This document shows positions 1 to 64,000 of a stretch of 64,000 nucleotides of DNA, one piece after another. The position numbers and the translations under genes are program-made. This stretch comes from Coleofasciculus sp. FACHB-T130 (GTDB lineage Bacteria > Cyanobacteriota > Cyanobacteriia > Cyanobacteriales > FACHB-T130): positions 1 to 64,000 of the forward strand of contig NZ_JACJOG010000048.1 of the NCBI RefSeq assembly GCF_014695375.1, written 5' to 3'. Position 1 is the first letter of the stretch; the number at the start of each line of letters is the position of its first letter. Below the pieces are notes generated by a model. It was not told the origin of the DNA and made no database searches. It saw nothing but the letters and a program-made list of their open reading frames with translations.

Positions 1-603
1 ATTTTTTGCTTAGTGAACATCATCTTCACCACCTATATCTCGCAAACCCAAAGTACAATGCCCCTGTACTTCAGCAATTTCTTGCGTATAGAAGAATCTG
101 GAAAAGGATTTTCCCCCACAACCATTAGTGCTTTATTTACCTGGCACCTTGTCTTAGCCATTCTCTTACAGCTGCCAGTTGTCAGAATGTTTAAACGTTT
201 GAGCCATCCCTACGCCTTGTGCATTTCCGCCCTATTTTGGGGATTAGGATTTAGCTTAATTTGGTTTACAGGAGTAGCAGCATCAAGTCAGTTATTGTGG
301 GCAATTTTAGCAATGGGAGTTTTTGCGATCGCCCTTGTCTCCTACACTCCCTCAGCATCTTCTCTGATTACAGTCTTAGCCCCCGAATCTCAACGTGGCG
401 TATATTTTTCAATCAATTCTCTTTGTTGGGCAATCGGCTATTTCATTGGCCCTACAGTGGGTGGCTGGGCATTAGATCAACCGCCCGTTGTGGCGCATGG
501 TCTGTGGCTGGGCTTCGCATTCAGCGTAGCCATAACTATTGCCATTTTGCAATACCTCAACCAGATTTTAAACGCAAAGAACGCAGAGGGTAACGTAAAG
601 TAA
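1..603 (+). CDS. MFS transporter, C-terminal part (5' end outside window)
   Basis: The reading frame is open from the first base, so the gene starts upstream of the window; about 200 C-terminal residues are visible. They hold five or six hydrophobic helices in a major facilitator pattern. A short basic cytoplasmic loop (around MFKRLSHP) joins two helices, and the stretch SINSLCWAIGYFIGPTVGGW resembles the helix-11/12 region of drug-type MFS exporters. The protein would be an inner-membrane permease driven by an ion gradient. The substrate cannot be told from this half. The C-terminus is short and polar. The gene converges on hisIE, 37 bases away. Confidence 0.8.
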   Translation: MFCLVNIIFTTYISQTQSTMPLYFSNFLRIEESGKGFSPTTISALFTWHLVLAILLQLPVVRMFKRLSHPYALCISALFWGLGFSLIWFTGVAASSQLLWAILAMGVFAIALVSYTPSASSLITVLAPESQRGVYFSINSLCWAIGYFIGPTVGGWALDQPPVVAHGLWLGFAFSVAITIAILQYLNQILNAKNAEGNVK

Positions 604-640
604 CGCCAAGACTCTGGGTACCGAGAGCGTTTAAAATGCT

Positions 641-1291
641 TTATCGCCGTCTTTCTTGCAACTTGCGATAAACATCTCTAACATCAACATGATGGTGAGC
701 TAAAGCAACCAGGGTATGATAGAACAAATCAGCAACCTCACCCGCGATCGCGTTCTTGTCGTCATCCTTGCAAGCCATCACCACTTCAGCAGATTCTTCG
801 CCAACTTTTTTCAAAATCTTGTTATCTCCACCGGCAAATAGCTTGCTGGTGTAAGAACTTTCGCTAGGATTATCGCGGCGATCGCAAATCGTCGCAAACA
901 AATCCGACAAGGTATCTGCGGGAGGCGGCGCTTTTTCCCCATCTACTTGATGAAAACAGCTGCGTTCTCCGGTGTGACAGGCAATTTCTCCCACCTGTTC
1001 CACAGTAACCAGCAGCGCATCGCTATCGCAGTCATAACGGAGACTTCGCACATTTTGTAAATGCCCCGAAGTCGCCCCTTTATGCCACAACTCCCCACGA
1101 GAACGGCTCCAATACCAAGCTTGTCCCGTTTCCAGCGTTTTCTGTAACGACTCCCGATTCATCCAAGCCATCATCAAGACCGTACCATCCAGATAATCTT
1201 GCGCGATCGCTGGCACCAGTCCCTGCTCGTTGTAGCGGATTCGATCGACAGGGATGGATTGGCTTAAAGCAGAGGGTTCAGCAGCTGGCAT
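641..1291 (-). CDS. hisIE: Bifunctional phosphoribosyl-AMP cyclohydrolase / phosphoribosyl-ATP pyrophosphatase
   Basis: This enzyme catalyses steps 2 and 3 of histidine biosynthesis in the cytoplasm. The N-terminal HisI domain (first ~120 residues) shows WHKGATSG, the metal-binding CDSDALL segment and the CHTGERSCF motif. The C-terminal HisE domain shows [21 protein letters not shown] and the acidic EVADLFYH helix of the all-alpha NTP pyrophosphatase fold. Length (about 216 aa) fits the fused HisIE form. I chose the ATG at 1291; an in-frame GTG at 1327 adds 12 unconserved-looking residues and has GAGGA directly abutting it, which is too close for a normal ribosome site. It stands alone, convergent with the MFS gene. 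Confidence 0.95.
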
Positions 1292-1774
1292 TTTCAGTAC
1301 AAATGACTCACTTGTACAAGATATCACTCCTCACCACCAACTGCTCAGCACCCGTTCTAGATGCCTCAGATATTCTTCCGGGTTGTTCGCTAAAGTGAAT
1401 AAGAGGTTGCAAGAAGCAGTTCCAGGCATTTGCCAAAGATGCTATTTAAGCTGGCTAACCAGGCTGGCTGATTGACTTCTGACAGCGTAAATGAGAACCT
1501 TGTGAGCCTTGAAGTCCTCTGTCTACCATCGAAGCTACCATTGAACCGTCGAACTGAATCGCTGAATCGAACTACCAAGTTGAATGCTACCCGATCGGAA
1601 CTCCTAGGCTGCCTTCCAGAAACAAGAGCAAACACTCACAGGTAAATTCTGATTCGTTTGGTAGGACATGATTGGCATTACCCTCAGTAGGATAATTGAA
1701 CAGCGTAATCTCTGCGATCGCAGCTTCCGCCTATCTTGAGGCAGAGATTTTATCATCAAAACGAGGAGATAACA
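1292..1774. other. Intergenic region between divergent hisIE and hemL
   Basis: About 480 bases without a convincing gene. Short open frames exist on both strands but have no recognisable motif or cyanobacterial composition. It must hold the promoters for hisIE (leftward) and hemL (rightward). A HIP1 octamer sits near 1715. Around 1545-1580 there are short repeats of a TCGAA/GAATCG type. No RNA gene was recognised. Confidence 0.5.
1763..1768 (+). promoter_or_regulatory. Shine-Dalgarno site deciding the hemL start
   Basis: GAGGAG lies 6 bases before a TTG codon at 1775. It supports TTG initiation over the in-frame ATG at 1736, which has no such site. Confidence 0.7.
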
Positions 1775-3076
1775 TTGATTACTTCTACAAATTTGAAAAC
1801 CACCAAGTCAGAAGAAATATTCGCCGCTGCTCAACATTTGATGCCAGGAGGTGTCAGTTCACCAGTCCGGGCGTTTAAATCGGTGGGAGGACAACCTATC
1901 GTCTTTGACCACGTCAAAGGTGCCTATATCTGGGATGTCGATGGCAACCAATATATCGACTACGTTGGCACCTGGGGACCCGCGATTTGCGGTCATGCCC
2001 ATCCAGAAGTGATTAGTGCCTTGCACGAAGCCCTGGAAAAAGGCACCAGCTTTGGTGCCCCCTCCGTGTTGGAAAATGTGCTGGCAGAGATGGTGATTGA
2101 CGCCGTACCCAGCATTGAAATGGTGCGCTTTGTCAACTCCGGAACCGAGGCGTGCATGGCAGTTCTGCGCCTGATGCGAGCTTTCACCGGACGCGACAAG
2201 CTGATTAAATTTGAAGGCTGCTATCACGGTCACGCTGATATGTTCCTGGTGAAAGCTGGTTCCGGTGTCGCTACCCTCGGCTTGCCGGATTCTCCAGGCG
2301 TTCCCAAGACGACAACCAGCAACACGCTCACTGCCCCCTACAATGACCTGGAAGCCGTCAAAGCTTTATTTGACGCAAACCCCGATCAGATTGCTGGGGT
2401 GATTCTAGAGCCAGTGGTGGGCAATGCTGGCTTTATTACGCCGGACGCGGGTTTCCTGGAAGGCTTGCGAATGATTACGCAAGAAAATGGCGCGTTACTC
2501 GTATTTGACGAAGTCATGACCGGCTTCCGGATTGCCTACGGTGGGGCACAGGAGAGATTTGGGATTACCCCTGACTTGACAACGCTGGGTAAAGTAATCG
2601 GCGGTGGCTTGCCGGTGGGTGCTTACGGTGGACGCCGCGATATTATGTCGATGATTGCTCCAGCCGGGCCAGTGTATCAAGCCGGGACGCTTTCGGGGAA
2701 TCCTCTGGCGATGACTGCCGGAATCAAAACGCTGGAATTGCTGCGAAAACCAGGCAGCTACGAGCAGTTAGACAAGATGACAAAGAAGCTCAGTGATGGC
2801 TTGCTGCAAATTGCTAAGGAAACAGGTCATGCGGCTTGCGGCGGTAGCATCAGCGCGATGTTTGGCTTGTTCTTCACTCAAGGGCCAGTCCATAACTACG
2901 AAGATGCTAAAAAGTCTGACTCGAACAAGTTTAGCCGCTTCCATCGCGGAATGTTAGAGCGGGGTGTGTATCTGGCACCTTCTCAGTTTGAGGCTGGATT
3001 TACTTCTCTGGCGCACACAGATGAAGATATTGACCGCACTTTGGCAGCAGCGAGAGAAGTAATGTCTGGGCTGTAA
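1775..3076 (+). CDS. hemL: Glutamate-1-semialdehyde 2,1-aminomutase
   Basis: This PLP enzyme converts glutamate-1-semialdehyde to 5-aminolevulinate, the precursor of chlorophyll, haem and bilins. The sequence carries [31 protein letters not shown] and [10 protein letters not shown]. The PLP-binding lysine lies in [13 protein letters not shown]. With the TTG start at 1775 that lysine is residue 273, the number of the catalytic lysine in the well-studied Synechococcus enzyme; this supports the start together with the GAGGAG site just upstream. Length is 433 aa, normal for the family. It is followed by palindromic repeat sequences rather than another gene. Confidence 0.97.
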
Positions 3077-3102
3077 GTTAGTCTCGCTACGCTTTCATCC
3101 CG

Positions 3103-3122
3103 CCAGGAACTTAAGTTCCTGG
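3103..3122. repeat. Perfect 20-base palindrome downstream of hemL
   Basis: CCAGGAACTTAAGTTCCTGG is a perfect self-complementary sequence 26 bases after the hemL stop. It is followed by a second imperfect palindrome around 3134-3154 (GCCCGTTTTAACGGAC). Paired elements of this look are dispersed in many cyanobacterial genomes, as I remember it. It may also act as a terminator stem. The rest of the 314-base gap to 3390 shows no gene. Confidence 0.6.
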
Positions 3123-3390
3123 CTAATCGCTCAAGCCCGTTTTAACGGACGGGGAAAATTAAATTTGAGTTGGATAAACCTGAATTTTGCGATTAGCCAG
3201 AAACTTGATTTTCATCAGCCATGCACGTTAGCGCTATATAGAGCGCCAGGGAAAAGTAAGCGCAGAGATCCAAGACTTAATAAATGAATTAGGATTGCTA
3301 TCTAGACAGTAATTTAAAACGCGAGAAAACCTAATTTCTGCATAGTTTACGCTATCGCTTATCCATCTAAAAATACTTAATTCTGCCTAC

Positions 3391-3840
3391 TTATAGGCGA
3401 TCTAAATTGAGATAGAATACGAGACCACCCTCAGGTGCGTGGATAATTTGTTCAATAGCGACGGGTAAATCTTCGGGTTGATAAAAAGCTGGGATTTTCT
3501 CAAATTTTTCTTCTGATACTTCTAATATTTTAGGCATTTCAGAGACGGGAATGCCTAATTTTTCTTTTTGCTTGATGGTGCAAACAATTAGATAGTGGTA
3601 GTCTGTTTCGTGGGATTTTAGAAATAGCGCTGATAGATCGATAAGCGCGATCGCTTCCTGTTCGTATTCCATTAACCGGCGACCGTTGATTAGGGCAGCG
3701 TGGGGTGTAAAGGCTTTGAGAACGCGCTGAACTCGGTCAATTGCGATCGCGTACTGTTCGCTTCCCATCTGAAACGAGACCAGTTTTCGCTTGGCAATCC
3801 GAGTTGAGACAAGGGCTTTAGTCCGGAATCGGCGATTCAT
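3391..3840 (-). CDS. cheW: CheW-domain chemotaxis coupling protein
   Basis: A 149-aa single-domain CheW-like protein. After a basic N-terminus comes a typical CheW beta-barrel entry (KLVSFQMGSEQYAIAIDRVQRVL), then the expected small strands ending in GGLVFYLNLDRL. CheW proteins dock CheA kinases to chemoreceptors at the membrane. It is the last gene of the minus-strand chemosensory cluster, 7 bases after the CheA-like kinase, so it is probably translated with it. The sequence is divergent from the first CheW of the cluster (11545-12009), so the two may have different partners. Confidence 0.85.
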   Translation of the reverse strand: MNRRFRTKALVSTRIAKRKLVSFQMGSEQYAIAIDRVQRVLKAFTPHAALINGRRLMEYEQEAIALIDLSALFLKSHETDYHYLIVCTIKQKEKLGIPVSEMPKILEVSEEKFEKIPAFYQPEDLPVAIEQIIHAPEGGLVFYLNLDRL

Positions 3841-3847
3841 AAATTCT

Positions 3848-6800
3848 TTAATGTTTAATTAATTTAGCGATCGCTTCTAATAACTGAACCTCGTTGTAGG
3901 GTTTAGTAAAGTATTGAATCGCTCCTAACTCTAATGCCATCTGGCGATGTTTGAACCCACTCCGAGAAGTCAACATAGCAACGGGAATCGAGGCAAATTG
4001 AGGCTGAGATTTCAGATTTCGCAACAGTTCAAATCCATCCATCCGGGGCATTTCTATATCGGCAATGATTAAATCGCAATTTAAGCCTTCCTCTAATTTA
4101 GATAAAGCGTCTTGACCATCTTTGGCTTGCGCGACTCGGTAACGGGCGCGAATTAGCGTTAGCGAAAGTAACTGTCGGATCGTGTAGGAGTCATCGACAA
4201 CCAAAATTTGGGGTTGAGAACTTCCTGTCGGGGCAAGGAGTGGCGTGCTATGTCGTGTCCCTAAATCTGATTTATTATCAACTGAAATTGTGGTGCCGCT
4301 TTGAGTATAAAATTGCCCGATGAGATCGTCCACATCTAAAATCGTCACGACCTGACCATCTCCCATAATCGTGCAACCAACGATCCCACGAGGCTTTGAG
4401 AGGGGAAGCGGAAGGGCTTTTACCACGACTTCTTGTTGACCGATGAGACGTTCCACGACTACAGCGAGAACACCTTCACTGGAAGCTAAAACCATTACCG
4501 GGATATAGTCTTGGGCAATTGGGTCGGGAGAGGGGCCGTCGGGATGGGGGACACTATAGTGGAGTAATTCTTGCAAACGCACCAAGCGGATGAATTCTTC
4601 TCGCCACCACAACATGGTCTGCGTCCCAGCCATTTGAATCTGATGCCCTTGAATGTGGAGAATCTCCTCTACGGCGTCTAAAGGGATTGCTACCGTATTG
4701 CGATCTGCCTTAACCATTAAGGCATCGCTGATCGATAGCATGAGTGGTAGCTTCAGGATAAAGCTAGTGCCTTTGCCCGGTCGTGAATCTACTTTGACAG
4801 TTCCCCGTACCTGCCGCAGATTGGTGCGAACCACATCCAGACCGACCCCCCGACCAGAGAGTTCCGTGACCTCTCTAGTGGTGCTGAAACCAGGCCAGAA
4901 GAGGAATTCGTAGAGGTCGGCAATAGATAGTTCGTCAGCTTGTTCGGCTGCCACAAAGCCGCCTGCTACGACTTTGGCGCGGATGGCTTCTGGGTCAATT
5001 CCCCGTCCATCATCGGTAATGGTAATGATGGTTTGTCCGCCTTGGTGAAAGGCTTCAATTTCGATTTGACCGCTGGGGGGTTTCCCCAGGGCGAGGCGGG
5101 CTTGGGGAGTTTCGATGCCGTGATCGAAGGCATTTCGCACCAGATGCACTAGGGGGTCGCGCAGGGCGTCTAGCAGGCTTTCATCAATGGTGGTGTCTCG
5201 TCCCAGGAGGAGGAGATTAACTTCTTTGTTGTGGAGGCGACACAAATCTCGCAAAGCGCGAGGGAGGTGATCGACCGCCCGACTGAAGGGGACGACTCGC
5301 AGTTGCATGACGCGCGATCGCAACTGGTCGGTGATCCGCCGGAGTTGATCGGTGCTGCGTTCAAATTTCACCGCGATTTCGTCAATCTTCGTTCCCGATA
5401 GCGCGATCGCTTCGGTCGTTTCAATCACAGATTGAGCGGTGGAGTGAAATTCTGTATATTGATCTAATTCCAATAAATCGAAAGTCGAAGGCAAAGATTT
5501 AGTAAAAGCAGTTGTGGTTTTTGGGCGATCGCTTTTGCTATTTTCAGTGCTAAGGCGGTCATATTCTTCTCGGAGCTGCGTTCCAAATTGATTTAAAGCT
5601 ACAATACTCTTCCGAATGCGCTTCGCTTCAGTGCGTAGTTGAGTTTCTTGTAGTTCCAAATTTGTCCGGTTAATCACTAATTCGCCCACCAAATTCACTA
5701 ATTCGCTTAAGCGTTCTAGATCTACGCGAATTGTCGGACGTTGCCAACCTGTGGGGGAAGAAACAGGTGAGGATTGAGGGCTGAGTGAGGGCTGAGGAGA
5801 GAGGACTGAGGACTGAGGAGTTAGGACTGAGGACTGAGGAGAGAGGACTGAGTGAGGAGTTAGGACTGAGGACTGAGGACTGAGTGAGGACTGAGGACTG
5901 AGGAGAGAGGCTGGAGTTGAGGAATCCTCAACTGGTAATTCTGGAGTGGAGATGGCTGGTTCCTCAGTCCTGAGTCCTGTCACCTCAGTCCTATTACTGA
6001 AGGGTGTTGAGGAATCATCAACTGGTGATTCTGGAGTGGAGAGTATTGCTTCCTCTCTCCTCAGTCCTAACTCCTCAGTCCTCAGTCCTTTTAGCTCAGT
6101 CCCATTCAAAGGCTGTATAGTAATGGCTTCTCCCTGCAATAGCTGAGTGCGGGCAGATTGCAAGTTTTGGGCAATTTCCCATCCCTGTTTTTGGAGGAGT
6201 TCTACACTCAGATGGGGGGTGTCAATCAAAGTTCTCAAATACTCAACAATTTGCCCAAATTCTGCCAGTTGCAGCATCCCAGCAACCCCTGAAAGTTGGT
6301 AATAAACTTGGTTAAGCGTCGCTATTGTTTGCTCTAAAGTTTCTGGTTTAACTTGAGAAAGTTCCGTCTCCAAATGGTTAAAAACCGGAAGTAAATCTTG
6401 TTCAAAAATTCTTTTAATAGTTTGCAGGTTTGCCCGATTGTTAAGGCTAGAGCCATTACTGGAAGCAGCGGGCTTAGTATACTGATTTTCTAGCTGGGCT
6501 AGAATTTGGGCGATTGCTTCCACTTCAGCTACAGAGGTTGCCTGCATTGTTGCTCCATTATCCTTGCCTTCCGGCTGACAGACTTGGTTGGCGATGGTTC
6601 TCAGGAGATCGACCCCTTGCAGCAAAGCGGTAATCGTCGTTGGATTGATTTGGGATAAATCAGCGCGATCGCGCAGAATTGCAAAGCTATCTTCCAGGCA
6701 ATGAGCCGCTGTCGATAAGGTTTCAAAACCAAACATCAAAGCCGAACCTTTTATCGAGTGGGCAGCCCGAAATAGGTTTTGAACCGCTTGCGATCGCGCT

Positions 6801-6913
6801 TCAACTTCACTGCTGCTTTCTATCAATAAAAGATTGGCTTCTAGGGATTGCAGGAATTCTTGAGTTTCAGTTACAAAGATACCGATTAGCTCATTGAAAT
6901 CATCCGAATTCAT
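3848..6913 (-). CDS. cheA: CheA-like hybrid histidine kinase with C-terminal receiver
   Basis: A 1021-aa cytoplasmic kinase of a chemosensory array. In order: an Hpt domain (about 1-110) with phospho-accepting His52 in RAAHSIKGSA; a second degenerate Hpt-like helical region (about 165-265); a low-complexity Ser/Pro/Gln linker (about 275-395); a dimerisation domain; the HATPase domain with HLVRNAFDHGIE (N box), DDGRGID and SGRGVGLDVV; a CheW-like regulatory domain; and a receiver with VVDDS, Asp952 in IIADIEMP and Lys in FTKPY. The fused receiver is typical of cyanobacterial PilL/Hik-type CheA proteins used in phototaxis. It lies 287 bases after the receptor gene, with a hairpin between them. 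Confidence 0.95.
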   Translation of the reverse strand: MNSDDFNELIGIFVTETQEFLQSLEANLLLIESSSEVEARSQAVQNLFRAAHSIKGSALMFGFETLSTAAHCLEDSFAILRDRADLSQINPTTITALLQGVDLLRTIANQVCQPEGKDNGATMQATSVAEVEAIAQILAQLENQYTKPAASSNGSSLNNRANLQTIKRIFEQDLLPVFNHLETELSQVKPETLEQTIATLNQVYYQLSGVAGMLQLAEFGQIVEYLRTLIDTPHLSVELLQKQGWEIAQNLQSARTQLLQGEAITIQPLNGTELKGLRTEELGLRREEAILSTPESPVDDSSTPFSNRTEVTGLRTEEPAISTPELPVEDSSTPASLLSPQSSLSPQSSVLTPHSVLSPQSSVLTPQSSVLSPQPSLSPQSSPVSSPTGWQRPTIRVDLERLSELVNLVGELVINRTNLELQETQLRTEAKRIRKSIVALNQFGTQLREEYDRLSTENSKSDRPKTTTAFTKSLPSTFDLLELDQYTEFHSTAQSVIETTEAIALSGTKIDEIAVKFERSTDQLRRITDQLRSRVMQLRVVPFSRAVDHLPRALRDLCRLHNKEVNLLLLGRDTTIDESLLDALRDPLVHLVRNAFDHGIETPQARLALGKPPSGQIEIEAFHQGGQTIITITDDGRGIDPEAIRAKVVAGGFVAAEQADELSIADLYEFLFWPGFSTTREVTELSGRGVGLDVVRTNLRQVRGTVKVDSRPGKGTSFILKLPLMLSISDALMVKADRNTVAIPLDAVEEILHIQGHQIQMAGTQTMLWWREEFIRLVRLQELLHYSVPHPDGPSPDPIAQDYIPVMVLASSEGVLAVVVERLIGQQEVVVKALPLPLSKPRGIVGCTIMGDGQVVTILDVDDLIGQFYTQSGTTISVDNKSDLGTRHSTPLLAPTGSSQPQILVVDDSYTIRQLLSLTLIRARYRVAQAKDGQDALSKLEEGLNCDLIIADIEMPRMDGFELLRNLKSQPQFASIPVAMLTSRSGFKHRQMALELGAIQYFTKPYNEVQLLEAIAKLIKH
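5768..6100. repeat. Short tandem repeats encoding the CheA linker
   Basis: A run of imperfect 7-8 base units of the GGACTGA / GAGGACTGA type from about 5768 to 5920. The complementary units (CTCAGTCCT) are scattered from about 5960 to 6100. The repeat sits inside the CheA reading frame and is translated on the minus strand as SPQSSVL- and TPQSSV-like units without breaking the frame. It looks like a short tandemly repeated repetitive sequence that has invaded a tolerant linker. Confidence 0.75.
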
Positions 6914-7138
6914 ACTTTTTTCCTTTAAATCAGTCAGCCTTTAGACGTGACTTTAGATTTTATTTAATTAATTCCCATCTTTGTAACAATGCTACATATC
7001 AAATATGCTAGTTATTGCTTAATTGTTAGTTAAAAAACTTGCCTACTGTAAACATAAATCGCAATGATATTAAATAAAAAATGAAGTTATTAATTTTAAT
7101 TACTCCATTTGATTGAGCTGGCATTTTTCTGTTTCCCT

Positions 7139-7175
7139 CCGGCACCCCTCGCCAAAAAGCGATAAGGGGTGCTGG
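7139..7175 (-). terminator. Hairpin between the receptor and CheA genes
   Basis: CCGGCACCCCT (7139-7149) pairs with AGGGGTGCTGG (7165-7175) with one G-U pair, and the loop carries a further TCGC/GCGA pairing. On the minus strand it follows the receptor stop codon by 25 bases. There is no clear U-run after it, so it may weaken rather than stop transcription, or protect the upstream mRNA end. The rest of 6914-7200 is AT-rich and shows no gene. Confidence 0.5.
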
Positions 7176-7200
7176 AGTGAGGTTCTGAATCCTTGACTGC

Positions 7201-10200
7201 TTATTGCGAACGGAAGTTTGTCACTGAACTTTGGAGTTTATTCACGACAACAGCTAACCCACCAAGTGAATTCGTTACGTCTTCCGCTTTTTGGGCAGTG
7301 TTGGTAGAAATAGCGTTCACCTGCTTCACACTGCCTGCAATTTCTTCTGCCGAAATTGTCTGTTTTTGAGCAGCACGAGTAATGTTTTGTACCAAAGCAT
7401 TAATTTCGCGGCTGACTTCAATAATCGCAATCAGATTCGTCTTGGCAGCTGCGGCAATGTGCGTTCCTTCAACAACTTGTTGAGTACCGGATTCCATTGC
7501 CCTCATCACCCGACTAATTTCATCTTGAATTGTTTTCACAATCTCCGATATTTCTTCGGTTGCTGAAGCAGAACGTTCTGCGAGCTTGCGAACTTCCTCC
7601 GCTACGACTGCGAAGCCTTGCCCTTGTTCTCCGGCGCGTGCTGCCTCAATTGTGGCATTCAATGCCAGCAAGTTTGTTTGAGAAGCAATTTGAGAAATAG
7701 ATGTTACAATTTTGCCAATTTGTTGCGACCCTTCGCCTAGACGTTTCATCATTTTTGAAGTTTCGGCAATCGTTTGGCGGAGTTCGTTAATTCCATCAAC
7801 CGTGCGGTCTACCGCTTGCCCTCCCATTTCTGCTGTGGTAGCGGCTTGCTGTGCCACTTGTTCGGCTCGTTTTGCAGCATCTGAGACATCTTTAATCGAG
7901 TTGAGCATCCGCTCAATTTGTTTTAAGGTGGACTCAATTTGCAAGGCTTGGGTGCGAGCTTGCTGTGCGAGTTCGTTAGTGTTACCAATCGATGCAGTTG
8001 TAGCTTGATTAGCTTGTGCTGCTGCATCTTGGATATTAATGACCACTTTCCGTAAAGAGGTGACAAGGTAGTTGAAAGAGTCTGCTAATGCTCCTAAGAT
8101 GTCATTGGTGACTTGAGCTTTAACCGTTAAATCTCCCTTGGCTGCACCTTTAATTTCACCCAAAAGCTTGACGACTTGTTGAGTTAGAGAATCTGCCTCA
8201 ATTTTTCGCTCTTCTGCTAATTTGATAAGTCTATCAGCCGCTTCTTTTTGCTGGGTAATGTCGAAGCGAATCCCGATATATTTGATGATATTGCCATTAG
8301 TGTCAAAGATTGGGGACACTGTAGTGTCAACCCAATACAAAGAACCATCTTTGCGCTTATTTTTGATTTCTCCTTTCCACACACCGCCCCGATAAACCGT
8401 AGCCCAGAAGTCTTGGAAAAAGGATTTTGGGTGGTAGCCAGAGTTAACGATGCGATGGTTTTGCCCCATTAGTTCTTCCTGGGTGTATCCAGAGATTTGG
8501 CAGAACCGCTCGTTAGCATAGGTAATGGTTCCTTTTAAGTCGGTTTCGCTGACAATCGCCGATTCATCAAGGGCATTTTGCCGGTTTTTCAGTTCTTGCA
8601 GCAGGCGTTCCTGCTCCTTCGCGAGTTGTTGTAAACGTTCTTGGGCTTGCTTGTCGCTGGTGATGTTGCGACAAACAATCGCCCCGCCTTTGAGGACACC
8701 GTTGTCGTCTTTCAGCGGTCTGCCGTTAATTTTTGCCCACAAACCTTCTGGTATACCAGCATGACGGGTAAACATCTCTACGTCGTCAACAGCTTCGCCT
8801 CGGATTGCCTTTGTCATCGGTAAATCTGCGGTTGGGTAAACGGTCACGGTATCGGGCAAAAACAAGCCATACTGCGTTGACCATCGATCGGGGGGGGCAT
8901 CTCCTGAACCCAATCCGAACATTTTCTCCGCAGCGGGGTTGAACAGTAAAAACTTTCCGGTTTCATCGGCGACGATGACTGCCTCACCCATGCTGTTGAG
9001 GACTAATTGCAAGATACTGGTTTGCTGCCGAAGTTCAGCCGAGGAACGAGCCAAATCTGCTGCTGTTCTCTGTAAATCTGCTTCCGCTTGTTTGCGATCG
9101 CTAATGTCGGTGCAGACGCCAACCCACTCGCGGATACTACCATCTTCTGCTAAGACGGGAATCCCGCGAACCCAGAAGTATCCATAGCTGCCATCTGCGG
9201 CTCGGATACGATACTCAACCTGATAGAGACTCTTCGTTTCAAGGGCTTTATTCCAAATACGAGCAGTGGGATCGCGATCTTCTGGATGCACGGCGTCTAA
9301 CCATCCCCAGCCTTTCACTTGTTCCTCGCTTTGACCTGTAAACGCTCTCCAAGCTGGCATATCAACCACTTGTCCTTGGGCGTCTGTCGCCCAGACTATC
9401 TGCGAGGTGGCGGCGATCAATGAGCGATACCTTTCCTCGTTCTGACGGATGGTTTCCTCAGCAGCTTTGCGCTCAGTAATGTCATTGTTGATTTCTAGGA
9501 TTGCTTTGGGCTGACCGGATTCCTCCCGTTGCAATGTCCAGCGACTCGCGACAACGATCTGTGTCCCATCGCGCTTGGTGTGGATGAGTTCTCCTTCCCA
9601 ACGTCCATCCCGCAGACACGCGGCTTTAATTTCCTCGACGGGTTGGGGAAAGATGGTTTTTAAAAATGCGTGGATGTATTGTCCTACGGTTTCTTCCTTT
9701 GCCCAGCCGTAGAGTCTTTCTGCGCCTTGATTCCAGTAAGCGATGCGATCGTCGAGATCCCGAAGCACGATGGTGTCATTGGCTAAATCCAGCATCTGCA
9801 CCTGTTGCTGCAATGCTTCTTCTGTCCGCTTGCGATCGCTAATGTCGGTGGAAATCCCACAGAGGGCGTAGGCCGCGCCAGTAGAATTCTTTAAGAGAAA
9901 CTTCGTGGAAAGGTAGGCGTGGAGTCCATCGTCTTGACCCACAATCTCTTCCATTTCTAAAGAGATTCCGGTTTCAATTACCTTGCGATCGTTAGCCCGG
10001 AAGGCATCAGCCATCTCTTTCGGGAAGAAATCATAGTCAGTCTTGCCGACAACCTGCTCTTTAGTTTTGTGGAACAGGATTTCATACTGGCGGTTGACCA
10101 GAATGTAACGACCTTCCAAATCTTTGAGATAGATGACAGCAGTGTAATTGTCGATGATTGCCTCTAGGCGTTCTTGACTTTCCCTAAGTTCGGCTTCCGC

Positions 10201-11520
10201 CTGCTTGCTGGAGGTGATGTCACGGGCAATGCAGTACATGACTTGATTATCAGTCGCCGCGTTCGCAGTCCATGCCAACCATCGGTAGGAGCCATCCTTA
10301 CACCTATAGCGATTTTCAAAATACAGTACCTGCGAACCAATAGTCAGTTTTTCGGCTTCGGCTAAGCTCTTGTCTCGGTCATCTGGATGGATAAACTCAA
10401 TAAACGGTTGAGCCAAAAGTTCCTCGACCGCGAAGCCCAGGATTCTTGTCCATGAAGGATTGAGGCGCTTAAAAGTGCCGTCAAATCCGATAATACACAG
10501 CAGGTCAAGAGAGAGAGTAAAGAAGCGATCGCGTTCTTGATTCGCTTCCGTTAATTCTGCCGTGCGCTCATCAATGCGTTGTTCGAGTTCTTGATTCAGG
10601 GTGCGAAGTTCCGTTTCTGCGCGCTGGCGTTTGATATCAATGCCATTCAGGTTTCGAGAATTCCACCAAATCAGAACGGCAAAAACAATAATATTCAAGC
10701 TACCTAAAACCGAGATGGCGATCTCGGTTTCCAAAGACTTCGCCCGGTACCCGGCTAAGATTATCCAACCTAAAAGTGGCGGAATTCCAAGTACAGCCGG
10801 TGACATCCGCCTCGCCATCATACCCCCTGCATTCTGACTGGTGACAACTGCCATCACCCCTCGATCTGGACGAGCAAACAGAATGCCGGTGCTAAGAAGC
10901 GCAAATCCCACTGCTGCGTGCAAGGCCATTTGGGTGTAAGAGCTAATCCCATAAAGGGATTTCACACCATAAAGGTAGCCCAGTACCCCCAGCAAGGCGA
11001 CTGAGAATGCCGCTAAGCTAAGAATTTGAGCGGCTTGATAATTAATATAGGGGCCGAGAAACAGCAGTAGAGCCACCCCCAACATCAAAAAATTAAGGGC
11101 AGTATTGGGAGCCATCCGACCAGGGGAGGAAGTGCCAAAGGTGTCTGACGACGCCTTGAACAGAAGTTGGTCAATGCCGAAATCCCACCCCAGAACATAC
11201 TGCATCAGCGTGAGCAAACCGACGACCATAACGATCCCGGCAAACCATTGTCCCAAGCGGCGCTTCGACTCGTCAGCGGGATAACGGTGCCACAACCACA
11301 ACGATGTACCGCTGAGGATAAAACACACCGCTGCGTTTGCTTTCATCGTTACCAGACCTGGCAAGATGCTTTTCAGGATGGGAATGTTAAACATCCAACC
11401 TAGTAGTACCGCACAACCGATTGCAATGACTGCTATAGTGGCTTTTTTAGAAAAGGATTGAAGTGTCCCGATGAGGTCGGAAGACTGAGGCACCTCTATC
11501 GGCTGATATGAACTTTCCAT
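7201..11520 (-). CDS. Membrane-bound multi-PAS methyl-accepting chemotaxis protein
   Basis: A 1439-aa chemoreceptor. The N-terminal ~290 residues contain about eight hydrophobic helices with short loops and no large periplasmic ligand domain. A coiled coil ([21 protein letters not shown]) follows, then six PAS/PAC segments between about 325 and 1085. Next comes a HAMP-like linker ([16 protein letters not shown]) and an MCP signalling domain with the hairpin tip around [20 protein letters not shown]. Signals are therefore likely sensed inside the cell or in the membrane (redox, light or small molecules through the PAS domains) and passed to the CheA of the same operon. It sits 24 bases after a CheW gene. 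The PilJ/HmpD-type receptors of cyanobacteria occupy the same operon position. Confidence 0.93.
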
Positions 11521-11544
11521 CTTATGGCTCCGGCAATCTATGAT

Positions 11545-12009
11545 TTACCAGCGATCCGAATGCGCGATCGCTTCTACATCCACAATCATGAGTAAGCGTC
11601 CCTGACAGTCATATAAGCCTCGCAAAAAAGGAGCCAGTTCCTCACTCACCTCTGCTGCCGAGACAATTTGATCGGGATCGAGAGATAGCACACCCTCGAC
11701 ATGAGAAACTGCTAATCCCATCCGCATCGATGGGAGATTGATATCGCGCGGGTCGGGCGCTTCTACGACTAAAATCCGACTCCGAGCTTCGTGACTTTCC
11801 ACAGGGTCGGCACCCATGAACCGACCAAAATCTGCTACTGCCAGAATTTCCCCTCGCAGATTGGTTAAACCCAATAAAAAAGGAAGCGTATTCGGAACAG
11901 CGGTAATGGTTTGATCGCCCAAAACCAGCACTTCTCTGACTGCCGTTAGTTCGACTGCAAACAGGCTCTTGTCTTGACCAAAGAGAACGAATTGGCGAGG
12001 CATAAACAA
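11545..12009 (-). CDS. cheW: CheW-domain chemotaxis coupling protein
   Basis: A 154-aa single-domain CheW protein beginning FVLFGQDKSLFAVELTAVREVL and containing LLGLTNLRGEILAVADF, the conserved core strand of CheW/PilI proteins. It would link the neighbouring receptor (24 bases downstream) to CheA. The 62 bases separating it from the upstream response regulator are nearly pure A/T with TAATTTTTAATTTTT repeats. It resembles PilI-type CheW more than the second, distal CheW of the cluster. Confidence 0.9.
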   Translation of the reverse strand: MFMPRQFVLFGQDKSLFAVELTAVREVLVLGDQTITAVPNTLPFLLGLTNLRGEILAVADFGRFMGADPVESHEARSRILVVEAPDPRDINLPSMRMGLAVSHVEGVLSLDPDQIVSAAEVSEELAPFLRGLYDCQGRLLMIVDVEAIAHSDRW

Positions 12010-12071
12010 TTAAAAATGTAAAATTAAAAATTATAATTATTGATTAATTTTTAATTTTTAATTTTTAATTC

Positions 12072-12428
12072 TTAGAGAAGGCGTCGTACCAGATTAATAA
12101 ACTGTTTCGCCTCAAGTGGCTTACTTACATAAGCATCGGCTCCCAGCTCGATTCCCCAAGCTTTATCAATCTCTGTATTTTTTTGCGTACAAAACACGAC
12201 AGGTAAGTGTTTGGTTTCCTCGTTCTCTCGTAACTCCCGCACCACTTCAAATCCGTTCATTCGTGGCATGACCACATCCAATATCACGAGGTCGGGTGGC
12301 TTCTCCTGGATGCGAGCGATCGCTTCCTCTCCATCACTCGCTCTCACCACTTCCATCCCCGCTTCTTGTAAAATTCGGCAAATCATCTCTAGTTCAGTCG
12401 GCACATCATCGACGACTAATACTCTCGA
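12072..12428 (-). CDS. CheY-like single-domain response regulator
   Basis: A receiver-only protein (about 118 aa) with all key residues: the acidic pair in VLVVDDV, the phospho-acceptor Asp in LVILDVVMPRMNG, Thr in VFCTQK and Lys in YVSKPL. It is the first gene of the chemosensory cluster and the probable output of its CheA, like PilG/PilH in phototaxis. The start is the ATG at 12428, preceded by GAGGG at a normal distance; a GTG 15 bases upstream overlaps that ribosome site and is unlikely. Confidence 0.92.
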   Translation of the reverse strand, partial: SRVLVVDDVPTELEMICRILQEAGMEVVRASDGEEAIARIQEKPPDLVILDVVMPRMNGFEVVRELRENEETKHLPVVFCTQKNTEIDKAWGIELGADAYVSKPLEAKQFINLVRRLL

Positions 12429-13010
12429 CATCGCAACCCTCACAAGTATTTATTGTTAACTCGATTCTATCTGAGTCTATTCCCGCTCAAAAAGCCTCAG
12501 TATTTTCACCGAAACATCTTTTAATATTGTTCTCATTTACTGAAAAATAAACCTTGCCAAAGTTCGTTTCCGTCCCAAGAAATTTAGCTGTATTGTTAAA
12601 TATTTGTTGCTTCAATTTACATCTTGCACCAGAGCCGGTTCAAATAGAATTCGCAGCGATGCAAACTAAGCTTTTCTGCACCAAATCACGTTAAATCAAG
12701 AGTTTAAAACCCGCATCTCATCTGGTTCTTGTATGCCTAGATGTGATTTGAATCACCGACTTAAAAATAATCCAAACTCGTAGTTAAATATCCCATCACA
12801 TCTATTGAATGCTGAAAACTTAATTAAGTTATCAGCTTGATACCCTTAAAATTATAAAACACATAAATAAAATTGCAGGATTTCGCCAACCCTGATTTTC
12901 AAGCTCCTTAATTCAAAGTAAAGTTTTTTAGACTTTCAAAAACAAACTTTACGATTTTCAAATAATTTTGATTCACTTTTTTGATGCAAATAAAAAGAAA
13001 GGCACTTTTT
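12429..13010. other. AT-rich intergenic region upstream of the chemosensory operon
   Basis: About 580 bases, mostly A/T rich, with no convincing gene on either strand. It should contain the promoter of the leftward chemosensory operon near its left end. I see no clear terminator, RNA gene or repeat family. Confidence 0.5.
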
Positions 13011-13499
13011 CTAAAAATTTTGATGCTTTACAGTTTGTGCAAAAGAGGCAGCAGGCTGCTTAAGCTGGCGATAAACTTTACCACTTTTGCTAGAAGAGGG
13101 AGTATGAGGAACGGGTAGCTGTCGCCAGAGGAGGACAGGGATACTGAGGACACCTAAAATCATCACCACTCCAGCCGTTATCCAGACAAACAGACGATTT
13201 GCCTGATAATCGCTACGCTCAATTTGCCAAAAAACCTGGTTGTAGCGCCATGCAGCAAAGGCAATTAGGACAATGCCAGCAACCACCAGACTGATGCCAA
13301 GGCTCTGGGAACTGATGAACGAGTGAGAAGTGCTATCCTGACCTGTGACGGCGGTTTGCAGTTGCTGTAGAAATAAACCAAAGCGAGCTAAAGCAAACCC
13401 AAATCCAATCAATGCAATTGAGGTACGCAACCAAGCCAGAAATGTCCGCTCATTGGCTTGATGCTCTCGCTGGCGGTCGATTTTTCGTTGTTTATCCAT
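13011..13499 (-). CDS. DUF202 (YidH-like) membrane protein
   Basis: A 162-aa inner-membrane protein. The N-terminus holds the DUF202 signature: a charged stretch rich in Arg/Gln followed by NERTFLAWLRTSIALIGFGFALARFG. Two more hydrophobic helices follow (LGISLVVAGIVLIAFAAWRY and LFVWITAGVVMILGVLSIPVLL), then a basic tail. The biochemical role of DUF202 proteins is not established. It lies 95 bases downstream of the truncated slipin gene on the same strand. Confidence 0.85.
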   Translation of the reverse strand: MDKQRKIDRQREHQANERTFLAWLRTSIALIGFGFALARFGLFLQQLQTAVTGQDSTSHSFISSQSLGISLVVAGIVLIAFAAWRYNQVFWQIERSDYQANRLFVWITAGVVMILGVLSIPVLLWRQLPVPHTPSSSKSGKVYRQLKQPAASFAQTVKHQNF

Positions 13500-13594
13500 T
13501 TCTCCTCTGGCTCAGACATTAGCAGGTTCTAGTCTTAATTTCAGCAGCTTTCCCAATTTCAGAGGCTCCAGTATTTTTCTAAAAAAGCAATATC

Positions 13595-14074
13595 CTATTG
13601 GACACGGGTAATCTTGATCCCCCAATTCGCAACCGCCTCATTTAATTGCTGCAATAAAGTTTGAGCGATTTCGCTTCTAGAATGAACCGCTTGCTCTAGC
13701 TTAATTCGACCAATTTCAGAGCGCAGGATAGAGATAACCAAGTTTTTTAACGCTATCTCAATATTTTCAACAGTGTAATAAGTGCGTTCTAAATTTAGGA
13801 TGCGCCAATACACAATTGCATCGACTTCCAGGGACACATTATCTTTTGCGATCGCTGGCTGGCGCTCAATTTTCAAAACCTGTTCGCGGGTTGTATTCTG
13901 ATAGACAATCGTATCGAGCCAAGGCAAGATAAAGTGGATACCTGGTTTCAGCGTTCGATGGTATCGACCCAAGCGCTCTACTAAGGCTTCATTACTTTGA
14001 CGGATAATTTTGACAGAGTATCCCAGCACGTAACCAATGATGACTGCACCAAGAGCAGCAAGGAATAACTTCAT
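13595..14074 (-). pseudogene. Truncated slipin/stomatin (SPFH) protein
   Basis: The 159 residues match the N-terminal half of bacterial slipins: one membrane helix (about 3-23), then the SPFH domain with NEALVERLGRYHRTLKPGIHFILPW and the conserved WRILNLERTYYTVEN segment. The frame stops after GIKITRVQ, where family members normally continue for about another 100 residues, beginning near an EI(Q/K) stretch and a coiled-coil oligomerisation region. I find no continuation in the next 95 bases in any frame. The missing part should oligomerise the protein, so this is either a decayed gene or a shortened membrane scaffold. The intact reading frame argues that decay, if any, is recent. Confidence 0.75.
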
Positions 14075-14247
14075 CTGTATTGTCTTGCTGGGATATTTTC
14101 ACAAAGCAATTGGGCTTTTATTTTTAGAATGATGTTAACTCAAGGGCACTGTTCACCTTAAGTTTTAACCACTCCAAAAATGCAGAGAATAACCAAAATT
14201 TTGCATATTTTTGCAAAACCTCCGCGTTCTTTGCGTTTAAAAACCGT

Positions 14248-14739
14248 TTAGCGATAGTTATTAAATTGCAAAGCAACCGGATAATCTTCCTGCTTCAAGC
14301 GTTGAATTACCAGTTGCAAGTCATCTTTGGATTTAGCAGAAACTCGCACGGCATCACCTTGAATTGAGGGTTGCACTTTTTTAATTTCGTCCCGAATTAG
14401 TTTGGTGATTTGTTTAGCAATTTCCTGGCTGAGTCCTTTACGCAGTTTGATTTCCTGCCGAATGCGATTACCACCCGCTGATTCAGGTTTGCCATAATCA
14501 AAGATTTTCAAGCTAAGGTTGCGCTTGGCGGATTTAATTTGCAGGATGGTATGAACAGCATCCAAGGTAAATTCGCTATCGGTGCTAATTGTAATAACGT
14601 CGTCGCCTAATTCAAGGGTAGTTTTAGTGTCTTTGAGGTCGAAGCGGCTTTTTATTTCCCGCTCAGTTTGGTCTACGGCATTGACCAATTCTTGCCGGTC
14701 AAAATCGCTGACAATATCAAAAGAGTATGTAGAAGCCAT
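14248..14739 (-). CDS. yajQ: YajQ family (DUF520) nucleotide-binding protein
   Basis: A 163-aa cytoplasmic protein with the family's start ([19 protein letters not shown]), the segment [12 protein letters not shown] and the C-terminal half beginning [21 protein letters not shown]. YajQ has two ferredoxin-like domains. Some members bind cyclic di-GMP or nucleotides and affect gene regulation; the role in cyanobacteria is not settled. It is a single gene with no obvious operon partner. Confidence 0.93.
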
Positions 14740-14782
14740 AAAGAATCGTTAGTGGTTGGCTAAATTGATATTAGAAAAATCG

Positions 14783-15193
14783 CTAATTGCTATTGGCAGA
14801 AAGTAGGCTGAGGACAAATAAGGTGCTACTGCTCAGGGTACCGATGCCGAACATTAGCGATCGCGCGATTGGGACATTGAGAATATAAAAAACGGAGTAT
14901 AATGACCGGGCAACAACGAAGGCGATCGCAGCGATCGCTGCCAAGGGCGAATCTACACCTGTCACATAAGCCATCAGGGCTGCCGCCGCAAATATCATAA
15001 ATGCTTCAAACGAGTTTTGGTGCGCCCAAGTGGCTCGTTGTCCGTAGGGAGGCAGCTTATCAAACATGGCTCGCGGAGCCGCCGTGTCATACCCCACAGT
15101 CACACGGGCGTAACCCACCACCAAAAAGGGGATATAAATCAGAACAGCGGCTGCGGCAATGCAGTCGAGCAGAATAGCAGGTACTGGGATCAT
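14783..15193 (-). CDS. MAPEG family membrane protein
   Basis: A 136-aa protein with four hydrophobic helices and the MAPEG pattern: helix 1, a cytoplasmic loop containing ATWAHQNSFEAFMIFAAA (the helix-2 motif), then two C-terminal helices around SLYSVFYILNVPIARSLMFGIG. MAPEG proteins include microsomal glutathione transferases and eicosanoid enzymes; bacterial members are mostly uncharacterised. No substrate can be named. It lies between YajQ and the DprA-like gene on the same strand. Confidence 0.88.
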   Translation of the reverse strand: MIPVPAILLDCIAAAAVLIYIPFLVVGYARVTVGYDTAAPRAMFDKLPPYGQRATWAHQNSFEAFMIFAAAALMAYVTGVDSPLAAIAAIAFVVARSLYSVFYILNVPIARSLMFGIGTLSSSTLFVLSLLSANSN

Positions 15194-15244
15194 AGCTTTA
15201 TTGTAGAGACGCCAGCGGTAGCGCTCTTAATGCATCGCGTCTTT

Positions 15245-15748
15245 TTAATCAAAGTAGAACAGAGTCACCACTTTGCGTTGTTCTTCCGCATCCTGACAAG
15301 TTTTGAGCAGGGTGTGGCTGTCGTGAAACGCAAAACAGATTAGCTGCTGACACCGAGAAACTATCTCTTGATTGCATAGAGCGCTGGCTTCAGCCAGCGA
15401 TAAATTGTCGTTTTCGGGATTTTCTACCAAATGCATTACCTGTTCCAACTGCTCCCGCGATTCCCGTGGCTGACGCTCTAAGCTTTGGGGCAAAATTACA
15501 GTCAGCAGGCTAGAATCGGCTCGCATCGCCCCTCGGATGGCGGCAAAATTGGTTCCGGTAGCACCAGAGGTGATGAGTCGATTCCCGGTTAAAACCAAGG
15601 CATAGCTCATCATCTCAATGAGATTTTGATGGGTGATCGGAACGTGACGCGACCCCAGCAGGGCAATCCGTTTGGAACCTGTTTGCTGGATAGTCGCCAG
15701 TTCTTGTGCTAAGGCATCAAGCTTAGGAATGTCAATGGATTGGCTCAA
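15245..15748 (-). CDS. DprA-like protein (cyanobacterial recombination-mediator A family)
   Basis: About 167 residues with a Rossmann-like pattern resembling the nucleotide-binding half of DprA/lysine-decarboxylase-like proteins: RIALLGSRHVP near the start, then LVLTGNRLITSGATGTNFAAIRGAMRAD and a C-terminal LICFAFHDSHTLL segment. Cyanobacterial relatives are annotated as DNA recombination-mediator protein A. The DprA C-terminal domain is absent. I placed the start at a TTG (15748) that gives SQSIDIPKLDALAQEL; an alternative ATG is at 15799. Neither has a strong ribosome site. Function in recombination is inferred from family naming only. Confidence 0.7.
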   Translation of the reverse strand: MSQSIDIPKLDALAQELATIQQTGSKRIALLGSRHVPITHQNLIEMMSYALVLTGNRLITSGATGTNFAAIRGAMRADSSLLTVILPQSLERQPRESREQLEQVMHLVENPENDNLSLAEASALCNQEIVSRCQQLICFAFHDSHTLLKTCQDAEEQRKVVTLFYFD

Positions 15749-15907
15749 TGACGATTTCTGTCTGAACAACCTCGCTATTTTATCAGACCCGGATGACAAC
15801 AGCGATGGAGTTTCTGCATCTTAGTTGCCTAGTTCTAAGTTCCATTGGTTAGCGAGAATTATTTGCACTTTTATAAAAAGCTATGCTATATTTATAAATC
15901 GTCGGAC

Positions 15908-15981
15908 GGACGCATAGCTCAGTTGGTTAGAGCACCACGTTGACATCGTGGGGGTCACTGGTTCGAATCCAGTTGTGTCCA
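15908..15981 (+). tRNA. tRNA-Val (anticodon GAC)
   Basis: A 74-base cloverleaf. The acceptor arm GGACGCA pairs with TGTGTCC (one G-U), with discriminator A at 15981. The D arm contains AGCTCAGTTGGTTAGAGC. The anticodon stem CCACG/CGTGG encloses the loop TTGACAT, giving anticodon GAC (valine). The T arm contains GGTTCGAATCC. The CCA end is not encoded. A run of T residues follows directly (15985-15992) and can serve as terminator. Confidence 0.95.
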
Positions 15982-16010
15982 TTATTTTTTTTGGTGCCGC
16001 TATAGGTGGC

Positions 16011-16055
16011 TGTCGATTGCCACATTATTTGACACTAATAACAAATTAGTGTCAC
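16011..16055. repeat. Inverted repeat downstream of tRNA-Val
   Basis: TGACACTAAT (16030-16039) and ATTAGTGTCA (16045-16054) form a perfect 10-base inverted repeat around AACAA. A TGT trinucleotide lies 19 bases to the left at 16011. The motif resembles, from memory, the short repeats at the ends of Tn7-like elements of cyanobacteria that insert next to tRNA genes. It could equally be a simple hairpin. The rest of 15982-16195 shows no gene. Confidence 0.4.
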
Positions 16056-16195
16056 TTTTAACGAACTACAGAGGTAAAGGCGATCGCATTTGAGCCGACA
16101 AGCGCAGCCAAAAAAACACCTTGGTAGCTGATAACCCTCTCGGTGGGAGCAAAACGCCCCTACAATCGGCTACCAAAGGATTATTCATGCGGCGC

Positions 16196-17911
16196 TTACC
16201 TTGGATAGCGCTCCACGATTCCCAAAACAGGCTTTACTTCCGACTCTGCAACCTTCGGAACTAAAAATCCTCCCGCATAAATCTGGGGATTCATGGCTGC
16301 AATTTGGGTATAAGATTGGCGAACCTGAGCATTCACTGCAACAGTTTTGACATCGTACATTTGCATACCCATATTCGGGTATACGCCAAGACCGATAATC
16401 AGCACCAGAAAGCAAGCAGCAATAAACACTTCACGAGGTCTGGCATCGATAAATGCTGCATCGATAGGTAAGCTACAGTTTGTACCAAAGCAAACCGGCT
16501 CCTGATTTCCCTGATTCTGCAAATCTACATCCGTAATGTCGCAGGTCGGTGCAATGTCGCAGGTCGGTACTTCACCAGAATTGTAAAACACCTGTCGCAG
16601 CATCGATAGCAGATAAATCGGCGTCAGGATAACACCCACGGCGGCTAGAAAGACGGTCACGGTGCGGAAAGTTGAGCTGTAGATATCGCTTGTCGTGACA
16701 CCGACAAACACCGATAGTTCGCTAGCAAAGCCGCTCATTCCTGGTAGAGCCACTGATGCCATCACACCCATTGTAAACAGGGCAAACACAGTGGGCATTG
16801 CCTGAGCAATCCCGCCCATTTCTTTCATCGACATCGTGTGAGTGCGATCGTAAGTTACTCCGGCTAAAAAGAATAGTAATGATGCAATTAAACCGTGAGA
16901 AATCATTTGCAGCATTGCGCCGTTGATTCCCAAGTCGGTGAAGGACGCAATCCCCAACAGAACAAATCCCATGTGAGAAACCGACGAATAGGCGAGGCGA
17001 CGCTTCATATTCGTCTGGGCAAAGGAGTTAAAGGCTCCGTAGATAATATTGACAACGCCCAGAATCGCTAAAACAGGTGCAAAGTAAACGTGTGCATCAG
17101 GCAGAAGTCCTAAATTGAGGCGAATCAACCCGTATCCGCCCATCTTTAGCAATACGCCTGCGAGTACCATTGATACGGGAGAGGATGCCTCGCCGTGTGC
17201 ATCCGGTAGCCAGGTGTGCAGGGGGAAAACAGCTAATTTGACACCAAAGGCAACAAGCAATCCTGCATAAAGCAGCAGTTCTAAAGCCAGCGGGTAATCT
17301 TTTAAGCCGAGTTCGACCATATCAAAGGTTAGATTGTCACCGTAGAATGCCATTGCCAGACCAGCGACCAGAATAAAGATGGAAGCGGCGGCGGTATAGA
17401 GCAAGAACTTCATCGCGGCGTACTGACGCTTCTGACCACCCCAAATCGAGACGAGTAGGTAGACGGGAATTAGTTCGACTTCCCACATAATGAACAGCAG
17501 CAGCACGTCTTGGGCGACGAATACCCCAACCTGTGCGGAATACAGCACCAGCATCAGGAAATAGAAGAGGTGGGGTTTGAGATTGACTTGCCACGCCGCA
17601 AACATGGAGAGTGTTGTCACTAATCCTGCCAGAAGCACCAGCGGGGCTGAAACTCCATCGATGGAAACTGCCCAGTTCAAGCCTAAATGAGGCACCCAGG
17701 CATATTTCTCTACAAGCTGAAAAGTCGCGCTGCTTGGATCGTAATGCTTCCAAAAGACGTAGCACATCAATATAAAGTCTGCGATCCCCACGCCGAGTGC
17801 ATACCAGCGCACTCGCGTGCCGTCTTTATCCGGCAGAAAAGGGATCAGCAGTGCAGCAACGAGTGGGAACAGGACAATCGCGCTAAGCCAAGGAAATTGA
17901 TCCGCTATCAT
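16196..17911 (-). CDS. ndhD: NAD(P)H-quinone oxidoreductase subunit 4 (NdhD)
   Basis: A 571-aa proton-pumping membrane subunit of the thylakoid NDH-1 complex, which works in respiration, cyclic electron flow and CO2 uptake. About 14 helices are visible. Family motifs include [22 protein letters not shown], the Lys-bearing [21 protein letters not shown] and [18 protein letters not shown]. The length and the C-terminal region look closest to NdhD1/NdhD2 of respiratory NDH-1. Between residues about 445 and 490 there is an unusual loop with four cysteines and a doubled (PT)CDI unit encoded by an 18-base tandem repeat. It is a lone gene with no ndhF next to it in the window. Confidence 0.95.
16535..16568. 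repeat. 18-base-period tandem duplication inside ndhD
   Basis: AATGTCGCAGGTCGGT occurs at 16535-16550 and again at 16553-16568. The period is 18 bases, so the frame is kept; on the minus strand it adds a second copy of a six-residue unit containing CDI. Confidence 0.85.
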
Positions 17912-18221
17912 GGCAGTAGGAAAAAATACTTATTTCTGTATGTAATTATTTTATTAAACTTTGTAAACACTTGGTTATAAATTTTTCTTGTAGATCACTA
18001 TAGACGGATCTATAGGTAGAGGTTAAGAACCTTAAGCGTATGGTAGACGGCGGCAGCAGATTCAAGGCGATCGCATTCTCTTCTCGTGGAGCCTAACTCG
18101 GAAGATGCGATCGCTTTCGTCCCATTCCAACACCACAAATTACTGATTTTGTCAACTGTATTGGATTGGCGCGATCGCATTTTGGCAGGATGAAAGGGTG
18201 CAATGGTGCTAGAGGCTCAGC
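17912..18221. other. Intergenic region upstream of ndhD and the hicAB operon
   Basis: About 310 bases between divergent transcription units. Several HIP1-type GCGATCGC/GCGATCGCA sites lie at 18068-18180. It must contain the leftward ndhD promoter and the rightward promoter of the hicA-hicB-McrBC-like operon. No further gene is seen. Confidence 0.5.
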
Positions 18222-18434
18222 ATGAAAGTTCGGGAAGTGATTAAGCTAATAGAAGAAGATGGTTGGTATCTGGCAAGAACTAGGGGTAGCCATCGTCAGT
18301 TCAAGCATCCAACTAAGTCCGGTTTAGTCACAATTGCAGGGAAACCGTCTGACGATCTAGCACCTGGCACGTTAAATAGCATAATGACGCAAGCTCAACT
18401 CAAGGAAGAGAAGGAAACAGGAGAACAAGAGTAA
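18222..18434 (+). CDS. hicA: HicA family toxin (mRNA interferase)
   Basis: A 70-aa protein with the HicA/YcfA double-stranded-RNA-binding fold. It carries REVIKLIEEDGWYLARTRGSHRQFKHP, with the catalytic His in GSH, and TIAGKPSDDLAPGTLNSIM. HicA toxins cleave mRNA and tmRNA. Its stop codon overlaps the hicB start by one base (TAATG). The C-terminal tail is charged (KEEKETGEQE), slightly longer than usual. It opens the operon that continues into the McrB-like and McrC-like genes. Confidence 0.9.
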   Translation: MKVREVIKLIEEDGWYLARTRGSHRQFKHPTKSGLVTIAGKPSDDLAPGTLNSIMTQAQLKEEKETGEQE

Positions 18435-18643
18435 TGCGCTATGCAATTGTGATTGAAAAGCTAGAGAGCAACTATTCAGCTTATGTTCCAGATTTACCGG
18501 GATGTGTGGCAACAGGCGCAACTCTTGAAGAGATGGAACAGCAGATAAAAGAAGCGATCGCGTTTCATTTGGATGGTTTGCGAGAAGAGGGTTTACCCAT
18601 TCCCGAACCAACTACTCTATGTGAATATGTCGAAGCTTGCTGA
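18434..18643 (+). CDS. hicB: HicB family antitoxin
   Basis: A 69-aa HicB antitoxin with the partial RNase-H-like fold: YAIVIEKLESNYSAYVPDLPGCVATG, with the DLPGC turn, and a helix EEMEQQIKEAIAFHLDGL. It ends shortly after the fold and lacks a helix-turn-helix or ribbon-helix-helix DNA-binding extension, so autoregulation by HicB alone is doubtful. It overlaps hicA by one base. The next gene starts at or just before the hicB stop, which suggests translational coupling. It carries a HIP1 site near 18554, the last one I see before 23017. Confidence 0.92.
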   Translation: MRYAIVIEKLESNYSAYVPDLPGCVATGATLEEMEQQIKEAIAFHLDGLREEGLPIPEPTTLCEYVEAC

Positions 18644-18659
18644 GGGAACAGATAATCGT

Positions 18660-20375
18660 ATGACAGTTAGCCAAGATGAACCTTTCAAGACTAATCCGTT
18701 AATTTTTCAACTTCTAACTGAGAGACTTCCTGGAAAAATCATTAAAAAATTTGGTATAGGACACTACAAGATAAAGCCCTTATTTACTAATCTTCCATTG
18801 ACAGACGGAACAAAAGTTGAAGAGTTTGTTGCTTTTGCCCATGATGTAGAAGATAGGGAACTTATACCTTATAAGGATTATGTAACATTTAGTTGGCATA
18901 AACCTGGTGAACGAGCAACAGATAAAGACGGGCAACCTGGCGATCCAAAAGCGGTAGAGGTAAAAAAAGTAAGCCAAAAAGAGGCAGATGGATTAGCTGA
19001 AGAAATCCGAAAAAACATAGCAGATGAGCTGCGTGACGAGCTGGCAAAAGAACTGACAAAGCTGAAGCAAGAGCGAGAGAGTCTTGCTGAAAGAGAGAAA
19101 GAAGTCACTTTTAAGTTAAATTATTTAGAACCTTACGGAATTCAAATTCCACCTCAATCTGAAAATAGAAGCAGTGCAATAAATGAGGAAATTACCATCC
19201 CTGAGAATTTAGGGACAGAATGGGCAGAAATATTAAACCTTAATGGAATGTATGTTAATGAAAAAATTGCAAAAAGTTATTTACTGGCATTAATAACTGC
19301 ATTATATTCAGGTCGTTTCATTCTCCTGAATGGTAGCGTAGGTGTCGGTAAAACTAGCATCGTCAAGCATTCAGCTAGATTACTTGGAGGTACATCTAAA
19401 ATTATTCCTGTTCGTCCAGCTTGGCTCGATCCTTCGGACTTACTGGGCTTTTTCGATCCAATCAACGACATTTTTCGTCCTGCTACTTTTTTGACCGCAC
19501 TTAATGAAGCTAAGAAAAAGCCAGACAGACTCCATCTAGTTTGTTTAGATGAGCTTAATCTAGCTAAAATAGAAAACTATGGTGCTGATTTACTATCTAC
19601 TTTAGAATACTCTCGAAGTAAAGAAAATACAGATGAGGAAGGGCTATTCTTATATTCTGGAGATATTTGGAAAGCTCTAGGAAAGGAAAGAAAACAATTA
19701 CAAGATAGAAATCATGAGGAGAAATTGGATTTTAAGGAAATTCAACGGCTTGAAAGATTAGACACACTGTTTGAAGATTATCCTGCCTCAACTTTTAAGA
19801 TTCCAAACAACCTGGTATTCTTAGGCACTTTAAATTCTGATGAAACAACCTATGACTTGAGTCCTAAACTTATTGATCGTTCATTTGTAATTACCTATCC
19901 TCCAGCTAACCTAAAGGTAGGGACTATCTCCAATTTACAGGAAACCGAACAAAGATTAATTTCGGTTAAATCTTTGAAAAAGCGAATATTAGACATCATA
20001 AAACCCATTGAGGATAATATAGATAGTTTTGATAGGCTACCAGAGTGGACTACTATTCAAGAATGGAATGAAAAATATTTTTGTGAAGGTAAACTTGGTA
20101 GACCTCTAGGATACAGAGCTAAAGGAGATTATAAAGTTTTTAGCGCTGCTGCACATATCCTGGGGCTTTCAAGCGATGAGTGTCTTGCTCACTTCTTATT
20201 TACTAAAGTAATCCCTAGAGTTTACTTCTTTAGAAACAAAGATACAGAACTTGTATTTAGAGAGTGGTTAGAACAGCTCGAATACTATCAAAAACATGAT
20301 CCAGCGAACATTATTGATAGTTTAGACAAACAACTGACTGACCAACAACGACAGAATATTAACTATTGGGCATAA
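18660..20375 (+). CDS. McrB-like AAA+ GTPase/ATPase with cold-shock-like and coiled-coil N-terminus
   Basis: About 571 residues from the ATG at 18660 (GAGGGA upstream, somewhat distant; an ATG at 18627 would overlap hicB). The N-terminal ~95 residues look like an OB/cold-shock fold: EEFVAFAHDVEDREL, KDYVTFSWHK and PKAVEVKKVS align by eye with CspA strands. A charged coiled coil follows (about residues 100-155). The McrB-type AAA+ domain has Walker A GSVGVGKTS at about residue 225, Walker B LVCLDELNLAKIENYGADLL, and LGTLNSDETTYDLSPKLIDRSF where McrB proteins carry their NTxD and arginine-finger region. The partner nuclease starts 3 bases after the stop. The region is AT-rich compared with flanking genes. 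Role in defence is inferred. Confidence 0.8.
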   Translation: MTVSQDEPFKTNPLIFQLLTERLPGKIIKKFGIGHYKIKPLFTNLPLTDGTKVEEFVAFAHDVEDRELIPYKDYVTFSWHKPGERATDKDGQPGDPKAVEVKKVSQKEADGLAEEIRKNIADELRDELAKELTKLKQERESLAEREKEVTFKLNYLEPYGIQIPPQSENRSSAINEEITIPENLGTEWAEILNLNGMYVNEKIAKSYLLALITALYSGRFILLNGSVGVGKTSIVKHSARLLGGTSKIIPVRPAWLDPSDLLGFFDPINDIFRPATFLTALNEAKKKPDRLHLVCLDELNLAKIENYGADLLSTLEYSRSKENTDEEGLFLYSGDIWKALGKERKQLQDRNHEEKLDFKEIQRLERLDTLFEDYPASTFKIPNNLVFLGTLNSDETTYDLSPKLIDRSFVITYPPANLKVGTISNLQETEQRLISVKSLKKRILDIIKPIEDNIDSFDRLPEWTTIQEWNEKYFCEGKLGRPLGYRAKGDYKVFSAAAHILGLSSDECLAHFLFTKVIPRVYFFRNKDTELVFREWLEQLEYYQKHDPANIIDSLDKQLTDQQRQNINYWA

Positions 20376-20378
20376 TCT

Positions 20379-22592
20379 ATGAATTCTTCAAGACTTTGCT
20401 TTATTGACAGTAAAGGAAGGGAACTTGAGAAAAATGAAGATGGAATCCAGCATATAAGGCAATACGATGAACGCTGGTGTGTTCGGGTACAGGGAGCAGA
20501 TCAGGGCAGAGTCGTACTGGCTCGAAGTCAACCGTTTCCTCCGTTTCTTCTGGATAAGGTTGCTGGAAGCAGTAATAAGTGGGAATTACCCCGAAAAATG
20601 TCATTCGAGGAGAGGAAAAATGTTACGGGTGCTGGGTACATAACAGCCTTACTACTTGACCAGACAGATAGTGTTCTTTGTGAAGCGACACTTTTAGTAT
20701 TTCCTAGCAACGTTACTGAGCAAGAATTAGACCAGATGATCAAAGAAATTGGTCAACTGGCACTTTCTACCGCAAGTTGTGTATATAGATCGATTGAAGG
20801 AGGTCAGGGTGAAGCTTGCAGAATAGAAGGTATTGGACTGCAATGGTATCCGGGCGAAGGTTTATTAACTACTGCAACTTCTTTATTGGAGTTAGCAGAA
20901 GTGGTTAAAAATAATTGGAATGTATTGAAAAAACGCCCTTTAAAAAGTTTCGTTACTCAAGTAGAGCCAGTTAGTATAAACAGGGCGAGCTTTTCTCCAC
21001 AATCTCTGATTAAAGCTAAAGTGGAGCCAGCCAAGCAAAAAATACTTGGATTTGCTCGTGTTGAATCTACCCAATGCCCTGAAAATGAATTTATTTGTTA
21101 TGTTCTAGATATTTATCTCAAAGAGTTAGCCAATGGGCTAGCTGATAGCCTTGAATCATTAGATATAGAAACTATTGATGATTCTCTAATTGTTCAATCA
21201 AATCCGAAGTCTAGAGGAGATAGAGAATTCAGGGAATTTAAAGAACAGTCTAAAAATAAAGCTCAATGCTTCAATAAGCAGAGGAAAGAAGGGAGGCAGC
21301 ACATTCAAGACAAAATATCACAGCTTCGGGATTGTGCTACCTGGGCAACTCAAGTACGAGATTCGGCGTTCCTAAAAACAGTTAATACTCCCAGCGAACT
21401 ACCCTCACCGTCTTTGCGTTTAAGCGGCTCATCTGCTTACGGTTCTATCTTTACTAAATTTTCTAACTGTAAAGGAAATGTTCTTCAGCCAATTCAGAAA
21501 GTTTTGTATTTATTTAAGTGCATTTATGAAGATCAAGTCCGTACCACTTGGGAAATATATGAGCTTTGGTGCTTCGTTAGGTTATATAGTGCATTTATTT
21601 TATATGCCAACATGAAGCCTCCTGGTAATGAGGCTTTTATTTTTGAAGTGTTAGAGAACACTCCCGAAGGTCTTAAACTTCCTACTAATAAGAGGTTTCA
21701 GCTTCAAGGGAATATTGATAATAGCCAGAGTTTCACAATTGATTTTTGGTATGATACTTCGTTTCGTGATAAAAAACCAGATATAAGAATGGAGATAGCT
21801 ATAGGTGATGAAGAACCTAAGCAATATTGCTTTGATGCTAAATATAAAAACTATAAACACCAAGGTTATGAAACTTTCGTTGGAGATGTACTTGGAGTAG
21901 CAAGAGACAAATATCTTCATCTTCTTAATTCGGCGGCTAGCTTTATTTTACAAACAGATGAATCAATTGATTATTGGGGGGAAGTTCCTTTCAGTCAGAC
22001 GCTTCAAAAAAAGCTCAATCTTGACATAGATCCTCTAGGAGAGATACGAGGTAAAGATGGACAAAACTATAAAAGTTATCCTTTAATTACTAAAAGCGAG
22101 CATCGCTCTGATTCTGATAAAGTTGGTTATAGTGGTCATAAGTATGGCGCAATTGCATTAAGACCAAAAAGAGATACAGAAAAGCAGATCAAAAAGATCA
22201 TTCGGCTTTTACTGCAATATCACGCTTCCCTAAAAACAGTCTGCATTGCCTGTGGACATAAGCTTGAGTATGGAACTGAAGTTCGGACTAGCTGGCTACC
22301 TAAGAGAATAGAAGAAAAAAAACTTATTCAGTCTGTCTTAGCTGGCAACCCCAATGTGGGAAGAACTGCACTCTACTGTTCTTGTAAACAATGTGCTGAT
22401 TTTTGGGTTGTATCTCACTGCCAAGGAAACCATCATCGCCTTCTTAAATTCAAAGATAGTTTTCACAAACAATCTAATCCCAATTCTGGTAAATGGCTAT
22501 ATGATTGTCCTGTCTGCGGTGGTAAGCTTTCAGTAGATTCAGAAGAATTACCGATTATGTGTAACGAAGAACCTATGGACATAGGGTTTTAA
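20379..22592 (+). CDS. McrC-like PD-(D/E)XK nuclease with C-terminal zinc ribbons
   Basis: A 737-aa protein. The N-terminal ~200 residues are beta-rich and unrecognised. The middle (about 230-420) is helical and resembles the DUF2357/McrC connector region. A PD-(D/E)XK nuclease core follows: FTIDFWYDTSF...KPDIRMEIAI...YCFDAKYKNYKHQ supplies the D, D and DAK catalytic residues. The C-terminal ~140 residues carry at least four Cys pairs (CIACGH, CSCKQC, CPVCGG, plus a His/Cys-rich HCQGNHH) and are probably zinc ribbons. McrC family members are the nuclease subunits recruited and driven by McrB GTPases. The gene begins 3 bases after its McrB-like partner. What the zinc module binds is unknown. 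Confidence 0.8.
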   Translation: MNSSRLCFIDSKGRELEKNEDGIQHIRQYDERWCVRVQGADQGRVVLARSQPFPPFLLDKVAGSSNKWELPRKMSFEERKNVTGAGYITALLLDQTDSVLCEATLLVFPSNVTEQELDQMIKEIGQLALSTASCVYRSIEGGQGEACRIEGIGLQWYPGEGLLTTATSLLELAEVVKNNWNVLKKRPLKSFVTQVEPVSINRASFSPQSLIKAKVEPAKQKILGFARVESTQCPENEFICYVLDIYLKELANGLADSLESLDIETIDDSLIVQSNPKSRGDREFREFKEQSKNKAQCFNKQRKEGRQHIQDKISQLRDCATWATQVRDSAFLKTVNTPSELPSPSLRLSGSSAYGSIFTKFSNCKGNVLQPIQKVLYLFKCIYEDQVRTTWEIYELWCFVRLYSAFILYANMKPPGNEAFIFEVLENTPEGLKLPTNKRFQLQGNIDNSQSFTIDFWYDTSFRDKKPDIRMEIAIGDEEPKQYCFDAKYKNYKHQGYETFVGDVLGVARDKYLHLLNSAASFILQTDESIDYWGEVPFSQTLQKKLNLDIDPLGEIRGKDGQNYKSYPLITKSEHRSDSDKVGYSGHKYGAIALRPKRDTEKQIKKIIRLLLQYHASLKTVCIACGHKLEYGTEVRTSWLPKRIEEKKLIQSVLAGNPNVGRTALYCSCKQCADFWVVSHCQGNHHRLLKFKDSFHKQSNPNSGKWLYDCPVCGGKLSVDSEELPIMCNEEPMDIGF

Positions 22593-22593
22593 A

Positions 22594-22845
22594 ATGCGAT
22601 CACTTGTTCATTCCTTCCCAACTTTCTCAGTTAAGAAAAGATTGATATTATAAATTATCCCAAATTTTCAAAAAAGCTATTTCAAAATAAATGGCTTGCT
22701 ACTTGATAGAGCAGAGCCAGGATGAACGGGATAACGAGCGGGAGAGTCACGATCAGTCCCCATTTGCCAAATTGAAGTTCTTGATTATCGATTTGAGTAG
22801 TGCGAGCAAGAGCTTCGGCTCCCCTTAGTATCGAGGTATAGGCAT
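22594..22845 (-). pseudogene. Truncated copy of the small two-helix membrane protein gene
   Basis: This stretch is about 80% identical by eye to 23645-23885, which holds an intact gene on the minus strand. Here only the C-terminal half survives (QELQFGKWGLIVTLPLVIPFILALLYQVA, then an early stop). The 5' part is replaced by unrelated sequence just before the Uma2 gene. It is a decayed duplicate, not an active gene. Confidence 0.75.
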
Positions 22846-22891
22846 TGAATCGAATCCTATCAAGGTAATGTAGAGTATTGGAGACTTCACC

Positions 22892-23500
22892 ATGACTCAA
22901 GCGATATCCAAGTTAATAAATTTTGATGAGTTTCTAGAATGGAAACCCGAAAACGGACGCTATGAATTACATAACGGAGTGATTGTTGAAATGCCAAATC
23001 CAACGGGTAAACATTCAGCGATCGCAGGTTTTCAGTCGCTCGAATTTGGTTTAGAAATCAGGCGATTACAACTTCCTTACTTTATTCCCAAGGAATGTAC
23101 AATTAAATTTAGCGATAACTTTGGCTACGATCCAGATGTGGTTGTATTAGATAAGCAACTCGTAGAAGCCAATGAGCCTCGCTGGGAAAAAGAGTCAGTT
23201 ATTACTAGGGGAGATTCTGTAAAATTAGTTGTTGAAGTTGTCAGCACAAATTGGCGCGATGATTATGCCCACAAAATGATTGACTATGAAGCCTTAGGCA
23301 TTGGTGAATATTGGATTGTAGATTATTTGGGTTTAGGTGGTAGCCGTTATATTGGTTCACCTAAACAGCCTACTTTATCGATTTATCAGTTAGTAGATGG
23401 TGAGTATCAAATTAAGCTGTTTCGAGAGAATGAAAGGGTTGAGTCGGTGGTGTTTCCAGAACTCAATGTGACTGCAAAGCAATTTTTTAATGCTGGGTAA
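22892..23500 (+). CDS. Uma2 family (DUF820) PD-(D/E)XK nuclease-like protein
   Basis: A 202-aa protein of a family hugely expanded in cyanobacteria. It opens with NFDEFLEWKPENGRYELHNGVIVEM. The nuclease-like core is YDPDVVVLD, then KLVVEVVSTNWRDDY and HKMIDYEALGIGEYWIVD, giving the D, E and Q/K-type positions. Members are predicted nucleases, but their cellular role is not established and the gene is often carried on mobile segments. It sits between two copies of a duplicated segment (see 22594-22845 and 23583-23641). Confidence 0.88.
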   Translation: MTQAISKLINFDEFLEWKPENGRYELHNGVIVEMPNPTGKHSAIAGFQSLEFGLEIRRLQLPYFIPKECTIKFSDNFGYDPDVVVLDKQLVEANEPRWEKESVITRGDSVKLVVEVVSTNWRDDYAHKMIDYEALGIGEYWIVDYLGLGGSRYIGSPKQPTLSIYQLVDGEYQIKLFRENERVESVVFPELNVTAKQFFNAG

Positions 23501-23582
23501 GTATTCAGGCAGTCAATCTTGATTATCCTAAAAAGCTTTTTATTCTAATTCAGATTTTGATCCAGTAGTCTTATTTTAATTG

Positions 23583-23641
23583 AGGTCGATCTTCCTTATC
23601 ATTTAGTCAATAGTGCCCCTGCGTCTCGCCCTCAATGCGAT
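23583..23641 (-). pseudogene. Remnant of the 3' end of a DCC-family gene
   Basis: About 60 bases here (including TGCCCCTGCGTCTCGC and CATTTAG) match the 3' end of the DCC gene at 24022-24085 with scattered differences. The remainder of that copy is absent. With the truncated membrane-gene copy at 22594-22845, it shows that a membrane-gene/DCC block was once tandemly duplicated. Confidence 0.6.
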
Positions 23642-23718
23642 TGTTAGCGATCGCTTATTCATTTCCACCCAACTTTTCCAGCTAACACAAGATTAATGTT
23701 AGGATTTAGCCCAAATTT

Positions 23719-23931
23719 TCAAAAAAGGTATTTCAGAATAAACGGTCTTGCTACTTGATAGAGCAGAGCCAGGATAAACGGGATAACGATCGGGAGAGCT
23801 ACTATCAGTCCCCATTTGCCAAACCGAAGCTCTTGATTCTCGGATTTGAGGAGTGCAATCACAGCAGCGGCTCCCATTAATATCCAGATACAAGCAAAGA
23901 CAATGAAGATAATATATGCTGAGTCTTGCAT
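23719..23931 (-). CDS. Small two-helix membrane protein, function unknown
   Basis: A 70-aa protein with two hydrophobic helices (IIFIVFACIWILMGAAAVIALL and GLIVALPIVIPFILALLYQVA) joined by the polar loop KSENQELRFGK. There is no recognised family. A truncated copy lies 1.05 kb to the left. A short gene in a duplicated segment, it could be a real inner-membrane peptide; conservation of the loop and second helix between copies supports coding. Confidence 0.55.
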   Translation of the reverse strand: MQDSAYIIFIVFACIWILMGAAAVIALLKSENQELRFGKWGLIVALPIVIPFILALLYQVARPFILKYLF

Positions 23932-24021
23932 TTTTTTCCCTACTAGCGAAAGTAGTCTAGTTTTAGGTTAGCTTGACCTATTTGTGCAGTTAACTTCCTT
24001 TAGTTGGGTTATTCTGATTGA

Positions 24022-24534
24022 CTAAGGTTGATTATCGTCATTTAGCCGACAGCGCCCCTGCGTCTCGCACTCAATGTGCTTCTGGCGCTTGCTAACAATC
24101 ATGGCTAAATCGGGTCGTCCAGTCAGAGCGAGTCGCCAATCAGCCCAAATTTCATACAGCGTATCCGCAATAGAACCGATAATCGGCAATTTAGTCACCG
24201 CATAGATCCACCCCATCCCCAAGATTTCATAGACGCGGCGGAAGACTTCCACATTCTTGACGACTGTGCCATCAGGAAGCACGGCATGAATTCGCCCCAT
24301 CGCCGTTTCAAAGTCAACACCGCCATGCGCTTCTGGGGTATAGCGATCGCCTGCGATGTCCACAAACGCCACCAAACCTCGACCCGCATCCCGTCTCCTC
24401 AAAAAATTGACTTCTCGCACGCACAAGGGACATTCACCGTCATACAGCAACTCTATTTGCCATGATGGTGAAGAAGATTGAGGTGGAGTAGAGGCTTCAA
24501 GCGATTCGGGGAACGGAGTCTTAGAAGAGGACAT
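24022..24534 (-). CDS. DCC family thiol-disulfide oxidoreductase-like protein (DUF393)
   Basis: A 170-aa protein with the DUF393 signature YDGECPLCVREVNFLRRRDA near the N-terminus, giving a thioredoxin-like CxxC site (CPLC). A hydrophobic segment YAVTKLPIIGSIADTLYEIWADWR follows, in the usual place. A Ser/Pro-rich N-terminal extension of about 25 residues precedes the domain. The C-terminal tail has two extra Cys (IECETQGRC). Proteins of this family are predicted redox proteins of unknown substrate. Its 3' end was part of an old tandem duplication. Confidence 0.87.
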   Translation of the reverse strand: MSSSKTPFPESLEASTPPQSSSPSWQIELLYDGECPLCVREVNFLRRRDAGRGLVAFVDIAGDRYTPEAHGGVDFETAMGRIHAVLPDGTVVKNVEVFRRVYEILGMGWIYAVTKLPIIGSIADTLYEIWADWRLALTGRPDLAMIVSKRQKHIECETQGRCRLNDDNQP

Positions 24535-24609
24535 AGGTGGTTCTCAATTAACGGATTCCTCACATGAGGAGAACAAGCACACCTTAATATTGTAAAGAAA
24601 CTTAAAGAT

Positions 24610-25488
24610 ATGAGCTTTCTTCTGGGATGTGCAGTTTGGGGTTATAAAGGCTGGATAGGCGACCTTTTTCCGGCTGGAAGCCGTTCCAAAGATTTTCTGC
24701 GCCTATACAGTCAGCGTTTCACGACCGTTGAAGGCAATACGACTTTCTATGCCGTACCTGACGCCGATACTGTAGCGCGTTGGGCACAAGAAACACCACC
24801 AGGGTTTAAATTTTGCCTGAAGTTGCCTCGGAATGTGACACACAATGGCTTGCTACAACCGTCGATTCCAGAGGCATTAAAGTTTTTAGAACAGATGCAA
24901 GGTTTAGGCGTTAATGCAGCGTCTCCTCAGGAGAGTCGCCTTGGCCCCATTTTTGCCCAATTACCGCCTAACTATCCCCCGGCATATTTGGATGACTTAA
25001 CCGCTTTTTTGGAAGCATGGCCTCGCAATGAAGCGCCTTTAGCGCTAGAAGTTCGTCATTCCGACTGGTTCAAAGAACCCCACAGCAGCCATCTGACGGC
25101 GCTTTTGCAGCAGTTGGGTGTGGGACGGGTACTGCTGGATACTCGCCCTGTTTACACGGGATCGGCGAATTCTCAAGAGTGTCCAGAATCGCGAAAACCC
25201 AACGTGCCTGTGCAACCGATTGTCACGGCTTCCTTTAGCTTAATCCGGTTTATCAGCCATCCAGAGCAGTCGGTGAATCAGCCTTTTATGGAAGAGTGGG
25301 TGAGTTTGCTAGATGGGTGGTTGCGTCAGGGGACAAAGATTTACTTCTTTGTCCATTGTCCTCTAGAAGAGCGATCGCCCGGAAATGCCCGTCACTTTCA
25401 GCAGTTGCTGGAACAACATAACGCACCCGTTCCACCCCTTCCCTGGAATGGGATTGAGGTACCGCCTACCCAGCTAAGTCTGTTTTGA
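24610..25488 (+). CDS. DUF72 domain-containing protein
   Basis: A 292-aa protein opening with LLGCAVWGYKGWIGDLFPAGSRSKDFLRLYSQRF and the typical VEGNTTFYAVP strand; later FCLKLPRN and FFVHCPLEERSPGNAR. DUF72 proteins adopt a TIM barrel. Their biochemical function is not firmly known. The gene is divergent from the DCC gene. A small-residue-rich insertion (GLGVNAASPQESR) lies near residue 100. Confidence 0.88.
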   Translation: MSFLLGCAVWGYKGWIGDLFPAGSRSKDFLRLYSQRFTTVEGNTTFYAVPDADTVARWAQETPPGFKFCLKLPRNVTHNGLLQPSIPEALKFLEQMQGLGVNAASPQESRLGPIFAQLPPNYPPAYLDDLTAFLEAWPRNEAPLALEVRHSDWFKEPHSSHLTALLQQLGVGRVLLDTRPVYTGSANSQECPESRKPNVPVQPIVTASFSLIRFISHPEQSVNQPFMEEWVSLLDGWLRQGTKIYFFVHCPLEERSPGNARHFQQLLEQHNAPVPPLPWNGIEVPPTQLSLF

Positions 25489-25499
25489 AAGAATTATAT

Positions 25500-25892
25500 C
25501 TACCGATTCCTCGGTCTAACGATTGGAACTTGTTTAGGAGGAACAATGGTTACATCGGTCGAACGAACTCTAGAAGCAGTGAGCTTCTGGTAAAATAACC
25601 CTGCTGATTGCGGAGTCGGAAATGGGCCAACTTGGATGCCATCGACTCGATTATTCGTGTCTCTCCAGTAACAAGAGCGAACTTGGATACTTGGGTATTC
25701 TCTAGTTATCCGTTGCAGAACAGTTCGATTAGAATTTTTAACTCGAACTAACCATTTTCCTGCAAAAGAAGGACAGTTCGTTGCATTTGCTTGAGCGCTA
25801 GCAAAGCGGTGTTGGTCTAAGCACAATGTTTGGATGCCAGAAAACGAAAAACCCAGGATGATGGCTAGAGTGAATTTGGCGCGATTGTTCAT
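25500..25892 (-). CDS. Secreted SPOR-like domain protein
   Basis: A 130-aa protein. The N-terminus (residues about 1-34) is a signal peptide ending near AQANA. The C-terminal part (WRDTNNRVDGIQVGPFPTPQSAGLFYQKLTA) resembles a SPOR peptidoglycan-binding repeat. The tail is basic and Pro-rich. It is likely periplasmic or wall-associated; the exact role is unknown. It lies 11 bases downstream of ycf66 on the same strand and may be cotranscribed with it. Confidence 0.65.
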   Translation of the reverse strand: MNNRAKFTLAIILGFSFSGIQTLCLDQHRFASAQANATNCPSFAGKWLVRVKNSNRTVLQRITREYPSIQVRSCYWRDTNNRVDGIQVGPFPTPQSAGLFYQKLTASRVRSTDVTIVPPKQVPIVRPRNR

Positions 25893-25903
25893 AAAAGATG
25901 AAT

Positions 25904-26191
25904 TTACCCTCTAGAAGTTAAAGAACGGCGGAATATATCTTTGGCAATCAAATACATACTGGAAACAGTTAGTAGAATTTGACCAAACTGTAAAATTGGA
26001 TCGAGTCGCCATCCCTGAAAAAACAAAATCAATCCGCACAGTAAATAAACTGAAGCCAGAACACTATCTTGAATTAGATTTTCAACTCGAAAAGGTCTGC
26101 GAAGCAATAACCCTAAAGATATAAGTAATAGGCCAAACAGTATTAGTACAATCCCAAGAATGCTGGCTGAGTTGATACCGAAGTTAACCAT
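25904..26191 (-). CDS. ycf66: Ycf66 family protein
   Basis: A 95-aa membrane protein matching Ycf66: it starts MVNFGINSASILGIVLILFG and carries the conserved LLCGLILFFQGWRLDPILQFGQ segment followed by a last helix. Three or four hydrophobic stretches. Ycf66 is found in cyanobacteria and some plastids; function unknown. Its 5' end (26113-26191) is repeated in the next 372-base copy as an incomplete fragment (26485-26563). Confidence 0.88.
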   Translation of the reverse strand: MVNFGINSASILGIVLILFGLLLISLGLLLRRPFRVENLIQDSVLASVYLLCGLILFFQGWRLDPILQFGQILLTVSSMYLIAKDIFRRSLTSRG

Positions 26192-26484
26192 ACTGAATTT
26201 TTCAACAATAAATTTTCACGACTATTGTTCTTATAACTCACAAAATTTCCACCGTTCCCTGCTGACCATCAATTCGTACTCGCTGACCATCTTGTAATAA
26301 CTGAGTGGCATTGTGGATGTCCATCACCGCTGGGATGCCATACTCGCGGGCAACAATCGCACCGTGAGAAAGACGCCCTCCCACTTCTGCAATTAACCCA
26401 CCCACGCGAGACAGCAGCGCCGCCCAACCAGAATCCGTGTAAGGCACGACTAAAATAGTGTCGCGGTCAATATCTGGAATTGCT
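26113..26484. repeat. Tandem duplication, copy 1 (372 bp)
   Basis: Copy 1 of a direct repeat that appears identical to copy 2 base for base. It holds the 5' 79 bases of ycf66, the intergenic spacer, and the last ~250 bases of the fused PlsY/PEP-synthase-like gene. Here that gene end is a pseudogene fragment (readable from 26447 to 26238 on the minus strand, through the stop). Confidence 0.95.
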
Positions 26485-26856
26485 CTAAAGATATAAGTAA
26501 TAGGCCAAACAGTATTAGTACAATCCCAAGAATGCTGGCTGAGTTGATACCGAAGTTAACCATACTGAATTTTTCAACAATAAATTTTCACGACTATTGT
26601 TCTTATAACTCACAAAATTTCCACCGTTCCCTGCTGACCATCAATTCGTACTCGCTGACCATCTTGTAATAACTGAGTGGCATTGTGGATGTCCATCACC
26701 GCTGGGATGCCATACTCGCGGGCAACAATCGCACCGTGAGAAAGACGCCCTCCCACTTCTGCAATTAACCCACCCACGCGAGACAGCAGCGCCGCCCAAC
26801 CAGAATCCGTGTAAGGCACGACTAAAATAGTGTCGCGGTCAATATCTGGAATTGCT
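26485..26856. repeat. Tandem duplication, copy 2 (372 bp)
   Basis: Copy 2, directly abutting copy 1. In this copy the gene end belongs to the intact fused gene, while the ycf66 5' part (26485-26563) is the orphan fragment. Perfect identity implies a very recent event or an assembly artefact. Confidence 0.95.
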
Positions 26857-29552
26857 TGTAAACTGCGGAGAACTTTGACTTTCCCTTCTACTTGCCCTGG
26901 ACTGGCACCAATGCCTTGCAATTGCTTTTGACTGATTTGCCGGTTGGCGGTGTTGAAATATGTAGAAGGTGGCGCATTACCGTAGACTAAAGGCGACGCA
27001 CTCGCCATCTGACTATCTTGTTCCAGTTGAGATCGCCTTTGTTTCACCAACTGCGGTAATCGGTCGATTAATTGTTGGTCAGATTGTTGAATGATTTGCC
27101 TAATTTCATGAAATTCTAAGAAGAAAATATCTCCTGACTGAGATAGTAAACCTGAGTTCAACCAAAGCTTTTCTAACGCTACAAAATTCCAACGCACTTC
27201 TGCCAATAAACGACTATAGATATCTGTAACCTTACCCTTCAAATTGAGCCGTCGCTGCACGAAATCAACCTTCCATCCCGGCTTTTCTTTGAGTTCTCTT
27301 TGCCTATGTTCAGTTTCCCCAAAAAACTGCGTCAACAATTCCCGAACCGCATGAGGATCTTCCTTCCAAGTAGGTACTGCGATATCGGTTGCCACATCGC
27401 TCAAGTAGCCATAACGATCGAGCCATCGCTCGAACTGTTCTAGAATACTTTGCCCATCTGGCATTTCAGCCAGCAGGGTAAAGAAAGAGGATGAATTTTC
27501 AGGAGATGATAGCGAATGAGGAAGTAACTTCCGAGCATCTAGTGCGATATCTTCGAGCGATCGCAATGAAGCCACTTCCGGAGTTTGGCTGTTATCTAAT
27601 TGTGAATCCTTGGCTTTCAACAGCGCTTGTCGCAACGCAAAACTCAACGGAGCGAGAATACTGTAATATGTCGCCCGTTTCAGCACTTCTAACAAAGTAT
27701 CTATCCGTTCCAGCAGTACCGCAGGTTGACTGGTAGAGACAAGGGCGATCACGTCCGACTTTTGACTTGCAGAATCCAGTCCCGCGTCTAAATAAGCAGA
27801 TCGCCGTTCCAAAATTGGGGTAAATAAACGCCGATCATCCCGTGCAAAATCCTTTTCTAAACTCAATTCGCGCCCCCATAATCGCAGTAACCCCGGCACG
27901 TTTCGCAGCGTAGAAGCCAGAGGGGGTTTTGAGAACTTAGCACCTCTGGTTAAAAACTCTAAACTTTCTGCCGGTAAACCCATACGACGGAAAGTTTGTC
28001 CCAACAAGGTTGCATTAAAGTAGGCGCGAGAGGCGTGCAACGTCGCCATTTCATTAAAATCTAACCCAGCGGCTTCTTTGCCTAAAACTAAAGTAAAAAT
28101 CTCTCCCCAAACACCGCAAGTCAGAGGACGATTAATCGACCACGTCAGCGGACGAATTAACCCCGGAATCACCTCAGCGGCAATCTTGCGCGTCCAGATA
28201 GGTTGCAGAGTAGTAATTGTCCGCGATTGCAACAACCACAGGGTTTGCCCGTCGTAACTCCATTCAACATCTTGGGGAATGCCGTGATACTGACTTTCTA
28301 ACTGCCGCGCTAAGTAAGCGACTTGCTGAATCAACGCCGGAGGGACATCGCCGCTACCTTCCACGGGTAAAGACGCGACATCCTGTGCCTGGAGATCGTC
28401 CACAAACACGCGATATTGCTCTGGCGTCACTTGCCCAGATACAATCCGCACCGCGTCTCCTGGTAATGCCTCAATCACGACTGCATTACCTTGCTGGGCA
28501 ATCGGATCTCGGCTAAAAGCAACGCCAGAAAAGACGCCCCGGACTTGTGTTTGAATCAACACCGACATTGAAGCTTCTGGCAAATTGCGATCGCGCCGAT
28601 AAGTCTTTGCTGCCGGGTTATCGTAAGAAGCAAGAACGCGAGTAATCGCCTCCTCCAACGCTTCTGCACTCGTAACATTCAAAATCGTCGCGTACTGTCC
28701 CGCCGCCGAAGACTGTTCCGAGTCTTCCCCCACAGCAGAAGAACGCACCGCGAGGGGTTGTTGTTCGGAAACTTGGAGAAACTCAATCATCACCCCTGGA
28801 TCGTCTCCAGGCGTCAGCACCCAGCCCATCGGCACCGGATAACCCCAGCGTTTCAGATGAGATAACGTTGCGGCTTTTTGTCCAACCTTGCTGGCTTCTA
28901 GCGCTTGATCGAGAGAAACAATCGCTTTATCACCTCGGAAAAAACGAAACACAGCTTTATTCCCAGTTTGAGCTTGTTCGGATGGAAGGTTTAAATCATC
29001 GGGGATTTTCTGATAAATCCAGGCAATGATCCCACTAAGAGCGATCGCGGCGACAACTTGCGCTGTTGAGTGATTGGGCAATAGCGCCATGAATACGGGC
29101 AACAAAATTAAAACCAAAATGCGCCCCTGTTTCCTCTCCCGCACCAGTGTAAAACTAACTCCCCCAATTACAAATACTAAGACTGCCACCAGCGGAGCAT
29201 GAACCGCAATCCCCCACACAACATTCGTTGTGCCAGCGCCCCGCCCCATCCAATAACGCCCCAGCACCAGCGCAATCAGCGCGATTAACTCCCATTCGGG
29301 GTTCGTCGGAAAGAAACTCCGCGCCAATAAAACGGCAGCAATCCCCTTAGAAGCTTCCGACAGCACCGCCAAAATACCCGCAAGGCGTCCCCCGTGGTAG
29401 AAAGCAGCAGAGACGGACACATTGCCCGTGCCAAGTCTTGCCAGTCGCCGCCCAGTCAGGGCGCGAACAATCCAAGCAATGAGAGGCAATCCGCCCAAGA
29501 GAGGACAGACAATAAAAATGAGGAGAGCGCCCCAAACTTGAGTCAGAGTCAT
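26610..29552 (-). CDS. Fusion of PlsY-like membrane domain and PEP synthase-like domains
   Basis: About 980 residues (start ATG at 29552; a TTG at 29612 would add 20). The N-terminal ~200 residues are a multi-helix membrane domain with RLGTGNVSVSAAFYHGG and GRYWMGRGAGTTNVVWG, resembling PlsY glycerol-3-phosphate acyltransferase motifs. A PPDK/PEP-synthase-type ATP-grasp domain follows (about 220-460; KAATLSHLKRWGYPVPMGW, LAVRSSAVGEDSEQSSAAGQY, VEWSYDGQTLWLLQSR). After a helical middle region the phosphohistidine swivelling domain closes the protein, with GGRLSHGAIVAREYGIPAVM and the His. There is no PEP-binding TIM barrel. The reaction is unknown; similar fusions occur in cyanobacteria. Its 3' end lies in the tandem duplication. 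Confidence 0.82.
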   Translation of the reverse strand: MTLTQVWGALLIFIVCPLLGGLPLIAWIVRALTGRRLARLGTGNVSVSAAFYHGGRLAGILAVLSEASKGIAAVLLARSFFPTNPEWELIALIALVLGRYWMGRGAGTTNVVWGIAVHAPLVAVLVFVIGGVSFTLVRERKQGRILVLILLPVFMALLPNHSTAQVVAAIALSGIIAWIYQKIPDDLNLPSEQAQTGNKAVFRFFRGDKAIVSLDQALEASKVGQKAATLSHLKRWGYPVPMGWVLTPGDDPGVMIEFLQVSEQQPLAVRSSAVGEDSEQSSAAGQYATILNVTSAEALEEAITRVLASYDNPAAKTYRRDRNLPEASMSVLIQTQVRGVFSGVAFSRDPIAQQGNAVVIEALPGDAVRIVSGQVTPEQYRVFVDDLQAQDVASLPVEGSGDVPPALIQQVAYLARQLESQYHGIPQDVEWSYDGQTLWLLQSRTITTLQPIWTRKIAAEVIPGLIRPLTWSINRPLTCGVWGEIFTLVLGKEAAGLDFNEMATLHASRAYFNATLLGQTFRRMGLPAESLEFLTRGAKFSKPPLASTLRNVPGLLRLWGRELSLEKDFARDDRRLFTPILERRSAYLDAGLDSASQKSDVIALVSTSQPAVLLERIDTLLEVLKRATYYSILAPLSFALRQALLKAKDSQLDNSQTPEVASLRSLEDIALDARKLLPHSLSSPENSSSFFTLLAEMPDGQSILEQFERWLDRYGYLSDVATDIAVPTWKEDPHAVRELLTQFFGETEHRQRELKEKPGWKVDFVQRRLNLKGKVTDIYSRLLAEVRWNFVALEKLWLNSGLLSQSGDIFFLEFHEIRQIIQQSDQQLIDRLPQLVKQRRSQLEQDSQMASASPLVYGNAPPSTYFNTANRQISQKQLQGIGASPGQVEGKVKVLRSLQAIPDIDRDTILVVPYTDSGWAALLSRVGGLIAEVGGRLSHGAIVAREYGIPAVMDIHNATQLLQDGQRVRIDGQQGTVEIL

Positions 29553-29702
29553 GGCTGGGAGTAGCAGTACCAACACATGAATTGTAGTAATGTTTCTCAA
29601 CGCAAAGAGCAACAGAAGTTCGCAAAGTTGTCGAAATGCCCATTTATGGCGTCTTTCCTTTGCGCTTACCTTTGCGTACCGTTGCGCTAAAAATCTAAAT
29701 TT

Positions 29703-30680
29703 ATGTCATCTTCCCGCATTGTCACCTACAGCCCCGCTTACACAGTTGTCCCCACCTACGAGTGTTTTAATCGCTGTAGTTACTGCAACTTTCGCACCGA
29801 TCCCGGTAAAAGTCCTTGGCTTACCCTATCAGATGCCCAGAGAGTCTTGCGATCGCTTGCGTCTCAAAATGTCTGCGAAATCCTCATCCTTAGCGGCGAA
29901 GTGCATCCCCATTCCTCACGCCGTCAGGGATGGTTTCAGCACATTTATGACCTTTGCGAACTAGCGCTATCAATGGGATTTCTGCCTCACACTAATGCAG
30001 GGCCATTGAGCTTTGAGGAAATGCAAAAGCTGAAGGAGGTTAATGTTTCGATGGGGTTAATGTTAGAACAGCTAACACCACAGCTCTTGCAAACCGTTCA
30101 CAAACACGCTCCGAGTAAAATCCCAGAATTACGTTTGCAACAGTTAGAGTGGGCAGGAGAATTGCGAATTCCCTTTACAACTGGATTGCTTTTGGGAATT
30201 GGAGAAACCGAGCAAGATTGGTGGGAAACCCTAGAAGCGATCGCGCTTCTCCATCAACGCTATAATCACATTCAAGAAGTCATCCTCCAACCCCACAGCC
30301 CCGGCACTCAACAAACCTTCGACGCCCCACCTTTTGACCCCCATCAGTTACCAGAAGTCATCGCCAAAGCCCGTCAAATTCTCCCCCCAGATATTACTAT
30401 CCAAATCCCGCCCAATTTAGTTCCAGATTCGGGTTGGTTACTCGCCTGTGTAGAAGCCGGTGCCAGAGATTTAGGAGGGATTGGCCCAAAAGATGAAGTA
30501 AATCCGGATTATCCTCATCCTCAGTATCATCAATTAAAAGAAATTTTAGAACCTGCGGGTTGGGAATTAGCGCCGCGATTGCCCGTTTATCCTCAGTATG
30601 ATGATTGGTTATCAGATAGGTTGCAAAGTGCCGTCAATCAATGGCGGAGTGCTACGTTATTAGAAGAGAGCATTAAATAG
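29703..30680 (+). CDS. cofG: 7,8-didemethyl-8-hydroxy-5-deazariboflavin synthase subunit CofG
   Basis: A radical SAM enzyme (325 aa) that, with CofH, makes the deazaflavin chromophore F0, used in cyanobacteria by DNA photolyase. The cluster motif is ECFNRCSYCNFR (CX3CX2C), followed by LSGEVHPHS and GLLLGIGETEQDWWETL. The C-terminal part has NLVPDSGWLLACVEAGARDLGGIGPKDEVNPDYPHP, characteristic of CofG. cofH is not in the window. It is divergent from the PlsY/PEP-synthase-like gene. Confidence 0.95.
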   Translation: MSSSRIVTYSPAYTVVPTYECFNRCSYCNFRTDPGKSPWLTLSDAQRVLRSLASQNVCEILILSGEVHPHSSRRQGWFQHIYDLCELALSMGFLPHTNAGPLSFEEMQKLKEVNVSMGLMLEQLTPQLLQTVHKHAPSKIPELRLQQLEWAGELRIPFTTGLLLGIGETEQDWWETLEAIALLHQRYNHIQEVILQPHSPGTQQTFDAPPFDPHQLPEVIAKARQILPPDITIQIPPNLVPDSGWLLACVEAGARDLGGIGPKDEVNPDYPHPQYHQLKEILEPAGWELAPRLPVYPQYDDWLSDRLQSAVNQWRSATLLEESIK

Positions 30681-30817
30681 AAGTGATCGCGTCCTCACTC
30701 ACCCTAAAGCGCGATCGCGCCCTCTATCAACGCAGGCATAACCTTTAAAATTTATCTTTATAATTATTTTACATAAAGAACGTTATAGAGTCGCAATCAT
30801 AAAAAATATATACTTAT

Positions 30818-31087
30818 ATGCAGTATTTAGTGGGTTTAGTAGTTTTTTCAAGTATTGGTTACTTTTTGATTGTAGATACAACTAATTTATTTAGAGAAAT
30901 AACAACAAGTAATAACCGTAATCAATTAATAGTAGATTTCGGTAGGCTTGTAATTTTGGGAGCAATGGCAGGAATTGGATATAAGGTTGCCTCAGAAACT
31001 TTTCAACGACCTAATGATTGGATAATATTTTTAGTCAAGGGGATAATCGGAGCTTTTTTAATACGTCTAGTTCGTGCAATTGCCTAG
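30818..31087 (+). CDS. Small membrane protein, function unknown
   Basis: An 89-aa protein with three hydrophobic stretches: YLVGLVVFSSIGYFLIVDTT, LVILGAMAGIGYKVA and IIFLVKGIIGAFLIRLVRAIA. The loop between is polar with NRNQLIVDFGR. I do not recognise a family. A HIP1-rich 137-base spacer separates it from cofG. AT-rich composition in the upstream leader. Confidence 0.55.
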   Translation: MQYLVGLVVFSSIGYFLIVDTTNLFREITTSNNRNQLIVDFGRLVILGAMAGIGYKVASETFQRPNDWIIFLVKGIIGAFLIRLVRAIA

Positions 31088-31498
31088 TTCTTTTGCTTTA
31101 TCAGTAGATTACTTAACAAAATAATGGTTAAATTAGCAAATAAGTTGCTGGGCACAAATAAACTTGACGGGTGGGACTGTTCATGGTTTATAGGAGGATT
31201 AAAAATTACAGCGAACAATCAATGATGAACGATTTTCAGAAGTTACATTTAGTTTTACCCAGTTACTTAGAAAGCATATAAAGTGCCATCGAAAGTTTTG
31301 ATTTTCTAAGTTAAACTGATGGCAACCGAGTCACTGGTGAAAGGTAGATAAGTGTAATGTGCGACGCAAAACGCTATGTGTCGCATCCCTACTCGCCGCA
31401 AAGCGCGATCGCTCCCATTCATCCCCTCGACGACTAACCGCATTTTTGTACAATAGATTCACTCATTCAGAAGCTAAGTTTCTAGAGTAAAAATACCT
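31088..31498. other. Intergenic region with no identified content
   Basis: About 410 bases. There is a HIP1 site near 31405, and a GGAGG-like stretch near 31191 without a following gene. No RNA gene, repeat or hairpin was recognised. Confidence 0.4.
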
Positions 31499-31921
31499 AT
31501 GCGTAGATTAGGGCGCTACGAGCAAGCGATCGCGAGTATCGATCAAGCACTGGGAGTTGACTCCAGCGACCACAAAATCTGGTACAACCGAGGCGAAGCG
31601 CTAGCGAACTTAGGTCGCTATCAAGAAGCACTGGTCTGCTTCGAGCGAACTGTAGAACTTGCACCATCAGACCACGCTGCTTGGGTATTTCGAGGCGTTG
31701 TGCTAATTCACTTAAACCGCTACGAAGAAGCCCTCTCTAGCTGCGACAAGGCGCTAGAAATTGCACCAGAAGATAAAGAAGCTTGGACGTTCCGAGGTGC
31801 AGCATTGCATGGATTGGGACGGTATAAAGAAACTTACGCGAGCTACGACAAAGCTTTGGGAAACCCAAAGACACCACTATGGCGAAAACTTATTCAGAAA
31901 TGGGTAATGGGTAATCGGTAA
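31499..31921 (+). CDS. TPR-repeat protein, probably N-terminally shortened
   Basis: A 140-aa protein made of tetratricopeptide units of 34 residues: the back half of one (GRYEQAIASIDQALGVDSSD), then three complete ones (WYNRGEALANLGRYQEALVCFE..., WVFRGVVLIHLNRYEEALSSCD..., WTFRGAALHGLGRYKETYASYD...). Starting within a repeat suggests loss of an N-terminal part, and an in-frame stop lies 24 bases upstream. The 3' end runs into GGGTAATGGGTAATCGG heptamer repeats that encode the last residues. TPR proteins bind other proteins; no partner is visible. Confidence 0.6.
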   Translation: MRRLGRYEQAIASIDQALGVDSSDHKIWYNRGEALANLGRYQEALVCFERTVELAPSDHAAWVFRGVVLIHLNRYEEALSSCDKALEIAPEDKEAWTFRGAALHGLGRYKETYASYDKALGNPKTPLWRKLIQKWVMGNR

Positions 31922-31934
31922 TGGGTAATTGTCC
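31903..31934. repeat. Heptamer tandem repeat (GGTAATG/GGTAATC type)
   Basis: Four to five imperfect copies of a 7-base unit span the stop codon of the TPR gene. Such short tandem repeats are common between cyanobacterial genes. Confidence 0.7.
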
Positions 31935-32199
31935 ATTCGTAATTGCCGCTTTCCAGAGTCCCTTTGCCCGCTCCTTTTCATCAGGGATGAAGTCAGTAAA
32001 ATAGAGTTATCGAATTCAGGAGCCAGTTTACTGGCATAAAACCCCTATCGAGACTATCTACGGCAATCTTCAAGGTCTTAAGTCCAGCCATCTGAAGCAG
32101 CTACAGCGACTGTATCATCAACGGCTACCGGGCGATTGTCTGACTACGCCAGAATTTGCCCAGAGGCTGGCAGCAATCAGCACCGAAATTAACCAGCCA

Positions 32200-33735
32200 A
32201 TGTGCGCTTACATCAATCGCCGGGGACAGGTGATTCGGGTAGGAGTGGGAACCCCCAGGCAAACGCAGATTCCCCCTCTAGAATTGCCTCGCTACGGTGC
32301 AGAACGACTTAGCGGCATTCGCTGCATCGCCACCCAGTTGAAACCAGAAGCACCCAATGAAGCTGCCTTAACTGCAATGGCAATGCAACGTCTGGATGCG
32401 CTAGTGGTGATATCCCTCACTGGGACAGGTTTTGAGCGTCGTGGCGGCGGAGCTACAGGTTATATTAAAGAAACTTATATTGCTCACCTAGTTCCTCACC
32501 CCGAAACTCCCTGGAGTTTGTCGCCGCCGATGAGCCTAGATGTGCTGGCGAACCAGGACTTTCTGGAACTGGTCGATGGACTAGAAGCCGAGTTCCAACG
32601 GGAATTTGTTGCCCAACAAGTAGACATCGACCACGACCGGGTGCTGCTGGTCGGGTTGATGACGGGTGACAGGACGCCCCAGCAGTTCCAAGACGGATTG
32701 CAAGAATTAGCGCGGTTAGTGGATACGGCTGGCGGACAAGTATTGGAGACAATGCAGCAGAAGCGCCCGCGTCCCCATCCTCAGACAGTCGTGGGTGAAG
32801 GAAAAGTACAAGAAATTGCCCTCACCGCCCAGACTCTCGGAGTGAACCTAATCGTCTTTGACCGCGACCTTTCACCCGCACAAGTCCGCAACCTGGAAGT
32901 GCAAACTGGCATCCGGGTGGTAGACCGCACTGAGGTGATTTTGGATATCTTTGCCCAACGCGCCCAATCCGGTGCTGGTAAGTTGCAGGTAGAACTGGCT
33001 CAGTTGGAATATATGCTGCCCCGCCTGACAGGTCGAGGTCAAGCGATGTCCCGACTAGGCGGCGGTATTGGCACTAGAGGGCCAGGGGAAACAAAATTGG
33101 AAACCGAACGCCGTGCGATCGCGCGCCGCATTGCCCGACTGCAACAGGAAGTGAACCAGCTGCAAGCACACCGTTCGCGGCTGCGACTTTCGCGCCAACA
33201 TCAGGAAGTTCCTTCCCTCGCTTTAGTTGGCTATACGAATGCTGGGAAGTCAACCCTATTGAATGTACTGACAAATGCCGAAGTTTACACGGCTGACCAA
33301 CTATTTGCGACTCTCGACCCCACCACGCGACGCTTAACGATTCCTGACGCTGTGACGGCTGAACCTCAGCAGATTGTGCTGACAGATACGGTGGGATTTA
33401 TTCACGAGTTGCCGCCTTCTTTGGTAGATGCCTTTCGCGCCACTTTAGAAGAAGTGACGGAAGCTGACGCGCTGCTTCATGTCGTGGATTTATCTCATCC
33501 AGCGTGGCAAAGTCAGATTCGTTCTGTGATGACTATCTTGTCGGAAATGCCTATAACACCCGGCCCAGTGCTGGTTGTGTTTAATAAAATCGACGAAGTT
33601 GATGGCGATACGTTGGTTCTGGCACAGGAAGAATTTCCGCAAGCGGTGTTTATTTCAGCGAGTCAGCGCCTCGGCTTAGAAACCTTGCGCCAGCGCATGA
33701 GTCAACTGGTTCAGTATGCAGTTGCACAGGAGTAG
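32200..33735 (+). CDS. hflX: GTPase HflX (first ATG; conserved N-terminus extends upstream)
   Basis: A ribosome-associated GTPase that splits stalled ribosomes. The HflX N-terminal domain has VVGEGKVQEIALTAQTLGVNLIVFDRDLSPAQVRNLE and the glycine-rich LGGGIGTRGPGETKLE. The G domain has G1 GYTNAGKST, G3 DTVGFI and G4 NKID. The first ATG is at 32200, but the frame is open from 32005 and the preceding residues (IETIYGNLQGLK, LKQLQRLYHQRLPGD, PEFAQRLAAISTEINQP) read as genuine protein. No ATG, GTG or TTG is in frame there; ATC at 32047 or ATT at 32014 are the only candidates, with AGGAG at 32018. A strong hairpin terminator follows. Confidence 0.93.
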   Translation: MCAYINRRGQVIRVGVGTPRQTQIPPLELPRYGAERLSGIRCIATQLKPEAPNEAALTAMAMQRLDALVVISLTGTGFERRGGGATGYIKETYIAHLVPHPETPWSLSPPMSLDVLANQDFLELVDGLEAEFQREFVAQQVDIDHDRVLLVGLMTGDRTPQQFQDGLQELARLVDTAGGQVLETMQQKRPRPHPQTVVGEGKVQEIALTAQTLGVNLIVFDRDLSPAQVRNLEVQTGIRVVDRTEVILDIFAQRAQSGAGKLQVELAQLEYMLPRLTGRGQAMSRLGGGIGTRGPGETKLETERRAIARRIARLQQEVNQLQAHRSRLRLSRQHQEVPSLALVGYTNAGKSTLLNVLTNAEVYTADQLFATLDPTTRRLTIPDAVTAEPQQIVLTDTVGFIHELPPSLVDAFRATLEEVTEADALLHVVDLSHPAWQSQIRSVMTILSEMPITPGPVLVVFNKIDEVDGDTLVLAQEEFPQAVFISASQRLGLETLRQRMSQLVQYAVAQE

Positions 33736-33775
33736 ATCACTTAAAAATAACTTCTCCGAAAAGTGAAAACTTACG

Positions 33776-33812
33776 TAATTCTCCGTTAGCTCTGTTTTCT
33801 AGCGGAGAATTA
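33776..33812 (+). terminator. Rho-independent-type terminator after hflX
   Basis: TAATTCTCCGTTAG (33776-33789) pairs with CTAGCGGAGAATTA (33799-33812), with one mismatch/G-U, around a 9-base loop. A T-rich tail follows. It lies 41 bases after the hflX stop. Confidence 0.75.
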
Positions 33813-33989
33813 CATATTTTCTTTTTGAAGTTTTGATAAAGCAAGCCCCTATATTCTTAAAGAGTCAGTAAAAACCACTACCGTACTCTAGACACTATCT
33901 ACCGAAATCACTTACACATATATTTACACACCATAAAAATGTCTACGGCTAGTTAGATAAATCAGGCAAAAATACAGGAAGTCAATATA

Positions 33990-34895
33990 ATGGCAAAAAT
34001 CCTCTCAAAACTAAATATCGGATTACCTGTTTTATCTGCTGTTGGTAGCCGTTCTGTTTCGATTTTCGCTTCGGTTGTAGTTGCCGCAGGAATTGCCACC
34101 GCATCTTCTACCTTCTCCCCTGCTAGCGCCTTCACAATCACTACAAAGACGGGAGCCGATAGTACAGCGGGAAATCCAGCCGGTCAACAGCTATACGATG
34201 TTGGTATTACTAAAAATGATATTGGTAATTCCTTTTTAGTTGACTGGTTCCTTGCCAGCGGTACTAAAAACACGGATGGTAAAAGCACTCCAGTAGATTT
34301 AAGCGCTACAGGTATCTTTAAGGTGCTTGATTTTACTCAAAATTTGCTATCTTTGGAAGTCAAAATCACTAATACAACCTCTGCTAATTTCCAGGCAGCG
34401 ATACTCAGTACTGGGTTTAGCGTAACTCCTGATGCAACTTCTGTGTCATTGATTAAACCAGGAAGCATTTTTGACAATGCTGAGGTTCAAAAGGCTGAGG
34501 TTCAAACTGTTAAGGCCAATAAATCTGGTAAGTCTGGTAAGCCGCCTGATAATTCTAGTAATCAGCAGTTTCCTGGGGGCTTTAAAGACATTGATGTTTG
34601 CATCTACGCAGCAAATGGTTGCAATGGTGGCGATGTTAAAGATGGTCTGCAATCAGGCGGTAAGTCTGATACGATTAAGGTCAACATTACCGGAAATTTC
34701 GGCGTAAATTACGCTGCTACTTTAGATTCTTTTCCCATCAAGTTTCAAACTCAGAATGGAAGTTACGAGCTAGCTGGCAAGCCCAAGCCTAAGCCACCAA
34801 AGCCTGTGCCTGAGCCTGGTACAGCAGTAGCTTTAGGATTGGTTGCTGCTGGTGCTGCTAGAGCGTTAAAGCGGAAAAATGTAGTGCAGCCATAA
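33990..34895 (+). CDS. PEP-CTERM sorting-domain secreted protein
   Basis: A 301-aa exported protein. The N-terminal signal peptide (about 1-48) ends near PASAF. The body is Gly/Ser/Thr-rich and beta-like, with three Cys (DVCIYAANGCNGG). The C-terminus is a PEP-CTERM anchor: VPEPGTAVALGLVAAGAARALKRK, i.e. a PEP motif, a membrane helix and a basic end. Such proteins are processed by an exosortase and placed on the cell surface. A Pro/Lys linker (KPKPKPPKPVPE) precedes the anchor. It is followed by a hairpin at 34908-34934. The binding or structural role of the body is unknown. Confidence 0.9.
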   Translation: MAKILSKLNIGLPVLSAVGSRSVSIFASVVVAAGIATASSTFSPASAFTITTKTGADSTAGNPAGQQLYDVGITKNDIGNSFLVDWFLASGTKNTDGKSTPVDLSATGIFKVLDFTQNLLSLEVKITNTTSANFQAAILSTGFSVTPDATSVSLIKPGSIFDNAEVQKAEVQTVKANKSGKSGKPPDNSSNQQFPGGFKDIDVCIYAANGCNGGDVKDGLQSGGKSDTIKVNITGNFGVNYAATLDSFPIKFQTQNGSYELAGKPKPKPPKPVPEPGTAVALGLVAAGAARALKRKNVVQP

Positions 34896-34907
34896 TTCGC
34901 TTTTTGT

Positions 34908-34934
34908 TGAAGATTGAGGATTCCTTAATCTTCA
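34908..34934 (+). terminator. Hairpin after the PEP-CTERM gene
   Basis: TGAAGATTGAGG pairs with CCTTAATCTTCA over 12 positions with one G-U. It lies 13 bases after the stop. Confidence 0.65.
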
Positions 34935-34940
34935 TATATA

Positions 34941-35036
34941 CACTCGGAACCTCACCCCTAACCCCTCTCCGTTCACGGAGAGGGGAATATTGAACCCATT
35001 TGCGTGAACGGGGAGGAGCCGGGAAGGGATTAAACC
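34941..35036. repeat. Dispersed palindromic element, copy A
   Basis: It begins CACTCGGAACCTCACCCC and contains CCCTCTCCGTTCACGGAGAGGGG, then AATATTGAACCC and a second GTGAACGGGGAGG unit. It shares its edge and core with copies at 37006-37220 and 50755-50870. Confidence 0.7.
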
Positions 35037-35050
35037 GTGCTAGAGAATTG

Positions 35051-35851
35051 CTATAAATGGAAATTTAACTCCCACTCTTGCAAGCTATTTATCCCAGCGG
35101 CATAGGTAAGGTTGTATTGCAAAGGTGTTACCGTAATGTAGTTTTTCCGAATCGCCTGAACATCTGTTTCTATGTGACTCGGTAACAGAGGATTTTCTGG
35201 TTGTTCTACCTCTTCTATAGCCTCACCTGCTAACCAATAATAAGTTTTGCCACGAGGATCTACTCGCTTTTGAAAGATATCAAAATAGCGGCGAATTCCT
35301 TGGCGAGTGAGGGCAACACCAGCAATCTCTTCCCACTTCACAGGCGGTACATTGACATTGAGTAACATTGCCTCTGGTAGCGGCTGCTTCGATAACTGAG
35401 AAAGCAGAATTGTGGCAAACCGGGCAGCGGGTTGAAATTCTCTTAAAGTGTAACTGGTCAGGCTAAAAGCAATGCTGGGAATTCCTTCAATCACGCCTTC
35501 CATTGCTGCTGAAACTGTACCAGAGTAAAGAATGTCGGTACCGAGATTGGAGCCGTGGTTAATACCAGAAAGGACAAAATCCGGGGGAGCATCGAGCAAA
35601 GCACCCAGTGCCAGTTTCACGCAGTCGGAGGGGGTTCCCGAACAAGACCAAGCTTTAACTGTGGGATGAAAAATCGAGTCAACGACTTCGGCGCGAATGG
35701 GGTCGTGGAGGGTAAGACCGTGACCAGTGGCGGACCGTTCTCGGTCGGGACAAACTACGGTGACATCGTGACCGGCTTCTGCGAGAGCATTGGCGAGGGT
35801 GCGAATGCCCAGAGCGAAGATGCCATCATCGTTGCTGATTAGCAATTTCAT
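35051..35851 (-). CDS. surE: 5'/3'-nucleotidase SurE
   Basis: A metal-dependent nucleoside monophosphate phosphatase. It opens [20 protein letters not shown] with the metal-binding NDDG, followed by [20 protein letters not shown] and [28 protein letters not shown]. Length is about 266 aa, normal. I chose the ATG at 35851; four extra residues are possible from 35863. It is divergent from pheS, as in many cyanobacteria. Confidence 0.95.
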
Positions 35852-35979
35852 CAATTCAATCAAGGGGTGCTATCGAGGAGTTCACTCTATTGTGGATGAA
35901 TTTGCATCGCAGTCTGTAGCAGCTTGTGGCAGATGGATGAGTCAAAATCGCGCTAAACTCAAGCTTACTGCCACTAAAA

Positions 35980-36999
35980 ATGACCCTCTCTAAAATGACC
36001 ACGATGCTCAACGAGCTTGAGGCTCAATTAGCCGCGCTCAAACAGGAAGCAACTCAAGCGATCGCTGCCGCCGATACCCTGGAACGCCTAGAGGAACTCA
36101 GAGTTGGCTATCTGGGCAAGAAAGGGCAGCTCTCGAAGGTACTAGGGGGTTTAGGCAAATTAGACGCAAGCGATCGCCCCCGCATTGGTGCTTTAGCAAA
36201 TGAAGTCAAAGAAGCGCTACAACAAGACTTGGATCGCAAGCGGACAAACTTACAGGAAGCACAAATCCAGGCAAAGCTAGAATCAGAAACCCTGGATGTC
36301 ACGATGCCGGGAGTTTATCGTCCCCTCGGTCGCAAGCACCCCCTCAACAGCACGATCGACCGGGTTGTAGATATCTTCGTCGGACTCGGCTACACGGTCG
36401 CCAACGGCCCGGAAATGGAGACAGACTACTACAACTTCGAGGCGCTGAACACTCCCGCCGACCACCCCGCCCGCGATATGCAGGATACTTTCTACCTGCC
36501 GGATGGTAATCTGCTGCGGACTCATACTTCTTCGGTGCAGATTCGCTACATGGAAGAAAATGAGCCGCCGATTCGGATTGTTGCACCCGGACGCTGTTAC
36601 CGTCGGGATACCGTCGATGCGACCCATTCGGCAGTCTTCCATCAGATCGAAATTTTGGCAGTAGATGAAGGACTGACTTTCACTGACCTCAAGGGCACGA
36701 TTAAAGTGTTTTTGGAGGAGATGTTCGGCGCAGAGTTGCCAATTCGCTTCCGGACGAGTTATTTCCCCTTCACTGAGCCTTCTGCGGAAGTGGATGTGCA
36801 GTGGCAAGGGAGATGGCTAGAAGTGATGGGCTGCGGGATGGTCGATCCCAATGTTCTCAAGAAAGTAGGTTACGACCCAGAAGTTTATACTGGCTTTGCT
36901 GCTGGCTTTGGTGCTGAGCGCTTTGCGATGGTACTGCATCAAATTGATGATGTGCGCCGGATGTACAGCAGCGATTTGCGCTTTTTGCGGCAGTTTTAA
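35980..36999 (+). CDS. pheS: Phenylalanine-tRNA ligase alpha subunit
   Basis: The catalytic subunit (up to 339 aa) that charges tRNA-Phe. An N-terminal coiled coil (about 10-90) is followed by the class II core: [33 protein letters not shown] (motif 2 region), [19 protein letters not shown] and [17 protein letters not shown], ending [33 protein letters not shown] (motif 3). An ATG at 35995 gives [18 protein letters not shown] and may be the true start; neither site has a strong ribosome-binding sequence. Confidence 0.96.
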
Positions 37000-37005
37000 G
37001 TAGAG

Positions 37006-37220
37006 GGAACCTCACTCTCAACCCTTCTCCGCAGGCGGAGAGGGGGCTATTTCCTTGGGTGATGGGGTGCTATTTTTTCGCCTCCCTAAAGAGCAGGTAG
37101 GGGTTGGAGGTGATGCTTCCGGTCATACCGCATCCTAAGGTTCAATACTCCCTCCCATCAATATTCTCCCCTCTCCGTGGAGGTCGAGGGGCTGGGGTGA
37201 GGTTCCGAGTGTATATATTT
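37006..37220. repeat. Dispersed palindromic element, copy B
   Basis: Its outer ends are inverted copies: GGAACCTCACTCTCAACCC on the left, GGGGTGAGGTTCCGAGTGT on the right. CTCCGCAGGCGGAG and CTCCGTGGAGGTCG hairpins lie inside. It fills most of the 376-base gap after pheS; no gene is seen in the gap. Confidence 0.7.
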
Positions 37221-37375
37221 CACTAAGAGTGAGAACCCCCGGATAAGTTTTAGATATTTTCCCGACCTAGTATTTTCCCGGATGAAGGGATCTAACTGTG
37301 TTAAAAAGAATTAAGTCGCTGCACTTGTAAGAGCGATCGCTAATCAGCCAAGTATCGAAAGAAGTATTCTTTTAA

Positions 37376-38425
37376 ATGCGGTTGAATCCAAACCTAGGGA
37401 AAAATTTGGCTTTAGTGCCGCTAGCGATCGCGAGTATCTTTTGTGGAGCTTGTACAGATCAGCTAACAGACAAGCAACTGGAAACATGGCGAACGGAAGC
37501 GATCGCTCTCAATGCCCAGAAGGTAAAAGCCAATACCCAAGAGTCACAGGAAACTGAATGGAATCTAGAGATTGGGGGGCAAATTGCTCAGAGGGAATCT
37601 GTGCAATTGAATTGGCAACAGCTACAAGCATTGGCAACCGAGCGTGTAAAAACCACAGATCCGAATTTTGTACTCAACCCAAAAGAGATTTTTGACTTTC
37701 ACGGCATTCGTGTCTCTAGCCTCTTAAAACAGTTAGCGATCGCCTCCGATGTCAGGGATGTTACCTTTGTCTGCTTTGATGGCTACCAAGTGACAATTGC
37801 CGTCAAGGATTTGCTTGCCTACCCGATTACATTAGCGATCGCCAGAAATGGCAAACCAATTCCTCGCGCTCAAGGCGGCCCAATTTATTTAATATTTCCG
37901 TATAGACGATACCCAGAATTGAAACAGAAGTATAACGAATTATCTTGGGCATTTTACGTTAGCCACATGATAATTGGTACTGAACCCGTAAGATTACGTG
38001 TAGGAAAGCGCGAACTAGATTTAGCGACTCTTGACAAACTGCCCCAAGTCACAATTTCGGACAATGTTGGGTATAGAATGGGCTGGCCTACTGGCAAAGT
38101 CAAACTTCACGGAGTGCGCGTGCGCGATGTTTTAGCCTTCGCGGGTGTTCAGTTGCCCGTTAATGGCGAAATTGTGGTTCAAGGGAAGGCACCCATTTCC
38201 CGTGACCCCTCTAATCCAGTCCGCTTGGCAGCCGCCGACCTGCGCGACTGCGACATTTTGCTGGCAACTAGATGGGGCGATAACCAAGAATCTATCCCCG
38301 CAAAAATGGGTGGCCCATTGACACTCGCTTTTGGTTCTAAGTGTCAAGATAGGGAAGAGAAATCTTTCTCTTTGAGCAAACAGAGATGGGTGACATTCGT
38401 GGTTGAAATTTTGTCCAATTTTTGA
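37376..38425 (+). CDS. Molybdopterin-oxidoreductase-fold lipoprotein
   Basis: A 349-aa protein with a lipoprotein-like signal (LVPLAIASIFCGAC, Cys at about residue 23 or 26). The body has two stretches of the sulphite-oxidase-type molybdopterin-binding fold. One has FDFHGIRVSSLLKQLAI, FVCFDGYQVTIAVKDLLAY and GGPIYLIFPY; a second half repeats the pattern weakly with KLHGVRVRDVLAFAG and GGPLTLAFG. The Cys and Arg residues that bind molybdenum cofactor in true sulphite oxidases are not evident. It may therefore be a ligand-sensing periplasmic protein, possibly working with the cyclase receptor encoded 0.7 kb downstream. A HIP1 site lies at the 5' end. Confidence 0.72.
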   Translation: MRLNPNLGKNLALVPLAIASIFCGACTDQLTDKQLETWRTEAIALNAQKVKANTQESQETEWNLEIGGQIAQRESVQLNWQQLQALATERVKTTDPNFVLNPKEIFDFHGIRVSSLLKQLAIASDVRDVTFVCFDGYQVTIAVKDLLAYPITLAIARNGKPIPRAQGGPIYLIFPYRRYPELKQKYNELSWAFYVSHMIIGTEPVRLRVGKRELDLATLDKLPQVTISDNVGYRMGWPTGKVKLHGVRVRDVLAFAGVQLPVNGEIVVQGKAPISRDPSNPVRLAAADLRDCDILLATRWGDNQESIPAKMGGPLTLAFGSKCQDREEKSFSLSKQRWVTFVVEILSNF

Positions 38426-38492
38426 TAGAAATTAATACACAACTATCACAACCAAATTTCCAGAAGATATCAACTGTTTTTAAGGATTTTAT

Positions 38493-38975
38493 ATGAGCAA
38501 ACCATTAGATGAAACTCTTTCAACAGAACTGTCTAAACGCATTAAAAGCAAAGCGAAAACTCCTTTTGATAATGCCTATAAAGCAGCCTTGTTAACTGAA
38601 GGGTGTATGTATGTTCAAGGTTTTTTAGTTTGGGATGACCAGCCATACAAACCAATTGAGCATGGTTGGCTGGAGCTGGATAATTGTATTGTCGATCCAA
38701 CTCTGCCACATTTCAATAGAAATCCTCAAGAACTCTACTACTTTCCGGCACAACGTTTAACCATAAAAAAACTGATTGCAGCGGTAGAAGAAGCTCAGGA
38801 AGATTATCCAGAAGATGACGCACTACCTGTTTATGATGCTTTACCGCATGAGTATTACGGCAATGTGATGATGGGCGGGAAAAACTATTCGGAGGCATAT
38901 AACGAGGCTCAAGCTAAGTGCAAAGAGTTGAATAAACCCAAAAAGAAGACTAACTTAGAGAGCGAACCTACTTGA
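38493..38975 (+). CDS. Unknown protein with Cys-His-Asp arrangement
   Basis: A 160-aa soluble protein, no signal peptide or membrane helix. Residues 38-70 read CMYVQGFLVW...EHGWLELDNCIVDPT, giving Cys38, His57 with Trp59, and Asp68 before PT. The HxW...DPT pattern recalls transglutaminase/papain-like thiol enzymes, but spacing from Cys to His is short, so this is only a suggestion. The C-terminus is Lys/Glu-rich. It lies 67 bases after the lipoprotein gene and 146 before the cyclase gene, all plus strand. Confidence 0.55.
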   Translation: MSKPLDETLSTELSKRIKSKAKTPFDNAYKAALLTEGCMYVQGFLVWDDQPYKPIEHGWLELDNCIVDPTLPHFNRNPQELYYFPAQRLTIKKLIAAVEEAQEDYPEDDALPVYDALPHEYYGNVMMGGKNYSEAYNEAQAKCKELNKPKKKTNLESEPT

Positions 38976-39121
38976 GTCTAGAAAGAATAACTTATTAACA
39001 GTCATCAGACACCAAGAATATCAGTGTCTCAAACTGACCTACCAATTTTAAAACTTAAACCGGATGCTAGATGACGCTAGTGGGATGTAATAAAAATGAG
39101 AATCACGAGCGCTGAAGCACC

Positions 39122-40576
39122 ATGAAAGTGTTTGCTTTCCACTCAATCCGCACCCAGATTATGACTGCGACAACGCTGTTGATAGTCACGCTAGTTGGCT
39201 CAATCGTTTGGGTTTGGGCAGAGACCGAGAGTAACCTCTACCGCCAGCAGCAGAAGAGTCAAGCAAAGTCCTTAGTCAAGCTATCAGCTTATGCCTTAGC
39301 GAACGAACTTTCTGAAGATAACTGGAGTCAAATCCGCGTGGATCTGGATTTGCTGATGAAAGAAAATCAGGATTTCCTATACATTCTCGTCTCTGATGTT
39401 CGGAAAAAAAATCAGATCCTCGCGTCGTCTCCTAGCGATTTCCAAAACCAGTACATTCCAGATATTGTGCCAGTAAAAGTGACGAATGCCGCCCTAGATT
39501 TATCGCAAAAGTCTTCTGCTGTAGAAACATTTGCTTTGCGGGATATCAAGTTTTTGGAGAGCATACGCGCGAAGCGTGGCGAACGAATTATAGAGGTAAG
39601 TTCGGATGTCCAAATGGTATCTGGTGAAAAAATCGGCACGTTGCGGATTGGGATGTCGCTACGACAAATTAACCGCGCTGTTGTCTATGCGGTAAATCAG
39701 GCGTTGCTGGTGGGTACGGTGGGACTTTTCGTTGGTTTAGTGTATGCGTATATTTTGGCAAAGCGGTTGAGCGATCCAGTGCAGCGTTTGCAGGTGAGTG
39801 CTGCCAGAATTGCTGCTGGGGATTTGCATCATCGTGCGGAAATTAACTTGTCTGATGAAATTGGTGCTTTAGCAAAGTCTTTTAACGAGATGTCAGTCGC
39901 ATTGCAGACATCGTTTAGTAAGTTACAGAAAACTTTGAAATCGTTTGAACATTTCGTACCGGACAAATTTCTTGCAGTTATTGCACCAGAGGGAATTGAA
40001 AACATTCAAGTGGGTGTATCGGCAACGCGAACGATGACGATTTTGTTTTGCGATATCCGAGGTTACAGCTCAATGGCGGAACAAATGACGCCACAGCAAA
40101 CATTTTCGTTTTTGAATGACTTTTTGGAATGTATGGGATTGCCGATTGAAGAGAGTGGTGGCTTTATTGACAAATATATTGGCGATGCAATCATGGCATT
40201 GTTCGATGATGAAGGAACTGATTCCGCTGTGCGTGCGGCAATTTTGATGCAACAGACGCTTTCCCGCTTCAATGAGGCGCGGATGCAAAAAGGTTTACCA
40301 GCGATCGCTATCGGGATCGGTATCCATCGCGGTGAGGTAGTGATGGGTACCGTGGGATTTACTTCCCGTATTGACTCTACAGTGGTTGGCGATGCAGTGA
40401 ATTTAGCTTCTCGCCTTGAGGGTTTAACGAAGCAATATAACTGTAATATCTTGGTGACAGAATCAGTAGTGAATAGTTTGTACCATCGAGAATCATTCTC
40501 CTTAGGATTGGTAGATAAGTCAGTGAAAGTGAAGGGGAAAGATGAAGCGATCGCTATTTACGAAGTCAAGATATAA
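39122..40576 (+). CDS. HAMP-domain adenylate/guanylate cyclase receptor
   Basis: A 484-aa membrane receptor. Helix 1 (about 10-32), a periplasmic or luminal domain (33-195), helix 2 (about 196-216), a HAMP domain (KRLSDPVQRLQVSAARIAAGDL), a short coiled coil and a class III cyclase domain (about 300-484). Metal-binding Asp residues are in FCDIRGYS and KYIGDAIMALF. The Lys in DKYIGD and the Thr in DSTVVGD suggest ATP rather than GTP as substrate. VNLASRLEGL carries the transition-state Asn/Arg. It would convert an external signal into cAMP. A palindrome separates it from the convergent kinase gene. Confidence 0.92.
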   Translation: MKVFAFHSIRTQIMTATTLLIVTLVGSIVWVWAETESNLYRQQQKSQAKSLVKLSAYALANELSEDNWSQIRVDLDLLMKENQDFLYILVSDVRKKNQILASSPSDFQNQYIPDIVPVKVTNAALDLSQKSSAVETFALRDIKFLESIRAKRGERIIEVSSDVQMVSGEKIGTLRIGMSLRQINRAVVYAVNQALLVGTVGLFVGLVYAYILAKRLSDPVQRLQVSAARIAAGDLHHRAEINLSDEIGALAKSFNEMSVALQTSFSKLQKTLKSFEHFVPDKFLAVIAPEGIENIQVGVSATRTMTILFCDIRGYSSMAEQMTPQQTFSFLNDFLECMGLPIEESGGFIDKYIGDAIMALFDDEGTDSAVRAAILMQQTLSRFNEARMQKGLPAIAIGIGIHRGEVVMGTVGFTSRIDSTVVGDAVNLASRLEGLTKQYNCNILVTESVVNSLYHRESFSLGLVDKSVKVKGKDEAIAIYEVKI

Positions 40577-40640
40577 ATGATTTAAATTAATCATTTTATA
40601 ATTAAGCTTTTAACAACGAAAAACAACGCCAGCAGTTCAG

Positions 40641-40669
40641 ATCCCGGACTTCTTTAAGAAGTCTGGGAT
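40641..40669. repeat. Palindrome between convergent genes (related to 43610-43642)
   Basis: ATCCCGGACTTCTT and AAGAAGTCTGGGAT form a 14-base stem (one G-U/mismatch) around a single T. The same family with GACTTCTT/AAGAAGTC arms is perfect at 43610-43642. It sits between converging genes and can act as a two-way terminator. Confidence 0.75.
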
Positions 40670-40683
40670 ATCGGTTGTACAAG

Positions 40684-43425
40684 TTATTTAAGAGTGTTAG
40701 ATTTATGAGCAAAATGCTCTAACAACAATCGGTGAACAAAAATATAACCGCCGCCCACTTTTTGTAACAAAATGCGCTCAGTTGCCCAGTCTAGAAAACG
40801 CGCATAGTTCCAAGGTATGTAACCGTTGCAATAAAGAATAACTCGTAAAGCAAAGTGTTTCACGCAAGCTTCACCTGCTGCAAACATTCCGAAAAATAAC
40901 CCAATAATTAGTCCCCAAAAGAGAGGAATCCCCATCAATCCAGCAATGATTTCTAACCCCAGAATTCCTACAATTGCAAAGAATGTTGCATTTCTTGCTG
41001 ACTGCCAAATTCCTTGATTCGGAACTGTACTGGTTGCGATTCCTGGCCCCATCAACCCACGCATCAATATAAAAATTAGCCACGCACCCAGACCACCCCT
41101 TAGCCCAGAAATTAAAGTATCAGTTAACCCTGATTGGAGATTAAACACTAATCCAGAAACTAGCCCACTACTTAGTCCCAAGATTACCCCAGCAATCAGC
41201 CCAACAACTAGCCCAGATTTTAGGTTATCTTTTGCTTTTGCACTTGACCATTTCAGGGTTTCAACTGGGTTGATTTGATTACTAATCACTCCAAAAATTA
41301 ACCCTGCACCCAGAAAACCACATAGTCCACTAATGAGTCCAACAATTAGTCCAACTTGCAGCCCCGCCGCGTGCCCAGAAATTATGCCAGCCCCCAATGC
41401 TGCACTCAGTCCAATCAGCAAACCATTGGTAACAGCATACATTCTTCTTTGCCCGTTTGTTGGCAACCAACTAGGCTGAATCCGTTCAATTAAAAATACC
41501 GTTTGTGACTTTTCAACTAACCTTTGTGCCAGCCAACTGAGCCAGTGAATTGCTTGTTCTTTTGAATACTGAGTATTCCCACTTCTGCGCTCAAACATTC
41601 TTTGAATATATTTATCAAATAAATGTTGGCGGCGTTCTTCTAAATTTAGACCGGGTAAGTCAGTAATTGACATTCCTTGGTAAGCGAGGGTCATAATACT
41701 GAGTATTAGCGGGGATTTGGCTAATTCTTGCAGTGTCGTATCTGCTTGCAGTGCGGTGTTGAGTGCTGCTAGTTCTGTTCCCGTACTTTTTAGATATTGA
41801 TAAATTTGTTCTAAAGTTAGGGGTTGGATAAAAACTGCGCCTTGAAATCGGAGGCGGTTTGATAACAATTCATAATCTTTGATGCGGCTACAAACAACAA
41901 TTTCAGTTTGCCCGTATTCCTGGCTAAATTGATTAATTGCTTCAACACAATACTCCCGCCGTTCGGCACTGACTTCATCTAAGCCATCTAGTAACAGTAG
42001 TAGTTGTTGCTCCTTAATCCAATTCTTCCCAATTTCTTTAGAAACTTGATATTTAGTATTGAGTTCCCGAATCAGCCAGTCAGCAATTTTTTCTTTGGCA
42101 TTTGTCCAGGCAGAAAGATTAAATACTACGGAAATTGGCTGATTGACATCTTTTTCGGCAAGATTAATCAGATCGCGGGCGAGTTCTAGAAGGGTTGTTG
42201 TTTTTCCTGCCCCCGGTTCGCCTAATATTAATAAAGTTCGCCCTTCTCCCATTTGATTGAAAAGGTCGATGACTCTAGTATTTTTAGATAAAGTTTGTCT
42301 GGGTTGGTCGGCAGTTTCCCAGACAATCCCCCAAGGTCTATCGATTGCATCCAAGCGTTTTTCTAAGCCGAGTTCTATTAGCGCTTTGCCATGTAAGGAA
42401 GTTTCAAGAACGCCTTTTATCCAGTAATTTTTGACCTTATTGATCAATATCTGGCGATGGCGATACTCCTGACGGCTGTGGGGAATTCTAGGTTCTGATT
42501 TCTCTTGTCTAACAGATGGAAGGGGTGAGGTTGGTATCTCTGCAAAGTTAATCGTATTTACATCAGATATGGAAAGCTTTTGGGCGTGCGGCAAGGCTTG
42601 GTCGTGAGGTTGCAAAGCTGATAGCATGGTTTTGGCATCTGGATAGCGATCGCTCGAATGGCATCGCACTGCCTTATCCAAAACCTCTACTAAATTCGGG
42701 CTAAATCCTAGGGCGTCTGCATCCCACATCATCTCGCCCGTCTGAGGATTGATATGGAAGTCTTGAGGACGTTTACCTGTCAGCAGATAAATCGCAGTCA
42801 ATCCTAGACTATAAATATCGCTTGCGTAGACAGGTTTACCCGCTGCTTGTTCTGGGGGCATATAACCCAGCGTCCCGACAGCAATTGATTGACTGATATC
42901 GCTTTGGGCGTCTACCGTCCTGTCAATGATTTCCTTAGCGATGCCAAAATCGATTAAAACAGGCTTGTCATCCTGTTGTCGCAGAATAATATTGCTCGGT
43001 TTGATATCTCGGTGGATAACTCCTTTGGTGTGGATATAATCCAAAACTGGCAAGAGACTTGCTAGCATTTCCTTGACTAAATCTTCGCCCAGAAGTCCCT
43101 GCTGTTGCAATTTTTGACTCAGGGTGAAACCTTCAATCCATTCCTGAACTAAGTAAAACTGCCCTTTTTCTTCAAAATAAGCGTGCAACCGAGGAATTTG
43201 TTCGTTCCCTTCACCCAGTTGCTCTAAGATAGCTGCTTCTCGCTGAAATCGCTCTTGAACGAGTTGATAAACTTGGGGGTTATTGGATACAGGTTTCAGT
43301 TGCTTGATGACACAAATACGACGGGAAGGCATATAGGTGTCTTCTGCCAAAAAGGTTTCGCCAAACCCACCTGTTCCCAACGCCCGAATGATGCGATAGC
43401 GGTTATTTAAGAGCGTCGGTGTCAT
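40684..43425 (-). CDS. Ser/Thr protein kinase-NACHT protein with glycine-rich membrane tail
   Basis: A 913-aa multidomain protein. The kinase domain (about 8-268) has LGTGGFGETFLAED, VIHRDIKPSNIILR, LIDFGIAKE and GTLGYMPPEQ, and looks active. The NACHT NTPase (about 385-560) has Walker A ILGEPGAGKTTTLLELARDL, Walker B LLLLLDGLDEV and a downstream winged region. From about 660 a hydrophobic domain follows made of GLxSGLxxGLxxG-type units with several helices. The last ~65 residues (KHFALRVILYCNGYIPWNYARFLDWATERILLQKVGGGYIFVHRLLLEHFA) match those of the neighbouring NACHT protein. It probably senses a signal at the membrane. An immune-like role is possible but unproven. Confidence 0.9.
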   Translation of the reverse strand: MTPTLLNNRYRIIRALGTGGFGETFLAEDTYMPSRRICVIKQLKPVSNNPQVYQLVQERFQREAAILEQLGEGNEQIPRLHAYFEEKGQFYLVQEWIEGFTLSQKLQQQGLLGEDLVKEMLASLLPVLDYIHTKGVIHRDIKPSNIILRQQDDKPVLIDFGIAKEIIDRTVDAQSDISQSIAVGTLGYMPPEQAAGKPVYASDIYSLGLTAIYLLTGKRPQDFHINPQTGEMMWDADALGFSPNLVEVLDKAVRCHSSDRYPDAKTMLSALQPHDQALPHAQKLSISDVNTINFAEIPTSPLPSVRQEKSEPRIPHSRQEYRHRQILINKVKNYWIKGVLETSLHGKALIELGLEKRLDAIDRPWGIVWETADQPRQTLSKNTRVIDLFNQMGEGRTLLILGEPGAGKTTTLLELARDLINLAEKDVNQPISVVFNLSAWTNAKEKIADWLIRELNTKYQVSKEIGKNWIKEQQLLLLLDGLDEVSAERREYCVEAINQFSQEYGQTEIVVCSRIKDYELLSNRLRFQGAVFIQPLTLEQIYQYLKSTGTELAALNTALQADTTLQELAKSPLILSIMTLAYQGMSITDLPGLNLEERRQHLFDKYIQRMFERRSGNTQYSKEQAIHWLSWLAQRLVEKSQTVFLIERIQPSWLPTNGQRRMYAVTNGLLIGLSAALGAGIISGHAAGLQVGLIVGLISGLCGFLGAGLIFGVISNQINPVETLKWSSAKAKDNLKSGLVVGLIAGVILGLSSGLVSGLVFNLQSGLTDTLISGLRGGLGAWLIFILMRGLMGPGIATSTVPNQGIWQSARNATFFAIVGILGLEIIAGLMGIPLFWGLIIGLFFGMFAAGEACVKHFALRVILYCNGYIPWNYARFLDWATERILLQKVGGGYIFVHRLLLEHFAHKSNTLK

Positions 43426-43609
43426 CTCAGTTTACGCTGTTACTGGTTGCTGGTGATTCTATACAAGCATCATAGCTGGGAGCGATCGCGCTCAGTTGAA
43501 GAGGAGATGAAGATGTGTAGGACGCAGTTTGAGGCGAAGCTGCGCTCTCACTTCTTACAACTACTGTTACTCTGAGGCAGATAGTAATCCTAAATAATTC
43601 GTGAAGGCA

Positions 43610-43642
43610 AGATCCCCGACTTCTTCAAGAAGTCGGGGATCT
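43610..43642. repeat. Perfect 16-base inverted repeat between the NACHT genes
   Basis: AGATCCCCGACTTCTT (43610-43625) and AAGAAGTCGGGGATCT (43627-43642) are exact reverse complements around one C. It lies between the two minus-strand NACHT genes. It looks like a dispersed palindrome family and may also terminate the upstream transcript. Confidence 0.85.
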
Positions 43643-43686
43643 GAAGAGTTGGCATCTCACTACTCAAATGGGGTTGCTATATACAG

Positions 43687-45804
43687 TTACATTTTGGCGA
43701 AATATTCGCGGAGTAAGTCGTGAATGAAGCGATAGCGTCCACCGACTTGTTTAATCAACCTACGCTCATTTACATAGCTGAGAAAACGGGCATAATTCCA
43801 GGGAATCGCCCCGCTCTTCCACAAGATTAGGCGCAAAGCAAAGTGTTGAATCACAGGTAAACCAGCACAGAGGATGCCAAAAAATAGCGCGAAACCAAGC
43901 CCAGGAATTACTGTACTGATAGGCTCAACTGGCTTCTTTATAGCTACCAACGGGAATGCATAAAGTAGCATTCCCGCAGGCAACATAATCCAACTAATAA
44001 TTATAGTATTTTTGGCTGAATTTTTAATTCCTTCATTTGGTTCATTTCGATATTTTATTTTCTCTTCAATTAGCCTAAAAAATATCCCAAGAATTAGCCC
44101 AATTAACCCAAAAAATAGCCCGAAAAACAGCGCGTCACTTTGCCCATAACCCAGTCCAAAACTCAACCCAGAAAGCCCACTAAGCCGCCCAAAAACTAGC
44201 CCATTTTGAGTTCTCTCCCAAGTAATTTTTAAGTCGTCTCTAAGTTTTATGCCATTTAAAAATAGCCCAATAATCAATCCAGCTATTCCATTTGCCAGCC
44301 CAGTAATAAGCCCAAAAAGCGGCTCAAAGGTTACTCCAAAAATCAGCCCAGTAACCAGCCCAAGAATCAACCCAATAATCAACCCATAAAGTAATTTTTC
44401 TTGAGTGGTGTCTAAAAGACTTGGCTGCATTTTTTCAATAAAAAACTCTGTCTGCTTCTGCTTCTTAAGAGTTTTAGCCAGCCAAATCAACCAGCGTTTA
44501 CTATCCTTCGGTTCATATCCTTGACAGTCGTGAGGCAGTTCTAAGCGGCGTTTGATATAAGCATCAAACAAGTCTTTTCGGCATTTCTCCTGGTATGCTT
44601 CGAGTTCAGCCGGAGAGTTGAAGCGTTCAGCTTTGCTTTCTAGACCATTTGGATAAGCTACCGGAATGAGATGCAACAGCAGCGGCATCTTTGCTAACGC
44701 CAGCAAACCATCTGGATCGTTCTGGATACCATGCCAGAGATGTCCGCAATTTAACCGTTGCAAATAGCCTTTTATCTGCTTTTCTTCGAGTGGCTTTAGA
44801 CAAACTGCTCCCCGCAGTGTCAAAATTTCCTCACCTGTTTTATACTCTTCGTCACGACAGCAGACGACAATTTGAGATAGGCGAGAAGTTGTTTGCAGAA
44901 ACTCATTAATTCTTTCAATACATTGTCCCTGGCGGCTTTGTAATTCATCCAAACCATCCAACAGGGGCAACAATTTACCTGTTTCCAACCACTCACGAGT
45001 AATTGCCTCTGGGATATTATTGCGAAACTTGAGATCGGCAACCAGCCAGTCAGAAATAGGTTGCCGATCATCTTTCCAGCTAGAAAGTTCAAAGATTACC
45101 GGGATTGGCTTTTCTGGCTGCTGTTGGGCAGCTAAAATCAAGTCTTGCGCTAGTTCCAACAGCATCGTGGTTTTGCCAGATCCGGGCGCACCTAAAATTA
45201 GCAATCTGCCAGCAATATCATCTTGCTCAAAGACATCTATAATTTTTTTGCCCGGTTCAGATTCGGCGGTTACTCGTGTAAATTTCCGTAGCATCTCCCA
45301 CCAATCAGGAGACGGTTTAGCATTCACCGTTACTTCTGGAAGTCGTCCCACCTCTTCCCGTCTGTCTTCCATCAGTAGCGGAATCAACTCATCATCATGC
45401 AGAGAGTCTTCCATCCGCACTCTTACATCAGTTAGCATAATTGCCAGCAATTCCTGCCGCCATCGCTGTGAATGTACGTCTGGCGTATCGCTGGATATCT
45501 TGTTGTTTTTACTTTGCCTGTTGACAAGCAAATAGACCATTGTTGGCAGTGCAACGGCGTACCCAATCCCCAAAGTCCAGCGAAGCTTCTGAATCCAGTC
45601 GGCGTTTTGCTTTGCCTGTTCTGTAGTGATTAGTCCCGTGCCGCTGAAAGCTAGAAATCCACAGACTGCCAATAGCCCAAAAATAAAGCACCTTCCAGGT
45701 AATGATTTTTGTTTGTCAAATGCACTTGGCAGAAGCGCCACAATCGTACTAAGCAATACACAAATTAACAAAAGCAGCAGATTAAGCAGGTTAAGTGTTG
45801 GCAT
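43687..45804 (-). CDS. NACHT-domain membrane protein
   Basis: A 705-aa paralogue of the kinase-NACHT protein. Two N-terminal helices (about 4-26 and 72-92) replace the kinase. The NACHT domain (about 195-360) has Walker A LILGAPGSGKTTMLLELAQDL and Walker B LLPLLDGLDELQ. A hydrophobic glycine-rich region (GLIIGLILGLVTGLIFG and similar) follows. The tail QHFALRLILWKSGAIPWNYARFLSYVNERRLIKQVGGRYRFIHDLLREYFA corresponds to the neighbour's tail. It lies 261 bases upstream of the kinase gene on the same strand with a perfect palindrome in the gap. Probably anchored in the inner membrane at both ends. Confidence 0.88.
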   Translation of the reverse strand: MPTLNLLNLLLLLICVLLSTIVALLPSAFDKQKSLPGRCFIFGLLAVCGFLAFSGTGLITTEQAKQNADWIQKLRWTLGIGYAVALPTMVYLLVNRQSKNNKISSDTPDVHSQRWRQELLAIMLTDVRVRMEDSLHDDELIPLLMEDRREEVGRLPEVTVNAKPSPDWWEMLRKFTRVTAESEPGKKIIDVFEQDDIAGRLLILGAPGSGKTTMLLELAQDLILAAQQQPEKPIPVIFELSSWKDDRQPISDWLVADLKFRNNIPEAITREWLETGKLLPLLDGLDELQSRQGQCIERINEFLQTTSRLSQIVVCCRDEEYKTGEEILTLRGAVCLKPLEEKQIKGYLQRLNCGHLWHGIQNDPDGLLALAKMPLLLHLIPVAYPNGLESKAERFNSPAELEAYQEKCRKDLFDAYIKRRLELPHDCQGYEPKDSKRWLIWLAKTLKKQKQTEFFIEKMQPSLLDTTQEKLLYGLIIGLILGLVTGLIFGVTFEPLFGLITGLANGIAGLIIGLFLNGIKLRDDLKITWERTQNGLVFGRLSGLSGLSFGLGYGQSDALFFGLFFGLIGLILGIFFRLIEEKIKYRNEPNEGIKNSAKNTIIISWIMLPAGMLLYAFPLVAIKKPVEPISTVIPGLGFALFFGILCAGLPVIQHFALRLILWKSGAIPWNYARFLSYVNERRLIKQVGGRYRFIHDLLREYFAKM

Positions 45805-46025
45805 ATTTGCAGATACAGATACAGATATAGTGCGATCGCAACCTCAATCTGGGCATAATCGCACTATACTCACACAAATAAATTCGTCGCTATTCTATCC
45901 CTCTCCTCCTCTGTGCCTCTGCGATGCGATAATCTTTCATCCACCGATATCCCCGTGCTAACCTGTTGAGAATCATTACGCTGATACACTTGTACCTACC
46001 CGAACAGCCTAATTGACCAGCACCT

Positions 46026-49000
46026 ATGGTCTATGTCAAGCGAGTGGAACTCAGTAACTTCAAATCCTTCGGCGGCACCACCTCAATTCCGTTGCTGCCG
46101 GGGTTTACCGTGGTTTCTGGCCCTAATGGTTCGGGGAAGTCGAATATTCTCGATGCGCTGCTGTTTTGCCTCGGACTCGCCAGTTCTAAGGGAATGCGGG
46201 CGGAACGCTTGCCAGATTTGGTGAATCACAACCAAACCCATCGCGGCACGGTAGAAACTAGCGTGACGGTGACGTTTGATTTGTCTGATGTACCGGATGC
46301 TTTCTCAGATGAGGAGGAGGAAACGCACAATGGGCAAGGAGAAAATCCTGACGATCCCACCCTGCCACCCCTTAAAAAGGGGGGGAGAAATGATAACTCA
46401 GACTGGAGTGTGACGCGGAAACTGCGAGTCACTCAGCAAGGCACGTACACCTCGAATTACTACATCAACGGCGCATCCTGCAACCTTACCGAACTCCACG
46501 AACAAATGAACCGCCTGCGGATTTATCCAGAAGGCTACAACGTGGTGTTGCAAGGGGATGTCACCGGGATTATTTCGATGAACCCGCGAGAACGGCGGGA
46601 AATTATTGATGAATTGGCTGGTGTGGCGACCTTTGACCGAAAAATTGTGCAGGCGAAGAACACGCTAGATTCGGTTAAAGAGCGGGAAGATAGCTGTCGG
46701 ATTGTCGAGGCGGAACTGGTTGCCCAACGCGATCGCTTATCTCAAGATCGCATCAAAGCTGAAAAATACCAAAAACTTCGCGCCGAACTTCAGCAGAAAG
46801 AACAGTGGGAAGTTGTTCTAAAATGGCGCAGTCTTCAACAACAAGAGCAACGCCTCAAAGAGCAAATCGCCGCAGGCGATCGCACTTCCGTTGAGTTAAC
46901 CACCCAACTAACTGCCCTGTATGCTCAAATCCAGCAAGCCACGGCAGAACTCGACCAACTGAATATCCAAGTGAAAGCGCTGGGGGAAGAAGAACTTCTG
47001 GCTTTGCAATCGGTTCTCGCGACTCAGGAAGCGGAACGGCGTGCGGCTCAACGCCAGCAGCGCGAGTTAGAAATAGCCCTTGGGACGACGACAGCGAATA
47101 TAGAACACGAGGAGCGAAGTCTTCAACAACACCAGCAAACACTGCAACATCTGACTGAGGAGAAACACGATGTAGAGACGCGATCGCTCTTTTCTCTACG
47201 TGCCGCACGGGATGAAGCGCAGCAAGTGTTAGAGGAAAGACGGGAAGCCGCCAGTGCGATCGCTGCCGCCTCAGAAGCTTGGGTGCAGCAACAAACCCTG
47301 GTAAACCGCCAAATCGAAACTTTACTGCAAACGGTCGAACCGCAACGGACAGAGCAAGCGCAATTGAGAGAGCGTTATGCCAACTTGGGGCGGCAAATCG
47401 AGGAGCAAAGCCAGCTTTTACAAACAATCGAGCCAGAAATTACCACAAAACAGTCCCGTTTGGCTGATTTTGAAATCCAACTCAATGATTATGCCCAAGA
47501 AATCCAATCTTTAGCCCAATCTCTCGCAGCAGCCGAACACGAACTGCAAATCCAGCAAGAGACTCAGAAGCGACTGCTACAAGAGCAACGAGACAAACAG
47601 CGCCAACTGGATAAACTCGAAGCGCAAGCCCAAGCCGAGCAAGAAGCCCAAGGCACTTTCGCCACCAAAGTAATTCTCCAATCTGGATTACCCGGCGTTT
47701 GTGGTTTAGTTGCCCAGCTAGGGCGCGTGGAACCCCGCTATCAGCTGGCGCTAGAAACCGCTGCTGGTGCGCGTCTGGGAAATCTCGTAGTAGAAGATGA
47801 CGGTGTGGCAGCGGCGGGAATCGAACTGCTGAAACAGAAACGGGCAGGGCGGATCACGTTCTTACCCTTGAATAAAATTCAGCCGCCGCGATTTTCCCAA
47901 ACGGTGGCGCTGAGTTATGCCAATGGATTTATTGACTATGCGGTGAATTTGATTGACTGTGAGGCGCGATATCGGGATATCTTCGCCTACGTCTTCGGCA
48001 GTACCGTTGTCTTTGAAACGCTCAGTGATGCGCGTCGTCACTTGGGGCAGCACCGGATTGTCACCGTCGATGGGGAACTGTTGGAGAGCAGCGGGGCGAT
48101 GACGGGTGGCAGTAGCAATCAACGTTCTGGGCTGCATTTTGGAACGGCTGACGCGGCAGAATCGGCAGAAGCAGCGGCGTTAAGAAATCGCTTGCAAGAG
48201 ATTGAGCGAATTTTAGATCGCTGTGGTGAGATTATCCATTCTCTGACCGCAAAAACCAAGCATCTGAGTCAAGAATTGACGGAGGCGAAGGCGAAGCGGC
48301 GGGAACAAGAACTGCAATGCCAACAGTTGCAAAAGGAAATTAAGAACTTAATTGCCCAAGCGGAACAAGGGCGATCGCTTCTTTCTAAAAATACCCAAGA
48401 ATTCCACACTGCTGAGTCTCGCTTAGCCTCTCTCGATGCCGAATTACCGGCGCAGGAAGCGCAACTGCAACAATTGCGGCAAGCTTTAGCAGAATTAGAA
48501 CAATCTCAAACTTCAAGCGAATGGCAACAAATTCAGGCGACGATTAAAACTGGCGAACAACAACTACAAGAACGAGAAAAAGCGCTTCGGGCTGCTGAGC
48601 AAAGATTAAAAGATTTGGAAAATCAGCAACAGCGATCGCAAGAAAAAATCCAAGAATGTCAGCAGCGCTTGCAAGAATATCGCACGCAACAGATAGAGCA
48701 ACAAAATCAGCTAACAGCACTCAACACTAAAGCCGAAGAACTTATCACTCAAATTGCCCAAACCCAAGCCGGATTAAAACAGCAAGAGGAGAAATTAGGG
48801 GAAATTAAACAACAACGCGATCGCGCCGAACAAGAATTGCGATCGCGTCATCTTTCCCAACAGCAGCTGGAATGGCAACTGCAAAAACTCCAAGAAACCC
48901 AACAACAGCATCGGGAAGCCTTAGCCACCGTGCAACCGCAGCTAGAAGCACAACAAGCAGAATTACCCGATCCGCTGCCAGAAGTGCCCATGCTTGTCAA

Positions 49001-49712
49001 TCCGGGTTCTACTGAGACGGAAGCGATCGCCTTTGACTCCTTAATCGCTCAACTCGAACAATTGCAAAAAGAAATGCGAGCGATCGCCAAACGCCTGCAA
49101 GCAATGGAACCCGTCAATATGCTGGCGTTAGAAGAATACGAACGTACCACCACCCGATTAGAAGAACTCACTCAGAAATTAGCAACATTAGAAGCAGAAC
49201 GCACCGAATTGTTATTGCGAATTGAAAATTTCACCACCCTCCGACGCCGCGCCTTCCAAGAAGCCTTCGATGCAGTCAATCAAAACTTTCAGTCAATATT
49301 TGCCGAACTTTCCGATGGCGATGGCTACTTACAACTCGACGATTCTGAAGATCCTTTCGTTGGAGGTTTAAACCTCGTTGCACACCCCAAAGGCAAACCC
49401 GTACAGCGGCTTGCTTCCATGTCCGGCGGCGAAAAATCCCTCACCGCCCTGAGTTTCATCTTTGCCCTGCAACGCTACCGTCCCTCGCCATTCTATGCTT
49501 TTGATGAAGTCGATATGTTTTTGGATGGGGCAAACGTAGAGCGATTAGCTAGAATGATTAAACAACAAGCGATGCAGGCGCAGTTTATTGTTGTGAGTCT
49601 CCGACGCCCTATGATTGAGTCATCTGAACGCACGATCGGCGTCACTCAGGCGCGAGGAGCTTACACCCAAGTTTTGGGACTAAAATTGCAGTCTCAAAAA
49701 GAGTCTGTATGA
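46026..49712 (+). CDS. smc: Chromosome segregation protein SMC
   Basis: A 1228-aa ABC-type ATPase that organises and segregates the chromosome. Walker A is SGPNGSGKSNILDALLF. Two long coiled-coil arms (about 180-540 and 720-1050) flank the hinge (about 545-690, SGLPGVCGLVAQLGRVEPRYQLALE). The C-terminal head has the signature SMSGGEKSLTALSF and Walker B PFYAFDEVDMFLDGANVERLA. Near residue 115 a linker DDPTLPPLKKGGRND interrupts the N-terminal head; it is encoded by a CCCCTTAAAAAGGGGG palindrome and looks like an inserted repeat. The 3' neighbour is the PRC-barrel gene, 52 bases away. Confidence 0.97.
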   Translation: MVYVKRVELSNFKSFGGTTSIPLLPGFTVVSGPNGSGKSNILDALLFCLGLASSKGMRAERLPDLVNHNQTHRGTVETSVTVTFDLSDVPDAFSDEEEETHNGQGENPDDPTLPPLKKGGRNDNSDWSVTRKLRVTQQGTYTSNYYINGASCNLTELHEQMNRLRIYPEGYNVVLQGDVTGIISMNPRERREIIDELAGVATFDRKIVQAKNTLDSVKEREDSCRIVEAELVAQRDRLSQDRIKAEKYQKLRAELQQKEQWEVVLKWRSLQQQEQRLKEQIAAGDRTSVELTTQLTALYAQIQQATAELDQLNIQVKALGEEELLALQSVLATQEAERRAAQRQQRELEIALGTTTANIEHEERSLQQHQQTLQHLTEEKHDVETRSLFSLRAARDEAQQVLEERREAASAIAAASEAWVQQQTLVNRQIETLLQTVEPQRTEQAQLRERYANLGRQIEEQSQLLQTIEPEITTKQSRLADFEIQLNDYAQEIQSLAQSLAAAEHELQIQQETQKRLLQEQRDKQRQLDKLEAQAQAEQEAQGTFATKVILQSGLPGVCGLVAQLGRVEPRYQLALETAAGARLGNLVVEDDGVAAAGIELLKQKRAGRITFLPLNKIQPPRFSQTVALSYANGFIDYAVNLIDCEARYRDIFAYVFGSTVVFETLSDARRHLGQHRIVTVDGELLESSGAMTGGSSNQRSGLHFGTADAAESAEAAALRNRLQEIERILDRCGEIIHSLTAKTKHLSQELTEAKAKRREQELQCQQLQKEIKNLIAQAEQGRSLLSKNTQEFHTAESRLASLDAELPAQEAQLQQLRQALAELEQSQTSSEWQQIQATIKTGEQQLQEREKALRAAEQRLKDLENQQQRSQEKIQECQQRLQEYRTQQIEQQNQLTALNTKAEELITQIAQTQAGLKQQEEKLGEIKQQRDRAEQELRSRHLSQQQLEWQLQKLQETQQQHREALATVQPQLEAQQAELPDPLPEVPMLVNPGSTETEAIAFDSLIAQLEQLQKEMRAIAKRLQAMEPVNMLALEEYERTTTRLEELTQKLATLEAERTELLLRIENFTTLRRRAFQEAFDAVNQNFQSIFAELSDGDGYLQLDDSEDPFVGGLNLVAHPKGKPVQRLASMSGGEKSLTALSFIFALQRYRPSPFYAFDEVDMFLDGANVERLARMIKQQAMQAQFIVVSLRRPMIESSERTIGVTQARGAYTQVLGLKLQSQKESV
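46365..46385. repeat. Palindromic repeat inside smc
   Basis: CCACCCCTTAAAAAGGGGGGG is nearly self-complementary around TTAA. It encodes the acidic-to-basic linker LPPLKKGG in an SMC region that should be a compact domain. Similar C-run/G-run palindromes are frequent between cyanobacterial genes. Confidence 0.6.
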
Positions 49713-49764
49713 TTTGAATTAGTATTAGTAACTAATAGGATTCGAGATCGGGATTCGGCCTCCA

Positions 49765-50754
49765 ATGACATCTGAACAAATCCGTCAACGCTCCGACATT
49801 TTAAATACCCAAGTCATCACCCGCGACACTGGTAAGCGCGTGGGTGTTGTCAAGGAGCTATTGGTAGACATCGATCAGCGCAAGGTTGTGGCGCTCGGTT
49901 TGCGAGACAATCTGCTCTCGATTGCGGGAATGCCCCGGTATATGCTCCTTGATAGCATCCGTCAGATGGGCGATGTGATCTTGGTTGAAGATGACGACGT
50001 TATTGAAGATATCGACGTTGATGCCTACAGCACCCTGATCAACAGCGAAGTGATTACGGAAACGGGCGAACTTCTAGGGAGAGTCCGGAGTTTCAAGTTC
50101 GATCCTGACAGTGGCAAAGTTTACTCCTTGATCGTTGCATCTTTGGGGTTGCCGCAAATTCCCGACCAGGTGATTAGCACCTATGAGCTGCCGATAGAGG
50201 AAATTGTCAGCAGTGGCCCGAATCGATTAATTGTATTTGAAGGCTCCGAAGAGCGTCTCGTTCAGCTAACGGTGGGCGTTTTAGAGCGTCTGGGCATTGG
50301 CAGAGCGCCTTGGGAACGAGAAGACGAGGAAGCTTACTTCCAGCCGACGGTTGCATCGGACAAGCAGCTGGGAACTGGCATCCCCATTCGCACCCCGACT
50401 GTCACGCCACTCCGCACTTCCACCCCGGTTGTTGAAAACCGCTGGGATGAGGACGAGTGGGACGAACCAGAACCAGAGCCAGTTCGGAAGCGCCAAGCCG
50501 AATCCATTTATTACGAAGAAGACGACGAAGAGGATAACTGGAGCGAGGCGACAACCGAAACGCGGGGCGTTCGCTATGAAGATCGACCCTACGTGGAATC
50601 TGAGCCATACGACGACGAAGAGGACTACGAAGAAGACGCATATGAGGAGAAAGATGTTTGGGAAGATGCTGAGGAGCCAGAACCTTACAAAGCGCCCCGC
50701 CTAAACATTCCTGAAAAAACCAAAGCGCCGGAGTACGAAGACGGCACCTATTAA
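49765..50754 (+). CDS. PRC-barrel domain protein with acidic tail
   Basis: A 329-aa protein. Two PRC-barrel units are visible: one around LNTQVITRDTGKRVGVVKELLVDIDQRKVVALGL and a second at SEVITETGELLGRVRSFKFDPDSGKVYSLIVASLG. The C-terminal third is disordered, strongly acidic and rich in Glu/Asp/Tyr (DEDEWDEPEPEP, DDEEDYEEDAYEEKDVWEDAEE). PRC-barrel proteins of cyanobacteria are thought to bind membranes or the photosynthetic apparatus; the exact role is not known. It follows smc and ends before a repeat element and a strong terminator. Confidence 0.87.
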   Translation: MTSEQIRQRSDILNTQVITRDTGKRVGVVKELLVDIDQRKVVALGLRDNLLSIAGMPRYMLLDSIRQMGDVILVEDDDVIEDIDVDAYSTLINSEVITETGELLGRVRSFKFDPDSGKVYSLIVASLGLPQIPDQVISTYELPIEEIVSSGPNRLIVFEGSEERLVQLTVGVLERLGIGRAPWEREDEEAYFQPTVASDKQLGTGIPIRTPTVTPLRTSTPVVENRWDEDEWDEPEPEPVRKRQAESIYYEEDDEEDNWSEATTETRGVRYEDRPYVESEPYDDEEDYEEDAYEEKDVWEDAEEPEPYKAPRLNIPEKTKAPEYEDGTY

Positions 50755-50870
50755 GGTGAACCCCACCCCAGTCCCTCCTCGTTCACGGGGAGGGGTTCAA
50801 TATTCGCCCCTCTCTGTGAACGGAGAGGGGTTGGGGGTGAGGTTCCGAGTCTATCCACAAAGAGTGAGAA
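50755..50870. repeat. Dispersed palindromic element, copy C
   Basis: Inverted ends: GAACCCCACCCCAGTCCCTC on the left and GGGGTTGGGGGTGAGGTTCC on the right. CGTTCACGGGGAGGGG and CTGTGAACGGAGAGG lie inside. It is followed by AGAGTGAGAA, a flank also present right of copy B. Confidence 0.75.
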
Positions 50871-50876
50871 TCTAAG

Positions 50877-50920
50877 TCCCAGCCGATGCTTCTAACTTGC
50901 TTTAGAAGCATCGGCTGGGA
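50877..50920. terminator. Strong hairpin between convergent genes
   Basis: TCCCAGCCGATGCTTCTAA and TTAGAAGCATCGGCTGGGA form a perfect 19-base stem with a 6-base loop. TTTT follows on the plus strand. It lies between the PRC-barrel gene (plus) and the secreted-protein gene (minus) and should stop transcription from both sides. Confidence 0.9.
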
Positions 50921-50969
50921 TTTTCATTTGGGAAAATTCCACATCGCGTTGCAATGTCTCCTAGCATCT

Positions 50970-51653
50970 TTACTTTCTTCGCCGCCAGACAAACCAAGCG
51001 ATTCCCAGTCCGAGAAGGACAAATAAAGCGATCGCACTAGGGAATGCCAAGCGATTCGCGCTAGCGGAAGCCAAGGTATCCCCAGGAACTGGCTCCTGAG
51101 TAGACGGCTGGCTAGATTGACTGACTTTTGGCACCGCCGTCCCTGCTGCCACGGTAACGGGAAATTTCAGCTCAAACGCCTGAAAATTTGCTCCCGATGT
51201 GGGTGTTCCCCTGAGTTGCAGCTGATAAGTCCCCGGCTTGGGGAAAACAATCTCGGCACCCGGAATGCCTTGATACCCTTCTGCGGAAATGGCTTTCAGT
51301 GGGGGTGACAAGACGGGGACGGCGTTTGGGGGGCGGGGTTCAGAGTAGACAGTTAACTGACAATTACACTGCTGCAAGGGGATGACGTGACCCCCTTTGC
51401 GCGTGAGTGCAAACCAGGTAAGAGAAGGTTCTCCAGCTTTGGGGTTGTCATTGGGTTCGATGTGCAGGGTGCCACCGACATCTTCTGCAATCTGCACCTT
51501 ATGGGCAGCAGCGGGTGTAACCAGTAGTGTCAGGAAGAACACCGTTTCACCCATTGTCTGCAACAAATACCTGCGATTCCCCCAACCCTTTTGATTAAGA
51601 TACGGTTGGTCAATTTGTAAAGAGCTTTTACCGAGACTGGGAAGGAGGGACAT
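50970..51653 (-). CDS. Secreted membrane-anchored protein paired with the SafE-type gene
   Basis: A protein of about 227 aa. The signal region is RRYLLQTMGETVFFLTLLVTPAAAHK, leaving a mature protein starting near His-Lys. A beta-rich domain follows (residues about 55-160), containing GGHVIPLQQCNCQLTVY and a DUF-like Ig pattern (FPKPGTYQLQLRG). A Ser/Pro/Thr linker precedes one C-terminal helix (FPSAIALFVLLGLGIAWFVWRRRK). I do not recognise a named family; a His-led mature end and CxC suggest metal handling, only as inference. It overlaps the upstream SafE-type gene by 26 bases, so the two are probably translationally coupled. Confidence 0.7.
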   Translation of the reverse strand: MSLLPSLGKSSLQIDQPYLNQKGWGNRRYLLQTMGETVFFLTLLVTPAAAHKVQIAEDVGGTLHIEPNDNPKAGEPSLTWFALTRKGGHVIPLQQCNCQLTVYSEPRPPNAVPVLSPPLKAISAEGYQGIPGAEIVFPKPGTYQLQLRGTPTSGANFQAFELKFPVTVAAGTAVPKVSQSSQPSTQEPVPGDTLASASANRLAFPSAIALFVLLGLGIAWFVWRRRK

Positions 51654-52905
51654 ATAATTTTTCAAGTGAAAAAAGTGACCAAATCCAGCGAACTCGCACC
51701 AGCAATACAGCCAACGCCACCATTCCCAGTAAGACTACCCGCAGCTGATTCGCCCAAGCCCCCCCTAAAGTACCGAGATAATGGGAACCGATTAGCACCG
51801 CATGAATTACACACAGGAGAAACGCTGGAATGCTCAGCAGATGAATCTGTCGCCAGCGTTTGCCTAAAGATTTCTGTATCCGGTCAAAACTGGTTAGTGC
51901 CGCTGGAGTCATCAACGCCAAAGCGATCGCTCCCGCGCCCACTCCCCATTGATGCACCGGCAGCATAAAAAACACCGCGTTGAAATTCCAGTTCAGCGTA
52001 TGCTCTACCATGTGAAAAATGTGGGCAAGGGACAGCACATAAGCTCCCACTCCCAAGGCGCGGCGGTAATGTAACAATTGTGCCCAGAAGCGGCTAACCG
52101 GACGGGCAATCAGCGCCAGCATCAAACACAGTAACGCCGCGTGTCCTGTGTAATCTACCATTGTGTCGCCGGTTCGCATCAGGGTGAGGATACCAATCGT
52201 CAGCGTCACCCAACCGCCCAACCGAAACAACTGGCTGCGTTTGTCAGCACTTAATTTAGATGCCGACACTCCGACGCCCAGCATCATTGGGAGCGTTCCT
52301 AGCCCAAAAGCCAGCATGGTTGCGGCTCCCATCCAGAGACTGCCCGTTTCCGCTGCCTTGAGTTGAGCCGCATACAAGAATCCGCAGGGAATTAAGCCCC
52401 AAACCAGCCCCAATAAAGCCGGTGTTAAGGAGGGACGATTTTGGCGATCGCTTGTAGATACCCCTCCGGGCGGCGGCTGGCTCGATTTCAGTGACAGCTT
52501 GACCATTGCGGCGTTCAGACGATTGTGCCAGATGCCTTGCTTGAGGGGATGTAAAATCGGGAGCCGAGGCAGGAAATCTGGTTTAATCTGTGCCAAGCCA
52601 AACCAGATCAGCATCAGTCCGGTCAAAATAGCGATCGCGCGGCGCAAGTCACTTCCGATTCCAGCGAATTGCCCTCCGGCAATTAATAGAGAACCCAGTG
52701 CCCCAAGTCCAATACCCGTGAGGGTATAACTAACAATCCGCCCCAAATTTAATAGCCCGTGAAAATACAGTTGCTGCTGCCAGCGGGGAGCGGTATTTTG
52801 CTGATGGGACAGGGAAAACGCTACGGTGAGAGGGCCACACATTCCCACGCAGTGACCAAAACTCCCCAAAAATCCCAGAGCCATGACTAGCAACAAATCC
52901 AACAT
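51628..52905 (-). CDS. SafE/UreH-type membrane protein with C-terminal haem-binding-like helices
   Basis: A 425-aa inner-membrane protein. The N-terminal half (about 1-255) is a sulphite exporter TauE/SafE or UreH_2 domain with the metal-binding-like GHCVGMCGPLTVAFSL and GLVWGLIPCGFLYAA. The C-terminal half (about 275-415) has four or five helices with His residues (LSLAHIFHMVEHTLNWNFN, QIHLLSIPAFLLCVIHAVLIGSHY) recalling ferric-reductase-like or cytochrome b-type segments. Related proteins take part in copper delivery or cytochrome maturation. The two-domain form suggests coupling of metal handling with haem. Substrate not determinable here. Confidence 0.78.
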   Translation of the reverse strand: MLDLLLVMALGFLGSFGHCVGMCGPLTVAFSLSHQQNTAPRWQQQLYFHGLLNLGRIVSYTLTGIGLGALGSLLIAGGQFAGIGSDLRRAIAILTGLMLIWFGLAQIKPDFLPRLPILHPLKQGIWHNRLNAAMVKLSLKSSQPPPGGVSTSDRQNRPSLTPALLGLVWGLIPCGFLYAAQLKAAETGSLWMGAATMLAFGLGTLPMMLGVGVSASKLSADKRSQLFRLGGWVTLTIGILTLMRTGDTMVDYTGHAALLCLMLALIARPVSRFWAQLLHYRRALGVGAYVLSLAHIFHMVEHTLNWNFNAVFFMLPVHQWGVGAGAIALALMTPAALTSFDRIQKSLGKRWRQIHLLSIPAFLLCVIHAVLIGSHYLGTLGGAWANQLRVVLLGMVALAVLLVRVRWIWSLFSLEKLYVPPSQSR

Positions 52906-53036
52906 TATGTTTGTTTCTTAGGAACCTCTCCAGCGGCTTGTTCGGTCGAAAGCTGGAATAGACCCAACTCCCTCAGTCGTTATTCTAGGTCTGGACGGGG
53001 GGCGGCGATAAACAAACGGTAATTTTAGGTAGAAAA

Positions 53037-54104
53037 ATGAGGAAATGGATAGTCTCGGTGTTAGCACTGGTCGCGATCGCAGTCGCCGTCAGCAGCCATG
53101 AATTCTTCCAGCCGCGATCGCAACCAGTCATTGAAAGCCGGGTAGAAAGCACTCCAGCACCTCCAGTCCAGCATTTCGACATAGCAGTGGCGTCTGAGAA
53201 ACCCGTCAATGCCCCGAATGTAGACCCAAAGCGGCTGATGGCGCACGTCAACGCATTAAACTTTCAGCGCTACACCCAGACAGAACGCGATCGCACTCGC
53301 AAATACCTGACGCAATCGCTCAAAAAGTTGGGCTGGTCGCCCGAATTACAAACTTTCGAGGGCGGCGTCAACGTTGTTGCGACTCGCAAAGGCACCGATA
53401 AGAAAGCGGGAACCGTTCTCATCGCCGCCCATTACGATACCGTTCCCGGTTCTCCTGGTGCCGATGACAATGCTAGCGGTGTTGCCGTAATTCTGGAAAT
53501 GGCTCATCTTTTCGGTTCCCGCCCCACTCCCCAGACATTACAATTAGCATTCTTTGACCAAGAAGAATTGGGACTCCGGGGCAGTCTTGCCTTTGCCGCA
53601 AAGCAGACAAATTTAGATAACCTGCGCGGCGTCATCGTCATGGATATGGTGGGCTATGCTTGCTACACCCCAGGCTGCCAGAAATTTCCCCCTGGTTTGC
53701 CCATCACTCCACCCAGCGATAAAGGCGACTTTCTAGCGGTCGTTGGGGACACCGAACACTTGCCACTGCTAGACGCTTTTAAAAAGTCCGCTCAACCCGG
53801 TTTACCCCTGGTTCTCACCGTACCCGTGCCTTTAAAAGGTCTCATGACCCCCGATGTGTTGCGTAGCGATCATGCGCCGTTCTGGTATCGGGGAGTGGGT
53901 GCAGTGCTGTTGACCGATACAGCGAATCTGCGGACTCCCCACTATCATCAGCCCAGCGATACGCCGACCAATTTAGATCGACCCTTCTTCCAAGGAGCCG
54001 CCCAGCTCGTTGCGAACGCGATCGCTCGGCTTTTGGAAAGCGATCGCCTGGAATCGGAGCCATCCACCTCCTCACCATCTGCTGGCAGCAATTTCGGGCA
54101 ATAA
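53037..54104 (+). CDS. M28 family zinc aminopeptidase
   Basis: A 355-aa peptidase with an N-terminal signal anchor (about 1-22). Zinc ligands are visible in the M28 order: His and Asp in IAAHYDTVPGSPGADDNASGVAV, the Glu pair in FDQEELGLRGS, the Asp in VIVMDMVGYA and the His in YHQPSDTPTN. Cys residues follow in YACYTPGCQKFPPG. It is probably periplasmic. Divergent from the SafE gene and followed by the regulator pair. Confidence 0.9.
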   Translation: MRKWIVSVLALVAIAVAVSSHEFFQPRSQPVIESRVESTPAPPVQHFDIAVASEKPVNAPNVDPKRLMAHVNALNFQRYTQTERDRTRKYLTQSLKKLGWSPELQTFEGGVNVVATRKGTDKKAGTVLIAAHYDTVPGSPGADDNASGVAVILEMAHLFGSRPTPQTLQLAFFDQEELGLRGSLAFAAKQTNLDNLRGVIVMDMVGYACYTPGCQKFPPGLPITPPSDKGDFLAVVGDTEHLPLLDAFKKSAQPGLPLVLTVPVPLKGLMTPDVLRSDHAPFWYRGVGAVLLTDTANLRTPHYHQPSDTPTNLDRPFFQGAAQLVANAIARLLESDRLESEPSTSSPSAGSNFGQ

Positions 54105-54240
54105 CGGCTGGCATTGCCCAAAAATAGTTGACGTTTTTTATATCCTATGCTAAAGAGCAATGCTTTAATCAGCTTCTCGGTGATACTCTAGGGAAACACC
54201 TAACTTTTCCCTAGTTTTTCACTTTTTCAGTGAAGCTCCT

Positions 54241-54924
54241 ATGAGAATTCTGCTAGTGGAAGATGAGCAATACCTTGCTAAAACCCTGAACCAAGCGCTC
54301 GTTGACCAAAATTATGTAGTTGATTTTTCCCCTGATGGTCAAGCCGGATGGGAGCAATCGCAAACCTTTCCCTACGACTTGATTATCTTGAATTTGTGCT
54401 TGCCGAACTTGAACGGTATCGACTTTTGCCGACAATTGCGGTGCATGGGCGATCGCACCCCTGTCCTCATCGTGGCGACTCAGGATAGCGCTGCTCAGAA
54501 GGTAATGGTATTAGATGCAGGCGCAGATGATTATGTTGTTTACCCCTATGACCAGCAAGAGTTACTCGCTCGCATCCGTGCTTTACTGCGTCGGGGTAGT
54601 TTGACGGTACCACCCATCCTTAACTGGGAAGGCTTGTGCTGTAACACGATTACCTGTGAAGTCACCTATGGCGGTCATCCTCTGGAATTGACGGCAAAAG
54701 AGTATCGCTTAATCGAGCTGTTCGTGCGAAATGGTCGCCGGGTGTGGAGTCGGAGTGCGATTCTCGACCGCCTTTGGCCCACTGAAGAAATCCCGCAAGA
54801 AGAAACAATCAAGACCCACATCAAGCGTTTACGGCAGAAATTGCAAGCGATTGGTGCCCCGAGTGATTTGATTGAAACTGTTTATGGTTTGGGCTATCGC
54901 TTGAAACAAGAGTCTCAGGTTTAA
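54241..54924 (+). CDS. OmpR-type regulator with a degenerate receiver
   Basis: A 227-aa response-regulator-like protein. The receiver (about 1-118) keeps the acidic pair (VEDE) but has Asn51 in IILNLCLPNLNG where the phospho-acceptor Asp should be, and Tyr in DDYVVYPYD in place of the conserved Lys. It should therefore not be controlled by ordinary phosphorylation. The winged-helix DNA-binding domain (about 128-224) is intact: LTAKEYRLIELFVRNGRRVWSR, ETIKTHIKRLRQKLQ and IETVYGLGYRL. The neighbour at 55168 shares this second domain but has no receiver, so the pair is a duplication followed by loss of signalling. Target genes are unknown. Confidence 0.9.
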   Translation: MRILLVEDEQYLAKTLNQALVDQNYVVDFSPDGQAGWEQSQTFPYDLIILNLCLPNLNGIDFCRQLRCMGDRTPVLIVATQDSAAQKVMVLDAGADDYVVYPYDQQELLARIRALLRRGSLTVPPILNWEGLCCNTITCEVTYGGHPLELTAKEYRLIELFVRNGRRVWSRSAILDRLWPTEEIPQEETIKTHIKRLRQKLQAIGAPSDLIETVYGLGYRLKQESQV

Positions 54925-55018
54925 GTAGCGTTCAGTGAAACGAGGGCGATCGCTTCATCGGAAGGGAAGTCCCCCAAACTATCGATTGAATCTTACCCTG
55001 ACCTCAGATTTTCACTTT

Positions 55019-55054
55019 TTGGCACTAACGTCATAGTTGGCACTAATGTCATAG
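55019..55054 (+). promoter_or_regulatory. Two 18-base tandem repeats upstream of the receiver-less regulator
   Basis: TTGGCACTAACGTCATAG is followed directly by TTGGCACTAATGTCATAG (one difference), 114 bases before the next start codon. Direct repeats are typical sites of OmpR-type dimers; these could be autoregulatory sites of the adjacent regulators. Binding is inference. Confidence 0.4.
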
Positions 55055-55167
55055 ATCGTAGATAAGTTAAAAAAATCGAAGTTCGTTACAGCCATACAGC
55101 CATAAATCTTCTAGCTGTAATGCAACTTTTACTCTGCTAGTGTCGTTTTTGTTTACACCTAAAACAA

Positions 55168-55752
55168 ATGAATTTCACACATAGTAGCGATACAGATAAC
55201 TCTCTTAATCAATCAGAAGCCAGTGAAAGACAACAACAAGCGAGGATAAGGAGCCAAAAAAACTTGATTACATGTCAAAATAACCATGAAAAGCGACAAA
55301 AAGCACTAACTGAGCAACAAAAGCTCCTAATCACTCAGCGAAATAGCCTAAGAAAACTAAGAAAAGAGCGAGAAAAACTGATAAGGCTATTGGCTTCTGC
55401 CAAAACGGTAATGGACTCAGAGGGTTCGGCTTTGCAGTCGGTGTTGAAGTGGGGAGACTTACACTTCAATCCAGCTACCCATGAAGCTACCTATGCCGGT
55501 CAACCTCTGAATTTAACTGCAAAAGAGTGTTGCTTACTAGAACTGTTCTTGAAAAAGGGTAGCTGCATATTAAAGCGAGATGAGATTCTCCAACGCCTTT
55601 GGCAGCCTGAAGAAATGCCTCATGAAGAGACCATCAAGGCTCACATTAAGCATTTACGGCGGAAACTGCAAGCAGTGGGCGCACCCGCTGATTTAATTGA
55701 AACCGTTTATGGCGTAGGTTATCGTCTCCAAAACAGCCCGCCCCGACCTTAA
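55168..55752 (+). CDS. Receiver-less OmpR-type DNA-binding protein with coiled coil
   Basis: A 194-aa protein. The first ~90 residues are a charged, Gln/Lys/Arg-rich coiled coil (HEKRQKALTEQQKLLITQRN, RKLRKEREKLIRLLAS) instead of a receiver. The second half is a complete Trans_reg_C winged helix (LNLTAKECCLLELFLKKGS, ETIKAHIKHLRRKLQAVGAPADLIETVYGVGYRL), close to the DNA-binding half of the 54241 gene. It would dimerise through the coil and bind DNA constitutively. It is the second gene of the pair, with its own 243-base leader. Confidence 0.82.
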   Translation: MNFTHSSDTDNSLNQSEASERQQQARIRSQKNLITCQNNHEKRQKALTEQQKLLITQRNSLRKLRKEREKLIRLLASAKTVMDSEGSALQSVLKWGDLHFNPATHEATYAGQPLNLTAKECCLLELFLKKGSCILKRDEILQRLWQPEEMPHEETIKAHIKHLRRKLQAVGAPADLIETVYGVGYRLQNSPPRP

Positions 55753-55848
55753 GCATGGTTACGCTGACAAAATCTAACTTTCCTTCTTCCCGACTTCTTC
55801 ACTTTTAGGCGTTAACTTTTAGATAAAGCGTTTGAATAGAAAAGAAAA

Positions 55849-55995
55849 ATGCCTTCTTGCCCTTGCTGTTCCCAGCCCTTAGTCCGCCATGCTGCTTTGG
55901 GGAAAGTTTACTGGTTTTGTAGCTATTGTTACCAGGAAATGCCAAATTTAATCACTCTTGTCAAAGCTAAACCAGGGTTTCACATAGACCGTTAG
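55849..55995 (+). CDS. Small zinc-ribbon protein
   Basis: A 48-residue frame: it begins MPSCPCCSQPLVRHAALGKVYW and continues FCSYCYQEMP, giving CxxC pairs CPCC and CSYC typical of a zinc ribbon. Similar short Cys-rich proteins with a YWFC...CWQEMP pattern are, as I recall, common in cyanobacteria. Function unknown. It follows the regulator pair on the same strand. Confidence 0.55.
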   Translation: MPSCPCCSQPLVRHAALGKVYWFCSYCYQEMPNLITLVKAKPGFHIDR

Positions 55996-56143
55996 ATGGG
56001 AAGAAGCTTAAACAACCAACATTGAGCGAACGATCTCAAAAAATCATCTGCGATACTGCTTCTTCATTTATCTAATTGGTTAATATTAAGATATTTTTCA
56101 CAGCAGTTTATTCAGGGCAACAGATTCTGTTGAACAATACAAA

Positions 56144-56461
56144 ATGAGTCAAAAAGAAGAAATTTATTTACTTGATGAAGCAACTCTGAATGCTCTTACA
56201 GTCTATTGGCAGAAAAATTGTATAAAAGAAGAAGACATCGATAAATACGGGTTCTTGGTATCCATGAGAGATGCTTACAAACTTGCTTCAAGATTTACTG
56301 AAGGAACCCCCTATCGAGATAGATGGTTTTGGATGCTGCATGAATTTATGCAAGATGAGTATAACAAAATGACTGTTGCTCAGTTTAATCTTGATGGGAT
56401 AAGCACCCAGTTAAGGCAGGATTTTACCCGACAGCCTTTTCGCATTACCCCTATCCTGTAA
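56144..56461 (+). CDS. Hypothetical protein, helical, soluble
   Basis: A 105-aa protein with no signal or membrane helix. It is rich in aromatic and charged residues (LTVYWQKNCIKEEDIDKYGF, RDRWFWMLHEFMQDEYNKM). I recognise no family. The length, ATG and composition support a real gene. It lies between the zinc-ribbon gene and the DUF1830 gene, all on the plus strand. Confidence 0.55.
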   Translation: MSQKEEIYLLDEATLNALTVYWQKNCIKEEDIDKYGFLVSMRDAYKLASRFTEGTPYRDRWFWMLHEFMQDEYNKMTVAQFNLDGISTQLRQDFTRQPFRITPIL

Positions 56462-56576
56462 AGAAAAGACATTACAAATTACCGATTCCCTGCTTTATAA
56501 ATTAGCAACCGAATTGGTATGAGTTTTCGGCAAAGCCAGATTCATTCATCATCAGCCTTACAGAAGTAGGATAGTT

Positions 56577-56852
56577 ATGACTCAGATACTTGATTCTCTT
56601 CCTCCAAATTCGTCTGATAGAATTCTCTGCTGTTATATCAATTCCACCAGCCAAATTCAGATCGCTCGGATTGCGAATATCCCAAATTGGTACTTTGAGC
56701 GGATTGTTTTTCCAAAAGAACGTTTTTTCTTTGAAGCGTTACCGGATGCTCAGCTAGAAATTCATACGGGTATGATATTCGATGCAAGTCTAGCGGATAC
56801 AATCCCTTGCAATCAGCTATATATTCAAGAATTGACAGCTGAACTCGTTTAA
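56577..56852 (+). CDS. DUF1830 protein
   Basis: A 91-aa protein matching the cyanobacterial DUF1830 family: ILCCYINSTSQIQIARIANI, then WYFERIVFPKERFFFEALPDAQLEIHTG. A Cys pair (CC) near residue 19 and a third Cys in IPCNQLYIQEL. It has no signal peptide. The function is unknown. Convergent with murD, whose stop is 33 bases away. Confidence 0.9.
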   Translation: MTQILDSLPPNSSDRILCCYINSTSQIQIARIANIPNWYFERIVFPKERFFFEALPDAQLEIHTGMIFDASLADTIPCNQLYIQELTAELV

Positions 56853-56885
56853 TTGCTACAGTTCTAAATGCTACAGTTCTAATTG

Positions 56886-58259
56886 CTACAATAACTCAAG
56901 GCAAAGTTGGCGGAAATGGTCGCCGCGTTGCTCAAAATTTTGGTATTGATCGAAACTGGCACAGGCTGGAGAAAGTAAGACAACTTTAGCGCCATGAGCT
57001 TGAGCTAATTCAGCCGCTCTAGAGACAGCCTTCTCCATCGTTTGTACAATTTCGTAACTGGAATAGCCAACGTCTTGTAGTCGCTGGGAAAAAACAGTGG
57101 CGGCGTCACCGATGAGTAATACGGCGGTGGCTTTGGTTTGAATCGTCTCTAGCCAACTGGTGTCATCACCCGCTTTGGCTTCACCACCAGCAATTAAAAT
57201 CGCGGGACTGTTAACGGAAGCTAATCCAACTTGGGCGGCGTCGTAGTTGGTGGCTTTGCTGTCGTTGATAAAGTCAATCCCCGCCAGCGTGCAGATGTGT
57301 TCCAGGCGATGGGGAACGCCGGGGAAGTTTGTGATCGCTTCTTGGATCGCCTCTTTCTCAATTCCTGCCAGTCTCGCCGTCGCTACCGCCATCAGGAGAT
57401 TTTGCAGATTGTGTTCTCCCACCATCCGCAACGCCGATGCTTGCACGATTTTTTCACCTTGTTTTTCAGCTTGTGGAGATTCCATTTGCGTCTCTACAAC
57501 CCACCCGTCTTCGATGTAGAAACCTTTCTCCCCAATCAAATCGGCTTTATTCACACTTGTCCAGTAAGCATTGGGAAAGCGATCGCGTGCAGTTTTCCGC
57601 AGTTCGGGATCGTCTCCGTTCAATACTTGCTGCTGAGACTGACTCAGTAGATGTGCCTTAATGTTGTAGTAGTTTTCTAGGGTTTTATGACGGCTGAGGT
57701 GATCCGGCGTAAAGGTTGTCCAAACCCCGATTTTCGGAGCAACTGTAGCAGAGGACTCGATTTGATAGCTGCTGAGTTCTGCAATTACCCAATCTGGAGG
57801 CTTTTCCGCCAGCGCTAATTCCCCAGCAGCATAGCCGATATTGCCGCAGGCGGGAGCATGGAAACCAGCCGCTTGAAAAATCGCAGCAACTAAAGCTGTC
57901 GTGGTAGTTTTGCCGTTAGTGCCAGTAATGCCTACCCAAGGACAAGATTGGAGATATCGCCACGCGAGTTCTATTTCTCCAATTGTCTCGATACCTAGCT
58001 TCCTCGCTTCTATTAATATCGGTGCATCCCAAGGAACGCCGGGACTGACGACAATCATCTGGGGCAAATCGGAACCGTTAAGTTCCAAGGAATAGCCCAA
58101 CTTCACGTCAATGCCCTCGTTGGCAAGCTGTTGTTGCTCTTGGCGAAGATTTTCGGACGAATTGCGATCGCTAATCGTCACCGCCCAACCTTCCCGTTTT
58201 AACAACCGTGCAGCGGCAATTCCCGATTTTCCTAGACCGATAATATGAGCGATGGGCAT
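56886..58259 (-). CDS. murD: UDP-N-acetylmuramoyl-L-alanine--D-glutamate ligase
   Basis: A cytoplasmic Mur ligase that adds D-Glu to UDP-MurNAc-L-Ala in peptidoglycan synthesis. ATP motif [20 protein letters not shown]; substrate motifs [26 protein letters not shown] and FINDSKATN. About 457 residues from the ATG at 58259; an upstream in-frame start at 58295 adds 12 residues with no supporting sequence. The usual Rossmann N-terminus [21 protein letters not shown] is intact. It is isolated from other cell-wall genes here. Confidence 0.96.
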
Positions 58260-58365
58260 AAACTCAATGGCAGTGCAAAGTCCCTGGTTTAGCAATCCTG
58301 TATCATACCGCGATAACGGTATTTAAAAACTCATATCCCACCAATCGCCTCCTTCCTGATTCTTC

Positions 58366-58385
58366 CTTCGCTCTTTATAGCGAAG
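58366..58385 (-). terminator. Short hairpin in the murD-glyS gap
   Basis: CTTCGCT pairs with AGCGAAG around a 6-base loop in the 227-base gap (58260-58486) after glyS on the minus strand. A run of A residues (T on plus) near 58420 may assist. Weak evidence. Confidence 0.3.
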
Positions 58386-58486
58386 AGAGCACATGGCTCC
58401 GCTAGTGCGCCTTCGCGGTTTTTTTCTTTTTAATTTCTGCTTGCTCAGCAAGAAAATTCCCAAAATCAAACCTTCCTAACCGCCGA

Positions 58487-60637
58487 CTAACTCTTTACAA
58501 TCGCCCCAAAATCAGCCAACACACGGGCATGATTCCGAAGCAAACCCAGGATATTCAACCGATTGCGCTTGATATTGGGATCGGCATCCATTACCAAAAC
58601 ACTTTCAGCACCATCAAAGAAAGTGCTAACAGTCGGGGCAATCTGCGCCAAACCATCCACTAATAGCTGGTAATTTCGCTGTTCTTGAGATGCTTGAGTT
58701 TGCGGAACTATCTGCACTAAAGCATCATAAAAAGCTTGCTCTGATGCTTTCTGGAATAGTTCTGGACTCACCACCGTCTCTGGTTGTAACTGAGCTTTAT
58801 CTAAATCGCCTTGGGCTGCTAAACGAGTCGAACGGTTGACAGTTTCGTAGATTTCATTCAGCTTGCCATTATTGCGAATTGTCTGGAGGAATAAAGCGCG
58901 ATCGCGTACATCCAATAAATCTTTTAACGCTCGTTCTGTGTACTCCGGATCGTTTTCTCCCAGAACTGCATTCACCAAGTCATAATCAGTATTGCGCTCA
59001 TCTTGTAGAAGATTGCGAATGCGTTGCAAGAAGAATTCCTGCAATTGCCGCACTAATTCCTCCGATTTTGTCTTCGGATATTTAGCCACAAAATCAGCAA
59101 CAATTTTTTGCAGCAATTGATGCAAATTAATTGGTAAATCTGCTGCCCAAGTGATATTAATCACTGCATTCGCCGCACGACGTAAAGCAAAGGGATCGGA
59201 AGAACCTGTAGGTAGCATTCCCAACCCGAAGATACTGACCAAAGTATCCAACCTATCCGCTAAAGCAACAACTTGCCCTGTTATCGTTTGGGGTAAAGAA
59301 TCCCCTGCACCTCGCGGCAAATAATGCTCAATAATTGCGGTTGCTACAGCCTCCGGTTCGCCACTTGCTAAGGCATATTTCTGTCCCATAATGCCTTGCA
59401 ATTCCGGGAATTCTCCCACCATTTGGGTCACGAGATCCGCTTTACATAACAAGGTAGCTCGTTCGATATTGTTCCTTTCATCCTCGCCTAATTGCAGTTG
59501 CTCGTTAATGTGACCGGCAATTTTAACCAACCGCTCCACTTTTTCCCGAACTGACCCTAAAGATTCCTGAAAGGTTACTTTTTCCAGTTGAGGTAAATAG
59601 TTCTCTAAAGATTGGGACAAGTCAGCTTTATAAAAATACTGACCATCCGCTAATCGTGCCCGAATTACTCGTGCATTTCCTTCGGCTATAATGTCCGACT
59701 TCGCCGGGTCGCCATTAGAAATTGTGATGAAATAGGGAAGTAATTCTTTAAATTTTTCAGTTTTAAAAACTGGGAAATAACGCTGGTGAGTTACCATCAC
59801 TGTGGTAATCACTTCAGTCGGAAGGCTCAAAAACTCAGAATCAAATTTTCCGACAACTGCTGTGGGAAACTCTACTAAATGAGTAACTTCTTGCAGCAAA
59901 TCTGGGTAGATTTCGGTGTAGCCATCCATCTTTTGAGCCGCAGCCTGGACTTGCTCTCGAATTTTGGTTTGACGCGATTCTGGATTCACTTCCACTGAAG
60001 CAGAACGTAGAGAATCGACATAATCATCTGCCTGAGAAATCGTCACAGATTCGGGGTGCAAAACCCGATGAGCGCGTGTAATGCGATCGCTTTTAATCGT
60101 CTCCGAACCATTGACTAACTCTATAGGCAGTACGGCATCATTTAATAAAGCCACCAACCACTCAATCGGTCGCGGAAACTTGATGTCCCCATCGCCCCAG
60201 CGCATCAACCGCTTGCCTTCTAATCCAAAAATCCACTGGGAAACTAACTGGGTGAGAATTTCAGCCGTTGGGCGTCCGGCGATGGTTTGCCGAACAAAGA
60301 CAAAATCGCCTTTGTCGGTGGGGCGAATTTCTAAAGCGTTGACTTCCACACCGAGCTTCCGCGCAAACCCTTCTGCTGCTTTTGTTGGTTGCCCATCTTT
60401 AAACGCTGCCTGCGCGGGTGGCCCTTTGACTTCTTCTTCTCGATCCGGTTGCTGAGTCGGCAACCCTTTTATCAGCACCGCGAGGCGTCTGGGTGTGCCA
60501 TAAACTTCAATCGCCTCGTGAGCCAAGCTATTTTCGGTAAGACTGGCAGGAATGCGCGATCGCCATTGCGCGATCGCATCATTCACAAAGCTTGCAGGTA
60601 ATTCTTCTGTACCGACTTCCAATAAAAATGAACTCAT
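58487..60637 (-). CDS. glyS: Glycine-tRNA ligase beta subunit
   Basis: The 716-aa beta subunit of the heterotetrameric glycyl-tRNA synthetase. It opens [17 protein letters not shown]. It carries the HD-like region and the C-terminal anticodon-binding helices ([40 protein letters not shown]). The alpha subunit glyQ is not in the window, consistent with separate loci in cyanobacteria. Full length for the family. It begins with an ATG at 60637. Confidence 0.96.
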
Positions 60638-60738
60638 AGCGCACTATCTTTAATTCTTCGGGGGCTGAACGTTACCAGCTAGTTTAAACAGTTTACCGCG
60701 CTGGGAATCCAGACAGGCTGCATCTAAAACGATGTCGA

Positions 60739-60919
60739 GTAGAGGCACAGCAATACCGTGCCCCTACTGGTAATCAGGTTGAGGAAGCGATCGCCTCCTC
60801 CGTACCTAGATTTAAGTCAATCTCTCCGATCGGGAACGTGGATCAAATCAACTTACACTCATTCACGCATTCACGTTCTGTAGGGGCGTGGCATTGCGAT
60901 GCCCCTGCCATGCCCCTAC
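60739..60919. repeat. Two copies of a GTAGGGGC palindrome family in the glyS upstream region
   Basis: GTAGGGGCGTGGCA (60880-60893) pairs with TGCCATGCCCCTAC (60906-60919). A degenerate relative (GTAGAGGCAC...GTGCCCCTAC) lies at 60739-60768. The family looks dispersed in cyanobacterial intergenic DNA. The remainder of 60638-60959 holds no gene I can see and must include the glyS promoter. Confidence 0.65.
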
Positions 60920-60959
60920 GCAAAACAATCGGAGCGCGATCCTGACAAAATTCGATATA

Positions 60960-62297
60960 TCACGCTTCTAAGGGGTGAAGAGCCACTAAAGACTTGAATT
61001 TTGGCGTCTCCATCAAAGCTGGATTCAGCCCAAACCAACGCCCATTCTCATCCCGATATTCAAACACAAACATACTTCTGAGTAGCGTCTGATATTCTTT
61101 ATCGCCTTTCACATTTTGCTGCTGCACCACCCGAAACAATAAGTCCCACTCCTCTTCGTCAATCGCCAGCGCCAAATCATCGCGGTATTCTTTGATCACG
61201 TTCTCTAAACAAGCACGGGAGAACGGTGGATCTTCTTGCTGAAGACAGCTGTAAAGCAATCCCAGTAAGTTCCGCACATGACCACCACTGACACGACACA
61301 ACCGATCCAGGGTTTCAGACGCATCAAAAACCTTGGTCAATAGCTCTAGGTGCTGCTGTTCGTTCGCTTCTGGGAAGGCTCGTACCATCACCATCTTTCG
61401 CAGCAACGTCATTCCTGCCTCGCAATCCCGACCATCGCGGTTCCGCACCGGCACCATTGGCAACACTTTGGGAGCCACCCCACCCCCCAAACGATTCTTC
61501 AAAGCTTCGTAATCGTTAGAGAAAATTAAGGACAAGGGGATCGTGTAAACGACATGGCAACTCAAGCGGCGTAACTGTGCCCCCCGGTCGATAAATAGAT
61601 ATTCTGGCAGGGTACCTCCCGAAGGCATCGGTCGAGGATCGACCCGATCCAGGTTATCGATAATCACCACCAAGCCTTTTTGACCGCGTCGCTTCAGTTC
61701 TTCGTTCGCCCGTTTCAGGATTTCTTCATTGATTGCTTTTAAAAAGCCTTCGGTGCGGGGTTCTAGGTACTGCCGCAACTGATCCCGCAGCTTAGGGCTA
61801 TCTTTAGTTTTGGCGGTAATTTTGCCAATCCCCACAGACAATTGGGCTTCAGCGGAGACATCAATCGGAGTCTGCAAGATGTCTTTGATCTCGTTGAAGA
61901 GATTGGAAAAGTAACTCGGTTTGAGCCGAATCTGAATTTCTTCCAGGCTTTCACTGACTTGACGCGCGATCGCCAGCAAAATATCGCTGATATCGATATT
62001 CGCCATGTCTAATTCTTGACTGGACTCGAAATAAACCACATGAAATTGCTGCCGTTCTAACTCGGCTTTCAAGCGAAATAGCTCTGTAGACTTCCCACAG
62101 CCGATGTGTCCGGTAAATAGCTGACTGGTGGGATCGTCGGGTGAAATCCGGGCAATGGTTCGCCCCACCGCCTCAATAATTTTGCCACCTCGCACCGCTG
62201 AGAAATCGATATAGTAGGGACGATCTTCCGCCCTAGAGAAGATGAGCGTCTTCGCAGGGTTACAAGCCTTATAGAATCTCTCCAAATCCAATTTCAT
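60960..62297 (-). CDS. P-loop ATPase of the STAND/AAA type, function unknown
   Basis: A 445-aa cytoplasmic ATPase. Walker A is FTGHIGCGKSTELFRLKAELE, at about residue 62-82. A central helical insertion with basic residues (RTEGFLKAINEEILKRANEELKRRGQ) precedes Walker B GLVVIIDNLDRVD. A sensor-like region GGHVRNLLGLLYSC follows. The family is found in cyanobacteria as an uncharacterised ATP-binding protein, as I recall. It has no partner in the window: glyS upstream and ftsQ downstream are unrelated or divergent. Start ATG at 62297. Confidence 0.7.
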   Translation of the reverse strand: MKLDLERFYKACNPAKTLIFSRAEDRPYYIDFSAVRGGKIIEAVGRTIARISPDDPTSQLFTGHIGCGKSTELFRLKAELERQQFHVVYFESSQELDMANIDISDILLAIARQVSESLEEIQIRLKPSYFSNLFNEIKDILQTPIDVSAEAQLSVGIGKITAKTKDSPKLRDQLRQYLEPRTEGFLKAINEEILKRANEELKRRGQKGLVVIIDNLDRVDPRPMPSGGTLPEYLFIDRGAQLRRLSCHVVYTIPLSLIFSNDYEALKNRLGGGVAPKVLPMVPVRNRDGRDCEAGMTLLRKMVMVRAFPEANEQQHLELLTKVFDASETLDRLCRVSGGHVRNLLGLLYSCLQQEDPPFSRACLENVIKEYRDDLALAIDEEEWDLLFRVVQQQNVKGDKEYQTLLRSMFVFEYRDENGRWFGLNPALMETPKFKSLVALHPLEA

Positions 62298-62983
62298 GCC
62301 GACCTCTTGAGTATGCAGATCAATCCCTGTACTGATTTTTGTACTGCTAGACAGCTTCCGTTAAAGCGACCCTAGTCGGACTGGAGGGGCGCACCCCTCT
62401 TGCACTGAGATAGATACATCCTGGTAGAGTTGAGGGGATTTGAGAGGAATGCTTCGCCCTGAGTCGTATAACCACCGGCTACTTTGCGGCTATAACGCGA
62501 TCGCTCTCAGCTTGGTTCTCAGATGCGCTTCGATTCAGGTCGAATTGCGATGATTGCCTCGCCGAATCGTGCCGAGTGAGCCAAAAAGCGATGGAAAAAG
62601 CCCAGATTTTGGCGGCGAAGAGCGATCCCCAATTTTAAATTCTTTTTCCGTAGGCTAAACAGAGTTCATAATGACCCGGTCACGTTAATATTTAGACGTT
62701 AGAATTTCCCGCTACAGTTCCTGATGAGCCGTACTGAAAAGAGAAAGAGATTCTGTTAACGTCCTGTTAGATGAAATTGCCGAGGGAACCGATCGTGACT
62801 TTCTCCCCGGTCAGCGGATTGGCGAGCATAGGGCGATAGCCCCGTCAGGAGGGGATAGTCGGAACTCCCAAGCGCTCTGTTTAAGTTAAAGAAGGACGCG
62901 CCTAAACTTACGGCGAACCACCATCAAGCTGTGTTGAGTGCAGTCTACCTCAAGCACCACAAACTCCCGATTGAGAAGTTAGG
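62298..62983. other. 686-base intergenic region upstream of ftsQ
   Basis: No gene on either strand reaches a credible length or composition. There are HIP1 and GCGATCG-type sites near 62500. The segment 62790-62960 contains GC-rich complementary blocks (such as GGCGATAGCCCC) that could fold, but I recognise no known RNA family. It must hold divergent promoters for the ATPase and ftsQ. Confidence 0.45.
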
Positions 62984-63853
62984 ATGACAAGCATCGCATC
63001 AGTATCACAAACCGAATTGAGCCAACGGCGTCAAAAACTACGTCGCCAACGACGGATAAAATCTTTTCAAGCGATGTGGCGAGCGATCTTCGTCGCCGGT
63101 TTAGCAGGCAGTTTAGTTTGGGTGACAACTTTACCTGCTTGGGTAATCCGCAAACCCGATCAAATTGCGATTGAGGGCAATAAAACGCTTTCAATCCAAG
63201 CGATTCGGTCGCTGCTGCCTCTATCTTACCCTCAGTATTTGCTGCGGCTACAGCCGCAAATCATCGCCGATAAGTTGGAATTACAACCTGCCATCAAGGA
63301 AGCTACCGTTACCCGGCAAATGTTGCCGCCAGGACTCACCGTACAAGTTACGGAACGACAGCCAGTCGCGATCGCCCTCCGCACGCGCACGCGCCAGACT
63401 CCTGCTTCCAGCCAAACCTCCTCAAATAGCAAAACGCGATCGCAGCCGGTATTGGGATTGTTGGACGAACAAGGCGTCTGGATGCCCTTAGAAAGCTACA
63501 CCGAGCTAGAGCGCACCATTCCCTTGCCGACCTTAAAAATCATTGGCTATCGGGATGAATATCGCCCCTACTGGTCGGCACTTTACCAAGCCGTTAGCCG
63601 CAGTCCGGTCAAAGTATTTGAAATTGATTGGCAAAACCCAGCCAATTTAATTCTGAAAACCGAGCAAGGATGGGTACATTGTGGTGCTTACACTTCTCGG
63701 TTTGCCTATCAGCTCACCGTCCTCGATCGAATGCGAGATTTGCCAGCACATTTTTCAACCAGCGAAATTGCCTATATTGACCTCAAAAACCCCGAATCCC
63801 CAGCAATTCAAATGAAAAAAGGCAACCCTTCCAAAAAAACCAAAACCTTATAA
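62984..63853 (+). CDS. ftsQ: Cell division protein FtsQ/DivIB (POTRA domain)
   Basis: A 289-aa divisome protein. A basic cytoplasmic N-terminus (about 1-33: RRQKLRRQRRIKS) is followed by one membrane helix (about 34-53) and an extracytoplasmic POTRA domain beginning IRKPDQIAIEGNKTLSIQAIRSLLPL. The FtsQ beta domain follows, with VQVTERQPVAIAL and LLDEQGVWMPL. It ends in a basic tail. Cyanobacterial ftsQ usually precedes ftsZ, which would lie just beyond the window end. A Ser/Thr-rich insertion lies at about residues 140-158. Confidence 0.93.
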   Translation: MTSIASVSQTELSQRRQKLRRQRRIKSFQAMWRAIFVAGLAGSLVWVTTLPAWVIRKPDQIAIEGNKTLSIQAIRSLLPLSYPQYLLRLQPQIIADKLELQPAIKEATVTRQMLPPGLTVQVTERQPVAIALRTRTRQTPASSQTSSNSKTRSQPVLGLLDEQGVWMPLESYTELERTIPLPTLKIIGYRDEYRPYWSALYQAVSRSPVKVFEIDWQNPANLILKTEQGWVHCGAYTSRFAYQLTVLDRMRDLPAHFSTSEIAYIDLKNPESPAIQMKKGNPSKKTKTL

Positions 63854-64000
63854 GCTTGGAAGGAACGCGAGTTCTGGCTTTAGGCAGAAGGCGTCTTTTG
63901 AGCTAAATTCATTCTTCATCCTGCCAAGAGCGCATCTACTTTACGAATATCCTTCATCTTTTAGTAGGATCAGCCTTCAGACAGTTGACTCCAGACCTCT

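Follow-up and report, generated by a model that had tools for sequence, protein, structure and literature searches.

In the cyanobacterium Coleofasciculus sp. FACHB-T130, a hicAB toxin-antitoxin operon is followed immediately by two genes for a McrBC-type GTPase and nuclease, which raises the question of whether HicAB guards the nuclease system or is a neighbour by accident of location. A preliminary description of this DNA had favoured the first possibility. We analysed the locus within the window (the whole stretch of 64,000 nucleotides, from contig NZ_JACJOG010000048.1) and compared it with other genomes, among them one of the same genus (G001) and one of the same family (G005). The four plus-strand genes of that description, coordinates included, were borne out by a check of the open reading frames, and are listed here with the insert proposed below and its right flank:

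18222..18434, + strand: hicA, mRNA-interferase-type toxin, 70 aa (Pfam PF07927 HicA_toxin, 4e-22)
18434..18643, + strand: hicB, short antitoxin, 69 aa (Pfam PF15919 HicB_lk_antitox, 1.8e-14)
18649..22595, + strand: inserted piece, edges approximate, made up of 11 nt, cnuB, 3 nt, cnuC and 3 nt (comparison with G001 and G005)
18660..20375, + strand: cnuB, NxD-type McrB-family AAA+ protein, 571 aa (PADLOC PDC-M26A, 4e-48; McrB in the PDB; clade support)
20379..22592, + strand: cnuC, McrC-type nuclease, 737 aa (PDDEXK_7)
22596..22790, no strand assigned: right flank of the insert, an 81% direct repeat of 23647-23842 (within-window comparison)

The HicA and HicB domains, both above the Pfam cut-off, lie in neighbouring genes that overlap by 1 base and whose frames are intact in the window. 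By these matches the pair resembles type II HicAB systems, from which it differs in its antitoxin of just 69 aa, which matches positions 1-65 out of 123 in HicB_lk_antitox, and in having cnuBC directly behind it. Three ATGs, at 18573, 18627 and 18660, lie in the cnuB frame; the alignment with relatives favours 18660, 16 bases past the hicB stop. The cnuC start lies 3 bases past the cnuB stop.

CnuB matches AAA_5 in Pfam (E 5e-5) and its best single-sequence match in the PDB is McrB (6hz4, E 9e-4). The features of the two proteins are as follows:

18723..18968, + strand: predicted N-terminal five-stranded part of CnuB, perhaps cold-shock-like, weak (AlphaFold; PDB profile match)
18975..19136, + strand: predicted long helix, coiled-coil-like, residues 106-159 (AlphaFold, low confidence)
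19332..19358, + strand: Walker A, GSVGVGKTS (alignments)
19545..19562, + strand: Walker B, LDELNL (alignments)
19659..19778, + strand: helical insert between Walker B and NxD (spacing; weakly modelled helices 334-353 and 358-373)
19833..19841, + strand: NxD motif, N392-S-D394 (alignments)
21552..21851, + strand: PD-(D/E)XK domain of CnuC, P467-D468 and D486-A487-K488 (Pfam PDDEXK_7 PF04411, 3.2e-7)
22242..22517, + strand: zinc-ribbon-like cysteines C622, C625, C669, C672, C681, C710 and C713 (alignment)

The window CnuB carries NxD, not NxxD, in the form GTLNSDE, with E directly after the motif, and NxD is present in the 28 other matched proteins too, except for the NxxD contrast from G473 (GTMNTAD). 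Walker B and NxD are 95 residues apart in the window, 123 in a Klebsiella plasmid protein, 84 in Priestia, 63 in a clade member from Annamia and 57 in Synechocystis pSYSX. At the N-terminus, weak models predict a barrel followed by a long helix: AlphaFold places five strands within residues 22-103 (mean pLDDT 55 for the model as a whole) and, at low confidence, a helix of 54 residues at 106-159. The sole PDB profile match of this part is a weak one to Unr (E 0.11), a cold-shock-domain protein.

Judged by its sequence, CnuC is a putative McrC-type PD-(D/E)XK nuclease with catalytic-type residues and a zinc ribbon. The alignments of both proteins comprise 11 clade members (the window included), L198 and L196, and in all 13 aligned CnuC proteins P467, D468, D486 and K488 are invariant and PDDEXK_7 was found; six of the cysteines are likewise invariant, C672 is nearly so, and two zinc-binding Pfam families each match 3 of the 13. 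DUF2357 appeared at E<=0.1 in 7 of the 13 proteins (best 6e-4), two of the 13 coming from outside the clade. PDDEXK_7 agrees with the McrBC assignment of the preliminary description; the NCBIfam McrB model scored CnuB far under its cut-off, and DUF2357 was not detected in the window CnuC. PDB sequence searches gave no match of CnuC to solved McrC, and its structure model is of low confidence (pLDDT 42).

The assignment of a McrB/McrC-type, CoCoNuT-like pair was upheld by the NxD motif, the PD-(D/E)XK partner and the PDB match to McrB. We place cnuBC in the NxD branch of McrBC systems, which holds the CoCoNuTs, and find that it resembles Type I, in view of the NSD motif, the helical insert, the PD-(D/E)XK nuclease and the zinc-ribbon cysteines. 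As described by Bell et al. 2024 (PMC11090510), Type I CoCoNuTs are CnuB-CnuC systems whose CnuB begins with a CSD-like OB fold; what the window shares with that account is the two-gene layout, the NxD GTPase, the nuclease with zinc-ribbon cysteines, the Type I-A helical insert between Walker B and NxD, and, in low-confidence prediction, an N-terminal barrel and long helix. It differs from Type I in that its clade is mostly cyanobacterial and, in our own tree, separate and well supported, and from Type I-A in that the Annamia clade member has no helical insert. From the Klebsiella plasmid pair it is distant, with 26% identity for CnuB and 17% for CnuC. PADLOC assigns the two proteins to PDC-M26A (4e-48) and PDC-M26B (9e-7), but the window matches are partial, whereas the Klebsiella pair matches both models at full length (1130 and 1429 bits); our literature search found no publication on the name PDC-M26. 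With E. coli K-12 McrBC the pair shares an AAA+ protein with a PD-(D/E)XK partner and a PDB sequence match (E 9e-4), but it has NxD where K-12 has NxxD, another N-terminal part, and a CnuC unmatched to solved McrC.

In the tree, the window and 10 relatives form one clade with support 99/97; the deeper order is unsure. The tree took 11 of the 14 clade loci, leaving out L209, L211 and the broken L075, and the count of 14 excludes seven distant, incomplete loci (L056-L062) as well as the weak partial matches in G128, G374 and G730 (E 2.5e-4 to 3.6e-4); L053 and L055, whose sequences recur in G816 and G783, enter it once each. A virus origin of cnuBC was rejected: pattern scans of viral contigs gave 1 stretch with CnuB and 82 with the CnuC alignment, and no confirmed relative in either.

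Three CnuB relatives carry, fused to the N-terminus of the GTPase, a retron-type reverse transcriptase that is absent from the window. Its matches range from 1.7e-127 to 2.4e-126 (PADLOC types I-C, XI and XII), it has the YADD, NAxxH and VTG motifs, and a conserved retron-like terminal-repeat RNA lies upstream of the RT-GTPase genes; a Rfam search at gathering threshold had no match to this RNA, its one hit being an unrelated Yfr1. The N-terminal reverse transcriptase and upstream RNA recall retrons with a fused effector, but here the fusion partner is an NxD GTPase, with a cnuC gene downstream. No description of a retron reverse transcriptase fused to a McrB-type GTPase was found among the literature titles and opening parts of abstracts listed, and the main text of PMC11090510 mentions neither retron nor reverse transcriptase nor HicA. 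A reverse transcriptase in place of the presumed sensor suggests that sensors are exchangeable. We lean, by a small margin, towards seeing the clade as a plug-in defence motor, in which the GTPase-nuclease core is kept and the N-terminal sensor exchanged, once for a complete retron (RT and msr-msd RNA) whose reverse-transcribed DNA would guard the McrBC-type nuclease.

How cnuBC came to lie behind hicAB is indicated by relatives in which the same place is occupied differently. hicAB is found there in two of the five other family genomes searched. In G001, ndhD-hicAB stands at the same place without cnuBC, followed by a gene with AbiJ_NTD4 (3e-23) and DUF7014 (1.6e-39) matches; in G005, where the left neighbour is not ndhD, hicAB precedes a gene for a 331-aa protein, after which comes the same right flank. 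This 331-aa protein has no Pfam match and at best E 0.014-0.025 in PADLOC. Similarity to G001 and G005 ends at 18648 and 18647, respectively, 4-5 bases past the hicB stop, and resumes at about 22596, some 3 bases past the cnuC stop; the right flank from there on is common to the window, G001, G005 and G002, and its two repeat copies (22596-22790 and 23647-23842) bracket a Uma2 gene. hicAB appears to be the older resident, given its presence at the same place in G001 without cnuBC and a nucleotide identity to G001 (95.8%) like that of neighbouring genes (ndhD 93.1%, DCC1-like gene 93.2%, DUF72 gene 95.3%); the G005 hicA orthologue is 91% identical to that of the window.

The composition fits, within limits, the AT-rich foreign stretch without HIP1 sites that had been described. 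GC is 36.1% in cnuB and 38.3% in cnuC, against 44.3% in hicAB and 46.4% in the window, and the HIP1 octamers at 18554 and 23018, whose starts are 4,464 bases apart, enclose the longest HIP1-free gap of the window, which has 84 sites at a mean spacing of 762. The foreign piece, however, would span only about 18649-22595, with hicAB outside it. Horizontal acquisition of cnuBC is probable, from the different occupants in relatives and the insert edges; the most fitting reading is that cnuBC, two genes with nothing else, was inserted behind a resident hicAB, and we infer gain here, not loss in the relatives.

The distribution of both modules makes their pairing look like an accident of location, not a built-in fail-safe. 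Among the 14 clade loci found, hicAB directly adjoins cnuBC in the window alone. At least 149 of 388 genomes have a match to the hicAB orthologues, and in the best 40 loci (G574 excepted), from 40 genomes of other families, one each, we found no cnuBC match; the genes downstream are mixed and, by eye, mostly ordinary, and in four (L166, L167, L177 and L185) the contig ends less than 800 bases behind hicB. Among the genomes searched the adjacency is unique to the window, an outcome that the preliminary description had itself named as refuting its view, and on this distribution we reject HicAB as a conserved cnuBC partner. HicA matches are absent from three clade carriers, the plasmid records W01 and W02 and genome G917. 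Outside the window, HicA was found no more than 6 kb from cnuBC in G136 (about 5.7 kb downstream) and, as hicB-hicA, in the Pseudanabaena-type L053 of G816 (about 2.5 kb upstream, three genes between) and L211 of G792 (4.2 kb upstream, four genes between); since HicA is common in carrier genomes, with up to 21 matches each at E<=0.01, such proximity was not counted as support. By title, the literature yielded no operon of HicA with McrBC.

We conclude with good confidence that cnuBC is a two-gene, defence-type system acquired by horizontal transfer, belonging to the McrBC NxD branch and near Type I CoCoNuTs in architecture, and that the resident hicAB in front of it is best seen as a neighbour, not a guard. 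Its role is probably antiviral. The N-terminal part of CnuB would sense invader-related nucleic acid, and CnuB would form a GTP-hydrolysing AAA+ ring on CnuC, activating its PD-(D/E)XK nuclease, which would then cut invader or host nucleic acid. Co-transcription with hicAB is likely, read-through being deduced from gene spacing only; in a pattern scan, promoter and terminator matches were no more numerous than in shuffled sequence, and none lay on the + strand upstream of hicA. The cassette has hardly any leader sequence and probably depends on this read-through at least in part, and HicAB would be a neighbour that provides the site and perhaps transcription for cnuBC without being its dedicated guard.

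That HicAB and CnuBC instead form one functional unit, in which HicA would act as fail-safe or addiction toxin upon failure or loss of the nuclease system, seems to us unlikely. The common strand, the 1-base hicA/hicB overlap, the 16-base gap from hicB to cnuB and the intact HicA and HicB frames would suit such a unit, and a toxin partner has precedent in the BrnT-like toxins upstream of other, RtcR-associated CoCoNuTs (PMC11090510); a toxin-antitoxin system is also reported to act together with EcoK McrBC against T2 (PMC10783111). Yet other genes stand behind hicAB in two relatives, in G001 hicA is frameshifted by a 1-base deletion while the gene behind is open, and neither the single adjacency among 14 clade loci nor the carriers without a HicA match agree with a partnership.

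A more plausible alternative, though still a tentative one, is an exchange slot behind hicB: hicAB would be the fixed left arm, next to which defence-type genes are swapped, perhaps since hicAB brings a promoter and resists loss. Three family members indeed have three inserts 4-5 bases past the hicB stop (cnuBC, the AbiJ-type gene and the gene for the 331-aa protein), the shared flank starts about 3 (window) and 8 (G001) bases past the cargo stop, and the ndhD side is variable too, with a DpnII-MboI-type gene in G002. But these are three genomes only, the stretch that G005 shares with the window starts about 95 bases past the cargo stop, the 331-aa protein has only the marginal PADLOC matches given above, and the 40 hicAB loci elsewhere in the order carry the mixed downstream genes already mentioned. 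Least credible, to the point of being nearly dismissed, is that the pair belongs to some other AAA+ family and serves a purpose other than defence. A profile search of solved structures does rank midasin (3e-10) above McrB (1.8e-4), comparisons with the low-confidence CnuB model rank MCM, BrxL and RavA above McrB (at rank 21 in Foldseek, absent among the 50 matches listed by VIA-align), and CnuB has weak TsaE and Lon matches; against this stand McrB as best single-sequence PDB match, the NxD signature followed by E, the PDDEXK_7 partner in 13 of 13 with DUF2357 traces in 7 of 13, and the PDC-M26A/B assignments.

A fail-safe would have joined two defence layers; the comparison favours a bare cnuBC that landed behind a resident operon and may draw on its transcription. 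If the retron reading is true, it would add a retron type outside the effectors that we found described. For the question of what CoCoNuT-like systems sense, the clade is a natural experiment: its GTPase-nuclease pair has one N-terminal part in some genomes and a retron in others, so that sensor and effector should be separable by domain swap.

Re-reading of the open reading frames confirmed the positions given for four plus-strand genes in the preliminary description, each with a Pfam match above the cut-off:

18222-18434, plus strand, hicA (HicA)
18434-18643, plus strand, hicB (HicB)
18660-20375 (most likely start), plus strand, cnuB, AAA+ (AAA_5)
20379-22592, plus strand, cnuC, nuclease (PDDEXK_7)

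Three in-frame ATGs (18573, 18627 and 18660) compete as the start of cnuB. In the alignment, 22 residues lie between 18660 and the LPG stretch, compared with 21-24 in relatives and 30 in the Annamia protein, whose N-terminus MTYSQD resembles MTVSQD of the window. This spacing and likeness make 18660 the most likely start, and the gap behind hicB is therefore 16 bases.

CnuB had been described as a CoCoNuT-like AAA+ protein of the McrB type, and several lines of evidence agree. Its GTPase signature, GTLNSDE, has the shortened NxD form (contrasted here with an NxxD protein from genome G473), which marks one branch of McrB GTPases in the CoCoNuT paper (PMC11090510). The pair matches PADLOC candidate system PDC-M26A (4e-48) and PDC-M26B (9e-7). 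A single-sequence PDB search with CnuB gave E. coli McrB as best match (6hz4, E 9e-4), and a profile search placed midasin on top (3e-10) with McrB behind (1.8e-4). The distance between Walker B and NxD, where a helical insert distinguishes Type I-A CoCoNuTs (PMC11090510), is 95 residues in the window and 89-100 in 10 of 11 measured clade members (Annamia, 63). Three plasmid-borne proteins used for comparison have 123 (Klebsiella pair), 84 (Priestia) and 57 (Synechocystis pSYSX) residues. The PD-(D/E)XK fold proposed for the 737-aa CnuC is supported by PDDEXK_7 matches in 13/13 aligned CnuC-type proteins and by conservation of P467-D468 and D486-A-K488 in all 13. The DUF2357 profile, suggested as a further check, was matched at E≤0.1 by seven of these 13 but not by window CnuC. 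In a profile comparison, the nuclease and zinc parts connect the CnuC family with the CnuC-like protein of Klebsiella at 98% probability, and the Klebsiella pair matches PDC-M26A and B at full length (tested in locus L198). On these plasmids (L197, L198), vapBC lies ~250 bases downstream of the pair.

A tree built from 31 GTPase domains groups the window protein with 10 relatives in one clade (support 99/97), separate from a 14-member group containing Synechocystis pSYSX; deeper branching is unsure because of long branches. AlphaFold models, built from four sequences each, were weak (pLDDT 42 for CnuC, 55 for CnuB). That of CnuB comprises five strands in the N-terminal part, a helix of 54 residues and the helices of the insert, which fits a CSD-coiled coil-GTPase layout; the CSD reading has one PDB profile match, at E 0.11, and fold comparison returned AAA+ proteins in general, McrB not being top. 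We therefore regard the pair as a real CoCoNuT-like system, probably defensive and probably Type I-like, with the subtype left unassigned.

We searched window DNA 15500-25900 against the genome it comes from and five others of the family. The match in G001, of the same genus, spans ndhD and hicAB, ends at 18648 and starts again at 23683 (this G001 stretch also matches the repeat copy at window 22631-22844), and the gap holds an AbiJ_NTD4+DUF7014 gene. In G005, hicAB is 92% identical in nucleotides, similarity stops at 18647, and a 331-residue protein (no Pfam match, only very weak PADLOC matches) precedes the same right flank; the left neighbour differs from ndhD. No close match to window HicA was found in G002, G003 or G004. 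Aligned, the three hicAB loci break together right behind the hicB stop. The right flank, present in G002 too, starts at ~22596, 3 bases past the cnuC stop, and is repeated at 23647; it starts ~8 bases past the AbiJ stop in G001 and some 95 past the cargo stop in G005. The two breaks therefore delimit an insert of ~18649-22595. Right behind hicB (window 18643-18660; L118, L119), three family genomes carry three different inserts: cnuBC, the AbiJ-type gene and the 331-aa protein.

Since the identity of hicAB to G001 (95.8%) resembles that of ndhD (93.1%), a DCC1-like gene (93.2%) and a DUF72 gene (95.3%), hicAB looks resident; the ndhD-hicA spacer is only 76.7% identical. The hicA copy of G001 carries a 1-base deletion. 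In contrast to hicAB, cnuBC has a differing GC content and no HIP1 sites and was probably acquired horizontally; we infer that it was gained here, not lost from relatives. The side of ndhD facing this position is variable in the family: in place of hicAB-cnuBC, G002 has DUF6883, DUF4926 and DpnII-MboI-type genes (L121:4359-6086), and the protein encoded there in G005 (594 aa, L122:4690-6471) matches no Pfam family. An ORF adjoining hicAB in G005 (L119:6696-8501, open at the stretch end) has Tn7 TnsA-like N-terminal and rve matches. In the window, a Uma2 gene (22892-23500) is flanked by ~200-base direct repeat copies, ~81% identical (22596-23842).

The preliminary description proposed that HicAB could act as a fail-safe or addiction guard for the nuclease; its distribution does not support this. 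CnuC relatives were sought in overlapping samples of 386 (phylum), 388 (order) and 388 (class) genomes and, with a pattern scan, in GTDB contigs, CnuB in 148 relatives, and both in plasmids. HicAB lies directly upstream of cnuBC in the window only, among 14 distinct clade loci (window included; two decayed, G107 and G612). The remaining 13 carriers, made up of 10 cyanobacterial genomes, one other genome and two plasmid records, were searched for the HicA and HicB_lk families; 10 have HicA, none adjoining cnuBC, the nearest at ~2.5 kb (L053/G816), 4.2 kb (L211/G792) and 5.7 kb (G136). Conversely, another 40 loci with hicAB orthologues, taken from different families within the order, held no cnuBC match (contig end within 800 bases at four); various genes follow hicB there, by eye mostly ordinary ones. 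At one of the 40, in G473 (L173), hicAB is convergent with an opposite-strand, McrB-like AAA+ gene of the NxxD type and, by eye, an McrC. Two Pseudanabaena-type genomes have a gene whose end lies 48 bases ahead of cnuB (L053:5668-6798, with an HNH_4 match; L211:6120-7250). The best reading of the HicAB link is that it arose by an accident of insertion or, at most, reflects a shared slot with shared transcription.

If the pair works as McrBC does, CnuB would assemble into a GTP-driven ring and switch on CnuC, and the NxD change and different N-terminal part may imply a trigger other than that of McrBC; RNA is proposed for CoCoNuTs in PMC11090510. The 16-base gap makes transcription of cnuBC by read-through from hicAB likely; a promoter scan gave no match ahead of hicA. 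Only the first half of the family model is covered by the 69-aa HicB, and longer HicB proteins have a DNA-binding part in the other half, so autoregulation by HicB is not assumed. Cooperation of HicAB with cnuBC is possible, since a toxin-antitoxin system is linked to McrBC activity in another setting (PMC10783111), but the distribution gives no call for it.

The N-terminal sensor may have been exchanged within the clade: three CnuB homologues (753-757 aa) carry a retron-type RT ahead of the same GTPase, each with a terminal-repeat RNA upstream and cnuC directly behind:

L032:10103-12361 (G019), minus strand, RT-CnuB fusion
L068:10139-12409 (G225), minus strand, RT-CnuB fusion
L051:5728-7986 (Nostoc sp. 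HK-01 plasmid4), plus strand, RT-CnuB fusion

They form a subclade in the GTPase tree (support 97/100). The RT part matches RVT_1 (8e-20 to 1.2e-18) and, over this part only, PADLOC RT-Protease_XI (1.7e-127 to 2.4e-126), and it carries YADD, NAKAH and VTG; according to PMC12405507, the retron RTs Eco1 and Eco2 share the conserved motifs YADD, NAXXH and VTG. The upstream element, ~100 bases with complementary ends, is nearly identical among the three, G225 having a loop 9 bases longer and a greater distance to the RT gene. The two copies examined fold better than all 200 shuffles (z -5.7 and -4.6). We infer that this RNA is reverse transcribed. PMC12548924 sorts retrons into 13 types according to their effectors and operons, and no description of a retron RT fused to an McrB-type GTPase was found among the literature matches listed. 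The most interesting part of the cnuBC system is its relatives, in which RT-CnuB fusion, RNA and cnuC may possibly constitute a retron with an McrBC-type effector.
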